Source of the DNA: Acidimicrobiia bacterium
GTDB lineage: Bacteria > Actinomycetota > Acidimicrobiia > Spongiisociales > UBA5794
Direction: 5' to 3'
NCBI GenBank assembly: GCA_026985095.1
Contig: JALSQW010000048.1
Span: 1-42,254, forward strand
Length of the DNA stretch: 42,254 nt
This document shows positions 1-42,254 of the stretch, piece after piece. The translations under genes and the position numbers were made by a program. How positions within the stretch are numbered: the stretch's first letter is position 1; each line of letters starts with the position of its first letter. The notes beneath the pieces were generated by a model. That model had not been told where the DNA came from. It was given only the letters and a program-made list of their open reading frames with translations, and did not search any database.

Positions 1-1
1 G

Positions 2-589
2 AGGGTTGCGCTGGCGACGGCCTCGCTGGTGACGATCGTGGCGACGGTGATCGGCGGCGCTCCCGTCGAGGCTGCCCTCGGCGACGGACCCATCGACGGG
101 TACACGTCGACGGCCTACTCCTTCGGCGGCAAGCCCTCGTATGTGCGGGCGAGAGTTCGAGGGGCGGCCACTCTCCATCCGTGCGGGTGGCTGTACCAGT
201 CCGTGTGCGACAAGATCACCGATCCTCGACTCGACGCCTGGGTGTGGGTGCCGCCCTCGAGTCGAGCGACATACCAGCGGATCTCTCGGGTACCGGAGAA
301 GGCGAAGGTGGAAGGGTCGTACTGGTTCGACGGGATCGCGCTCGCGGTATCGATCTCGAGCGGGGGACCGTCGGCATCGTTCAGGGCCGTCGGCGCGTCT
401 TGTGTGTCCTCGCCGTTGTACAGCCGGACCGGTCGATCGTTCTCGCAGCGGGTCGACTGGTCGTACCATGGAGAGCTGTGCAAGGCCAAGACCAGGGTGT
501 CCATCTGGGGTGCACGGGGCAAGGCGGTGGCGTCGATCAGGTTCGGGCCGTCGTCGTGGAGGTCGTCCATCGCGGTGGACGCCGCATGA
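2..589 (+). CDS. Secreted hypothetical protein, 5' end cut by window
   Basis: The reading frame is open from the first bases and ends at TGA 587-589, so the true start lies just upstream of the window. A GTG at 29 is in frame but would cut into the hydrophobic stretch. The visible N-terminus is an Ala/Val/Leu-rich segment followed by a plausible signal peptidase site (V-E-A-A), so the product is probably exported. The mature part is about 165 residues, rich in Ser, Trp and Arg, with four Cys (in C-G-W, V-C-D, S-C-V and L-C-K contexts) that could form two disulfides outside the cytoplasm. I recognise no family. It begins a run of exported proteins of unknown function that reaches 6785. Confidence 0.6.
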   Translation, partial: RVALATASLVTIVATVIGGAPVEAALGDGPIDGYTSTAYSFGGKPSYVRARVRGAATLHPCGWLYQSVCDKITDPRLDAWVWVPPSSRATYQRISRVPEKAKVEGSYWFDGIALAVSISSGGPSASFRAVGASCVSSPLYSRTGRSFSQRVDWSYHGELCKAKTRVSIWGARGKAVASIRFGPSSWRSSIAVDAA

Positions 590-620
590 GGTCGAGATCA
601 CGGCAGTCCTCGAGGCGGCG

Positions 621-2366
621 TTGAGGGCTTCGGTCTTCCGCGCGGTGTCGATGGTGGTCGTCGGCGGGATGCTGGCGGCGACATGCACGGCGAGGTCGGG
701 CGGGATGCTGGACGACCGATGGAGGGAGGCGACTCGGGATCGGCTCGCCTCCCTCGTCGTCGACGCCGTCCCCTTCCCCGTCGTGTTGACACCACTGGCG
801 GACGACCAGGCCGAGCTGTTCACGACGGCGGTGGCCATGGCGGTGGCCATCGCCGCCGGCGAGGATGTCGGGTCCGCCGGTGACGACTGGATCGGCGGCT
901 TCTGGGATCCAGACGTTGGGATGTTCCACGCCACGGGGCCGCCGCCGGAGGTCGAGTCCTACTTCGCGACGTTGGTGCTGACCCGTCTCGGCGATCGGCC
1001 CCTGGAGGAAGCCTCGGCGACCGGGATGCTCGACTGGGCCACCGGAGCGATGTGGCGAGATCCGTTCACGGGGGAGCCGATCGAGTTCACGGACGACCTC
1101 GGGTGGGTCGGTGACGTCCTGTATCAGGTCCGGTTGGTCGAGCTCATCGGCAGGACCGCAGCCGATCCTGCCGTCGCCGACCGGGCGATGGCGATCCTGG
1201 AGAGCCGCCCGACGGAGCTGGAAGCCGTCTGCCGTACCGTGGGGCAGGGAACGGGTGGGCCGCTCGCCATGGACGACATGGAGGGTGTCGGTCTGCTCGT
1301 GGACATCGTGCAGCGTGCCGGCGGGTCCTGCGAGCTGCCAGCGGAGGCGGTCGACTCCGCCCAGCGGTGGGTACGCGAGCGTCTGGGCTCGGGCTTCGTG
1401 GAGACCGCGGTGGCGGCCATCGACGCGTTCGAACGTGCCGGGTACGTCGAACCGGGCACGACGCTCGAAGCGATCGAACGGGCCGAGACCTGGTGGCGTC
1501 GGGCCTCACCGGAGCCGGGCGCCTCCGTCTGGCAGATGTTCGACCTCGTGGCACCCGCCGCGCATCGGAGGAACCATCGGCTCGAGCTGCCCGGCTGGAT
1601 GATGGACGAGGTGCGGGCCGAGATCGGCAGACGTGGGACCATCCCGAACTCGGCGACGCCAGATGTCCCCACCACCGTGCGAGCGATCCACGCCCTCTCC
1701 CTGGCGGGCGACGAGCGGTCCGTCGAGCGATGGTGGGCGGCAGTCGATTGGGACGACCCGGCGCTGGGTCCGGTGGAACGGCTGTGGCTGATGTTGGCGA
1801 TCGATCCGACTCGGGTGGGCCCTACCGACGTCGAGGCGGTGGCGCTGGGGTCGGCGACATCTCCGGCCGTCGCCCGTGTCGTCGCCTTGGGGTTCGACGC
1901 GGCGGCCATGCCGTGCGACTCGGCGCAGGGGGAGGCCCTGGTCGGGTGGCTCGGATCAGCGGCGGCCCCCACCGACGTCGTCGCGCTGCGTGATCTCGCC
2001 GAGGTCGTCGCACGGACCGAGCGGTGTGCGTCCTCAGGGGCGGTGACGTCGCTGCGCGGGTCGCTGACCGCCGTCCTCGAGACGTTCGAAGGCGACCGCG
2101 CAGTCGCGGCGTGGACCCGGGACGGTCCCCGGGACGTCATCAGCGCGTGGCTCGGCGCCGAAGCCGGTTGCGCGCTGTGGGGTGAGCCTCGGCTCGACGA
2201 GGGAGCCGTCAGATCCCTCGTGGAGCCTGCCCTCGACCCTGGGGGTATGGCCCGTTGGGCGGGAGCAGTGTCGGTGGACGCCACCTACGCTGTGCTGCGG
2301 CTCGACGACCTGGTGGGGCGAGACGACTGTGGAGGTGCCTGGTGGTCGGGTCTCGCCGGTCGATAG
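621..2366 (+). CDS. Lipoprotein of unknown function, mostly helical
   Basis: A 581-residue protein if read from TTG 621. That start gives a lipoprotein signal: a short basic N-terminus, a hydrophobic core and a lipobox ending L-A-A-T-C near residue 21. GTG 645 or ATG 651 would also keep the lipobox; the frame runs open further upstream but there it shadows the preceding gene. The mature protein is Ala/Glu/Trp-rich and looks like successive alpha-helical hairpins, with W-D-P-D-V-G-like and W-W-R-R motifs reminiscent of alpha/alpha toroids; this is only an impression. No catalytic motif is recognised. The stop lies inside the next gene, whose start is 25 bp upstream, so the two are probably co-translated. 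Confidence 0.6.
   Translation: MRASVFRAVSMVVVGGMLAATCTARSGGMLDDRWREATRDRLASLVVDAVPFPVVLTPLADDQAELFTTAVAMAVAIAAGEDVGSAGDDWIGGFWDPDVGMFHATGPPPEVESYFATLVLTRLGDRPLEEASATGMLDWATGAMWRDPFTGEPIEFTDDLGWVGDVLYQVRLVELIGRTAADPAVADRAMAILESRPTELEAVCRTVGQGTGGPLAMDDMEGVGLLVDIVQRAGGSCELPAEAVDSAQRWVRERLGSGFVETAVAAIDAFERAGYVEPGTTLEAIERAETWWRRASPEPGASVWQMFDLVAPAAHRRNHRLELPGWMMDEVRAEIGRRGTIPNSATPDVPTTVRAIHALSLAGDERSVERWWAAVDWDDPALGPVERLWLMLAIDPTRVGPTDVEAVALGSATSPAVARVVALGFDAAAMPCDSAQGEALVGWLGSAAAPTDVVALRDLAEVVARTERCASSGAVTSLRGSLTAVLETFEGDRAVAAWTRDGPRDVISAWLGAEAGCALWGEPRLDEGAVRSLVEPALDPGGMARWAGAVSVDATYAVLRLDDLVGRDDCGGAWWSGLAGR
2331..2337 (+). promoter_or_regulatory. Shine-Dalgarno site fixing the GTG start at 2342
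   Basis: GGAGGTG lies four bases upstream of GTG 2342. The frame is open much further upstream (from 2255), but this site plus the immediately following lipoprotein signal peptide fix the start. The site lies inside the coding sequence of the preceding lipoprotein, which suggests translational coupling. Confidence 0.65.
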
Positions 2367-3301
2367 TGCTCGGAGCCGTGGTCGTCGCCGTCGTGGCGGC
2401 GGCCTGCGGTGGGGCCGAACCCGACCGGGTGAGCCTTGCCGAGGCCTTCGAACTGACGCCGGAGACCTATCGGGCTCGCCTCATCGTGGCCGAGGAGCTC
2501 GTCGCCGAATGCATGCGGGCGGAGGGGTTCGACTACGTCCCGTCGGTGCCGCCGCCGATGGAGGCTCCCGATCGGCTTACGCCGCCGACGCCGGCAGAGG
2601 CGCGCCGCGACGGCTACGGCATCTCCACACGACCGTTCGAAACGTTCGTCGCCCCCGACGACGCGGGCCGGCCGCTCGAAGAGGACGAAGAGGAAGCGCC
2701 AGCGCGGGCGGCCTACGACGAGGCGCTGTACGGCGATCCCAACACCCTCGCCGACGACGAGTACCGCCCGATCGGTTCGACCGGGTTGGGTGGTTGCTAC
2801 GAGGCGGGCTACCGCGCCGCCTTCGCGGATCTCGCCGCGGCGATCGAACGCGCCGAGCCGCTGATCGACGACCTCCAGGCCCGGTTCGAGTCGGACCCTC
2901 GGATCGTCGCGCTCGAGGGCGAGTGGCGGCGCTGCATGGCGGCCGCCGGGTTCCCGTTCTCGTCGCAGGAAGAGGCGTTGAGGATGCTCAACGACCGGTT
3001 CTCGGGCATCGTCGACGTTCGTGACGCAGACGGTGATCCCGAGACGCCCGAGGTGACGTACGTGTACGATCCGGCTGCCTTGGAGGCGCTGCGAGCCGAC
3101 GAGCGTGCCATCGCCGAGGCGGACGCGACCTGTTCCGAGTCGCTCCGTGAGACCGCCACTGCGGTGTGGCGCGAGTACGAGCGACGATTCGAGGACGAAC
3201 ACGCCGAGGTGTTAGATGAGGTGCGGCGCGCCATCCGGGACGGCCCGTCGATCTGGTCGCCGACAGCGAACCCGTCGACGCGCTCGGGCGCGGCGCCTTG
3301 A
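2342..3301 (+). CDS. Lipoprotein with two C-M-x3-G-[FY] motifs (paralog 1)
   Basis: 319 residues. The N-terminus is a lipoprotein signal with lipobox V-A-A-A-C, so the protein is probably anchored to the outer face of the membrane. The mature chain has two similar halves, each opening with a C-M-x3-G-[FY] motif (C-M-R-A-E-G-F near residue 57; C-M-A-A-A-G-F near 199) and each followed by a further Cys (G-C-Y-E-A and T-C-S-E-S), suggesting one disulfide per half. The rest is acidic and helical with a highly charged C-terminus. Two more genes in this window (4716-5564 and 5763-6785) share this plan. Lipoproteins with C-M-R-x-x-G motifs are common in actinobacteria, but I know of no established function. 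Confidence 0.75.
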   Translation: MVGSRRSIVLGAVVVAVVAAACGGAEPDRVSLAEAFELTPETYRARLIVAEELVAECMRAEGFDYVPSVPPPMEAPDRLTPPTPAEARRDGYGISTRPFETFVAPDDAGRPLEEDEEEAPARAAYDEALYGDPNTLADDEYRPIGSTGLGGCYEAGYRAAFADLAAAIERAEPLIDDLQARFESDPRIVALEGEWRRCMAAAGFPFSSQEEALRMLNDRFSGIVDVRDADGDPETPEVTYVYDPAALEALRADERAIAEADATCSESLRETATAVWREYERRFEDEHAEVLDEVRRAIRDGPSIWSPTANPSTRSGAAP

Positions 3302-3304
3302 CGA

Positions 3305-3320
3305 TGTGTGTGTGTGTGTG
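3305..3320 (+). repeat. (TG)8 dinucleotide repeat
   Basis: An uninterrupted TG x 8 tract lies 3 bases after the stop codon of the upstream lipoprotein gene and about 70 bp before the next start, in the 91-bp intergenic stretch. Alternating purine-pyrimidine tracts of this length are unusual in a genome of this composition and are prone to slippage and Z-DNA formation. A downstream regulatory effect is unproven. Confidence 0.85.
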
Positions 3321-3392
3321 GTAATCGTTGGGGGGTACACGGGCGCGTGGAGGGGTTCGGTTCGGTCGGCCGTGATCGGAGAGGAGACGGTC

Positions 3393-3809
3393 ATGGTGAA
3401 GGTCCGAGACGGGATCTCCCATCTGCGGAGCGTGTTGGTGGTGCTCATCGTCCTGGTTGTCGTGGCATTGGCCGCGCCGGCGTTGGCGGACGACACCGTC
3501 GGCATCGGAGCCACGTCCGCCGGCAGACACTATCGGTTCAGCCGGTCGGACGACAGGATCCAGTGGAGCCACATCCACTTCGCTGTTCTCGAGACCTGTT
3601 CCTACGGTGCCGACTACCTGGCGCGCCGGAGCCAGACCAAGTCGTGGACGACGTATGGAGCCGCGCCGATCAGGCACACCGTGTCGACGCAGAGCGGGTT
3701 GAAGATCCATGGGACCTTGAACGCGGGCGGGCATCACTTCTTCACGTGGGCGGCGAAGGACGTGTGGAGCCCCGGAGGGCAGAACGGATGGGACAAGTGC
3801 CGGCCGTGA
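3393..3809 (+). CDS. Small secreted protein of unknown function
   Basis: 138 residues from ATG 3393, chosen because GGAGAGGAG lies 7-15 bases upstream and because it begins directly with a signal peptide (long L/V-rich core, cleavage near A-L-A-D). The mature domain is about 105 residues, rich in His, Ser, Trp and Gly (I-Q-W-S-H-I-H-F, G-G-H-H-F-F-T-W) with two Cys, one near the C-terminus, that may form a disulfide. The composition suggests a small beta-rich extracellular domain. I recognise no family, and the abundant His residues are not enough to claim metal binding. The next gene follows after 4 bp. Confidence 0.65.
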   Translation: MVKVRDGISHLRSVLVVLIVLVVVALAAPALADDTVGIGATSAGRHYRFSRSDDRIQWSHIHFAVLETCSYGADYLARRSQTKSWTTYGAAPIRHTVSTQSGLKIHGTLNAGGHHFFTWAAKDVWSPGGQNGWDKCRP

Positions 3810-3813
3810 GGCC

Positions 3814-4719
3814 ATGACTCGACGTCGGCTCGCCGCGGCGGCTGTCGCGAGCCTGATGGCGGGCTGCAGTCTCGTGCAGCCGGTTGCTTCGTCTCGTGGT
3901 CGGCTCGGTCCGCCGGTCGTAGTCTTCGACCGCATCGAGCGCACGGTCGCGGTGGATGGTGTACCCAGGACCTCGCCTCGCCTGCGGGTCGACGAGCCGG
4001 GCGGTCTGCATCGGTTGTCGATGAACCTCGAGATCGATCTGAACACGGGGAACTGCACCGCCGACTGTGGCACGCTGCGGGCCGACCTGTGGACGGCGCT
4101 CGACGAGGGTGCGGTGGAGCGCCTCGAGCTGAAGACGGTCGATGGTCCCGACGCTGCCGACTCGGGGACGTGGCGATTCTCGGTGGAGCGAGAGTTCCCT
4201 GCACCGACCGAAGGGCTTCACTGTTTCGTCGCGCTCATGTCGATCGTGGCAGTGACCGAGGGCGGGGACGTGGTGGGAGCGACCCGCGTGGACTCCGTGC
4301 TTCCCGTGGTCGTGGCCGGCGAGACCCCGACGCGATGCGACCTGCTGAGCGGGGTCCCACGGATTCCGGACACCTCGATCGCGGTCACGCAGTCGGGTGA
4401 CCCCGGCACCTTCGACTGCGGCGGGACGCGGCTGACGATCGACGATGACGGCACACCGATGATCGGCGTGTCCGGATGCGACCACGACACGTTGTTGTGG
4501 CTGGTGCGCCTCGACCGTCCGGACGTCCGGTCCTTCGTCGTGCCCGCCGGCGATGTGGACTCGATCCGTGCCTTCCCGGTGCCCGCGGACATCCTCGACG
4601 ACGGAGTCTGGCAACCGGTGCTGGTGGATCAGCCGGACGGGCTCGCAATCGAACCGGTCGCTCCCGATCTCGCGGTGAGTTCGTGGCCGCCGGTCGAGAT
4701 CCCGGCGAGGTCGCGATGA
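3814..4719 (+). CDS. Lipoprotein of unknown function
   Basis: 301 residues. The N-terminus M-T-R-R-R-L... with lipobox L-M-A-G-C marks a lipoprotein. The mature chain looks like a two-part beta-rich protein: Cys pairs lie near residues 72-76 (N-C-T-A-D-C) and in G-T-F-D-C-G-G / V-S-G-C-D-H-D further on. The style (D-G-T-P-M-I-G-V, G-D-V-V-G-A-T) fits extracellular beta-sandwich domains, but I recognise no family. It starts 4 bp after the preceding stop, and its TGA overlaps the next ATG (ATGA at 4716-4719), so 3393-5564 is probably one transcription unit. Confidence 0.65.
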   Translation: MTRRRLAAAAVASLMAGCSLVQPVASSRGRLGPPVVVFDRIERTVAVDGVPRTSPRLRVDEPGGLHRLSMNLEIDLNTGNCTADCGTLRADLWTALDEGAVERLELKTVDGPDAADSGTWRFSVEREFPAPTEGLHCFVALMSIVAVTEGGDVVGATRVDSVLPVVVAGETPTRCDLLSGVPRIPDTSIAVTQSGDPGTFDCGGTRLTIDDDGTPMIGVSGCDHDTLLWLVRLDRPDVRSFVVPAGDVDSIRAFPVPADILDDGVWQPVLVDQPDGLAIEPVAPDLAVSSWPPVEIPARSR

Positions 4720-5564
4720 CGCAGTGGCGTTGGCCGGCCACATGGGCCCTGGCGATCGCCGTCACCTCTGCGGCGTGTACGGGACCCCCTCGTTCGTCGG
4801 CTCCATCCTTCCGCGAGGCTCAGGCGCAAGCAGCCCGCGAGGCCGCGGTAGAGATCGCACAGGCGGAGGAGGCGTTCACGGCGTGTATGCGGGCGGATGG
4901 CTACCACGGTGAGGACGCCCGGTTGCCTGACCAGGATCCGCCGGCGGAATCGCCGACGACGTCCGACCTCGGAACCGAACCGGCTGAGGTGGGATACGGG
5001 TTCGCACCCGTGGCCCTGGCCCTCACGGCCGACGGCGGTGACCTCGCCTCGGAACCAGAGGATCCCGGAGATGGCGTCGACCCGACCGAACTCGACGCAG
5101 CCCGGCAGCGCTGCGAACGGTCCTCCGGCCTGCTGGACGTACCCGACGCGCTCGCGGCCTTCGCCGACCGAGCCGGCGAGGCCCGAGCTCGGGTCACCGC
5201 CGATGCCGGATATCGGAAGGCATGGGAAGATTGGAGCCGGTGCATGGCCTCCGCCGGATTCCCCGGGGTCCCCGATTCCGACCATCTCGCCGCCGCAGCA
5301 GAGGTCGCGTTGGCGACGTTGCCGGTCGCCGAGTCCGATGCCACCGTGGTGATCGCCGGCATCTACGACACGGTGTCCACGAGCGACCCGCTCGTCCAGC
5401 GGCTGGCGGCGGAGGTGTTCGGAGGCGCCGCGAGCCTCGAGGACCTCGCTCGCCGAGAGCGAGAGGTCGCGTCCACCGACGAGTCCTGTCAGGATGCGAC
5501 CCATCTGGAGGAGCGACTCGCCGCGGCGTTGGATCGAGCCTTCGCCGAAACGGGTCGCCGATGA
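4716..5564 (+). CDS. Lipoprotein with two C-M-x3-G-[FY] motifs (paralog 2)
   Basis: 282 residues. The start at 4716 is set by the ATGA overlap with the upstream stop and by an immediate lipoprotein signal (lipobox T-S-A-A-C). The plan matches the 2342-3301 and 5763-6785 products: motif 1 C-M-R-A-D-G-Y, a following Cys in R-C-E-R-S-S-G, motif 2 C-M-A-S-A-G-F, and a final Cys in S-C-Q-D-A. The region after motif 1 is shorter than in the paralogs and lacks their V-P-rich Tyr segment. Function unknown; the conserved Cys spacing suggests two disulfide-closed helical hairpins on the cell surface. Confidence 0.7.
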   Translation: MTQWRWPATWALAIAVTSAACTGPPRSSAPSFREAQAQAAREAAVEIAQAEEAFTACMRADGYHGEDARLPDQDPPAESPTTSDLGTEPAEVGYGFAPVALALTADGGDLASEPEDPGDGVDPTELDAARQRCERSSGLLDVPDALAAFADRAGEARARVTADAGYRKAWEDWSRCMASAGFPGVPDSDHLAAAAEVALATLPVAESDATVVIAGIYDTVSTSDPLVQRLAAEVFGGAASLEDLARREREVASTDESCQDATHLEERLAAALDRAFAETGRR

Positions 5565-5692
5565 CCGGCGCGCTCGTGGCGACCTCGATCCGGACCCCAC
5601 GAAGGTCGACGCGCGGAGCGGCGGATCCCGGGAATGCCGGCACGACGCAGCGACCCGAGCACCGGCTCGCGTCCCCAGGTCGTCGTGATCAG

Positions 5693-5721
5693 GTCCCGCA
5701 ATCCGGGACATCCGATAGGCT
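5693..5721 (+). promoter_or_regulatory. Candidate promoter with hairpin for the 5763 lipoprotein gene
   Basis: The 198-bp gap 5565-5762 contains a TAGGCT -10-like box at 5716-5721 and, just upstream, an inverted repeat GTCCCG (5693-5698) / CGGGAC (5704-5709) where a -35 element would lie. There is no good -35 match, so this promoter may need an activator or use another sigma factor. Transcription from here would give a leader of about 35 nt containing the GAGGAGG ribosome site. Nothing else was recognised in the gap. Confidence 0.35.
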
Positions 5722-5762
5722 ACGTCAGGGGTCGTGGGGACGGACTCGTCGAGGAGGCGATC

Positions 5763-6785
5763 ATGCGGATGATCGGCGCGATGGTGATCGCATTGGCCCT
5801 GGTGGCGGCGGCCTGCAGCGGAGCCGCGGACACCACCACGACGGCAGGTCGCGTCGGGAGCGGCGACGGCGAGACGCTGAGTGACTTCATCCCCGGCATG
5901 CCGTCGTTCGACCCGTCGGATCAGGCCGCGGCGTTGGCAGAATCCCGCCGTCAGGAACAGCGGGTCCAGGAGCTCGTTGCACAGTGCATGGCCGACCAGG
6001 GATTCGAGTACATCCCCTACGTGCCCAACCAAGACGCCTTCGGATCCTTCGACGAGGCCGACTACGTCAGCGAGTTCGGCTTCGGTCTCGCCACCCAGAT
6101 CCTCATCGACGAATCCGAGATGGAGCGCCGGTTCGAGGAAGAGATGGCCCAGGACCCCAACCGGGCCATCGTCGAGGCCATGAACCCACAGGAACAGCAG
6201 GCCTACGACACGGCTCTGTACGGGGAACCGCCCGACATCGATCCCGAGACCATGAGCGAGGACGAGATCGACGCCTATTTCCAGGACTACGTGCCCAGCG
6301 GCTGCATGGCCGAAGCCCAGAACGAGGTGTACAACCAGGGCGCGGCCGAGGAGTTCTTCCGCCAGTTCGGCGACGCCCTCGACGAGCAGTTCCGCAGCAT
6401 CGAGTCCGATCCTCGCATCCAGGGCCTCGAGGAACGCTGGGCGGCATGCATGAAGGACAAGGGCTATGACGTCACCAAACGGACCGACCCCGAGCTCTCC
6501 ATCGTCCGCCGGCTCGAAGCCATCGGGGTGGTCACCGACCTGGAGGTCGGCCCTGAGGGCGAGCTGATGGGGTACGGGATGGAAGCCGTCGAACCCGACG
6601 ATCCCCGCCGCAGTCAGATCCAGGCGATCGCCGACGAGGAGATCGCCCTCGCCACCGCGTCGTATGAGTGCAGCAAGGAGTTCGCCGACGTGTACCAAGA
6701 GGTGCAGCAGGAATACGAGCAGAAGTTCATCGAGCAGCACCGGGCCGAGCTGGAACGGTTCCGCCAGGAACACTCCGGCGGATGA
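5763..6785 (+). CDS. Lipoprotein with two C-M-x3-G-[FY] motifs (paralog 3)
   Basis: 340 residues. ATG 5763 follows GAGGAGG with good spacing and opens a lipoprotein signal with lipobox V-A-A-A-C, then a Thr-rich linker. The mature protein has motif 1 C-M-A-D-Q-G-F-E-Y-I-P, a Cys in G-C-M-A-E-A, motif 2 C-M-K-D-K-G-Y and a last Cys in Y-E-C-S-K-E. The closest match in the window is the 2342-3301 product, which shares the V-P segment after motif 1, an A-x-Y-D-x-A-L-Y-G block and a D-P-R-I-x-x-L-E block before motif 2, so these two are clear paralogs. The chain is acidic, Gln/Glu-rich and predicted helical. Function unknown. Confidence 0.75.
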   Translation: MRMIGAMVIALALVAAACSGAADTTTTAGRVGSGDGETLSDFIPGMPSFDPSDQAAALAESRRQEQRVQELVAQCMADQGFEYIPYVPNQDAFGSFDEADYVSEFGFGLATQILIDESEMERRFEEEMAQDPNRAIVEAMNPQEQQAYDTALYGEPPDIDPETMSEDEIDAYFQDYVPSGCMAEAQNEVYNQGAAEEFFRQFGDALDEQFRSIESDPRIQGLEERWAACMKDKGYDVTKRTDPELSIVRRLEAIGVVTDLEVGPEGELMGYGMEAVEPDDPRRSQIQAIADEEIALATASYECSKEFADVYQEVQQEYEQKFIEQHRAELERFRQEHSGG

Positions 6786-6814
6786 GGTCCGCGCGTCCGG
6801 GCAGCTCAGACCCG

Positions 6815-6831
6815 TGAGGGGTTGGCCCTCA
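6815..6831. terminator. Weak hairpin between convergent genes
   Basis: TGAGGG / CCCTCA arms (6815-6820 and 6826-6831) with a 5-nt loop lie in the 43-bp gap between the converging lipoprotein gene (+) and SDR gene (-), overlapping the SDR stop codon. There is no T-tract, so terminator function is tentative. Confidence 0.3.
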
Positions 6832-7632
6832 GGTCGGTGAGCCGCGACCCGGGCCCGCCCCGAGGGAGTGTTGCAGCTTGCGCATGCCGGCGAGCCATCG
6901 GTCGTAGTCGGTGGCCTTGTTGGCGAAGTAGCCGGCCACCTCGGGGTGGGGCAGGATGAGGAACCGCTCGTCCCTGAGACCCTCGACGACCACGTCGGCG
7001 ACCTCGGCGGGGGACTTGGCCGTCGAGGTGGCGAAGTCGTGGAACCCCTCGCCCACCTCGGTCAGCGCGTCGAGCATCGCGGTGTCGACGAACTGAGGAC
7101 ACAAGGCGGAGACCCGCAGGCCTGCATCGCCGTGGGTGATCGCCAACCATTCGGCCAGGGCCACCACGGCGTGCTTGGTCACCGAGTACGGCGCGGCGCC
7201 CAGGTTCGTCAGCAGCCCGGCGGCCGATGCCGTGTGCAGCAGGTACCCCTCTCGGCGGGCGAGCATCGACGGGAGGACCGCCCGGGCCCCGTAGACGTGG
7301 GACATGACGTTGACGTTCCAGGTCCGTTGCCACGCCTCGTTCGGGGCGTCCATCCCACCGCCGGTGGCGATCCCAGCGTTGAGGCAGAGGAGATCGACCG
7401 GCCCGTAGACGTCCTCGGCCAGGGCGACCATGCGCCGGTTGTCGGCCTCATCGGCCACGTCGACCTGGGCTGCGGTCCCACCGACCTCCGCGGCGACCCG
7501 CTCGGCCGCGGCCCCGTCGATGTCGGCCACGACGATGCCTTTGGGCGCCTCGACGGCGAAGCGCCGCACCATCGCCTCGCCGATGCCGCCGGCGGCGCCG
7601 GTGACGACCACGACCTTGTCCCGCAGCTCCAT
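6829..7632 (-). CDS. SDR-family NAD(P)-dependent oxidoreductase
   Basis: 267 residues, the normal length of a classical short-chain dehydrogenase/reductase. Visible motifs are the cofactor loop T-G-A-A-G-G-I-G (residues 11-18), an Asp-Ile-Asp after strand beta-2, the N-A-G motif, and the catalytic Ser with Y-S-V-T-K. The acidic residue after beta-2 suggests NAD(H) preference, which is inference. The substrate cannot be read; many actinobacterial homologues act on steroids, acyl or hydroxy compounds. A GGGAGG site lies just upstream of the ATG. A TAGGGT box (plus-strand 7657-7662, read on the minus strand) could be its -10 element. It appears to be monocistronic. Confidence 0.85.
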   Translation of the reverse strand: MELRDKVVVVTGAAGGIGEAMVRRFAVEAPKGIVVADIDGAAAERVAAEVGGTAAQVDVADEADNRRMVALAEDVYGPVDLLCLNAGIATGGGMDAPNEAWQRTWNVNVMSHVYGARAVLPSMLARREGYLLHTASAAGLLTNLGAAPYSVTKHAVVALAEWLAITHGDAGLRVSALCPQFVDTAMLDALTEVGEGFHDFATSTAKSPAEVADVVVEGLRDERFLILPHPEVAGYFANKATDYDRWLAGMRKLQHSLGAGPGRGSPT

Positions 7633-7742
7633 GGGTGACCTCCCGCTCGGTCGAGCACCCTACCCGGCTCGACCCGACCGGCCCTAACCGGCTCAGTGGC
7701 ATCGGTGCTCGACCGGGCGGCGTCGGCCCGGGCGTCGACCTC

Positions 7743-7767
7743 TTGACCTCTCTCTCTCTGATAGCTT
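7743..7767 (+). promoter_or_regulatory. Promoter with (CT)6 spacer ahead of the protease gene
   Basis: TTGACC (7743-7748) and TAGCTT (7762-7767, preceded by TG as in an extended -10) are separated by only 13 bp, and most of that spacer is a (CT)6 tract (7748-7759). The start codon ATG 7774 is 6 nt downstream of the -10 box with no ribosome site, so the mRNA is probably leaderless. Gain of two CT units would restore a 17-bp spacer. Confidence 0.45.
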
Positions 7768-7773
7768 GGTCGG

Positions 7774-8358
7774 ATGAGGGCGGTGATGGCCGAGCTTCAC
7801 CGGAGGCGCCTGGCACTGGTCGGTGGCCTCGCCTCGGTTCTCCTCGGCGTCGTCTTGTGGGGAGGGGACGTCGTTCCGGCGGTGGCAGACACGTTCCCGG
7901 GCAACTACGACGGCCGAGTCGCGGACAGCTACTTGCACACATACTGCTTCCTCTCGACGTTCTCCGGCTACGAGGCCGTGGGTCACTATGCGATGCGGAA
8001 CGCTCTCGACAACACCACGCAGATGACGGATGTGTTCCAGTCCTGCACGAACAACACCGACGTCTGGTTCCAGCGGGCGAATCTCTCTCCAGGTGTGCGC
8101 GGAAGCCGTGTGTGTTCGGTCCCGACGAGCTCCACGGTGTGCAACCGGAGCACGATCACACTCGACTTCGCCGAGATCGACCGGGGCTCGAACGACTGGC
8201 ACGATCGGCGAAAAACGAGCGTGCATGAGGTGGGCCACAGCGTGGGGCTTGACCATGATACGGTGAGCGCCATGATCTCGGGTGAAGTGCCCAGCACCGC
8301 CCTGGTGTGGCGCCGGTACAGCAACCACGACATCGCCCACATCAACAACCAGTACTGA
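7774..8358 (+). CDS. Small secreted metzincin-like zinc metalloprotease
   Basis: 194 residues. A signal peptide (R/H-rich start, hydrophobic core, cleavage near A-V-A-D, residue 39) precedes a short catalytic domain. The zinc site is H151-E-V-G-H155-S-V-G158-L-D-H161, the extended HExxHxxGxxH of metzincins, followed by a compact S-A-M turn (M167) that would serve as the Met-turn. This resembles matrixin-type (M10) and related bacterial M57 peptidases more than thermolysins. The domain is short and has four Cys before the zinc site. No propeptide or substrate-binding domain is visible. It is followed after 12 bp by an anchored protein of unknown function, probably in the same operon. Confidence 0.75.
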   Translation: MRAVMAELHRRRLALVGGLASVLLGVVLWGGDVVPAVADTFPGNYDGRVADSYLHTYCFLSTFSGYEAVGHYAMRNALDNTTQMTDVFQSCTNNTDVWFQRANLSPGVRGSRVCSVPTSSTVCNRSTITLDFAEIDRGSNDWHDRRKTSVHEVGHSVGLDHDTVSAMISGEVPSTALVWRRYSNHDIAHINNQY

Positions 8359-8370
8359 GGGAGCGCACCT

Positions 8371-9141
8371 ATGCGACGACTCACGACACGGCGGATCCTC
8401 GCCCTCGGGCTCGTCGCGATCGGGGCGGTGGTGGCCGTCGGCTTCGCAGCGATCCGGACCCCCGCCCCCACGGGCCGTTCGGTGACCGATGAGCCGATCG
8501 TCGAGGTCTCGGGCGATCCGCGGACGTTCGTCGCCGTGGCTCGCAGAGACCTGGGGTTGGACTACGAACCCTTGCGGGATGCGGTCGACGCCACGAAGAG
8601 AGCCGACGTCATCGTGCGCGGGACGGTCGTCGATCTCGTCGACGGTCCCGTCTATCGGTTCCCGGAGAAACCGCCGCTCCCCGGCGCCGGGGCATCGCAG
8701 GAGGACCTGCTCGGCAACGACGAGGCCCTCGCCTCCTACGAGACGGCGGACATCTGGTTCACGACGACGGTCCTGTGGGTGGAAGTCGGCGAGGTCCTCC
8801 GAGGCGACGGTATCGAAGCGGGAGACCGGATCCCGGTCCATGTCCTGCGAAGCCCGTCGGTGCCGTTCTCCGAGGTCGCCGACACCCGGTTCCGGGCGGA
8901 CGGGCTGTTCATCATGACCGACAAGACTCGATGGCAGCCCTTCGACGGGGTCGTGATCGAATGGCCCGAGAGCCTGCCCGACCATCCGCTGCTCATGCCG
9001 TTTCCGGACGGCCTCTGGCTCGACGGCGGCGACGAACTCGTCGCGATCCATGCGGAACCCGACGAACTCCGGACGCGTTGGGGTCTGGACACCGTCGGCC
9101 TCGACGCGCTCGTGGCTGCGCTGCGAGAAGCGACCGACTGA
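8371..9141 (+). CDS. Membrane-anchored extracytoplasmic protein of unknown function
   Basis: 256 residues. A single N-terminal hydrophobic segment (about residues 10-27, after R-R-L-T-T-R-R) acts as a signal anchor or uncleaved signal. The remaining 225 residues look like a compact alpha/beta or beta-barrel domain with V-I-V-R-G-T-V-V-D-L, V-W-V-E-V-G-E-V-L-R-G and G-D-R-I-P-V-H-V-L strands, a pattern seen in exported OB-like domains. There are no Cys and no catalytic motif I can name. A GGGAG site precedes the ATG, and the gene sits 12 bp after the metalloprotease, so a linked role is possible but unproven. Confidence 0.65.
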   Translation: MRRLTTRRILALGLVAIGAVVAVGFAAIRTPAPTGRSVTDEPIVEVSGDPRTFVAVARRDLGLDYEPLRDAVDATKRADVIVRGTVVDLVDGPVYRFPEKPPLPGAGASQEDLLGNDEALASYETADIWFTTTVLWVEVGEVLRGDGIEAGDRIPVHVLRSPSVPFSEVADTRFRADGLFIMTDKTRWQPFDGVVIEWPESLPDHPLLMPFPDGLWLDGGDELVAIHAEPDELRTRWGLDTVGLDALVAALREATD

Positions 9142-9201
9142 GATCGCCGTATCACGGATCCGTCTGGCCGTGCCTCCGGCTCGCGGTCCCACCGTCGCGC
9201 C

Positions 9202-9207
9202 TACCCT
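9202..9207 (+). promoter_or_regulatory. Candidate -10 box for the hydratase-metY unit
   Basis: TACCCT lies in the 95-bp gap 9142-9236, about 30 nt before the ATG at 9237. The leader would include the very strong GAGGAGGAGG ribosome site. No convincing -35 box is visible. This is the only candidate promoter before the two coupled genes. Confidence 0.3.
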
Positions 9208-9236
9208 CTGGCAGAGCGACGAGAGGAGGAGGCACG

Positions 9237-9695
9237 ATGAGGACGGTGTCGGTCGACGAGCTCGCGAGCTGGGTGGGGAAGGACCTGGGAACGTCCGACT
9301 GGTTCACGATCGACCAGTCCCGCATCGACGCGTTCGCCGCGGCGACGCTCGACTTCCAGTTCATCCACGTCGACCCCGAAGCCGCGAAGCAGACCCCGTG
9401 GGGCACCACCATCGCCCACGGATTCCTCACCCTGTCGCTGCTCCCGCACCTGATGACCGGGACGATGCTCGCTCCCGAGGGCACCGTGATGGGCATCAAC
9501 TACGGTCTCGACAAGGTGCGATTCATCGAGGCGGTCGAGGTCGACAGCCGCATCCGTGCCCACGTCAGGCTCGTCGACGTCGCCGACAAGGGCGGGGGTC
9601 GCTGGCTGCTCAAGACCGAGGTCACCGTCGAGATCGAGGGCGCGGACAAGCCCGCGCTCGTCGCCGAGCCGTTGACCATGTTCATCGTCCCCTGA
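9237..9695 (+). CDS. MaoC-like hot-dog dehydratase
   Basis: 152 residues, a single hot-dog domain. It carries the (R)-specific hydratase signature D39-x4-H44-V-D-P and the following G-T-T-I-A-H-G-F-L-T-L-S-L-L helix typical of MaoC/NodN-type proteins, which hydrate trans-2-enoyl-CoA to (R)-3-hydroxyacyl-CoA. ATG 9237 is chosen for its GAGGAGGAGG site; the frame is open upstream but there shadows the previous gene. The stop shares a base with the next ATG (TGATG at 9693-9697), coupling it to metY. The metabolic link between an enoyl-CoA hydratase and sulfur assimilation is not obvious. Confidence 0.85.
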   Translation: MRTVSVDELASWVGKDLGTSDWFTIDQSRIDAFAAATLDFQFIHVDPEAAKQTPWGTTIAHGFLTLSLLPHLMTGTMLAPEGTVMGINYGLDKVRFIEAVEVDSRIRAHVRLVDVADKGGGRWLLKTEVTVEIEGADKPALVAEPLTMFIVP

Positions 9696-10993
9696 TGGTC
9701 GACCCCGGCTTCCTCCACTTCGACACCCTGGAACTCCACGCCGGGCAACGACCCGATGTCGAGTTCGGGGCCCGGGCCGTCCCCATCTACCAGACCACCT
9801 CGTACGTCTTCGGTGACGTCGAGCGGGCGGCCGGCCTGTTCAACCTGGAACGCCAGGGCCACATCTACTCACGCATCTCCAACCCCACCGTCGCCGTACT
9901 CGAGGAGCGCATCGCCGCCTTGGAGGGCGGTGTCGGGGCGGTCGCCACCGCCAGCGGACAGGCCTCCCTCGTCCTGGCGATCACCACGCTCATGGGCCAG
10001 GGCGCCCACATCGTGTCGTCGGCGTCGATCTACGGGGGGAGCCGCAACCTCTTCACCCATACCCTGCCCAGGCTGGCGGGGATCACCACCACGTTCGTCG
10101 ATCCTCGCGATCCGGAGGCCTTCGCCGCGGCGATCACCGACGACACTCGCCTCGTCTTCGGCGAGACCCTGGGCAACCCCGGGCTCGAGGTGATGGACGT
10201 TCCGGAGATCGCCACCGTCGCCCACGACCGTGGCATCCCCCTCATGATCGACAACACCTTCGCCACGCCGTACCTCTTCCGGCCGTTCGACCGCGGCGCC
10301 GACCTCGTCATGCACTCGGCCACGAAGTTCCTCGGCGGTCACGGCGTGGCCATCGGTGGCGTCCTCGTCGATGGCGGCACGTTCGACTGGGCCGCATCCG
10401 GTCGCTTCCCGACCATGACCGAACCGTACGAGTCCTACCACGGGCTCCGCTTCGTCGAGGAGTTCGGCACCCAGGCGTTCCTCATGCGAGCCCGGGTCGA
10501 AGGCCTCCGCGACCTGGGGGCGACGATGGCGCCGCAGACCGCCTTCTACCTCCTCCAGGGCGTCGAGACCCTCACCGTGCGCATGCAGCGCCACGTGGAC
10601 AACACCCGCGCCGTCGTCGCCTTCCTCGTCGACGCCCCCGAGGTCGCCTGGGTCTCGTACCCCGAACTGGCCGACCATCCCGACCACGACCTGGCGAAGC
10701 GCCTGCTCCCGAAGGGCGCGGGCGCCATCTTGTCCTTCGGCATCCGGGGCGGACGCGACGCGGGTCGTCGCTTCATCGAACGGCTCCGGATCTTCTCTCA
10801 CCTCGCCAACGTCGGCGACGCCCGTTCGCTCGTCATCCACCCGGCATCGACCACCCACGCCACCATGAGCGCCGCCGAGCTCGAAGCCGTCGGTATCGGC
10901 GAGGACCTCATCCGTCTGTCGATCGGACTGGAGGACCCGCGCGATCTCGTAGCCGACCTCCGTCAGGCCCTCCGCGCTTCGCAGCGAGGATGA
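9695..10993 (+). CDS. metY: O-acetylhomoserine sulfhydrylase (MetY-type)
   Basis: 432 residues, the usual length of O-acetylhomoserine aminocarboxypropyltransferase in the Cys/Met-metabolism PLP family. The PLP lysine is K211 in S-A-T-K-F-L-G-G-H-G. Family features include T-L-x-L-H-A-G near the N-terminus, Y-S-R-I-S-N-P-T, the S-G-Q-A-S block, and the C-terminal H-P-A-S-T-T-H segment. The enzyme forms homocysteine from O-acetylhomoserine and sulfide in the cytoplasm; methanethiol use is also known in the family. No metX lies beside it; the next gene is an alpha/beta hydrolase of different type. Translation is probably coupled to the upstream hydratase. Confidence 0.93.
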   Translation: MVDPGFLHFDTLELHAGQRPDVEFGARAVPIYQTTSYVFGDVERAAGLFNLERQGHIYSRISNPTVAVLEERIAALEGGVGAVATASGQASLVLAITTLMGQGAHIVSSASIYGGSRNLFTHTLPRLAGITTTFVDPRDPEAFAAAITDDTRLVFGETLGNPGLEVMDVPEIATVAHDRGIPLMIDNTFATPYLFRPFDRGADLVMHSATKFLGGHGVAIGGVLVDGGTFDWAASGRFPTMTEPYESYHGLRFVEEFGTQAFLMRARVEGLRDLGATMAPQTAFYLLQGVETLTVRMQRHVDNTRAVVAFLVDAPEVAWVSYPELADHPDHDLAKRLLPKGAGAILSFGIRGGRDAGRRFIERLRIFSHLANVGDARSLVIHPASTTHATMSAAELEAVGIGEDLIRLSIGLEDPRDLVADLRQALRASQRG

Positions 10994-10997
10994 CGTC

Positions 10998-11813
10998 GTG
11001 GACCTGACCGTGGCAGACAAGGCCGTCAACGTCGGCACCGGCGGCCGGGACCACACCGGCGGCGTGCCGGTCGTACTCCTCCACGGCGCCGGGATGGACC
11101 GCACCGTCTGGCAGTTCCAGGCCCGCGCCCTCGCCTCTCACGGCTACGACGTGTACGCCGTCGACCTCCCCGGCCACGGCGCCTCCGCGGGGCCGCCACC
11201 GGCCGACATCGAGGGATACGCCGACTGGCTCGTCGGGTTCATCGACGCCGCCGGTATCGACCGAGCCGTGCTCGTGGGCCACTCGATGGGCTCGCTCATC
11301 GCCCTCGACGTCGCCGCCCGCCATCCCGACCGGGTCCTCGCCCTCGTCCTCCTCGGCGTCGCCGCCGAGATGCCCGTCCATCCAGACCTGCTGGCGGCCG
11401 CCTCCGCCGACGACCACCGAGCCTTCGAGCTGGTGGCATCGTGGAGCCATGCCAAAGCCGCCCACGCCGGACACCATCCCACCCCTGGGCTGTGGATGAT
11501 GGGGTCGTCGCTCCGGCTCCTGGAACGCTCCGCACCCGGTGTGCTCCACAACGACCTCGCCGCTTGCGACCGCTTCGGTGATGCCGCCGAGCGAGCCGCA
11601 GCCATCACCGTCCCGACCCTGCTCCTCCTCGGCGAACACGACCTCATGACCCGCCCAGCGGCGGCTCGTCCGCTCGCCGAGGCCATCGCCCGATCACGGG
11701 TGCAGGTCGTCCCAGGCACCGGCCACATGCTCATGGTCGAAGCACCCGATGCGGTCATCGACGCCATCGTCGCTTTCGTCGATCCCGTCACCGGCGGATC
11801 GGGCGCTGCGTAG
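10998..11813 (+). CDS. Alpha/beta hydrolase
   Basis: 271 residues from GTG 10998, 4 bp after the metY stop, with an AGGA site before it. The fold is clear: oxyanion H-G-A-G motif (near residue 30), nucleophile elbow G-H-S-M-G-S, the acid in L-L-G-E-H-D and His in G-T-G-H-M. This is a canonical Ser-Asp-His triad with a cap domain that includes S-W-S-H-A-K. It is close in length and style to non-haem peroxidase, lactonase and meta-cleavage hydrolase members, but the substrate cannot be read. It lacks features expected of MetX, so homoserine acetylation is unlikely. Confidence 0.85.
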   Translation: MDLTVADKAVNVGTGGRDHTGGVPVVLLHGAGMDRTVWQFQARALASHGYDVYAVDLPGHGASAGPPPADIEGYADWLVGFIDAAGIDRAVLVGHSMGSLIALDVAARHPDRVLALVLLGVAAEMPVHPDLLAAASADDHRAFELVASWSHAKAAHAGHHPTPGLWMMGSSLRLLERSAPGVLHNDLAACDRFGDAAERAAAITVPTLLLLGEHDLMTRPAAARPLAEAIARSRVQVVPGTGHMLMVEAPDAVIDAIVAFVDPVTGGSGAA

Positions 11814-11816
11814 AAT
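11811..11816 (+). promoter_or_regulatory. -10 box, leaderless start of the cfa-like gene
   Basis: TAGAAT sits 6 nt upstream of ATG 11823 with no ribosome site. Its first three bases are the stop codon of the upstream hydrolase. The spacing fits transcription starting at or near the A of ATG. Confidence 0.5.
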
Positions 11817-11822
11817 CGGCCC

Positions 11823-13076
11823 ATGGACGCGCTGGAGGTGTCGCGGAGGGTCTACCACCGGCTCGCCGAGATGGGGGACCGCCCGCCGCGGATGCGGGCG
11901 TGGAACGGCGAGGAATGGGGGCCGGACGACGCCGACGTCACCGTCGTCCTCGAGCACCCCGGTGCGCTCCGGGCGCTGCTGGTTCCCCCGTCCGATCTCA
12001 CCGCCGGCGAGGCCTACATCTACGGCGACATCGACATCGAAGGCGACATCTTCTCGCTGCTCGAGTTCGCCGCGAGCCTACGAGCCGGGACCCGAACGAC
12101 GGCGGCGGCCGTGTCACTGATGCGTCTGTTGCGGCGACTCCCCGCCGATTCTCGACGACGGGACGCCACCCGCCCCAAGATCCGGGGCATCCCCCACTCG
12201 CTGCGTCGCGACCGGCAGGCGGTCACGTACCACTACGACACGGGCAACAACTTCTTCTCGACCTTCCTGGGCCCGTCGATGGTGTACTCGTGTGCCTACT
12301 TCCTCGACCCGTTCGAGCAGCTCGAGGTCGCCCAGCGTCGCAAACTGGATGTCATCTGCCGCAAGCTCCAGCTCGGACCGGGCGACCGGTTCCTCGACGT
12401 CGGCTGCGGGTGGGGGTCGCTCGTCGTGCATGCGGCCGCCGAGTACGGGGTCACCGCCACTGGGGTCACCTTGAGCGGCGAGCAAGCCGAGTACGCCCGC
12501 ATCCGCGCCAAGGAGGCCGGCGTCGACGACCGGGTCACCATCCTCCAGCGGGACTACCGCGAGATCGACGGCACGTTCAACGCCATCGCCTCGGTCGGCA
12601 TGTTCGAACACGTCGGGGCGAAGGAACTGGGAACGTACTTCGGTCGCCTCCAGTCGATGCTCGCGCCCTACGGGCGGATCCTCAACCACGGGATCGTCAC
12701 CCGTGACCGACGCAGGCACGTGCGCCGCAAGCCGACGTTCGTGTCCACCTACGTGTTCCCCGACGGTGAGCTCGAACCGGTCGAGGACGTCATCGGCGCC
12801 GCCGGACGGATCGGCCTCGAGCTGCGCGACGTCGAATCGCTCCGCATGTCGTACGCCCTGACGCTGCGACACTGGGTCGGGAACCTCGAGGCCAACCACG
12901 ACGAGGCCGTCGCCGCCACCGACGAGACCGTCTACCGCATCTGGCGCATGTACATGGCCGGATCGGCCATCGGGTTCGAACAGGGAGGCATCTCGGTCGT
13001 GCAGCTCCTCGTCACCGACCCGAAGAGACCGTGGACCTTCGGGCGGCGGTGGATGGCCGCCAAAGACGACACGTAG
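11823..13076 (+). CDS. cfa: Cyclopropane-fatty-acyl-phospholipid synthase family methyltransferase
   Basis: 417 residues, typical for the CFA synthase family. The N-terminal part (1-110) carries the small lipid-binding domain with the G-E-A-Y-I-Y-G-D-I-D-I-E-G-D-I motif. It is followed by Y-H-Y-D-T-G-N-N-F-F, the SAM-binding loop D-V-G-C-G-W-G-S, Y-S-C-A-Y-F active-site residues and an M-F-E-H-V-G segment. The enzyme would use SAM to methylenate or methylate double bonds of membrane phospholipid acyl chains; in actinobacteria relatives also make 10-methyl fatty acids or mycolate cyclopropanes, and these cannot be separated here. It appears to be leaderless and is followed by a possible hairpin terminator. 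Confidence 0.88.
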   Translation: MDALEVSRRVYHRLAEMGDRPPRMRAWNGEEWGPDDADVTVVLEHPGALRALLVPPSDLTAGEAYIYGDIDIEGDIFSLLEFAASLRAGTRTTAAAVSLMRLLRRLPADSRRRDATRPKIRGIPHSLRRDRQAVTYHYDTGNNFFSTFLGPSMVYSCAYFLDPFEQLEVAQRRKLDVICRKLQLGPGDRFLDVGCGWGSLVVHAAAEYGVTATGVTLSGEQAEYARIRAKEAGVDDRVTILQRDYREIDGTFNAIASVGMFEHVGAKELGTYFGRLQSMLAPYGRILNHGIVTRDRRRHVRRKPTFVSTYVFPDGELEPVEDVIGAAGRIGLELRDVESLRMSYALTLRHWVGNLEANHDEAVAATDETVYRIWRMYMAGSAIGFEQGGISVVQLLVTDPKRPWTFGRRWMAAKDDT

Positions 13077-13160
13077 GTTCCTCGGCTTCTCTCGGCCCCG
13101 TCGACGGCATCGGCCAGGACCCGGCGAGGGCGTCGATCCGCCCACCGACCCCACCCACCC

Positions 13161-13179
13161 GGGGTCAGGGGCCGACCCC
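13161..13179 (+). terminator. Possible terminator after the cfa-like gene
   Basis: GGGGTC (13161-13166) and GACCCC (13174-13179) form a GC-rich stem with a 7-nt loop in the 185-bp gap 13077-13261. There is no T-tract, and other GC pairings are possible nearby. The same gap holds the oxidase promoter further downstream. Confidence 0.35.
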
Positions 13180-13195
13180 ACCCCGGGGGGACTCC

Positions 13196-13225
13196 TTGAC
13201 ATCGCTCGGCGCGGTCGTCTACGTT
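13196..13225 (+). promoter_or_regulatory. Sigma-A-type promoter of the cytochrome oxidase operon
   Basis: A consensus TTGACA (13196-13201) is followed after 18 bp by TACGTT (13220-13225). This is the best sigma-70-like promoter in the window. Transcription would start near 13232, giving a leader of about 30 nt that contains GGGAGG before ATG 13262. It fits strong constitutive expression of the terminal oxidase. Confidence 0.65.
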
Positions 13226-13261
13226 CAGCGACCAGGCGACGAAGAGGGAGGCTTCGGGTCC

Positions 13262-14068
13262 ATGGATGGCCGTCGGCGGGATCTGGTCATGGCGGGTGCG
13301 CTGTGGATCGTGTTCGTGATCCTCGGTGTCCTGCTGGTGCGGAACTTCGATCTCCTCCCGGCGCTTCGCAGCGAAGAAGGCGCCGAGGTGGATCTGGCGT
13401 TCAACACGCTGCTTTTGTACACCGTGCCCGTCTTCGCGTTCGTGCTCACCGTGCTGGTCTACGCGATCTTCCGCTGGCGGGTCGCCGACCCCGAAGCCGG
13501 CGACCAGACCCGCGACGTCCGAGCGTTCTCCTGGGGCTGGTTCCTCGTCTCTGCGGCCCTGGCCACCCTCATCTTCTTCACTCCCGGCCTGTCGGGGTTC
13601 CTCGCCCTCCAGTCGGCCTCGGCCCAGGAACCGGACCTCACCATCAAGCTGACCGGTGTGCAGTGGCACTGGGACGTCGAGTACCCCGACGCGGACATGG
13701 CGCTCGAAGCGCCCAGGGAGATCCTCCTCCCGGTCGATCGCCGGATCCGGTTCGAGCTGACATCTCGCGACGTGATCCACGCCTTCTGGGTTCCCGCCTT
13801 CCGTCTGAAACAGGATGCGATCCCCGGCGAGACCACCGAGCTGGTCGTCACCCCGACCGAGGTCTCGAGCTTCGAAGACGACTTCAACGTGCGGCTCCAG
13901 TGCGCCGAGCTGTGCGGCACGGGACATGCGCGGATGTTCCTGCGGATCCGGGTCGTCGAGCCCGACGAGTTCGATGCATGGTTGGCCGGCGGCCCGATGG
14001 ACGGGATGGACATGGGCGGCGACGGCGGTATGGACATGGGCGGCGACGGCGCCCACGACGAGGGCTGA
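13262..14068 (+). CDS. ctaC: Cytochrome c oxidase subunit II with Met-rich tail
   Basis: 268 residues from ATG 13262. Hydrophobic segments lie at about 10-27, 50-70 and 92-115, one more than the usual two; the first may be a signal sequence. The extracytoplasmic cupredoxin domain has the complete CuA site: H173, C214, E216, C218, H222 and M225 (C-A-E-L-C-x3-H-x2-M), and the aromatic Q-W-H-W-D-V-E-Y electron-entry motif. There is no fused cytochrome c domain. The last 24 residues are a Gly/Asp/Met tail with G-M-D-M-G-G repeated twice; the same motif occurs in the cupredoxin at the end of this operon. The protein accepts electrons from cytochrome c and passes them to subunit I. Confidence 0.93.
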   Translation: MDGRRRDLVMAGALWIVFVILGVLLVRNFDLLPALRSEEGAEVDLAFNTLLLYTVPVFAFVLTVLVYAIFRWRVADPEAGDQTRDVRAFSWGWFLVSAALATLIFFTPGLSGFLALQSASAQEPDLTIKLTGVQWHWDVEYPDADMALEAPREILLPVDRRIRFELTSRDVIHAFWVPAFRLKQDAIPGETTELVVTPTEVSSFEDDFNVRLQCAELCGTGHARMFLRIRVVEPDEFDAWLAGGPMDGMDMGGDGGMDMGGDGAHDEG

Positions 14069-14078
14069 GGAGGGATCG

Positions 14079-15937
<1,859 letters not shown>

Positions 15938-15941
<4 letters not shown>

Positions 15942-16495
15942 CCACCCACGCCGCCGCCCATCACCCGCCGTACGAGGATCTTCAGCGGTTCGGACTGCGC
16001 CTGTTCATCGCCTCAGAGGCGTTCCTGTTCGGGGTGATGTTCGCCGCCCGGTTCTATCTGCTCGGGTTCGACAAAGCCGAGGCCGTCAACGTGGTCCTCG
16101 GATTGGTACTGACCGGATTGTTGTTGGCGGCGACATGGTCGTCGCACCGCGCGGTGGCGGCTGCCGAAGCCGGGGACCGGGGAGCGATGCAAGGCCAACT
16201 GCTGTTGACGATGGCGCTCGGTGTCGGGTTCCTCGCGCTCGTCGTCGTCGAGTGGGGCGCCGGGTTCACCGAGTTCCCGATCTCCACGCCCTACGGGTCC
16301 ATGTTCTACCTCATCACCGGAACCCACTCGCTCCACCTGCTCATCGGTCTGTTCGTGCTCGCCTCGTTGTTCCTCCAGGACCGGCGCGGGGCGTTGAGCG
16401 ACGACAAGTTGTGGAAGCTCCGTGGCGGCGTGACCTACTGGCAGTTCGTCGATGTCGTCTGGCTGTTCGTGTTCGTGATCCTGTACGTCCTGTGA
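15938..16495 (+). CDS. ctaE: Cytochrome c oxidase subunit III
   Basis: 185 residues with about five membrane helices, the short form of subunit III. ATG 15938 overlaps the subunit I stop (ATGA) and has GGGAGGGG upstream. Family features include the F-I-A-S-E-A-F-L-F-G helix, the conserved Glu in E-W-G-A-G-F, the G-T-H-S-L-H-L-L-I-G helix and the terminal Y-W-Q-F-V-D-V-V-W-L-F-V-F helix. Subunit III stabilises the oxidase and supports proton uptake in the membrane. The N-terminus has a short His/Ala-rich stretch (T-H-A-A-A-H-H). Confidence 0.92.
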
Positions 16496-16505
16496 GGAGA
16501 CCCCG

Positions 16506-17264
16506 ATGAGCGCATCGTCCTATCGCAGCAAGCTCGGCATCGTCGGCATCGTCGTCGGCCTCGTGGCCGCCGCCTGTACGTCGGTCGGTGCGGCCGAACC
16601 GAACGACGCGGGCGAGGTGGTGGTCAGGATCGTCGACAACCGGTTCGAACCGTCGACGATCCGGGTCAAGGTCGGTCAGCGAGTTCGGTTCGTCATCGAG
16701 AACCAGGGGCGCCACACCCACGAGTTCATGGTGGGCCGCGAGCCGGTACCCGGCAGCGACTATCTGGAAGATGACGTGTGGACACCCTTCGAACAGGACT
16801 TCTGGGAGGGTATCGAGGTCGACATCTCCGGCACCGGGATGCCCATGGGGTTCCCCGGCGTCGAGATGGAGATGGACATGGGCGACGGCCAGATGCAGGA
16901 CGGCCAGATGCAGGACGGTCAGATGCAGGACGGTCAGATGCAGGACGGTCAGATGCAGGACGGTCAGATGCAGGACGGTCAGATGCAGGACGGTCAGATG
17001 CAGGACGGCCAGATGGCCGGGGAAGGAGACCACGCCGAGGGTGACGGCGGGATGGACATGGGCGGCGGCGAAGAGGGCCACCACGGTGGCATGGTCATGC
17101 TCCAACCGGGCGACCCCAGCGGCGCCGAGCCCGGCCAGGTGTCCATCATCGAGTTCACCGTCCCCGCCGACAAGGTGGGCGTGTGGGGCATCGGATGCTT
17201 CCAAGAGGCCGGCCAGCATTACGAGGACGGGATGCGAGGCACCTTGATCGTCGAGGAAGCCTGA
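16506..17264 (+). CDS. Lipoprotein cupredoxin with Met-rich pentapeptide repeats
   Basis: 252 residues. The lipobox (V-A-A-A-C, C24) anchors it outside the membrane. A cupredoxin-like fold starts at about residue 37 (V-V-V-R-I-V-D-N-R-F-E-P) and supplies H72 (T-H-E-F). The fold is then interrupted by a Met/Asp/Gln/Gly insert of roughly 80 residues (about 112-192): a P-M-G-F-P and M-E-M-D-M-G stretch, eight exact Q-M-Q-D-G units (129-168), a G-M-D-M-G-G motif and a G-H-H-G-G-M segment. The domain closes with C231-x6-H238-x4-M243, completing a type-1-like copper site. It is the last gene of the oxidase operon, 10 bp after subunit III, suggesting a copper carrier or electron donor for the oxidase. 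That role is inference. Confidence 0.82.
   Translation: MSASSYRSKLGIVGIVVGLVAAACTSVGAAEPNDAGEVVVRIVDNRFEPSTIRVKVGQRVRFVIENQGRHTHEFMVGREPVPGSDYLEDDVWTPFEQDFWEGIEVDISGTGMPMGFPGVEMEMDMGDGQMQDGQMQDGQMQDGQMQDGQMQDGQMQDGQMQDGQMQDGQMAGEGDHAEGDGGMDMGGGEEGHHGGMVMLQPGDPSGAEPGQVSIIEFTVPADKVGVWGIGCFQEAGQHYEDGMRGTLIVEEA
16890..17009 (+). repeat. Eight 15-bp in-frame tandem repeats
   Basis: Eight perfect-length copies of CAGATGCAGGACGG[C/T] start at 16890 and recur every 15 bp, encoding Q-M-Q-D-G x 8, followed by a degenerate ninth start (CAGATG). Copies 2-7 are identical (ending GGT), while copies 1 and 8 end GGC. This is the pattern expected of recent slippage-driven expansion between two older border units. 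Confidence 0.97.
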
Positions 17265-17290
17265 ACCGCCTCGGCTCGACACCGACACAC

Positions 17291-17320
17291 GAAGGGACGG
17301 TCCGCTCGGACCGTCCCTTC
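17291..17320. terminator. Bidirectional hairpin terminator
   Basis: A perfect 13-bp inverted repeat, GAAGGGACGGTCC (17291-17303) and GGACCGTCCCTTC (17308-17320), with a 4-nt loop. It lies midway in the 75-bp gap between the convergent cupredoxin gene and aceA, so it can end transcription from both sides. It is the clearest terminator in the window. Confidence 0.9.
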
Positions 17321-17339
17321 ATGCTCCCTCGGAGGATCG

Positions 17340-18641
17340 TCAGGCCTCGCCGTCGTAGAACTGCTCCTCTTCGGTCGAGCCCTCAAGCGCCAGGGTCGAC
17401 GAGAGCCCTCCCGTGATGGCTTGCGACACGCTGTCGAAGTACCCGGCGCCGACCTCCCGCTGATGTCGCGTCGCCGTGTACCCCTGCCTTTCCATCGCGA
17501 ACTCGCGTTCTTGGAGCTGCACGTAGGCCGACATGTCGGCGGTGGCGTAACCCTTGGCCAGCTCGAACATCGACGCGTTCAACGCGTGGAACCCGGCCAG
17601 CGTGATGAACTGGAACCGATATCCCATCGAACCCAGTTCCTTCTGGAACTTGGCGATCGTCGTGTCGTCCAGATGGCGCTTCCAGTTGAACGACGGCGAG
17701 CAGTTGTACGCCAGCATCTTTCCCGGGTACTCGGCATGGATCGCCTCGGCGAATCGGGCTGCCTCGTCCAGGTCGGGCGTCGAGGTCTCGCACCAGATCA
17801 GGTCCGCGAACGGGGCGTACGCCAGACCTCGCGAGATCGCCGCCTCCATGCCGTTGCGCACCTCGTAGAAGCCCTCCGGGGTGCGATCACCGGTCACGAA
17901 CCGGCGGTCCCGCTCGTCGACGTCCGACGTCAGCAACGTCGCCCCCAACGAGTCGGTGCGGGCGATCACGATCGTCGGGATCCCCATCACGTCGGCCGCC
18001 AACCGTGCCGCCTCGAGGGTGCGGACGTGCTGTTGGGTCGGCACGAGGACCTTGCCGCCCATGTGTCCGCACTTCTTCTCCGACGAGAGCTGATCCTCGA
18101 GATGTACCGCCGCGGCGCCGGCGGCGATGAAGGACTTGGTCAACTCGAACACGTTCAATGGGCCCCCGAAGCCGGACTCGGCATCGGCCACGATCGGCAC
18201 CATCCAGTCGCGCCTCGCGTCCCCCTCGGCCCACTCGATCTGGTCCTGACGCTTCAAGGCGTTGTTGATGCGCCGGGTCAACGCCGGTCCCGAGTTGATC
18301 GGGTACAGGGACTGGTCGGGGTAGACCTCTTCGGCCAGGTTGGCGTCGGCGGCGACCTGCCATCCCGACAGGTAGATCGCCTCCAGTCCTGCTTTCACCA
18401 TCTGCACCGCCTGGCCGCCCGTCATCGCCCCCAGGGCGTGGACGTAGTCCTTGGAGGTGAGCAGCTCCCAGAGCCGCTCGGCGCCGTGGCGGGCGATCGT
18501 GTGCTCCTCGACGAAGGAGCCCTGGAGCCGGACCACCTCCTCGGCGGTGTGGCGCCGCTCGATGCCCTTCCACCGCGGGTTGGATTCCCAGTCCCGGCGG
18601 ATCTCCTCCGCGCGTCGTCGGATCGCTTCCTGATTGGTCAT
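17340..18641 (-). CDS. aceA: Isocitrate lyase
   Basis: 433 residues, the length of bacterial type I isocitrate lyase. The active-site signature K-K-C191-G-H-M is intact, along with S-G-W-Q-V-A-A-D, the metal-binding D-A-E-S-G-F-G-G segment, T-D-S near residue 230 and N-C-S-P-S-F-N-W. It splits isocitrate to glyoxylate and succinate, the first step of the glyoxylate bypass needed for growth on acetate, fatty acids or other C2 sources. The start is 4 bp after the aceB stop; its AAGGAG ribosome site overlaps the end of aceB, so the two form one operon transcribed as aceB-aceA. Confidence 0.97.
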
Positions 18642-18645
18642 CGGG

Positions 18646-20241
18646 TCACTCCTTCTCGAGGATCTCGTAGGCGGGCAGGGTCAGGAACTCGGGGAACTCG
18701 TCGGCCAAGGCGACCGTCTCGAACAGCTCGCGGGCCGTGGGGAAGCGAGCCTCGGTGAACGCAGCGTCGCCGATCTGGTCGCGGACCCGGCCGGACTCCT
18801 CGTCGGCGATCTTGCGCACGAACCCGTCGGTGATCTCGTCACCTTCGACGGTGTGGGCATGGTGGCGAACCCACTGCCACACCTGCGAGCGGGAGATCTC
18901 GGCCGTGGCGGCGTCCTCCATCAGGTTGTAGATGGCCGCGGCGCCGTTGCCACTCAACCACGACGCCAGGTACCGGATCGCCACGTCGACGTTCAGCCGT
19001 ACCCCCGCCTCGGTGATGGTGCCGCCCGGCACCGAGAACGCGAGGAGGTCGGAACGTCCGACGCGGACGTCGTCGCGGAGCCGATCGACCTGGTGGGGCC
19101 GCTCGCCGAGCACCTCGGTGAAGACCTCCGCTGCCAGGGGCACGAGGTCGGGGTGGGCTACCCAGGTGCCGTCGAATCCCGCTCGCGATTCGCGTTCCTT
19201 GTCCTCTCGGACCTTGGCGAAGGCCCGCCGGTTGACCTCCTCGTCTCGCCGGGATGGGATGAACGCCGCCATCCCGCCGATGGCGTGGGCTTTGCGTCGG
19301 TGACACGTGGCCACCAGCAGCTCGCTGTACGCATGCATGAAGGGCACCGCCATGGTGATCTGGCTCCGGTCCGGGAACGTCAGGTCCTCCCGGTTCCGGA
19401 ACTTCTTGATGATCGAGAAGATGTAGTCCCACCGTCCCGCGTTCAGGCCCGCGGAGTGCTCGCGCAGTTCGTAGAGGATCTCCTCCATCTCGAAGGCGGC
19501 CAGGATCGTCTCGATGAGGACCGTCGCCTTGATCGTCCCGCGGGGGATCCCGAGGGTGTCCTGGGCGAAGACGAAGACGTCGTTCCACAGGCGCGCCTCG
19601 AGGTGGCTCTCGAGCTTGGGAAGGTAGAAGTAGGGTCCCGAACCGCGGGCGATGAGCTCGTGGGCGTTGTGGAACACGTAGAGGCCGAAGTCGAACAGGC
19701 TGGCCGACACGACCTCGTCGTCGACGGTGACATGTCGTTCGGGGAGGTGCCACCCTCGGGGCCGGACCATGAGGGTCGCGGTGTCGTCGGCGAGGCGGTA
19801 CTCCTTGCCGTCGGGGGAGGTGAACTCGATGCGTCGGCGGACCGCGTCGACCAGGTTCACCTGTCCGCCGACCATGTTGAGCCAGGTGGGGGAGTTGGAG
19901 TCCTCCAGGTCGGCCATGAACACCTTCGCCCCCGAGTTGAGGGCGTTGATCATCATCTTGCGGTCGGTGGGGCCGGTGATCTCGCAGCGGCGGTCCTGGA
20001 GGTCGTGGGGCGGCGGAGACACCGCCCAGTCGCCCGCACGGACCGTTGCGGTCTCGGGGAGGAAGTCGGGGTCCTCGCCTGCGTCGATGCGGAGCTGGCG
20101 GGACGCGCGTTCGGCCAGGAGCCGTCGACGGATCGGATCGAAGCGACGGTGGAGCTCGGCGACGAAGGCGAGGGCGTCGTCGGTGAGGATCTCGTCGAAG
20201 CGGTCGTGCATCGGTCCGAGGACCACGATTCCGTCGGTCAT
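18646..20241 (-). CDS. aceB: Malate synthase A
   Basis: 531 residues, the length of the A isoform (G-type enzymes are about 720). The family signature [16 protein letters not shown] is complete, and [12 protein letters not shown] and R-P-R-G-W-H-L-P-E match malate synthase A. It condenses glyoxylate with acetyl-CoA to malate. The ATG has a GGAAGGA site. It is first in the minus-strand aceB-aceA operon and divergent from a RamB-like regulator, the arrangement expected for acetate-responsive control. Confidence 0.97.
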
Positions 20242-20270
20242 GGATCATCCTTCCGAGGGGAGATGTCCTC

Positions 20271-20299
20271 AATCTTCGCGAAGATCGGGGAATCCGCAA
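20271..20299 (-). promoter_or_regulatory. aceB promoter with 14-bp palindrome in the spacer
   Basis: Read on the minus strand, TTGCGG (20299-20294) and AAGATT (20276-20271) are spaced by exactly 17 bp. The perfect palindrome ATCTTCGCGAAGAT (20272-20285) covers the -10 box and half of the spacer, where a bound regulator would block RNA polymerase. This is a candidate operator for the divergently encoded regulator. Confidence 0.5.
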
Positions 20300-20309
20300 G
20301 GTCAGGACG

Positions 20310-20350
20310 ACGAAAGATCGCTTGTTCTTTCGTTCTGTCGACGGTAGGGT
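20310..20350 (+). promoter_or_regulatory. Regulator promoter with inverted-repeat operator over the -35
   Basis: TTGTTC (20322-20327) and TAGGGT (20345-20350) are 17 bp apart; ATG 20359 follows 8 nt after the -10. An inverted repeat ACGAAAGA (20310-20317) / TCTTTCGT (20326-20333) with 8-nt spacing straddles the -35, suggesting autoregulation. Its half-site CGAAAGATCG resembles CGAAGATCG in the aceB-side palindrome, so one protein may bind both. Confidence 0.5.
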
Positions 20351-20358
20351 CGCTCTTG

Positions 20359-21795
20359 ATGGCGCTCGACCCCCTCGTGTTCGGCCGCCGGGTCCGGCAC
20401 TACCGGAAGACCCGCGGCATGACCCTCGACGACCTCGGAACGAAGGTCGGACGACCCGCCCCGTACCTGTCGATGCTCGAGAACGGGAAGAAGGAACCCC
20501 GGCTCGGGCTCATCAACGACCTCGCCGAAGCCCTCGACGTGACCCCCGCCGACCTCCTCGACCCCGAAGCGCCCACCCGGCGCGCTCAGCTCGAGGTACG
20601 GCTCGAGCAGATCCAGCGGGACCAGGCGTACCGGCAGCTGGCCCTGCCCTACCTCAAGCCTTCGACGCGGATCCCCGACGTGGCGCTCGAGCACATCGTG
20701 CGCCTCTACGACGAGCTGCGCGGCCGGGACGGGGCGGTGGCCTTCACCAGGGACGAGGCCCGTGCCGCGAACGCCGAGCTGCGGGCCGAGATGAAACGAC
20801 GCGGCAACTACTTCGGCGAGATCGAACGGATCGCCGCCTCGGTGGTCGAGGCCATCGACTACCAGGCCACCGGAGCCATGTCCAAGGGCGACCTCAACGC
20901 CCTCGCCGCGCACCTCGGGTTCCGGCTCGTGCGCACCGTCGACCTCCCGCCGTCGGCTCGAGCCGTCGCCGACCTGAAGAACCACATCATCTACGTTCCC
21001 GGCCGCGATCATCTCGACCCGGCCCGGGCCCGCACCGTCGTGCTGCAGACCCTCGGCCACTTCGCCCTCGACCACGGCGAACCGTCGACGTTCGCCGAGT
21101 TCCTCCGTCAACGCGTCGAGTCGAACTACTTCGCCGGTGCGGTGCTCGTCCCCGAGGTCGCCGCGGTCCCGTTCCTCCGGGCGGCCAAGGCCGACCGCAA
21201 CCTGTCGGTGGAGGACATCAAGGACCGGTTCTTCGTCTCCTACGAGATGGCCGCCCATCGGTTCACCAACCTCGCCACCGAGCACCTCGGCCTGACCACC
21301 CATTTCGTGCGTTCCGACGAGCAAGGGATCATCTGGAAGGCCTACGAGAACAACGACGTCCCGTTCCCCGCCAACAGTGTCGGTGCCATCGAGGGCCAGC
21401 GCCTCTGTCGCGAGTGGGGCACCCGCCAGGCCTTCCGCTCCGAGGCCCGCTACGCCATCCACTACCAGTACACCGACACGACCCGAGGCACCTTCTGGTG
21501 CGCCACGTTCGTGGAGGAGGACCGCCACCCCCCGGCGGCGATCACCACCGGAGTGCGGTTCGAGGACGCCCGTTGGTTCCGAGGCTGGGACACCGACCGA
21601 CACTCCGTGTCGCGATGCCCCGACGGGCCCTGCTGCCGGCGTCCACCCGACGACCTCGCCGCCCGCTGGGACGGGTTGGCCTGGCCGTCGGTCCGCCCCA
21701 ACAGCCACGTCCTGGCCGCCATGCCCGTCGAGACGATCCCCGGCGTCGACATGATCGACATCCTCGAGTTCCTCGAGGGCCACGACGGGACCTGA
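20359..21795 (+). CDS. ramB: RamB/ScfR-type regulator of acetate or fatty-acid metabolism
   Basis: 478 residues. Residues 8-64 are an XRE-type helix-turn-helix (R-H-Y-R-K-T-R-G-M-T-L-D-D-L, then P-A-P-Y-L-S-M-L-E-N-G-K). A middle IrrE-like (DUF955) domain has L-G-H-F-A-L-D-H where active members have HExxH; the Glu is absent, as expected for a sensory rather than proteolytic role. The C-terminal part fits the short-chain fatty-acyl regulator domain and holds a Cys cluster C-P-D-G-P-C-C. This is the layout of RamB, which controls aceA/aceB in Corynebacterium. Divergence from aceB makes the same role likely here; repression versus activation cannot be told. Confidence 0.85.
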   Translation: MALDPLVFGRRVRHYRKTRGMTLDDLGTKVGRPAPYLSMLENGKKEPRLGLINDLAEALDVTPADLLDPEAPTRRAQLEVRLEQIQRDQAYRQLALPYLKPSTRIPDVALEHIVRLYDELRGRDGAVAFTRDEARAANAELRAEMKRRGNYFGEIERIAASVVEAIDYQATGAMSKGDLNALAAHLGFRLVRTVDLPPSARAVADLKNHIIYVPGRDHLDPARARTVVLQTLGHFALDHGEPSTFAEFLRQRVESNYFAGAVLVPEVAAVPFLRAAKADRNLSVEDIKDRFFVSYEMAAHRFTNLATEHLGLTTHFVRSDEQGIIWKAYENNDVPFPANSVGAIEGQRLCREWGTRQAFRSEARYAIHYQYTDTTRGTFWCATFVEEDRHPPAAITTGVRFEDARWFRGWDTDRHSVSRCPDGPCCRRPPDDLAARWDGLAWPSVRPNSHVLAAMPVETIPGVDMIDILEFLEGHDGT

Positions 21796-21822
21796 GCGGC
21801 GGCGGGAGCGGACGGCTTCCGG

Positions 21823-21828
21823 TATCGT
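21823..21828 (+). promoter_or_regulatory. -10 box, leaderless start of the SHMT-like gene
   Basis: TATCGT lies 6 nt before ATG 21835 in the 39-bp gap after the regulator, with no usable ribosome site close to the start codon. Confidence 0.45.
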
Positions 21829-21834
21829 CGCCCG

Positions 21835-23109
21835 ATGCCGCACGAGGGGTACTTCACCGCACCGCTGGCCCGCGTCGATCCGGCGGTCGCCGCCTCCCTC
21901 CACGGTGAGCTCCGCCGTCAGCAGGACCAGATCGAGCTCATCGCGTCGGAGAACCTCGTCTCGAAGGCGACGCTGGAAGCCATGGGATCGGTCATCGTCA
22001 ACAAGACGGTGGAGGGCTACCCGGGGAAGCGCTACTACGGCGGCGCCGAGTTCGCCGACGCCGTCGAACGGCTCGCCATCGAACGGGCCATGGAGCTCTT
22101 CGGCGCCGCCCACGCCAACGTGCAGCCTCACTCCGGCAGCCAGGCGAACCTCGCCGTGTTCGCTGCGTTCTTGGACCCCTCGGATCCGATCCTGGCGATG
22201 GATCTGTCGATGGGCGGGCATCTGTCCCACGGTTCCCCGGTCAACATCTCGGGGCGTTGGATGGATGCCCACCACTACGGCGTCGACCCCCACTCGGGCC
22301 GCATCGACCTGGACGCGGTCGCCGCCCGAGCACGGCAGGTGCGCCCCAAGCTCATCATCTGTGGGGGATCGGCCTATCCGCGCTCCATCGACTTCTCCGG
22401 GTTCCGAGCCGTCGCCGACGAGGTCGGCGCGGTCCTGGTTGCCGACATCGCTCACGTCGCCGGCCTCGTGGCGACCGGCCTGCATCCGGACCCCATCCCT
22501 CACGCCCACGTCGTGACCACGACCACCTACAAGAACCTCAGGGGAGTGCGCGGCGGCCTGATCCTGACCGGTGACCCCGACCTCGCCCGGCCGATCGACT
22601 CGGCCGTCTTCCCCGGCGTCCAAGGCAGCGTCATCCTCAACGCGGTGGCGGCCAAGGCGGTATGCCTCGGCGAGGCCCTCCGTCCCGAGTTCGCCGACTG
22701 GGCGGCAGCCGTGCTCACCAACGCTCGCGCCATGGCGGAGGTTCTCGTCGAACGCGGTTTCGCCGTCGTGACCGGGGGCACGGACACCCCCATCGTCCTC
22801 GTCGACCTCACCGACGCTGGGCTCACGGGCTCGGCCGCGCAACGGGTCCTCGAGGACGCCGGACTGACGGTCAACAAGAACACGGTCCCCGGCGAGACGC
22901 GTCCGCCGTGGGTCGCTTCCGGGATCCGCCTGGGCTCGTCGGCGGGGACGACCCGGGGGTTCGGTGAGGAGGAGTTCCGGACGATCGCCGAGCTCATCGC
23001 CGACGTGCTCACCGCCGCCGCGGCTCGGGAGGCGACCGCGGTCGTCGATGTGACCCGCCGGGCGGTCACCGACCTGTGCCGGCGCTTCCCGATCTACCCG
23101 GCGCCGTGA
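21835..23109 (+). CDS. glyA: Serine hydroxymethyltransferase (variant active-site loop)
   Basis: 424 residues, as usual for SHMT. Recognisable parts are I-A-S-E-N, the G-Y-P-G-K-R-Y-Y-G-G motif, H-S-G-S-Q-A-N, V-A-D-I-A-H-V-A-G-L and the PLP lysine K233 in T-T-T-T-Y232-K233-N-L-R-G. In standard enzymes this loop reads T-T-T-T-H-K-T/S-L-R-G, so the His before the lysine is Tyr here. It would interconvert serine and glycine with tetrahydrofolate; a paralog with altered substrate preference is possible. A role of glycine/serine metabolism in handling glyoxylate from the neighbouring shunt is speculation. It ends before a 37-bp repeat array. Confidence 0.88.
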   Translation: MPHEGYFTAPLARVDPAVAASLHGELRRQQDQIELIASENLVSKATLEAMGSVIVNKTVEGYPGKRYYGGAEFADAVERLAIERAMELFGAAHANVQPHSGSQANLAVFAAFLDPSDPILAMDLSMGGHLSHGSPVNISGRWMDAHHYGVDPHSGRIDLDAVAARARQVRPKLIICGGSAYPRSIDFSGFRAVADEVGAVLVADIAHVAGLVATGLHPDPIPHAHVVTTTTYKNLRGVRGGLILTGDPDLARPIDSAVFPGVQGSVILNAVAAKAVCLGEALRPEFADWAAAVLTNARAMAEVLVERGFAVVTGGTDTPIVLVDLTDAGLTGSAAQRVLEDAGLTVNKNTVPGETRPPWVASGIRLGSSAGTTRGFGEEEFRTIAELIADVLTAAAAREATAVVDVTRRAVTDLCRRFPIYPAP

Positions 23110-23142
23110 TCCCGAGCCCGCCCCACCACCGCCGTTCTCCAC

Positions 23143-23230
23143 GAACCCTGGGTTGGTAACCCCCCTTTTGGGGTGTGGTGAACCCTGGGTTGGTGAGCCC
23201 CCTTTTGGGGTGTGGTGAACCCTGGGTTGG
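23143..23230. repeat. 37-bp tandem repeat, 2.4 copies, hairpin-forming
   Basis: The unit starts GAACCCTGGGTTGGT and contains CCCCTTTTGGGG before ending TGTGGT. Copies begin at 23143 and 23180, with a third truncated copy from 23217. Each unit has two small inverted repeats, AACCC-T-GGGTT and CCCC-TTTT-GGGG. The array fills most of the 131-bp gap between convergent glyA (+) and the minus-strand ACC deaminase-like gene, where it could act as a terminator. Its origin (REP-like element or slippage) is not decidable from one locus. Confidence 0.9.
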
Positions 23231-23240
23231 CGGATCGGGG

Positions 23241-24230
23241 TCAGGGGTCGGGAGGGGAGAGGGCGGCGGTCCAGTCCCAGGCGAAGGCGGCGAAGCCCCC
23301 GCCGGTATGCCAGAACACCACGTCGTCGCCGGAGCCGAACCGCCCCCGACGGATCTCCTCACGCAGACCGAACAGGGCCTTCCCCGTATAGGTCGGATCG
23401 AACAGCAGGCCGGTGAGACGCGTCGCCTCGACGATGCAGGCCAGCTCCTCCGCAGACGCCGCTCCGTAGCCGTCGCCGACATAGGCGTCGGTCGACTCCC
23501 AGCCGGTCTCGGGCTCGGTGCCGCCACTCATCGCCGCCGCATCGGCCAGGATCGAGCGGATGCGACGGTCCAGCTCGGAGGCGGGATCGCCCACCGAGCA
23601 GGCGACGACCGGGACCGTCAGGCCGAGCCGGTCCGCTCCCCACACCATCCCCGCAGTGGTGCCTCCCGAAGAGGCGGCGTGCCACAAGGCCGCCGGGGTC
23701 GAGCCGGCGGGGAGCTGCGTCGCGACCTCCTCCATCGCGTCGACGAACCCCCACATGCCGACGGCATCGGATGCCCCCTCCGGGATCACCCACGCGTGCC
23801 CCTCGGCGGTCGCGGCCGACGCCATCACCTCGTCGCGTCGTTCGTAGGCGGTCGGATCGATGAACCGGCACTCGGCTCCGGCGAGGAGCTGGAGGAGATG
23901 GTTGCCCTCGCGGGCGTCGGGCGGCTGCCCGTCGGAAGTGCGGAGGTAGAGGATGCAGCGCAACCCGACACGGGCACAGGCGATCGCCGTCGCCCGGCAG
24001 TGGTTGGACTGCACGGCCCCGCAGGTGATGATCGTCCTGGCGCCCTCGGCCAGTGCCCCGGCGAGGTGATGATCCAGCTTGCGGACCTTGTTCCCAGAGA
24101 GGCCGAACCCGGTGAGGTCGTCTCGCTTGACCCAGATCCGCGGGCCTCCCCATGCTTCGGACAGCCGGTCGAACGGCTCCAGCGGTGTCGGGAGGCGAGC
24201 GAGGGCGACAGAAGGCGGCATCGGATCCAC
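23241..24230 (-). CDS. PLP-dependent ACC deaminase / D-cysteine desulfhydrase family enzyme
   Basis: 329 residues from GTG 24230 (ATG 24221 is the alternative). The tryptophan-synthase-beta-like PLP fold is clear: W-V-K-R-D-D-L, the PLP-lysine motif S-G-N-K-V-R-K-L near residue 50, Q-S-N-H-C-R for the cofactor, and the phosphate-binding S-S-G-G-T-T-A-G loop. Family members are either 1-aminocyclopropane-1-carboxylate deaminases or D-cysteine desulfhydrases; sequence alone does not separate them, and D-cysteine desulfhydrase is the commoner function. A TAACGT box 6 nt before GTG supports that start as leaderless. The gene is divergent from an MFS transporter. Confidence 0.88.
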   Translation of the reverse strand: MDPMPPSVALARLPTPLEPFDRLSEAWGGPRIWVKRDDLTGFGLSGNKVRKLDHHLAGALAEGARTIITCGAVQSNHCRATAIACARVGLRCILYLRTSDGQPPDAREGNHLLQLLAGAECRFIDPTAYERRDEVMASAATAEGHAWVIPEGASDAVGMWGFVDAMEEVATQLPAGSTPAALWHAASSGGTTAGMVWGADRLGLTVPVVACSVGDPASELDRRIRSILADAAAMSGGTEPETGWESTDAYVGDGYGAASAEELACIVEATRLTGLLFDPTYTGKALFGLREEIRRGRFGSGDDVVFWHTGGGFAAFAWDWTAALSPPDP

Positions 24231-24236
24231 GGTGAG

Positions 24237-24296
24237 ACGTTAGGCCGGCGCGGTCGGCCGTGCGTCGATCCGGAGGGATCTCGCAGCGGCGAGAAT
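24237..24296. promoter_or_regulatory. Divergent -10 boxes for two leaderless genes
   Basis: In the 72-bp gap between divergent starts, TAACGT (24242-24237, minus) lies 6 nt before GTG 24230, and GAGAAT (24291-24296, plus) lies 6 nt before GTG 24303. Neither gene has a ribosome site. The boxes sit at symmetric distances from their start codons. Confidence 0.4.
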
Positions 24297-24302
24297 GCCG
24301 TC

Positions 24303-25496
24303 GTGACCGTCGCACCACCCTTCCGCCGTCGAGCCATCTTCGCCTCGTTGCTGTTCGCCGCCATGGCCGTGGCGACCTTCGGTGCGGCGTCCCTCGGGAT
24401 CCTGGCCACCTTCATCATCGACGACCTCGGCATCAGCCGAGCGCAGCTCGGGTTCGTCATCGCGGTGAACGCCGTGTTCGGGGCGGCGTTCTCCCCGCTG
24501 GCCGGCCGGATCGCGGACCGGATCGGTGCCAAGGGCGCCTTCATCGGTGTCTTCGTCCTGTCGGGCGCCACGTTCCTGGCGTTCGGTCTCGCACCGTCGT
24601 TCCTGATCCTCGCCGCAGGCGGCCTCTTCGGCGCCATGGCCCAGGCCTCGTCCAACCCGGCCACCAACAAGCTCATCGCCGAAGCCCTCCCCCCGGGTGA
24701 ACGGGGCGTCGTCACCGGCGTCAAACAGTCGGGCGTTCAAGCAGGGATCTTCCTCGGTGGGCTCTCGGCACCATCGTTGGCGATCGCCCTGGGCTGGCGG
24801 GGGGCGTACCTGGCGATCGCCGCGGTGCCGATGGTCCTGGCCCTCGTCGCTTGGTGGCTCGCGCCCGCATCCCGGCGCCACGATCGCAGCGGTGGCGACG
24901 AGCGCCGTGGGCCACTGCCGGCGGCGATCCGCTGGCTGGCGGTCTATGGCTTCCTCCTCGGCTTCGCCGGCGCGGTGACCTTCTTCGTCCCGCTCTACGT
25001 CGAAGAGGCTCTCGGGTTCGATCCCCGCCTCGGCGGTCTCGTCGCTGCCGTCATGGGGCTCATCGCCGTCGTGGGTCGGATCTGGTGGAGCCGCCATGCC
25101 GAAGCCGCCGACGCCGTGCTGAGGTCCCTGGCGACCATGGCGATCCTGTCCGCCCTGTCGGCCGGTGCCTTCTGGGCCGGGTCGGAGCTGCAGGCCCTCG
25201 TCTGGCTCGGGGCCGTGCTGACCGCAGTCGGCAGCTCGTCGTGGAACAGCGTCGGGATGGTCGCGGTGATGGCCGCTACGACGCCCTCGTCGACGGGGCG
25301 CGCGTCGGGCGTCGTGCTGTTCGGTTTCCTCGCCGGGCTCGGGATCGGACCGCCGATCTTCGGCGCGTTGGTGGATCGCACCGGCTCGTACACGCCGATG
25401 TGGGTGGTCTCGGGCGTCGCCGCGCTCGGCGCGTTCATGGTGATCGTCGCCTGGCGGCGCGATCAGCCGGCCGACCGTTCGGCGACGAGGCGATAG
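24303..25496 (+). CDS. MFS transporter
   Basis: 397 residues from GTG 24303, with about 12 membrane helices, the normal size of a major facilitator. The N-terminal half has the loop 2-3 motif G-R-I-A-D-R-I-G-A-K and the A-x-A-Q-A-S-S-N-P-A-T-N-K segment; K-Q-S-G-V-Q-A-G-I-F in helix 5 resembles the nitrate/oxalate and cyanate MFS branches. The substrate is unknown. The last 34 bp overlap the 3' end of the minus-strand sugar dehydrogenase gene. It is divergent from the PLP enzyme, so transport of a related amino acid is possible but unproven. Confidence 0.85.
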   Translation: MTVAPPFRRRAIFASLLFAAMAVATFGAASLGILATFIIDDLGISRAQLGFVIAVNAVFGAAFSPLAGRIADRIGAKGAFIGVFVLSGATFLAFGLAPSFLILAAGGLFGAMAQASSNPATNKLIAEALPPGERGVVTGVKQSGVQAGIFLGGLSAPSLAIALGWRGAYLAIAAVPMVLALVAWWLAPASRRHDRSGGDERRGPLPAAIRWLAVYGFLLGFAGAVTFFVPLYVEEALGFDPRLGGLVAAVMGLIAVVGRIWWSRHAEAADAVLRSLATMAILSALSAGAFWAGSELQALVWLGAVLTAVGSSSWNSVGMVAVMAATTPSSTGRASGVVLFGFLAGLGIGPPIFGALVDRTGSYTPMWVVSGVAALGAFMVIVAWRRDQPADRSATRR

Positions 25497-26674
25497 ATCG
25501 TCCCTTCCAGGTTCGCGATCAGTACCTCCCCGGATCCGTCCGTTCCGAACGTCGTGATGTTGCCGAGATCACCGAGGTCGGACCGCCAATGGCGGACCGA
25601 ACCGAGGCTCCCGGTGGCCCGCAGGGGAGCGCTGCGGACCCATCCGACGCAGAAATCGCCGTAGAAGTAGTGCCCTTGGAGCTCCGGGATCGCAGCGCCT
25701 CGGTACACGGGTCCGCCGATCAACGCGCACAGCCCCTCATGGGCGAGCGGCAACGTGGGCTCGATCAGGCCGGTCGGGTCGCAGCCGGTACCGTCGAAGC
25801 ACTCCGGCCCCTCCATGATGGGCCAGCCGAAGTTGGCTCCCGCCTCGTCGATGTCGACGACGTCGATCTCCTCCCACGCGTACTGGCCCACGTCGGCGAT
25901 GACGAGCAGACCCCCGTCGCGGTCGAAGGTGAACCGCCACGGGTTCCTGAGGCCGTAGGCCCATATCTCGGGGCGGACGCCTGGGGTGTCGACGAAGGGA
26001 TTGTCCGGAGGGATCGCGTACGGAGACCCGGAGTCGACGTCGATCCGCACGATCGCCCCGAGCAGCGTGGAACGATCCTGACCGTTGCCGTACTTGTCGC
26101 CGATGCCGCCGCCGTCGCCGAGGGAGACCCACAGGTAGCCATCCGGGCCGAAGCGGATCCCGCCGCCCTGGTGGTACTGGTGGGGTTGCGGAACGGTGAG
26201 GATCTCCTGGCGGGTTCGTCGATTGACGGCGTCGCGGTCGGCACGCATCGCCACCACATGCAGATCCCCGGCCGTGTCGGTGAACGTGACGTAGACCCGG
26301 GGGTCGGCGGGGAACCGTGGGTGGAACGCCAGTCCCAACATGCCCTGCTCGGCCCCGTCGTCACCGACCTCGCCGCGCAGGTCCAGGAACGGTTCGACGG
26401 CGACGTTGCCGTCACCGTCGATGACCAGGATGCGCCCCTCCTTGAGCACCGCGTAGATCCGATCGTCGCCGGGCACCGCCACCAGGTCGGTGACGGCACC
26501 GAGTTCGGCGGCGACGGTCTCGGCGGCGAGGCCCACGAACCGACCCGGCGGCGGGTCGGGCGCAGCCGTCGACGTGGTCGTCGGGACGGTGGTCGTTCCC
26601 GGGCCGATCCGGGGCCCGGCCGAGCAGGCCGCCGCCACGAACGCGAGCATCATGAAGATGGACAGTCGCCGCAT
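25463..26674 (-). CDS. Lipoprotein PQQ-dependent sugar dehydrogenase-like (paralog A)
   Basis: 403 residues. A lipobox (V-A-A-A-C) is followed by a Thr/Pro linker (residues about 22-45) and a six-bladed propeller of the glucose/sorbosone dehydrogenase (GSDH, PF07995) type. Landmarks are E-Q-G-M-L-G-L-A-F-H-P-x-F, Y-H-Q-G-G-G-I-R-F-G-P-D-G, S-L-G-D-G-G-G, G-L-R-N-P-W-R-F-T-F-D and G-H-Y-F-Y-G-D-F. Such proteins oxidise aldose sugars outside the membrane with PQQ; many family members are uncharacterised. A TAGCCT box 7 nt before ATG suggests a leaderless mRNA. A second copy lies at 31333-32604. Confidence 0.87.
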   Translation of the reverse strand: MRRLSIFMMLAFVAAACSAGPRIGPGTTTVPTTTSTAAPDPPPGRFVGLAAETVAAELGAVTDLVAVPGDDRIYAVLKEGRILVIDGDGNVAVEPFLDLRGEVGDDGAEQGMLGLAFHPRFPADPRVYVTFTDTAGDLHVVAMRADRDAVNRRTRQEILTVPQPHQYHQGGGIRFGPDGYLWVSLGDGGGIGDKYGNGQDRSTLLGAIVRIDVDSGSPYAIPPDNPFVDTPGVRPEIWAYGLRNPWRFTFDRDGGLLVIADVGQYAWEEIDVVDIDEAGANFGWPIMEGPECFDGTGCDPTGLIEPTLPLAHEGLCALIGGPVYRGAAIPELQGHYFYGDFCVGWVRSAPLRATGSLGSVRHWRSDLGDLGNITTFGTDGSGEVLIANLEGTIYRLVAERSAG

Positions 26675-26681
26675 CTGGAGC

Positions 26682-26728
26682 AGGCTACGGCTGCATGGTC
26701 GCTAGGCGGGTCCGGGTCGTGGCACAAT
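26682..26728. promoter_or_regulatory. Divergent -10 boxes, dehydrogenase A and hydrolase
   Basis: The 61-bp gap 26675-26735 contains TAGCCT on the minus strand (26687-26682), 7 nt before ATG 26674, and CACAAT on the plus strand (26723-26728, preceded by TGG as an extended -10), 7 nt before ATG 26736. No ribosome site is seen for either gene. Confidence 0.4.
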
Positions 26729-26735
26729 CGATCCC

Positions 26736-27548
26736 ATGGAGATCTTCGATCGCGACGGCACGGCACTGGCCTATCGGCAGCTCGGAACCGGACCCGTCGC
26801 CGTGTTCGTGCACGGGTTCCCCCTCGACTCGACGATGTGGCTCGAGCAGCTCGAGCTCCTCCGCGACCGGCGTCGGTGCGTCGCTGTCGACCTGCGCGGA
26901 TTCGGCTCCTCCGACGCGGTCGCCGAACCGGTCCTGGCGATGGAACAGCATGCCGAGGACGTCGCCGCGTTGAGCGACCATCTGGGGGCCGAGCGCATCG
27001 ATCTGGTCGGTCTGTCGATGGGCGGCTACGTGGCCTTGGCCTTCGCCGAGCTGTTCCCTCAGCGGCTCCGCACCCTCGCCCTGATCGACACGCGGGCAGC
27101 CGCCGACAGTGAGGGGACGCGGGCCGGCAGGGACATGATGGCCGTTCGGGTGACCGTACAGGGGCGGGGCCCGCTGGCCGTCGAGATGACCGAGGCCCTG
27201 CTGGGTCCGACCGCGTCGCTGCACATCAAGGCGCGCATGCGCACCATGGTCGAAGGGACCAGGGTGGAGACGATCGTCGCCGCGCTCGAGGGCATGAAGC
27301 AACGTCCGGCCCGGTTCGACGTGCTGTCACGCCTCTCGATCCCCGTCGGCGTCGTCGTCGGCGAGGACGACACGGCCACTCCGGTGTCGGAGGCCGAGGA
27401 GATGGTCGATGCGGCTCTGGCCGCCACGTTGACGATCGTCGAAGCTGCCGGGCACATGACCCCGATGGAGAACCCGACCGCGGTCGCCGACGCGCTCGCA
27501 CGGCTCTGGGCCCAAGCCGGCCACGAAGGGTCGCCATCGGACGGCTAA
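26736..27548 (+). CDS. Alpha/beta hydrolase
   Basis: 270 residues. The fold is identified by V-H-G-F-P-L-D (oxyanion region), D-L-R-G-F-G-S-S-D, the nucleophile elbow G-L-S-M-G-G, the acid in V-V-G-E-D-D and the catalytic His in E-A-A-G-H-M. The short cap and the G-F-P-L-D motif resemble 3-oxoadipate enol-lactonase and non-haem haloperoxidase-like members. The substrate is not known. It is followed after 31 bp by a transporter gene in the same direction and may form a unit with it. Confidence 0.83.
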   Translation: MEIFDRDGTALAYRQLGTGPVAVFVHGFPLDSTMWLEQLELLRDRRRCVAVDLRGFGSSDAVAEPVLAMEQHAEDVAALSDHLGAERIDLVGLSMGGYVALAFAELFPQRLRTLALIDTRAAADSEGTRAGRDMMAVRVTVQGRGPLAVEMTEALLGPTASLHIKARMRTMVEGTRVETIVAALEGMKQRPARFDVLSRLSIPVGVVVGEDDTATPVSEAEEMVDAALAATLTIVEAAGHMTPMENPTAVADALARLWAQAGHEGSPSDG

Positions 27549-27579
27549 CGTGTCGCCGTCGGATGGGAGGAAGGTGACC

Positions 27580-29574
27580 GTGTCGGCAGAGGCTGTCGCC
27601 GGGTACGCAGGGATCGACGACCGCGAGTACCGCAAGCGTATCCGAGCATGGGCGCTGTACGACTGGGCCAACTCGGCGTTCGCCACCACGATCCTCGCCG
27701 CGGTCCTCCCCGTCTACTACTCCCAGGTGGCGGGCCGCACCCTCGCCAGCCCGGCCCAGGCAACGGCCTACTGGTCGGCGACGCTATCGATCAGCCTGTT
27801 CCTCGTCGCCGTCCTGTCGCCCATCCTCGGGACGATCTCGGACATCAAACGCGGGAAGAAGAAGTTCCTCGCCTTCTCGATCCTGATCGGCAGCGCGGGG
27901 ACCGCCCTCCTGGTCTTCGTCGGAACCGGTGACTGGCTGCTCGCATCCGTCTTCTTCGTCATCGCCCGCTTCGGGTTCGCCGCGGGGAACGTGTTCTACG
28001 ACGCGCTCCTGCCCCACGTCGCCCGGCCCGAGGACCAGGACAGGGTCTCGACCTTCGGCTACGCCCTGGGTTACCTCGGAGGCGGGATCCTCCTGGCCGT
28101 CAACATCGCGATGATCTTCGTGCTCGGCAGCGACCTCGGGACGAGGCTGTCGTTCGTGTCGGTGGCGTTGTGGTGGTTGGTGTTCTCCATCCCGATCCTG
28201 CGGCGTGTTCCCGAACCTCCCGCCAAGGTCGCCACCGGTGCTGGCATCGTGTCGATGACCTTCGGGCGGCTCAAAGAGACCTTCCGGCATCTCCGCCAGT
28301 ACCGAGAGCTCCTCAAGTTCCTGGTCGCGTTCCTCATCTACAACGACGGGATCGGGACGATCATCGGTGTCGCAGCGATCTACGGCGCGGAGCTGGGCTT
28401 CGGCGCCATCGAGCTGATCGCCGCGATCCTCCTGGTCCAGTTCGTCGGGATCCCCTTCTCGGTCATCTTCGGCCGGATCCCCTCATCCGACGAGCCCCGA
28501 CGCGCGGTGTTCCTCGCCTTCGTCCTGTTCAACCTCGTCATGTTGCCGCTGGTCGGGATCGGGGCGCGGTTCCTCCTGCCCGCCGACGTCGCCGGAACGG
28601 CGCCGCAGCCGTACGAGGCGACGGCAGCGTCGGTCGGAGAGGGGGACTACGAGGCGGGGGAGGGCGCGGTGGTCCTGGACGGGACGTGGGAGATCCGACC
28701 TGCCGATGCGCTCGCGGGCACCACCCATCCCTACGCGTACACCGACGAGGTCGGGGCCCGTTACGAGCTGGCCTTCAACGGCGGCCGCGCCGTCGTGAGG
28801 TACGCGGAAGGTCCCGACCGGTCCCGCTGGCAGGTGCTGATCGACGGTGAGCCGGTCAGTGACGGCGACGAGCCACTCGTCGTCGATGGATACAACCCGA
28901 CGGAACGGTTCGATGTCGAGCTCGAGATCGAAGCGCCCGAGCCGGGCGAACACGTCCTGACGCTCGTCAACACCGCCGACCGTCACCCGGCCTCGAGCGG
29001 AACCGTCATGGCGGTCGGCCCGACCTCGGTGCTACCACCCGCACGACCGTCGTCGTTGCCGACGATCCTGGCTTTGCTGTTCGTCGTCGAGGTCGTGGGA
29101 CTCGCCGTCGCGTTCGCGCTCGGCAACGTCCTGTTCTCGCGGCTCGCGACGACCATGACCACCAAACGGACGATCATCTTGGCGCTCACCGTCTACGCGG
29201 CGATCGCGGTGTGGGGGTTCTTCCTCGACACCGTCGTCGAGTTCTGGTTCCTCGCCTTCATGGTGGCCGTCGTGCAAGGTGGATCCCAGGCCCTGTCCCG
29301 CAGCCTGTACGCGACCCTGTCCCCGACCTCGGAGTCCGGGGAGTTCTTCGGGTTCTTCTCGGTCATGTCGAAGTTCTCGGCCATCGTCGGACCGCTCGTG
29401 TTCGCCGCCACCGTCACGATCTTCGGATCGAGCCGACCGGCCATCTTGAGCATCATCGTGTTCTTCATCGTCGGCATCGTCCTGTTGAACCGGGTCGACG
29501 TCGAGCATGGCCGCCAGGTCGCCATCGATGCCGACGTGGAGGCGGCCGAAGCCGGAGCGATCGAACGGGACTGA
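27580..29574 (+). CDS. UMF1/Atg22-family MFS transporter with extracytoplasmic jelly-roll insert
   Basis: 664 residues from GTG 27580, chosen for GGGAGGAAGG upstream; GTG 27550 is in frame and cannot be excluded. The start Y-R-K-R-I-R-A-W-A-L-Y-D-W-A-N-S-A-F is the hallmark of UMF1/Atg22-like permeases, normally about 420-450 residues. The excess is a hydrophilic insert of about 160 residues (roughly 330-490) between membrane helices. It has R-A-V-V-R-Y-A-E-G-P-D-R, W-Q-V-L-I-D-G-E-P-V, D-G-Y-N-P-T and P-G-E-H-V-L-T-L-V elements, the pattern of a galactose-binding-like beta-sandwich. Helices resume after it. The substrate is unknown; the insert may bind a sugar or polymer outside the cell. 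Confidence 0.83.
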   Translation: MSAEAVAGYAGIDDREYRKRIRAWALYDWANSAFATTILAAVLPVYYSQVAGRTLASPAQATAYWSATLSISLFLVAVLSPILGTISDIKRGKKKFLAFSILIGSAGTALLVFVGTGDWLLASVFFVIARFGFAAGNVFYDALLPHVARPEDQDRVSTFGYALGYLGGGILLAVNIAMIFVLGSDLGTRLSFVSVALWWLVFSIPILRRVPEPPAKVATGAGIVSMTFGRLKETFRHLRQYRELLKFLVAFLIYNDGIGTIIGVAAIYGAELGFGAIELIAAILLVQFVGIPFSVIFGRIPSSDEPRRAVFLAFVLFNLVMLPLVGIGARFLLPADVAGTAPQPYEATAASVGEGDYEAGEGAVVLDGTWEIRPADALAGTTHPYAYTDEVGARYELAFNGGRAVVRYAEGPDRSRWQVLIDGEPVSDGDEPLVVDGYNPTERFDVELEIEAPEPGEHVLTLVNTADRHPASSGTVMAVGPTSVLPPARPSSLPTILALLFVVEVVGLAVAFALGNVLFSRLATTMTTKRTIILALTVYAAIAVWGFFLDTVVEFWFLAFMVAVVQGGSQALSRSLYATLSPTSESGEFFGFFSVMSKFSAIVGPLVFAATVTIFGSSRPAILSIIVFFIVGIVLLNRVDVEHGRQVAIDADVEAAEAGAIERD

Positions 29575-29611
29575 CGTCCGTGCGGCGACCGCCGGGGAGG
29601 GACGCCGCCCG

Positions 29612-29617
29612 TAGACT
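29612..29617 (+). promoter_or_regulatory. -10 box, leaderless start of the MFS gene at 29624
   Basis: TAGACT lies exactly 6 nt (CGCCCG) before ATG 29624 in the 49-bp intergenic gap. There is no ribosome site. The arrangement is the same as at 21823-21835. Confidence 0.5.
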
Positions 29618-29623
29618 CGCCCG

Positions 29624-31255
29624 ATGGTCGATGCCGTCGCCCCGCTGAAGGTCCCCCGGTTCCGCGCCCTGTGGACGTCCGCGGTGTTCTCCAACGTCGG
29701 GTCGTTCCTCCAGTCGGTCGCCGCCTCGTGGCTGATGCTCGAGCTCACCGGGTCGGCGACGTGGGTGGGGCTCATGGCTGCCGCGGCGACGCTCCCGCTG
29801 CTGTTCCTGGCGCTCATCGCGGGGGCGGTTGCCGACATCTTCGACCGCCGCAAGGTCCTCCTCGCTGCACAGACGACGATGGGGGCGGCGTCGGCGTCGA
29901 TGGCGCTCCTCACCGCCGTCGGCCGGATCACGCCCGAGTTGCTCCTCGGGCTCGGGTTGCTCCTCGGCGTGGGGCTGGCGTTCAACCTTCCCGCGTGGCA
30001 GGCAACGGTGCCCGATCTGGTTCCCCGAGGGATGGTGGCCTCGGCGGTGGCGCTCAATTCGGTCGCGTTCAACGTGGCCAGGGCGATCGGTCCCGCCATC
30101 GGTGGTGCCCTCATCGTGACCACCGGGCCGGCGGTGCCGTTCGCGGTGAACGCGGTGTCGTATCTGGGGGTGATCGTGGTGCTGGCCGTCCTGGCCCGGC
30201 GGATGCCGACGCCCGACCGGGTGGAGACCTCCATGATCTCGGCCATCGGGAACGGGATCCGTTTCGCTCGCTACACGCCGGCGTTCCGACGGCTCCTCGG
30301 TTTGGCCGCCCTCTTCGCGTTGACGTCCGCGGTCGTCCAGGCGGTGCTTCCCAACCGAACGGAGGAACTGGGAGGAGGAGCGGCCGCCTTCGGGTTCCTG
30401 CTCGGGGCGATGGGTGTGGGCGCCCTCGCGGGCGCGTTCAGCCGCGGTCCGGTCACGTCACGTCTGGGGCGTCGATCGATCCCGGTGACCGTCGCCGGCT
30501 TCGGCGGCGCCGGCGTCCTCCTCGGTGTCGCGCCGTCGTTGTGGGTGGCGGTCGTGGCGCTCCTGATCGCCGGCACGTTCTGGGTGTGGACGCTCGCCAA
30601 CCTCAACGCCACCGCCCAACTCATGTCCCCCGAGTGGGTGCGGGGACGGTCGATGGGCCTCTACACGTTGGCGTTCGTCGGGTTCCTGCCGGTCGGCTCG
30701 ATCGTGGCCGGCGTCGTGGCCGATCGGATCGGGGCGGGGGGCGCCGAGATCGTCCTGTCGGCCGGTGCCGTGCTCCTCGGCGCGGCGGCGCCCCTCCTGC
30801 GGATCCCGGCTCTCGGCGAGGTCCGGGCCCCCGAGTTCACCCGACCCAGGGTCGTCCCTGAGCACGTCGTCACCGAAGGAGGCCCGGTCCTGGTCATGAA
30901 CACCTGGAGGGTCGATCGCGATCGGCTGGCCGAGTTCTTGGAACGGATGCAGGATGTTCGGCTCATCCGCTTACGGACGGGCGCGTACCGCTGGCGTCTG
31001 TATCGCAACGCCGCCGATCCGCACGAGCTCACCGAAGTGTTCCTGGTGACGTCGTGGGAAGAGCACCTCGCACAACATGCCCGCATCGACGACGACGCTG
31101 CGGCGATCCTGCGAGACACCCGACGGTTCGACCGCGCCGGCGCACCGTCGACGGTCCATCTGGTCGCGATCGACATCGAACATCCCGAGGATTGGGATCG
31201 CCTCGCGGAGGAGCATCGCAGGTTCCACGAATCGGACGGTTCGATCCCGATGTGA
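29624..31255 (+). CDS. MFS_3-type exporter with C-terminal monooxygenase-like domain
   Basis: 543 residues. Residues 1-400 are a 12-helix MFS of the EntS/DUF894 type, with F-R-A-L-W-x-S-A-V-F-S-N-V-G-S at the start and G-A-V-A-D-I-F-D-R-R-K in loop 2-3. The remaining 140 residues form a soluble, cytoplasmic ferredoxin-like domain (V-L-V-M-N-T-W-R-V, then F-L-V-T-S-W-E-E-H-L-A-Q-H), similar to antibiotic-biosynthesis-monooxygenase folds known at the end of this family. The family includes drug and siderophore exporters; the substrate here is unknown. Confidence 0.85.
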   Translation: MVDAVAPLKVPRFRALWTSAVFSNVGSFLQSVAASWLMLELTGSATWVGLMAAAATLPLLFLALIAGAVADIFDRRKVLLAAQTTMGAASASMALLTAVGRITPELLLGLGLLLGVGLAFNLPAWQATVPDLVPRGMVASAVALNSVAFNVARAIGPAIGGALIVTTGPAVPFAVNAVSYLGVIVVLAVLARRMPTPDRVETSMISAIGNGIRFARYTPAFRRLLGLAALFALTSAVVQAVLPNRTEELGGGAAAFGFLLGAMGVGALAGAFSRGPVTSRLGRRSIPVTVAGFGGAGVLLGVAPSLWVAVVALLIAGTFWVWTLANLNATAQLMSPEWVRGRSMGLYTLAFVGFLPVGSIVAGVVADRIGAGGAEIVLSAGAVLLGAAAPLLRIPALGEVRAPEFTRPRVVPEHVVTEGGPVLVMNTWRVDRDRLAEFLERMQDVRLIRLRTGAYRWRLYRNAADPHELTEVFLVTSWEEHLAQHARIDDDAAAILRDTRRFDRAGAPSTVHLVAIDIEHPEDWDRLAEEHRRFHESDGSIPM

Positions 31256-31318
31256 CCCCCATCGCGTGGCGGTCGAGCCGCGTGGGCGTGGCCTCCGTCG
31301 CTTCGGTGCGAACCTCGG

Positions 31319-31324
31319 TAGCGT
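31319..31324 (+). promoter_or_regulatory. -10 box of dehydrogenase paralog B
   Basis: TAGCGT lies 8 nt before ATG 31333 in the 77-bp gap 31256-31332, with no ribosome site. It could head the three-gene run 31333-34433. Confidence 0.4.
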
Positions 31325-31332
31325 TGCCTGCC

Positions 31333-32604
31333 ATGGGGACGTTCCGCTCTCGCCTGGTGCTGGCCGGTACGGCCGTCTTGGCCGCGGCGTGCACCAGCGC
31401 GCCCGACACGCCGATCGTCACGACCATGGCGCCCCGCCCCACCACCACGACGGAGGCGACGACCGCGACGCCATCGGTCACCGAGCCGGAACCCCCGACC
31501 ACCGTGTCCACCCCGCCCACGACCGCCCCGGTCGACGGGTTGGCCCTCGTGTGGGAAGAGGTGCACTCGGGGTTCGCCCAGCCTGTCTTCGTCGCCGGGT
31601 ACCCCGCCGGGGATGGTGTCGACGTCTCGGCGGACGCGCTGGTCGTCGTCGACCAGCCAGGGCGACTGTGGCTCGTCGACGGGGACGATCCCGAGGTCCT
31701 CCTCGACCTCCGCGACGAGGTCCGGTTCGGCGGTGAGCAGGGGCTGTTGGGATTGGCCTTCGCCCCGGACTTCCCTGCCGATCCGCGGCTGTTCGTCGAC
31801 TACGTCGATCGGACCGGGGCCACACGGATCGTCGAGTTCCAGATCGCCTCGGGAGGGCGCACCGTGCAGAAGGGAACGGCTCGGACGGTGCTCGGGATCG
31901 ACCAACCCGCATCGAACCACAACGGGGGGATGATCGCCTTCGGTCCCGACGGCTACCTGTGGATCGGGATGGGCGACGGTGGCGGCGCCGACGACCGGTT
32001 CGGGAACGGACAGGATCCACACACCCTGCTCGGAGCGATGCTCAGGATCGACGTCTCCCGTGACGCTCCCGACCCTTACGGCATCCCTCCCGACAATCCG
32101 TACGTCGGCGGCGGTGGAGCGCCCGAGGTGTTCGCCACGGGGCTGCGGAACCCGTGGCGGTGGTCGTTCGACGGGGCGGACCTGTGGATCGGCGATGTCG
32201 GCCAGAACGAGGTGGAGGAGGTCGACGTGCTGCGTGGTGCCCCGGCGCGGGGTGGCGTCGATCTCGGATGGCCCGTGTGGGAGGGTGACCGGTGTTTCGC
32301 CGGGCCCTGCGACGATCCTTCGCCGTTCGTGTTCCCCGTCGTCACCTATGGCCACGACGAGGGGTGCTCCATCACCGGAGGGTCGGTGTACCGGGGTGCT
32401 GAGATCCCGGCGTTGGACGGCCACTACTTCTTCGCCGATTTCTGTTCCGGCATCGTGCGGTCGATCGCTCCCGACGGCGTCGTCCACGACTGGACGGATC
32501 GGGTCGGACCCATCGAAGGGGTCACGTCGTTCGGGGTCGACAACGCCGGTGAGCTCTACGTGACGCTCATCGACGGCCGCATCATGAGGTTGCGGCGTGG
32601 TTGA
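31333..32604 (+). CDS. Lipoprotein PQQ-dependent sugar dehydrogenase-like (paralog B)
   Basis: 423 residues from ATG 31333, which opens a lipoprotein signal with lipobox L-A-A-A-C and a long Thr/Pro linker (about residues 28-70). The propeller shows the same GSDH landmarks as the 25463-26674 product: E-Q-G-L-L-G-L-A-F-A-P, N-H-N-G-G-M-I-A-F-G-P-D-G, G-D-G-G-G-A-D-D, G-L-R-N-P-W-R-W-S-F-D, Y-G-H-D-E-G-C-S and G-H-Y-F-F-A-D-F-C. Cys pairs near the substrate side (R-C-F-A-G-P-C) may be disulfide linked. It overlaps the ribokinase gene by 8 bp, which hints at extracellular sugar oxidation linked to pentose use; this is inference. Confidence 0.87.
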   Translation: MGTFRSRLVLAGTAVLAAACTSAPDTPIVTTMAPRPTTTTEATTATPSVTEPEPPTTVSTPPTTAPVDGLALVWEEVHSGFAQPVFVAGYPAGDGVDVSADALVVVDQPGRLWLVDGDDPEVLLDLRDEVRFGGEQGLLGLAFAPDFPADPRLFVDYVDRTGATRIVEFQIASGGRTVQKGTARTVLGIDQPASNHNGGMIAFGPDGYLWIGMGDGGGADDRFGNGQDPHTLLGAMLRIDVSRDAPDPYGIPPDNPYVGGGGAPEVFATGLRNPWRWSFDGADLWIGDVGQNEVEEVDVLRGAPARGGVDLGWPVWEGDRCFAGPCDDPSPFVFPVVTYGHDEGCSITGGSVYRGAEIPALDGHYFFADFCSGIVRSIAPDGVVHDWTDRVGPIEGVTSFGVDNAGELYVTLIDGRIMRLRRG

Positions 32605-33451
32605 CGTCCTGGTCGTCGGGTCGGTGAACCAGGATGTCGTCGTGCGCGTCCCCCGCCATCCCGGTCCGGGAGAGACGGTGCTCGGGTCGGGGATGGCCAT
32701 GTTCGACGGAGGGAAGGGAGCGAACCAGGCGGTGGCCGCGGCTCGACTCGGTGCCCAGGTGGCGTTCGTCGGTCGGGTCGGCGCGGACGAGGCGGGAGCG
32801 GTCCTCCTCGCCGGCTTGGCATCCGAAGGGGTCGACACCCGCTGGGTGGCCGTCGACGGCGCCGTCCCCTCCGGGATGGCGATGATCACGGTCGACGCCT
32901 CCGGCGAGAACTCCATCGTCGTGGTTCCGGGAGCCAACCACGCGCTCGACACCCGAGACGTCGAACGGGCCCGTGACGCGCTCGCCCATGCCGCGGTGAC
33001 GATGCTGCAGCTCGAGGTTCCGCTCGAGGCGGTCGCTCGCGCCGCCGAGCTCGCCGCCGGGATCGTCGTCCTGAACCCGGCCCCTGCCCGGTCGCTTCCT
33101 TCCGGGCTGCTGGGATCGGTCGACGTCCTGGTTCCCAACGAGCATGAGCTGGAGGTCCTGGTGGGTTCGGGCGATCCGGAGGCGGCCAGGGAGCTGGACG
33201 TCCAGACGGTGGTCGTCACCCTCGGTGCGGACGGCGCGGTGATCGTCACCGCCGACGAGCTGCTGGCGGTCCCGGCTCCCCCGGTCGATGCGGTCGACAC
33301 GACCGGGGCGGGGGATGCCTTCTGCGGGGCGCTCGCCTGGGCCCTGTCGCAGGGGCGTGCCATCGAGGACGCCGTCGAGGTCGCCGTGGAGGTGGGTGCC
33401 GCGGCGACGACCGCGCGAGGCGCCCGCGGAGGTGTACCGCCTCGTCGATGA
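32597..33451 (+). CDS. rbsK: Ribokinase (PfkB family)
   Basis: 284 residues from GTG 32597, overlapping the upstream stop by 8 bp. It is slightly shorter than E. coli RbsK (309). The N-terminal G-S-V-N-Q-D-V-V, the substrate motif G-G-K-G-A-N-Q-A, the V-P-N-E-H-E loop and the ATP/catalytic motif D-T-T-G-A-G-D-A-F are all intact, matching ribokinases better than fructokinases. It phosphorylates D-ribose to ribose 5-phosphate. With the nucleoside hydrolase immediately downstream it forms a simple ribonucleoside salvage route: the hydrolase frees ribose, the kinase traps it. Confidence 0.9.
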   Translation: MVDVLVVGSVNQDVVVRVPRHPGPGETVLGSGMAMFDGGKGANQAVAAARLGAQVAFVGRVGADEAGAVLLAGLASEGVDTRWVAVDGAVPSGMAMITVDASGENSIVVVPGANHALDTRDVERARDALAHAAVTMLQLEVPLEAVARAAELAAGIVVLNPAPARSLPSGLLGSVDVLVPNEHELEVLVGSGDPEAARELDVQTVVVTLGADGAVIVTADELLAVPAPPVDAVDTTGAGDAFCGALAWALSQGRAIEDAVEVAVEVGAAATTARGARGGVPPRR

Positions 33452-33482
33452 CGAGCCGGTTCGGGAGCCGCCGCCGAGGCGG

Positions 33483-33488
33483 TAGCCT
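33483..33488 (+). promoter_or_regulatory. Possible -10 box before the nucleoside hydrolase
   Basis: TAGCCT lies 9 nt before ATG 33498 in the 46-bp gap after ribokinase. No ribosome site is visible, so the gene may also have its own near-leaderless transcript. Confidence 0.3.
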
Positions 33489-33497
33489 GCCGCAGCC

Positions 33498-34433
33498 ATG
33501 CCACGTCGCATCATCATCGACACGGACCCGGGCCAGGACGACGCCGTCGCCATCCTCCTGGCCCTGGCGTCACCGGAGCTCGAGGTGATGGCGATCACGA
33601 CGGTGGCGGGTAACGTCCCGCAGCCGCTCGTGACCGACAACGCCCTCAAGATCGTCGAGTTGGCGGGCCGAGGCCACGTGCCGGTCCATCGCGGTTGCGA
33701 GCGCCCGCTGCTGCGGCCGTTGTACACCGCCGAGTACGTCCACGGACCGAGCGGTATCGACGGGGCCGATCTCCCCGACGCTTCGTGGCCGCCGTCGCCG
33801 GGCCACGGCGTCGACGTCATCGTCGAGGCCTGTATGGCGTCGGTGGACGATCCGATCACGCTCTGTCCGATCGGTCCGCTGACGAACGTGGCGACCGCCC
33901 TCGTCAAGCAGCCCGCCATCGTCGCGGGCATCGCCGAGATCGTGTTGATGGGCGGCGGGTTCTTCGAAGGCGGGAACACCACCCCGACCGCTGAGTTCAA
34001 CATCTACGTCGATCCTCACGCCGCGGCGATCGTGTTCGACGCCGGGGTGCCGATCACGATGATGCCCCTCGACGTGACCCACCAGGCGCTGGTGACGCCC
34101 GAACACATCGGTCGGTTCCGCGACCTCCGCACACCCGTCGGGGACGCGGTGGCGGGGATGCTCGGTTTCTACGAGCGCCACGACGTCGAGAAGTACGGGA
34201 TCGGCGGCGCTCCGTTGCACGATCCGTGTGTGATCGCCTACCTGATCGAGCCGGATCTGTTCTCGGGTCGGCGCTGCCACGTCGCCGTGGAGACCGCATC
34301 GGAGCTGACGATGGGCATGACCGTGGTCGACTGGTGGGCCGTCGGCGATCGTGAACCCAACGCCCTGGTCATGAACGAGGTCGACGCAGATCGGTTCCTG
34401 GACCTGGTGGTGGAGCGCCTGGCGACCCTGTAG
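33498..34433 (+). CDS. Inosine-uridine-preferring nucleoside hydrolase
   Basis: 311 residues, the family's usual size. The calcium/ribose site D8-T-D10-P-G-Q-D14-D15 is complete near the N-terminus. Family features T-V-A-G-N-V, G-P-L-T-N-V-A, M-G-G-G-F, E-F-N-I-Y-V-D-P-x-A-A and a late H-D-P motif are present. It cleaves the N-glycosidic bond of ribonucleosides to free base and ribose in the cytoplasm. It is functionally matched to the adjacent ribokinase. Its last 65 bp overlap the 3' end of the minus-strand MFS gene. Confidence 0.93.
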   Translation: MPRRIIIDTDPGQDDAVAILLALASPELEVMAITTVAGNVPQPLVTDNALKIVELAGRGHVPVHRGCERPLLRPLYTAEYVHGPSGIDGADLPDASWPPSPGHGVDVIVEACMASVDDPITLCPIGPLTNVATALVKQPAIVAGIAEIVLMGGGFFEGGNTTPTAEFNIYVDPHAAAIVFDAGVPITMMPLDVTHQALVTPEHIGRFRDLRTPVGDAVAGMLGFYERHDVEKYGIGGAPLHDPCVIAYLIEPDLFSGRRCHVAVETASELTMGMTVVDWWAVGDREPNALVMNEVDADRFLDLVVERLATL

Positions 34434-35874
34434 ACAGGGCGACCGCGCCGTCTGCGACGTCCCGGCGCCATGCGATCAGGACCGTGCCCAGTCCGATCGC
34501 CACCAGGATCGCGGCGACCGCGACCGCCCCATGGAGGCCGGTGACGAGTGCCGTGGGCGGTGCGTTCGCCGCGGGTGTCCCTCCGGCGGCCCTGGTGGCG
34601 ATCGTGGCCCAGACGGTGCCGAGCACCGCGACACCGGTCATCGATCCGCTCAGCCTGGTGACCGTCAGGGCACCGGAGACGACACCGAGGCGCTCGCGGG
34701 GCGACTCGCCGAGCACGGCGGCGTTGTTCGGCGATTGGAACACGCCGATCCCGACGCCGATGACCAGGCCGGTGGCGACGAACGTCGCGACGGACGTGCC
34801 GGTGTTCAACGTGACGAACGCGCCGCAGAGACCGGCGAGGAGGATCGTCAGACCTGCGGCGCGGACCGGTCGGGTCCCGAGCCGGTCCGACAGTGCTCCG
34901 GCGACGGGGGAGACGATCCCGAGGCTGGCGGGGATGGCCGCGAGGAGCAGCCCGACGTTCCTGGGCCCGTAGCCGAGGGCGTCGGTCAGGTAGAACGGGA
35001 GGATCAGCAGCAACCCGGAGACGGCGACGAAGACGGTGAAGGCGGCGACGAGCCCGGCGGTGACGGTCCGGATCTTGAACAAGGCGAGATCCAGCATCGG
35101 GTCGTCGACGATCCGTTCGAGCGAGACGAACGCGATGAGCCCGACCGCGGCGAGGACGAAGCCGCCGACGACCCCAGGATGGCCGAACCCCACGTCTTGG
35201 CCGACCGTGAGCGACGACAGGAAGGCGGCGGTCGTCACGAAGAAGGCGACGGCGCCGGCGAAGTCGAAGCGCTGTCCGCCTCGGGGATGGTCCCGGGGAA
35301 CGAACCGCACCGCGGCGAGGATGCCGAGGACGCCGATGGGGAGGTTCACGAAGAAGATCCATCGCCAGTCGACCGCCTCGAGGATGAGCCCACCGACGAT
35401 CGGCCCGGTGATGATCCCCGCGGAGACCGCGGTCCCGTTGATGCCGAGGGCCCGGCCTCGTTCGCGGGCGTCGAAGGCGTCGGCGACGATGGCGAAGCCG
35501 AGGGCGAAGATCATGGCCGATCCGATGCCCTGAACGACGCGGAAGCCGATGAGCCAGCCGATCGATGGGGAGAGACCTGCGAGGACCGAGCCGATGGTGA
35601 ACACGGCGAAGCCGGTCGTGAAGATGCGCTTCTTGCCGACGATGTCGCCGAGGCGCCCGATGCCGAGCACCAGCGTGGCCTGGGTGAGGAGATAGGCCAG
35701 GACGATCCACTGGACGGCCGCGAAGGTGGTGTCGAAGTCGTCGACGAATGTGGGGAGGGCGACGTTGACGATGCTGCCGTCGATGGTGCCCAGGAAGATG
35801 GCCAGGGCGATGGCCACCAGCACGAACCACCGCCGCGGGTCGGGCGCGGCGGCTGACGGTCCCGAGGGGATCAT
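34369..35874 (-). CDS. DHA2-family (EmrB/QacA-like) 14-TM drug transporter
   Basis: 501 residues from ATG 35874. The DHA2 signature A-I-F-L-G-T-I-D-G-S-I-V-N-V-A-L-P lies in helix 1, with W-I-V-L-A-Y-L-L, L-G-D-I-V-G-K-K-R in loop 2-3, and the antiporter motif G-x3-G-P-x-V-G-G in helix 5. About 14 helices are predicted. Such proteins export hydrophobic drugs by proton antiport. A longer in-frame extension to 36102 is Arg/Pro-rich and is rejected. The start overlaps the stop of a 47-codon frame (ATGA). The C-terminal tail runs 65 bp into the nucleoside hydrolase gene on the other strand. Confidence 0.88.
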   Translation of the reverse strand: MIPSGPSAAAPDPRRWFVLVAIALAIFLGTIDGSIVNVALPTFVDDFDTTFAAVQWIVLAYLLTQATLVLGIGRLGDIVGKKRIFTTGFAVFTIGSVLAGLSPSIGWLIGFRVVQGIGSAMIFALGFAIVADAFDARERGRALGINGTAVSAGIITGPIVGGLILEAVDWRWIFFVNLPIGVLGILAAVRFVPRDHPRGGQRFDFAGAVAFFVTTAAFLSSLTVGQDVGFGHPGVVGGFVLAAVGLIAFVSLERIVDDPMLDLALFKIRTVTAGLVAAFTVFVAVSGLLLILPFYLTDALGYGPRNVGLLLAAIPASLGIVSPVAGALSDRLGTRPVRAAGLTILLAGLCGAFVTLNTGTSVATFVATGLVIGVGIGVFQSPNNAAVLGESPRERLGVVSGALTVTRLSGSMTGVAVLGTVWATIATRAAGGTPAANAPPTALVTGLHGAVAVAAILVAIGLGTVLIAWRRDVADGAVALSTGSPGAPPPGPGTDLRRPRS

Positions 35875-36014
35875 GGTGAGAGGGCCCGATGGAGCTCGAC
35901 GATCAGGTCGTCGGTGGGTTCGATGCCGGCCGACCGGCGGACCCGTCCCGGAGGGAGCGGGCCGCGCACGACCGCTCCGGTCTGGCCGATCGTGTGGTCG
36001 GCGGCGACGGCCAT
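35871..36014 (-). CDS. Possible 47-residue leader or small protein upstream of the transporter
   Basis: On the minus strand an ATG at 36014 opens a 47-codon frame that ends TGA exactly overlapping the transporter ATG (ATGA, 35874-35871). The C-terminal half (G-I-E-P-T-D-D-L-I-V-E-L-H-R-A-L) could form an amphipathic helix. A TAGATT box lies 37 nt upstream, so the mRNA would begin ahead of it. There is no clear ribosome site and the region is short, so this may be chance; but the stop-start overlap and its place in an otherwise empty 226-bp gap make it worth recording. Confidence 0.35.
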   Translation of the reverse strand: MAVAADHTIGQTGAVVRGPLPPGRVRRSAGIEPTDDLIVELHRALSP

Positions 36015-36051
36015 GGTCGCGGGGCTCGGGTGAGGGGAACGCACCGGCGCA

Positions 36052-36093
36052 ATCTACCGTCGACCCGAACACGTCACACCACGTCGGTACCAT
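36052..36093. promoter_or_regulatory. Divergent -10 boxes, DHA2 transporter and nurA
   Basis: TAGATT on the minus strand (36057-36052) could serve the transporter unit. TACCAT on the plus strand (36088-36093) lies 7 nt before the nurA ATG 36101, giving a leaderless nurA-herA-sbcD-sbcC transcript. No good -35 box is visible on either side. A direct repeat of ACGTC lies between them (36071-36085). Confidence 0.35.
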
Positions 36094-36100
36094 CGCACCC

Positions 36101-37060
36101 ATGGGTCAGATCTACGTCGAAGGGTGGGCTCCCGACTACGGGAGCCCGATGCAGACCGACGGCGCCCTCGCCGAGCCGGAGAAGGTCGACGAGGACGTCG
36201 AGGTCGCCGGTCGTTGGGCCCCGATCGTCGGCGTCGACGACGGCGTCGCCGAAGTGGTGTTCGTCGACGGTGTCCGTCGCGTCGACGCCCGGTTGACCCT
36301 CGACGACCCGACCGACGGCCCCATCGCCGGGCTGTGTGGGACGTACGCCGTCGGGGCCGTCGGGTGGGACCGGCGAGCCGGACGGTCGACGTACCTGCCC
36401 AGCCGCGTCGCTCGACTGGCGCTCTTCGGATCCGGGAAGGTCGCGGAGGTACCGGTGGCCGGCCCGCGGCTGGCGTACCGCTCCGAATCGGTCGCCGAGA
36501 CCGATCCCGCTGCTCTCGTGCAGCGGTTCCACGGGGCGATGCGCAAGGCGGAGGCGGCCCTGTCCGAGGAGCTCGTCCGTTCCGGACGGTTCGTTGTGGC
36601 CGATGGGCCGATCAACGATCTGTCGGCGACCGAGAAGGTGGGCTTCATCAAGTCCCACCGCGCCCCGTACCTGTCGTCCGAGCGGCGCGCGGTGGTCGCT
36701 CGTCTCGCCACCGGCCAGCGGACGCCCTTGTTCCTCATCGGTGCCGGCGGCGCGTACCCGCGGTATTCGTGGTACTTCCGGCTGGCGGACGTGCCCCGCG
36801 GTCACGCGTGGAGCGGGATCGCCCGAGCCGAGGTGTCCAGCCGTCTCGATCTGGCGACGGCGAAGCGGGTCGCCGATCGGGTCGCCGCCGTCCTTCCCGC
36901 CACGGCTTCCCAGCCCCACATCGAACCGCGAGCACCCCAGAACCTGGTTCCCATCGCCGCGCTCGAACGCGAGCTGCGTCGCCTGATGGGTGACCCCGCC
37001 TTCATCTACCGTGCCCTCAGGGAGGCCATCATGCGCGATCGCATCGGATCTGGACGATGA
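36101..37060 (+). CDS. nurA: NurA-family nuclease
   Basis: 319 residues. NurA motifs are visible in order: F-V-D56-G57-V-R-R near residue 55 (metal-binding Asp), V-V-A-D168-G169-P-I-N, G-F-I-K184-S-H-R, and the C-terminal W-Y-F-R-L block near 224-228. NurA is an RNase H-fold 5'-3' nuclease that works only with the HerA translocase, and the next gene is HerA, overlapping by 4 bp (ATGA). The long upstream in-frame extension shadows the opposite strand; ATG 36101 is chosen for the TACCAT box. The product would resect or degrade DNA ends with HerA, Mre11 (SbcD) and Rad50 (SbcC). Confidence 0.85.
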   Translation: MGQIYVEGWAPDYGSPMQTDGALAEPEKVDEDVEVAGRWAPIVGVDDGVAEVVFVDGVRRVDARLTLDDPTDGPIAGLCGTYAVGAVGWDRRAGRSTYLPSRVARLALFGSGKVAEVPVAGPRLAYRSESVAETDPAALVQRFHGAMRKAEAALSEELVRSGRFVVADGPINDLSATEKVGFIKSHRAPYLSSERRAVVARLATGQRTPLFLIGAGGAYPRYSWYFRLADVPRGHAWSGIARAEVSSRLDLATAKRVADRVAAVLPATASQPHIEPRAPQNLVPIAALERELRRLMGDPAFIYRALREAIMRDRIGSGR

Positions 37061-38781
37061 CCCGGCCTCATGGTGTGGGCCGAGTCCTCGGTACCGAGCA
37101 CACCAACACCCGGGAGTTCCGGGTCGCCATCGACGACGACGAGTACCTCCAGCTCGACGACCTCGTGGTCGTCCGGACCACGGTCCCGAAGGAGGGCGAA
37201 GTGCGGACGTACGGGGTCGTGACGGAGGTCGAGGCGATCTACGAAGGGGCCCAGTTCGAATCCGACACCCACCGGATCGCCGACGAGGGGATCCTCCCGG
37301 GAGCGAAGGTCCGCTCCGCCCGGGTCGCCGTCACCCGCCTCGAGCCCGAGCTGTGGGTGTCGGCCGACCCCGGTGAGGTCGTCGAGCGGGCCACCGGAAC
37401 CGAACGGGACAAGGCCCTCTACGTCGACGAGATGGGGCGGCCGCTCCCCGTCGGGCTCGGCCGGGACGGGGAGCCGGTCTTCGTGGATCTCGACTTCTTC
37501 GATGGTCGCAAAGGCGGGCACATGTCGATCTCGGGGATCTCGGGGGTGGCGACCAAGACGTCCTTCGCCCTGTTCTTCCTCCGACTGCTGTCGGCTCGTC
37601 CCGATCTCGTCGGGGACGCCGCGGCCAACCTTCGCATCCTCGTGTTCAACGTCAAGGGCGAGGACCTGCTCTGGCTGGACAAACCGAACCGGCACTTCAC
37701 CGAGGACGACGCCATCGCCTGGGCGAAGCTCGGGGTGCAGCCGGCACCGTTCCCTTCGGTGTCGCTGTGGGCCCCGCCGCGTCGGCGGAGCGGTGACGTG
37801 GTGATCCCCGACACCGGCGGCCGCCAGGAAGGCGTCGCCGCGTTCACCTGGACGCCGCGGGAGTTCATCGACGAAGGTCTCCTCCGGTTCCTGTTCACGG
37901 ATGCTTCGGACTTCCGGAACCAGCTCGCGTTCGTCCAAGAGCGGGTGCAGGCCCAACTCCGTCGGTACGCCAGGGACGTCGAAGGGATGCCGGGGGCGGT
38001 GGTGCTCCGCGATCCGGGCGATGGCACCGATCCGCGGCTCCCGGTGAAGGTCCATCCTGGCGAACCGGTCGTCACGGACCTGGGCACGCTCATCGAGGCG
38101 ATCGAAGCGTTCCTCGACCCTGCCGACGGCGAACCGGATCCACGATGGTCCGGTCGAACCCAAGGCGGCACGATCTCGGCGTTCCTGCGACGATTGCATG
38201 CCGCGGAGCATCGTCTCGGGCATCTCATCCGAGCCGGCGAGTCGCGCCGGATCGACCGTCGCGCCGCCCAGGTCACCGTCGTCGGGATCCAGTCGCTCCA
38301 CGATCTCGGTCAGCGGTTCGTCGTCGGGGCGTTGCTGTCGGAGACCTTCGGCGAGAAGGAAGGCACCGGTCGGCGCCTGCCACTGACCGTGATCGTCCTC
38401 GACGAGCTGAACAAGTACGCCCCGAGGGAGGGCAACAGCCCGCTCAAGGAGATGCTGGTCGACATCGCCCAACGCGGCCGATCCCTCGGTGTGCTCCTCG
38501 TCGGCGCTCAGCAGACGGCCTCCCGGGTCGCTCCCGAGGTCATGGAGAACGCCGCCATCCGCGTCGCCGGTCGCCTCGATGCCGCCGAGGCGGAACGTTC
38601 GGAGTACGGCTGGATGCTCCCGTCGACGCGGGCCAGGGCTCGCCTGCTGAAGCCCGGAACGATGGTGCTGTCGCAACCCGCCATCCCGGTCCCGCTGGTC
38701 CTCGAGTTCCCGTTCCCCCCGTGGGCCACCCGGAAGGAAGAGGTCGCCGACGACGGCGGCGACCCCTTCGAGGGGATCTGA
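37057..38781 (+). CDS. herA: HerA-like DNA translocase with atypical P-loop
   Basis: 574 residues. The N-terminal 110 residues form a beta-rich HAS-barrel-like domain (F-R-V-A-I...Y-L-Q-L-D-D-L-V-V-V), followed by the DUF87/FtsK-HerA ATPase core. The Walker A region reads H-M-S-I-S-G160-I-S-G163-V-A-T-K167-T168-S, lacking the Gly before Lys and one residue longer than the usual G-A-T-G-S-G-K-S. Walker B is T-V-I-V-L-D-E-L-N-K. A sensor Gln (V-G-A-Q-Q-T) and a putative arginine finger (R-V-A-G-R-L) follow. HerA is a hexameric translocase that feeds DNA to NurA. It overlaps nurA by 4 bp and directly abuts sbcD. Confidence 0.85.
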   Translation: MTRPHGVGRVLGTEHTNTREFRVAIDDDEYLQLDDLVVVRTTVPKEGEVRTYGVVTEVEAIYEGAQFESDTHRIADEGILPGAKVRSARVAVTRLEPELWVSADPGEVVERATGTERDKALYVDEMGRPLPVGLGRDGEPVFVDLDFFDGRKGGHMSISGISGVATKTSFALFFLRLLSARPDLVGDAAANLRILVFNVKGEDLLWLDKPNRHFTEDDAIAWAKLGVQPAPFPSVSLWAPPRRRSGDVVIPDTGGRQEGVAAFTWTPREFIDEGLLRFLFTDASDFRNQLAFVQERVQAQLRRYARDVEGMPGAVVLRDPGDGTDPRLPVKVHPGEPVVTDLGTLIEAIEAFLDPADGEPDPRWSGRTQGGTISAFLRRLHAAEHRLGHLIRAGESRRIDRRAAQVTVVGIQSLHDLGQRFVVGALLSETFGEKEGTGRRLPLTVIVLDELNKYAPREGNSPLKEMLVDIAQRGRSLGVLLVGAQQTASRVAPEVMENAAIRVAGRLDAAEAERSEYGWMLPSTRARARLLKPGTMVLSQPAIPVPLVLEFPFPPWATRKEEVADDGGDPFEGI

Positions 38782-39951
38782 GTGAAGGCGCTTCACACTT
38801 CGGACTGGCACGTCGGCAAACGCCTCGGCCGATACGACCGCAGCGACGAGTTCCGGGCCGTGGTCGACGAGGTCGTCGAGATCGCCGATCGCGAAGCCGT
38901 CGACATCGTCCTGCATTCGGGTGACCTGTTCGATCGGCCGCTGCCTCCCATCGACGCCATGGACCTCGCGTTCGGAGGGCTCGTCGCGCTGAGCGCGGAT
39001 GGGGCCCGGCCGGTCGTCGTCATCGCCGGGAACCATGATGCGCCGGGCCTGTTCGAGGCACTGGCGCCCTTCCTCGCGGCGCACAACATCCACCTGGTCG
39101 GAGCCATCAAGCGGCCCGACGAAGGGGGCGTCCTGGATCTTCGGACCCCCGGCGGGCGGGCGGTCGTGAGCTGCTTCCCGTTCCTTCGGGAAGGACGGGC
39201 GTTCGAAGTGTGGGAGCCGGTCGACGAGCACTACAAGCGATACGCCGATCGGCTGCGGGCCATCTCGGAGGCCTACAGCACCTACGCCACTCGCCGTGCA
39301 GGCACCGATGCCGTCACCTTCCTGGTCGCCCACTTCCTCGTGGGCGGCGCCAAGGTGCACGGCCACGGCGCGCCCCGCGGTGAACGGGAGCTGCACATGG
39401 GCGAGGCGTACGCGGCGACCGCCGAGGCGATCCCGCCCGGTCCCCAGTACGTCGCCCTCGGGCACATCCACGCGCCCCAGCCGGTCCCCGGAGCGAAGGT
39501 GCCCGCCGAGTACGCGGGGTCGCTCCTCGAGCTCGACTTCGGGGAGGCCGGCGAACGGAAACGGGTGGTCGTGGTGGAAGCCGAACCCGGCCTGCCGGCC
39601 ACTGTCCGGTCGGTTCCGCTCCGGCGGGGGAGGAGGCTGATGCGCCCGCGGGGAACCTGGGACGAGATCCTCGCCATGGACGGTGTCTCCGACGCCTACC
39701 TCGACCTCACCGTCGAGACGACCGGTCCGGACCCTTCCCTGGCCGACCGAGCCAGGGAGGCGTTCGCTCGCGTCGTCAAGGTCAGGGCCGAGTACCCGCG
39801 GATCGAGGCGCCCATGGCCGACCGTCGGCGTGGGCGGACCCTCGCCGAGCTGTACCGGGCCTACTACGAGGCGAAGGAAGGCGTCGCCCCCGATGCGGGC
39901 CTCGTCACGGCGTTCGAGGCGCTCCAGGAGACGACCGATGCGACCGCTTGA
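38782..39951 (+). CDS. sbcD: SbcD / Mre11-like exonuclease subunit
   Basis: 389 residues from GTG 38782, the base after the herA stop (zero spacing). All calcineurin-like phosphoesterase motifs are present: D8-W-H10, S-G-D48-L-F-D, G-N84-H85-D86, H184 and G-H228-I-H230, which bind two Mn ions. The C-terminal region from about residue 270 is the SbcC-contacting capping domain. With SbcC it cuts and resects double-strand ends, hairpins and protein-blocked ends. It overlaps sbcC by 14 bp. Confidence 0.95.
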   Translation: MKALHTSDWHVGKRLGRYDRSDEFRAVVDEVVEIADREAVDIVLHSGDLFDRPLPPIDAMDLAFGGLVALSADGARPVVVIAGNHDAPGLFEALAPFLAAHNIHLVGAIKRPDEGGVLDLRTPGGRAVVSCFPFLREGRAFEVWEPVDEHYKRYADRLRAISEAYSTYATRRAGTDAVTFLVAHFLVGGAKVHGHGAPRGERELHMGEAYAATAEAIPPGPQYVALGHIHAPQPVPGAKVPAEYAGSLLELDFGEAGERKRVVVVEAEPGLPATVRSVPLRRGRRLMRPRGTWDEILAMDGVSDAYLDLTVETTGPDPSLADRAREAFARVVKVRAEYPRIEAPMADRRRGRTLAELYRAYYEAKEGVAPDAGLVTAFEALQETTDATA

Positions 39952-42254
39952 GCTGCGGATCAGGAACTTCCGGTCGTACTTCGGCGAGGAGGCCGTCTTC
40001 GACTTCCGCGACCGTCGTCTGGTGGGGGTGGTCGGCCCCATCGGAAGCGGCAAGTCCTCGATCCTCGACGCGATCGCCTTCGCGCTGTACGGACGAACAC
40101 CGAGGATCGCCCGATCCACTCGCTCCCTCATCCACCAGCGCGCCGACCACGCCGCGGTCGCCCTGCGGTTCTCCGTCGACGGCGACGTGTGGGAAGTGCA
40201 GCGGGTCATCCGTCGCAAGGGCCAGAGTCAGCATGCCCTGTACCGTTTCGACGTCGACGCCCCCGTCGCCCAGCCGGTCGACAAGATCGTGCAGGAGGCC
40301 GAGGTCCTGGCTCGGATCGAGCAGATCCTCGGCCTCGACTTCGACGCGTTCGGTCGGTCGGTCATGCTCGCCCAGGGTCAGTTCGCCGAGTTCCTCACCG
40401 CCCGACCCGCCGAACGCGACAAGGTCCTCAAGGGCGTCTTCGGCTACGACCGCATCGACACCATGCGAGAGCGCGCCAGGGAGCGGGCCCGGGACGCGGC
40501 GCTCGACGCCGACAAGGCGGCCCTCGAGGTCGAGCAACTGACCGAACTGCGATCACAGGTCACCGAAGAGCGTGACCGCGTGGAGCGACTGGAACGTCGC
40601 AAGGCCCAGCTCGAGGAGGCGGCCGGTGAGTTCTCCGCCGTCACCGACCAGCGGCGTGAAGCCGCCGCCGAACTCGCCGACGCCAAGAGCCGCAGTGGCG
40701 CAATGGCGACCCTCGCCGAACGTCTCCCCGACCGAGCCTCCGTCGCGGAGCTCGCCGACGCCCTCGCCACCCTCGACGCCGAGGGCGCCGCGGCGGCCGC
40801 GGACCTCGAGGCCGCCGTGGCCGCCGTCGCCGAGGCCGAGGCGACGTTGGAGCGATTCCCCTCCGATGAGCGGGACCAGCTCGAGGAGGCGGCTCGTTTG
40901 GTCGCCACCCGGGAGGCCGCCGTGCGTCGGGCCGCCGACCTCGAGGACCGCCTCCGAGCCTCCGAGGCGGACCTCGAGGCCGCCGTGGCCGCCGTCGCCG
41001 AGGGCCGGGCCGACCTGGAACGGATCGAAGCCTCGCTGCGGGCCGCCACCGAGCGGAAGCAGGCCGCCACCGCGGCGCTCCTGCAGCGACGAGAGCGACT
41101 GCACCAGGCCCGTCACGCCGACATGGCGCTGTCCCTGCGACGAGAGCTCGCCCCGGGTCGGCCGTGCCCGGTGTGTGAGCAGGAGGTTCCCGAGGTCCCG
41201 GCGATCCCGCCGAGTCCCGATGTCGAGGACGCAGCCGCGGCGGTCGCCGCGGGTGAGATCGAAGCCGAGGCGGCGGTGAACGACCACGCCGCCGCCGCGG
41301 CTTCCCTCGAGGCCGCGCGTGTCCGACTCGAGGCCGCCATGGCGCGGGTGGGTGAGCACGAGGCGCAGATCGAGGAGCTCCGAGCGGACCTCCGGGCGGC
41401 CGGTGACGAATTGACGGAGATCGACCGGCAACTGGCCGCGATCCTCGGTGAAGGGGACACCGGTCAGCTCCTGCGCCGGCGGCGGAAGGCGTTGGCCGAC
41501 GCCGAAGCCGCCGTCGCCGACGCCCGCCGGAACGCCACCGAAGCCAGAGCGCGTCACGACCAGATCATGGCGTCCGGCGGTGAGCTCCGTCGTGACCTCG
41601 ACGAGCTGCTGCTCCGGGTCGCCGAACTGGGAGCGACGGTCGGGCTGTCGGCGCCCGCCCGCGACGCCGACCCGGAGAAGGCCGTCGTCGCGCTCCACGA
41701 GGCGACGGCAGCCGAGACGCAGAGGGCCGTCGCCCGCGTCGAGGCAGCGACGGTCGCCCTCGAGGAGGCCGACGCCCGCCTGGCGCAGCTCCGTGAACGG
41801 CTCGAGATCGAAGGCTCCGTGGCCGAAGCTCTCGCCGGGGTCGGTGCCGAAGTGGCGGCGGCGAACCGACACATCGAGAGGGCCCGAGCGCGTCTGGGTG
41901 CCCTCCCGCGAGCGATCGCGGCCCGGGACGAAGCCCTCGCTGCCACCCAACGCTACGAGCGGCTGGCCGCTGACCTCACCGATGCGCGGTTCGTCCGGTT
42001 CCTTCTCGACGAGGAACGGTACCGCCTCGCGGCGCTGGGGAGCGACCATCTCGAGCGCCTCTCCAACGGCCGATACCGATTCACCGACGATGGCACGTTC
42101 GCCATCGTCGACCTCGCCGCTGCCGACGCCATCCGGAAGGCCGACAGCCTCTCGGGTGGTGAGACGTTCCTGGCCTCCCTCGCCCTGGCCCTCGGCCTCG
42201 CCGAGATCGTGGCCAGGACGGGCGGGAGGATGGACGCCTTCTTCCTCGACGAGG
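39938..42254 (+). CDS. sbcC: SbcC / Rad50-like ATPase, 3' end cut by window
   Basis: 772 codons are visible from ATG 39938, with no stop before the window ends. The Walker A is G33-P-I-G-S-G-K-S40-S, the Q-loop L-A-Q-G-Q-F-A-E-F-L near 145. A long Ala/Glu/Arg coiled coil follows with the zinc hook C410-P-V-C413 at its tip. The returning coil leads to the ABC signature L738-S-G-G-E742 and Walker B M-D-A-F-F-L-D-E at the edge, so only the last few dozen residues (D-loop and His switch) are missing. At about 800 residues in all it is short for SbcC, nearer to archaeal Rad50. It is the ATPase that tethers and opens DNA ends for SbcD. Confidence 0.95.
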   Translation, partial: MRPLELRIRNFRSYFGEEAVFDFRDRRLVGVVGPIGSGKSSILDAIAFALYGRTPRIARSTRSLIHQRADHAAVALRFSVDGDVWEVQRVIRRKGQSQHALYRFDVDAPVAQPVDKIVQEAEVLARIEQILGLDFDAFGRSVMLAQGQFAEFLTARPAERDKVLKGVFGYDRIDTMRERARERARDAALDADKAALEVEQLTELRSQVTEERDRVERLERRKAQLEEAAGEFSAVTDQRREAAAELADAKSRSGAMATLAERLPDRASVAELADALATLDAEGAAAAADLEAAVAAVAEAEATLERFPSDERDQLEEAARLVATREAAVRRAADLEDRLRASEADLEAAVAAVAEGRADLERIEASLRAATERKQAATAALLQRRERLHQARHADMALSLRRELAPGRPCPVCEQEVPEVPAIPPSPDVEDAAAAVAAGEIEAEAAVNDHAAAAASLEAARVRLEAAMARVGEHEAQIEELRADLRAAGDELTEIDRQLAAILGEGDTGQLLRRRRKALADAEAAVADARRNATEARARHDQIMASGGELRRDLDELLLRVAELGATVGLSAPARDADPEKAVVALHEATAAETQRAVARVEAATVALEEADARLAQLRERLEIEGSVAEALAGVGAEVAAANRHIERARARLGALPRAIAARDEALAATQRYERLAADLTDARFVRFLLDEERYRLAALGSDHLERLSNGRYRFTDDGTFAIVDLAAADAIRKADSLSGGETFLASLALALGLAEIVARTGGRMDAFFLDE

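Follow-up and report, generated by a model that had tools for sequence, protein, structure and literature searches.

A compact four-gene unit, nurA-herA-sbcD-sbcC, closes the window (the whole 42,254-nucleotide stretch of DNA analysed here, which is the entire contig C48 of a 2.93-Mb genome assembly in 70 contigs). With a probability of roughly 0.7, we read it as an operon under DNA-damage control that encodes an auxiliary machine for double-strand-end resection, made up of SbcCD and HerA-NurA, beside AdnAB. Because the four genes are kept, lost, and inherited together and lie behind the promoter type of recA, the unit has the look of a genuine machine for repairing DNA damage. A preliminary description of the same DNA was right about which genes these are and about their forming one unit, and the conserved linkage that it had named as its own test was borne out in related genomes; its archaeal classification, the meaning it gave to the HerA P-loop, and its proposed replacement of AddAB/RecBCD did not hold up.

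The locus and its four proteins

Four open frames were confirmed at positions 36101 to 42254, all on the forward strand, and a promoter-like site precedes them:

36070..36095, + strand: promoter-like site CACGTCACACCACGTCGGTACCATCG, fitting YGTCR-N11-TANNNT (PafBC / recA-P1 type)
36101..37060, + strand: nurA, 319 aa; bacterial NurA type, predicted RNase H-like 5'-3' nuclease (sequence and AlphaFold model)
37057..38781, + strand: herA, 574 aa; predicted DNA translocase of the Deinococcus radiodurans HerA type (sequence match, residues kept)
38782..39951, + strand: sbcD (mre11), 389 aa; GTG start; phosphodiesterase motifs
39938..42254, + strand: sbcC (rad50), 772 of 834 aa in the window; remainder on contig C46

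The junctions that bind the genes into one compact unit were as first described, namely, an ATGA overlap between nurA and herA, a zero gap at which sbcD follows directly on the herA stop codon, and a 14-bp overlap that places the sbcC start (39938) inside sbcD. In all four frames, GC content by codon position followed the pattern of real genes. The sbcC gene runs off the end of the window: positions 42128 to 42254 are identical to G000:C46:1-127 (exactly 127 bases, the break falling inside sbcC), after which C46 completes the gene at 834 aa. As these 127 end bases are common to both contigs, C48 and C46 are probably neighbours in the genome. The closest named relative by HerA was an Acidimicrobiia MAG (95% identical). 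Genes upstream of the module were metabolic and transport genes, none of them defence genes, and a search of the flanks for conserved partner genes yielded only lineage-level neighbours (CoA-transferase-like, GSDH-family, and transporter genes). In one other genome, herA is broken into two overlapping frames (G012:C23:36353-38054), reflecting a frameshift or an assembly error.

Sequence searches against solved structures matched NurA to D. radiodurans NurA (7f6d_H, E 7e-27) and to Thermotoga maritima TM1739 (E 2e-11). The Pfam NurA model gave the window protein 16.1 bits against a 21-bit cut-off and matched 8 of 9 aligned family members at E <= 0.01 (best, 7e-6). An AlphaFold model (pLDDT 90.9) had the RNase H-like NurA fold and aligned with 7f6d_G at Z 25.1 (rmsd 2.6, 289 aligned) and with the TM1739 structure 1zup at Z 24.2; archaeal NurA proteins, found by fold only, gave Z values of about 10 to 14 (2ygk, Z 14.1). 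Residues D56, K184, and R277 align to catalytic D53, K201, and R309 of D. radiodurans NurA and were invariant in 22 sequences. HerA matched D. radiodurans HerA (7f6d_B) at E 1e-124, and Pfam assigned no HerA family to it; given this and the subthreshold NurA score, family models alone would miss the NurA-HerA pair. HerA keeps K167, T168, D203, D449, E450, R457, and R514, and every feature of D. radiodurans HerA that was compared (the Walker A Lys-Thr, D220, the Walker B Asp-Glu, and pore arginines R495 and R552) has its counterpart here. The residues kept in the two proteins are those shown or argued to be necessary in D. radiodurans, where the Lys and Thr of the HerA P-loop contact the nucleotide (PMC9960219).

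Judged by sequence, then, both NurA and HerA are of the D. radiodurans, bacterial type and not archaeal; being closest to bacterial Deinococcus proteins, they do not fit the archaeal-type label first given to the set. Likewise, the P-loop of HerA (SGISGVATKT), singled out in the preliminary description as a variant, is no oddity of the window's herA, since GISGVATKT is invariant across the family, D. radiodurans included, bar one conservative change, and is the family's normal Walker A. HerA is predicted to form a hexamer and to bind NurA.

SbcD passed TIGR00619 (146 versus 77.65 bits) and carries phosphodiesterase motifs DWH, GDLFD, GNHD, AHF, and GHIH, whose motif residues were invariant in the alignment. 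For SbcC, the sbcc models were the best match, with the truncated window piece scoring below their cut-offs; read over the window and C46, the protein has a Walker A GPIGSGKSS, a zinc hook CPVC, a signature LSGGET, and a Walker B DAFFLDE. All four identities were thus borne out by sequence matches, motifs, and the NurA fold. The observation that SbcC is Rad50-sized is true and also general, as most SbcC proteins linked to HerA were about 790 to 840 aa (exceptions, about 1,010 to 1,030 aa); unlinked SbcC proteins in Actinomycetota were 936 to 1,167 aa. Two genomes (G079:C1 and G182:C6; loci L157 and L158) retain an SbcCD that most resembles the linked type, with a 792-aa SbcC in G079, without HerA and NurA.

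Linkage, loss, and inheritance across Actinomycetota

Across the phylum, the four genes are retained together, lost together, and passed on together. We surveyed 246 sampled Actinomycetota genomes and a separate set of 80 HerA-bearing loci in public genomes. HerA of the window's type was encoded by 54 of the 246 genomes, accompanied by NurA in 52 and by SbcD in 53; no genome had NurA without HerA, and the module genes lay on the same strand whenever they shared a contig. SbcCD was found without HerA in 27 of the 246. Some of the module-bearing genomes consist of a single contig. At least 60 of the 80 loci held all four genes, and most of the remaining loci were cut by contig ends. The linkage in related genomes on which the preliminary description had staked its reading is therefore real, and its extent across the phylum rules out a chance neighbourhood.

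Two arrangements were observed: the compact nurA-herA-sbcD-sbcC of the window, and a herA-first form in which 0 to 7 kb of varying genes separate herA from sbcD-sbcC-nurA. On the HerA tree, one switch of gene order separates the two. The intervening genes of the herA-first form differ from family to family, and the idea that they include a fifth module gene was dropped. Beside the standard cluster, one genome carries a second, divergent nurA-herA-sbcD cluster (G185:C15:13749-16944).

Pairwise distances of the four proteins correlated at r 0.75 to 0.92 (permutations gave at most 0.15), a result that speaks for co-inheritance and not for contact, because the shared ancestry of the organisms stays in the comparison. 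Within the window's own family, NurA, HerA, SbcD, and SbcC were jointly missing from 11 genomes, one of which is 79% complete; a twelfth, 63% complete, was left out of the count. On the rpoB tree, these joint losses amount to about four independent events, at least three of them forced by well-supported branches.

A probable damage-type promoter and the AdnAB background

Between the -10 element of the site upstream of nurA (TACCAT, 36088-36093) and the nurA ATG there are 7 nt, which makes the nurA mRNA probably leaderless. Sixteen nurA upstream regions have a common block, YGTCACACC...TACCATCG, directly before the start codon, with the spacing of the mycobacterial LexA-independent damage promoter consensus, tTGTCRgtg-8nt-TannnT (PMC5656591); the site before the window's nurA starts with CGTC rather than TGTC and is without the GTG of that consensus. 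With a position matrix built from the 16 nurA sites, its own included, 36070..36095 was the best match in the window. The pattern YGTCR-N11-TANNNT lay upstream of recA in all 21 relatives (0.24 expected), before nurA in 25 of 46 nurA-first loci (0.3 expected), and before herA in 6 of 18 herA-first loci (0.1 expected), whereas inner module genes had 0 to 1. That the site precedes the first genes and almost never the inner ones supports a single transcription unit that would take part in the damage response.

Genome-wide, the strict motif had seven matches (reversed control, two), which fell before recA, uvrB, a yneA-like gene beside lexA (the LexA being named by eye from its sequence), nurA, and three small frames. 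The small frames (L214, L215, and L220, on G000:C23, C29, and C58) are possible members of the damage regulon. A LexA box (GAAC-N4-GTTC) was not found upstream of nurA. These patterns suggest that the module shares its promoter type with recA and is under putative PafBC control. In two relatives, recA itself (G006:C89:19163-21025 and G030:C25:40440-42308; L209, L210, L212, and L213) carries an intein-like insert of about 1 kb near residue 195 of the RecA domain, within one open frame of 715 to 762 aa.

The window's genome also has AdnAB, a pair of UvrD-like helicases that each carry a PD-(D/E)XK domain at the C terminus, encoded about 14 kb beyond the point where C48 and C46 join; the best solved matches were the A and B chains of 6ppj, 6ppr, and 6ppu, which we take to be mycobacterial AdnA and AdnB. 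Over the first 24 kb of C46, AdnAB included, no damage-type site reached the threshold. A tandem of long PD-(D/E)XK proteins was present in relatives with and without the module, the exceptions being G040 (none) and G014 (one; genome 63% complete), and in 10 of 26 genomes AdnAB and the module were on one contig, 4.5 to 75 kb apart. The module is thus no substitute for AdnAB, and with AdnAB present the proposal that its products stand in for AddAB/RecBCD is not supported. Directly upstream of AdnAB in the window's genome is a 380-aa protein with a PD-(D/E)XK domain only (G000:C46:20482-21624; L061:8483-9625), and an extra PD-(D/E)XK match at this place recurs in most relatives.

Proposed role and comparison with known systems

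In the auxiliary resection machine that we propose, damage would induce the operon along with recA through the PafBC-type promoter. SbcC-SbcD would find and clean a broken or blocked DNA end, a HerA hexamer would thread the duplex into a NurA dimer, and NurA would degrade mainly the 5' strand, exposing a single-stranded 3' tail on which RecA would load. The module may act beside AdnAB, perhaps on ends that AdnAB cannot use. Physical cooperation of the four proteins, induction by damage, and a division of labour with AdnAB are what we infer from the patterns described above.

It seems unlikely to us that HerA-NurA and SbcCD are instead independent repair enzymes that share one damage-induced operon and have no joint mechanism. 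The genomes with SbcCD and no HerA, the short SbcCD left alone in G079 and G182, and the resection that D. radiodurans HerA-NurA performs in vitro without SbcCD (PMC9960219) would all fit such independence, and the frequent separation of herA and sbcD by unrelated genes in herA-first genomes counts against a joint module. However, HerA-NurA without SbcCD essentially never occurs in Actinomycetota, co-loss and strongly correlated divergence disfavour independent enzymes, and archaeal Mre11 is reported to interact with HerA (PMC2288612). Nor need the phenotype of the module be one of simple repair, because D. radiodurans became more resistant to UV and mitomycin C when nurA-herA was deleted (PMC9960219). 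Better survival of those mutants, together with the presence of AdnAB in any case, would suit a module that restrains recombination, for instance one that trims ends or destroys them; we consider this quite improbable, as the promoter type common to recA and uvrB argues for an active repair role and a HerA homologue of Thermus thermophilus is reported to aid UV survival (PMC5448004).

Least probable in our judgement, to the point of being very unlikely, is that the four genes are an anti-invader system in which HerA-NurA degrades foreign DNA whose ends SbcCD recognises. TdpAB (8wet), a solved complex that pairs an ATPase resembling HerA with a nuclease resembling NurA, is a defence system, and its G chain does match the NurA model, far more weakly than D. 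radiodurans NurA does (Z 13 versus 25); the patchiness of the module within the window's family also agrees with such a role. Against it stand the absence of any NurA family and the weak partial HerA matches in PADLOC, the metabolic and transport neighbours upstream, the congruent divergence of the four genes, the residues kept from D. radiodurans resection, and the recA/uvrB promoter type. The action against invading DNA raised in the preliminary description thus gained no positive support here.

One bacterial four-gene example is already known: in Oceanithermus profundus, the same genes occur as nurA-hepA-sbcD-sbcC, herA (hepA) being followed by sbcD and sbcC as here, and were explained as an isolated recruitment (PMC5448004). 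What was reported there as a single case recurs widely, both across Actinomycetota and in genomes titled Chloroflexota, which makes recruitment in Oceanithermus alone doubtful. A more far-reaching and more tentative reading, to which we give somewhat less than even odds, is that SbcCD-HerA-NurA is an old, vertically inherited, recA-controlled part of the damage response in Actinomycetota and Chloroflexota, a second pathway beside AdnAB, of which the Deinococcus/Thermus pairs would be reduced remnants. The literature searched, whose coverage was partial, yielded no mention of the phylum-wide module, its co-loss with AdnAB kept, the single change of order, or the damage promoter; a 2004 comparison of the FtsK-HerA superfamily may note further bacterial cases.

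The closest solved relatives are NurA-HerA of D. radiodurans (7f6d), for which the HerA-NurA resection step has been shown and with which the window's proteins have the tested catalytic and DNA-pumping residues in common. The bacterial pair has been said to be present in few bacteria, such as a phylum without RecBCD/AddAB (PMC9960219). There it is a NurA-HerA pair, whereas here it belongs to an operon with sbcDC in a genome with AdnAB. In Actinomycetota, a large phylum, NurA-HerA is frequent; it goes with SbcCD, follows a promoter of the type that precedes recA, and persists alongside AdnAB. The bacterial pair, whose role was previously unclear, thereby gains a clear biological setting, and the actinobacterial damage regulon gains a likely member. 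TdpAB likewise combines an ATPase and a nuclease of these two kinds; its nuclease is a much weaker structural match, and no defence genes lie in the neighbourhood of the module.

The archaeal herA-mre11-rad50-nurA operon of Sulfolobus islandicus and S. acidocaldarius unites the same four families, and the activity of the archaeal four-protein set has been demonstrated; Mre11-Rad50 is proposed to act before HerA-NurA, and all four genes are reported to be essential in S. islandicus (PMC4351679, PMC2288612). The module described here differs in that its NurA and HerA are, by their sequences, of bacterial type (the significant sequence matches among solved structures were bacterial only), in that it is dispensable, having been lost about four times in one family, and in that it coexists with AdnAB and has a bacterial damage-type promoter. 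Joint action of SbcCD and HerA-NurA thereby becomes testable in organisms other than hyperthermophilic archaea, for which these genes are indispensable.
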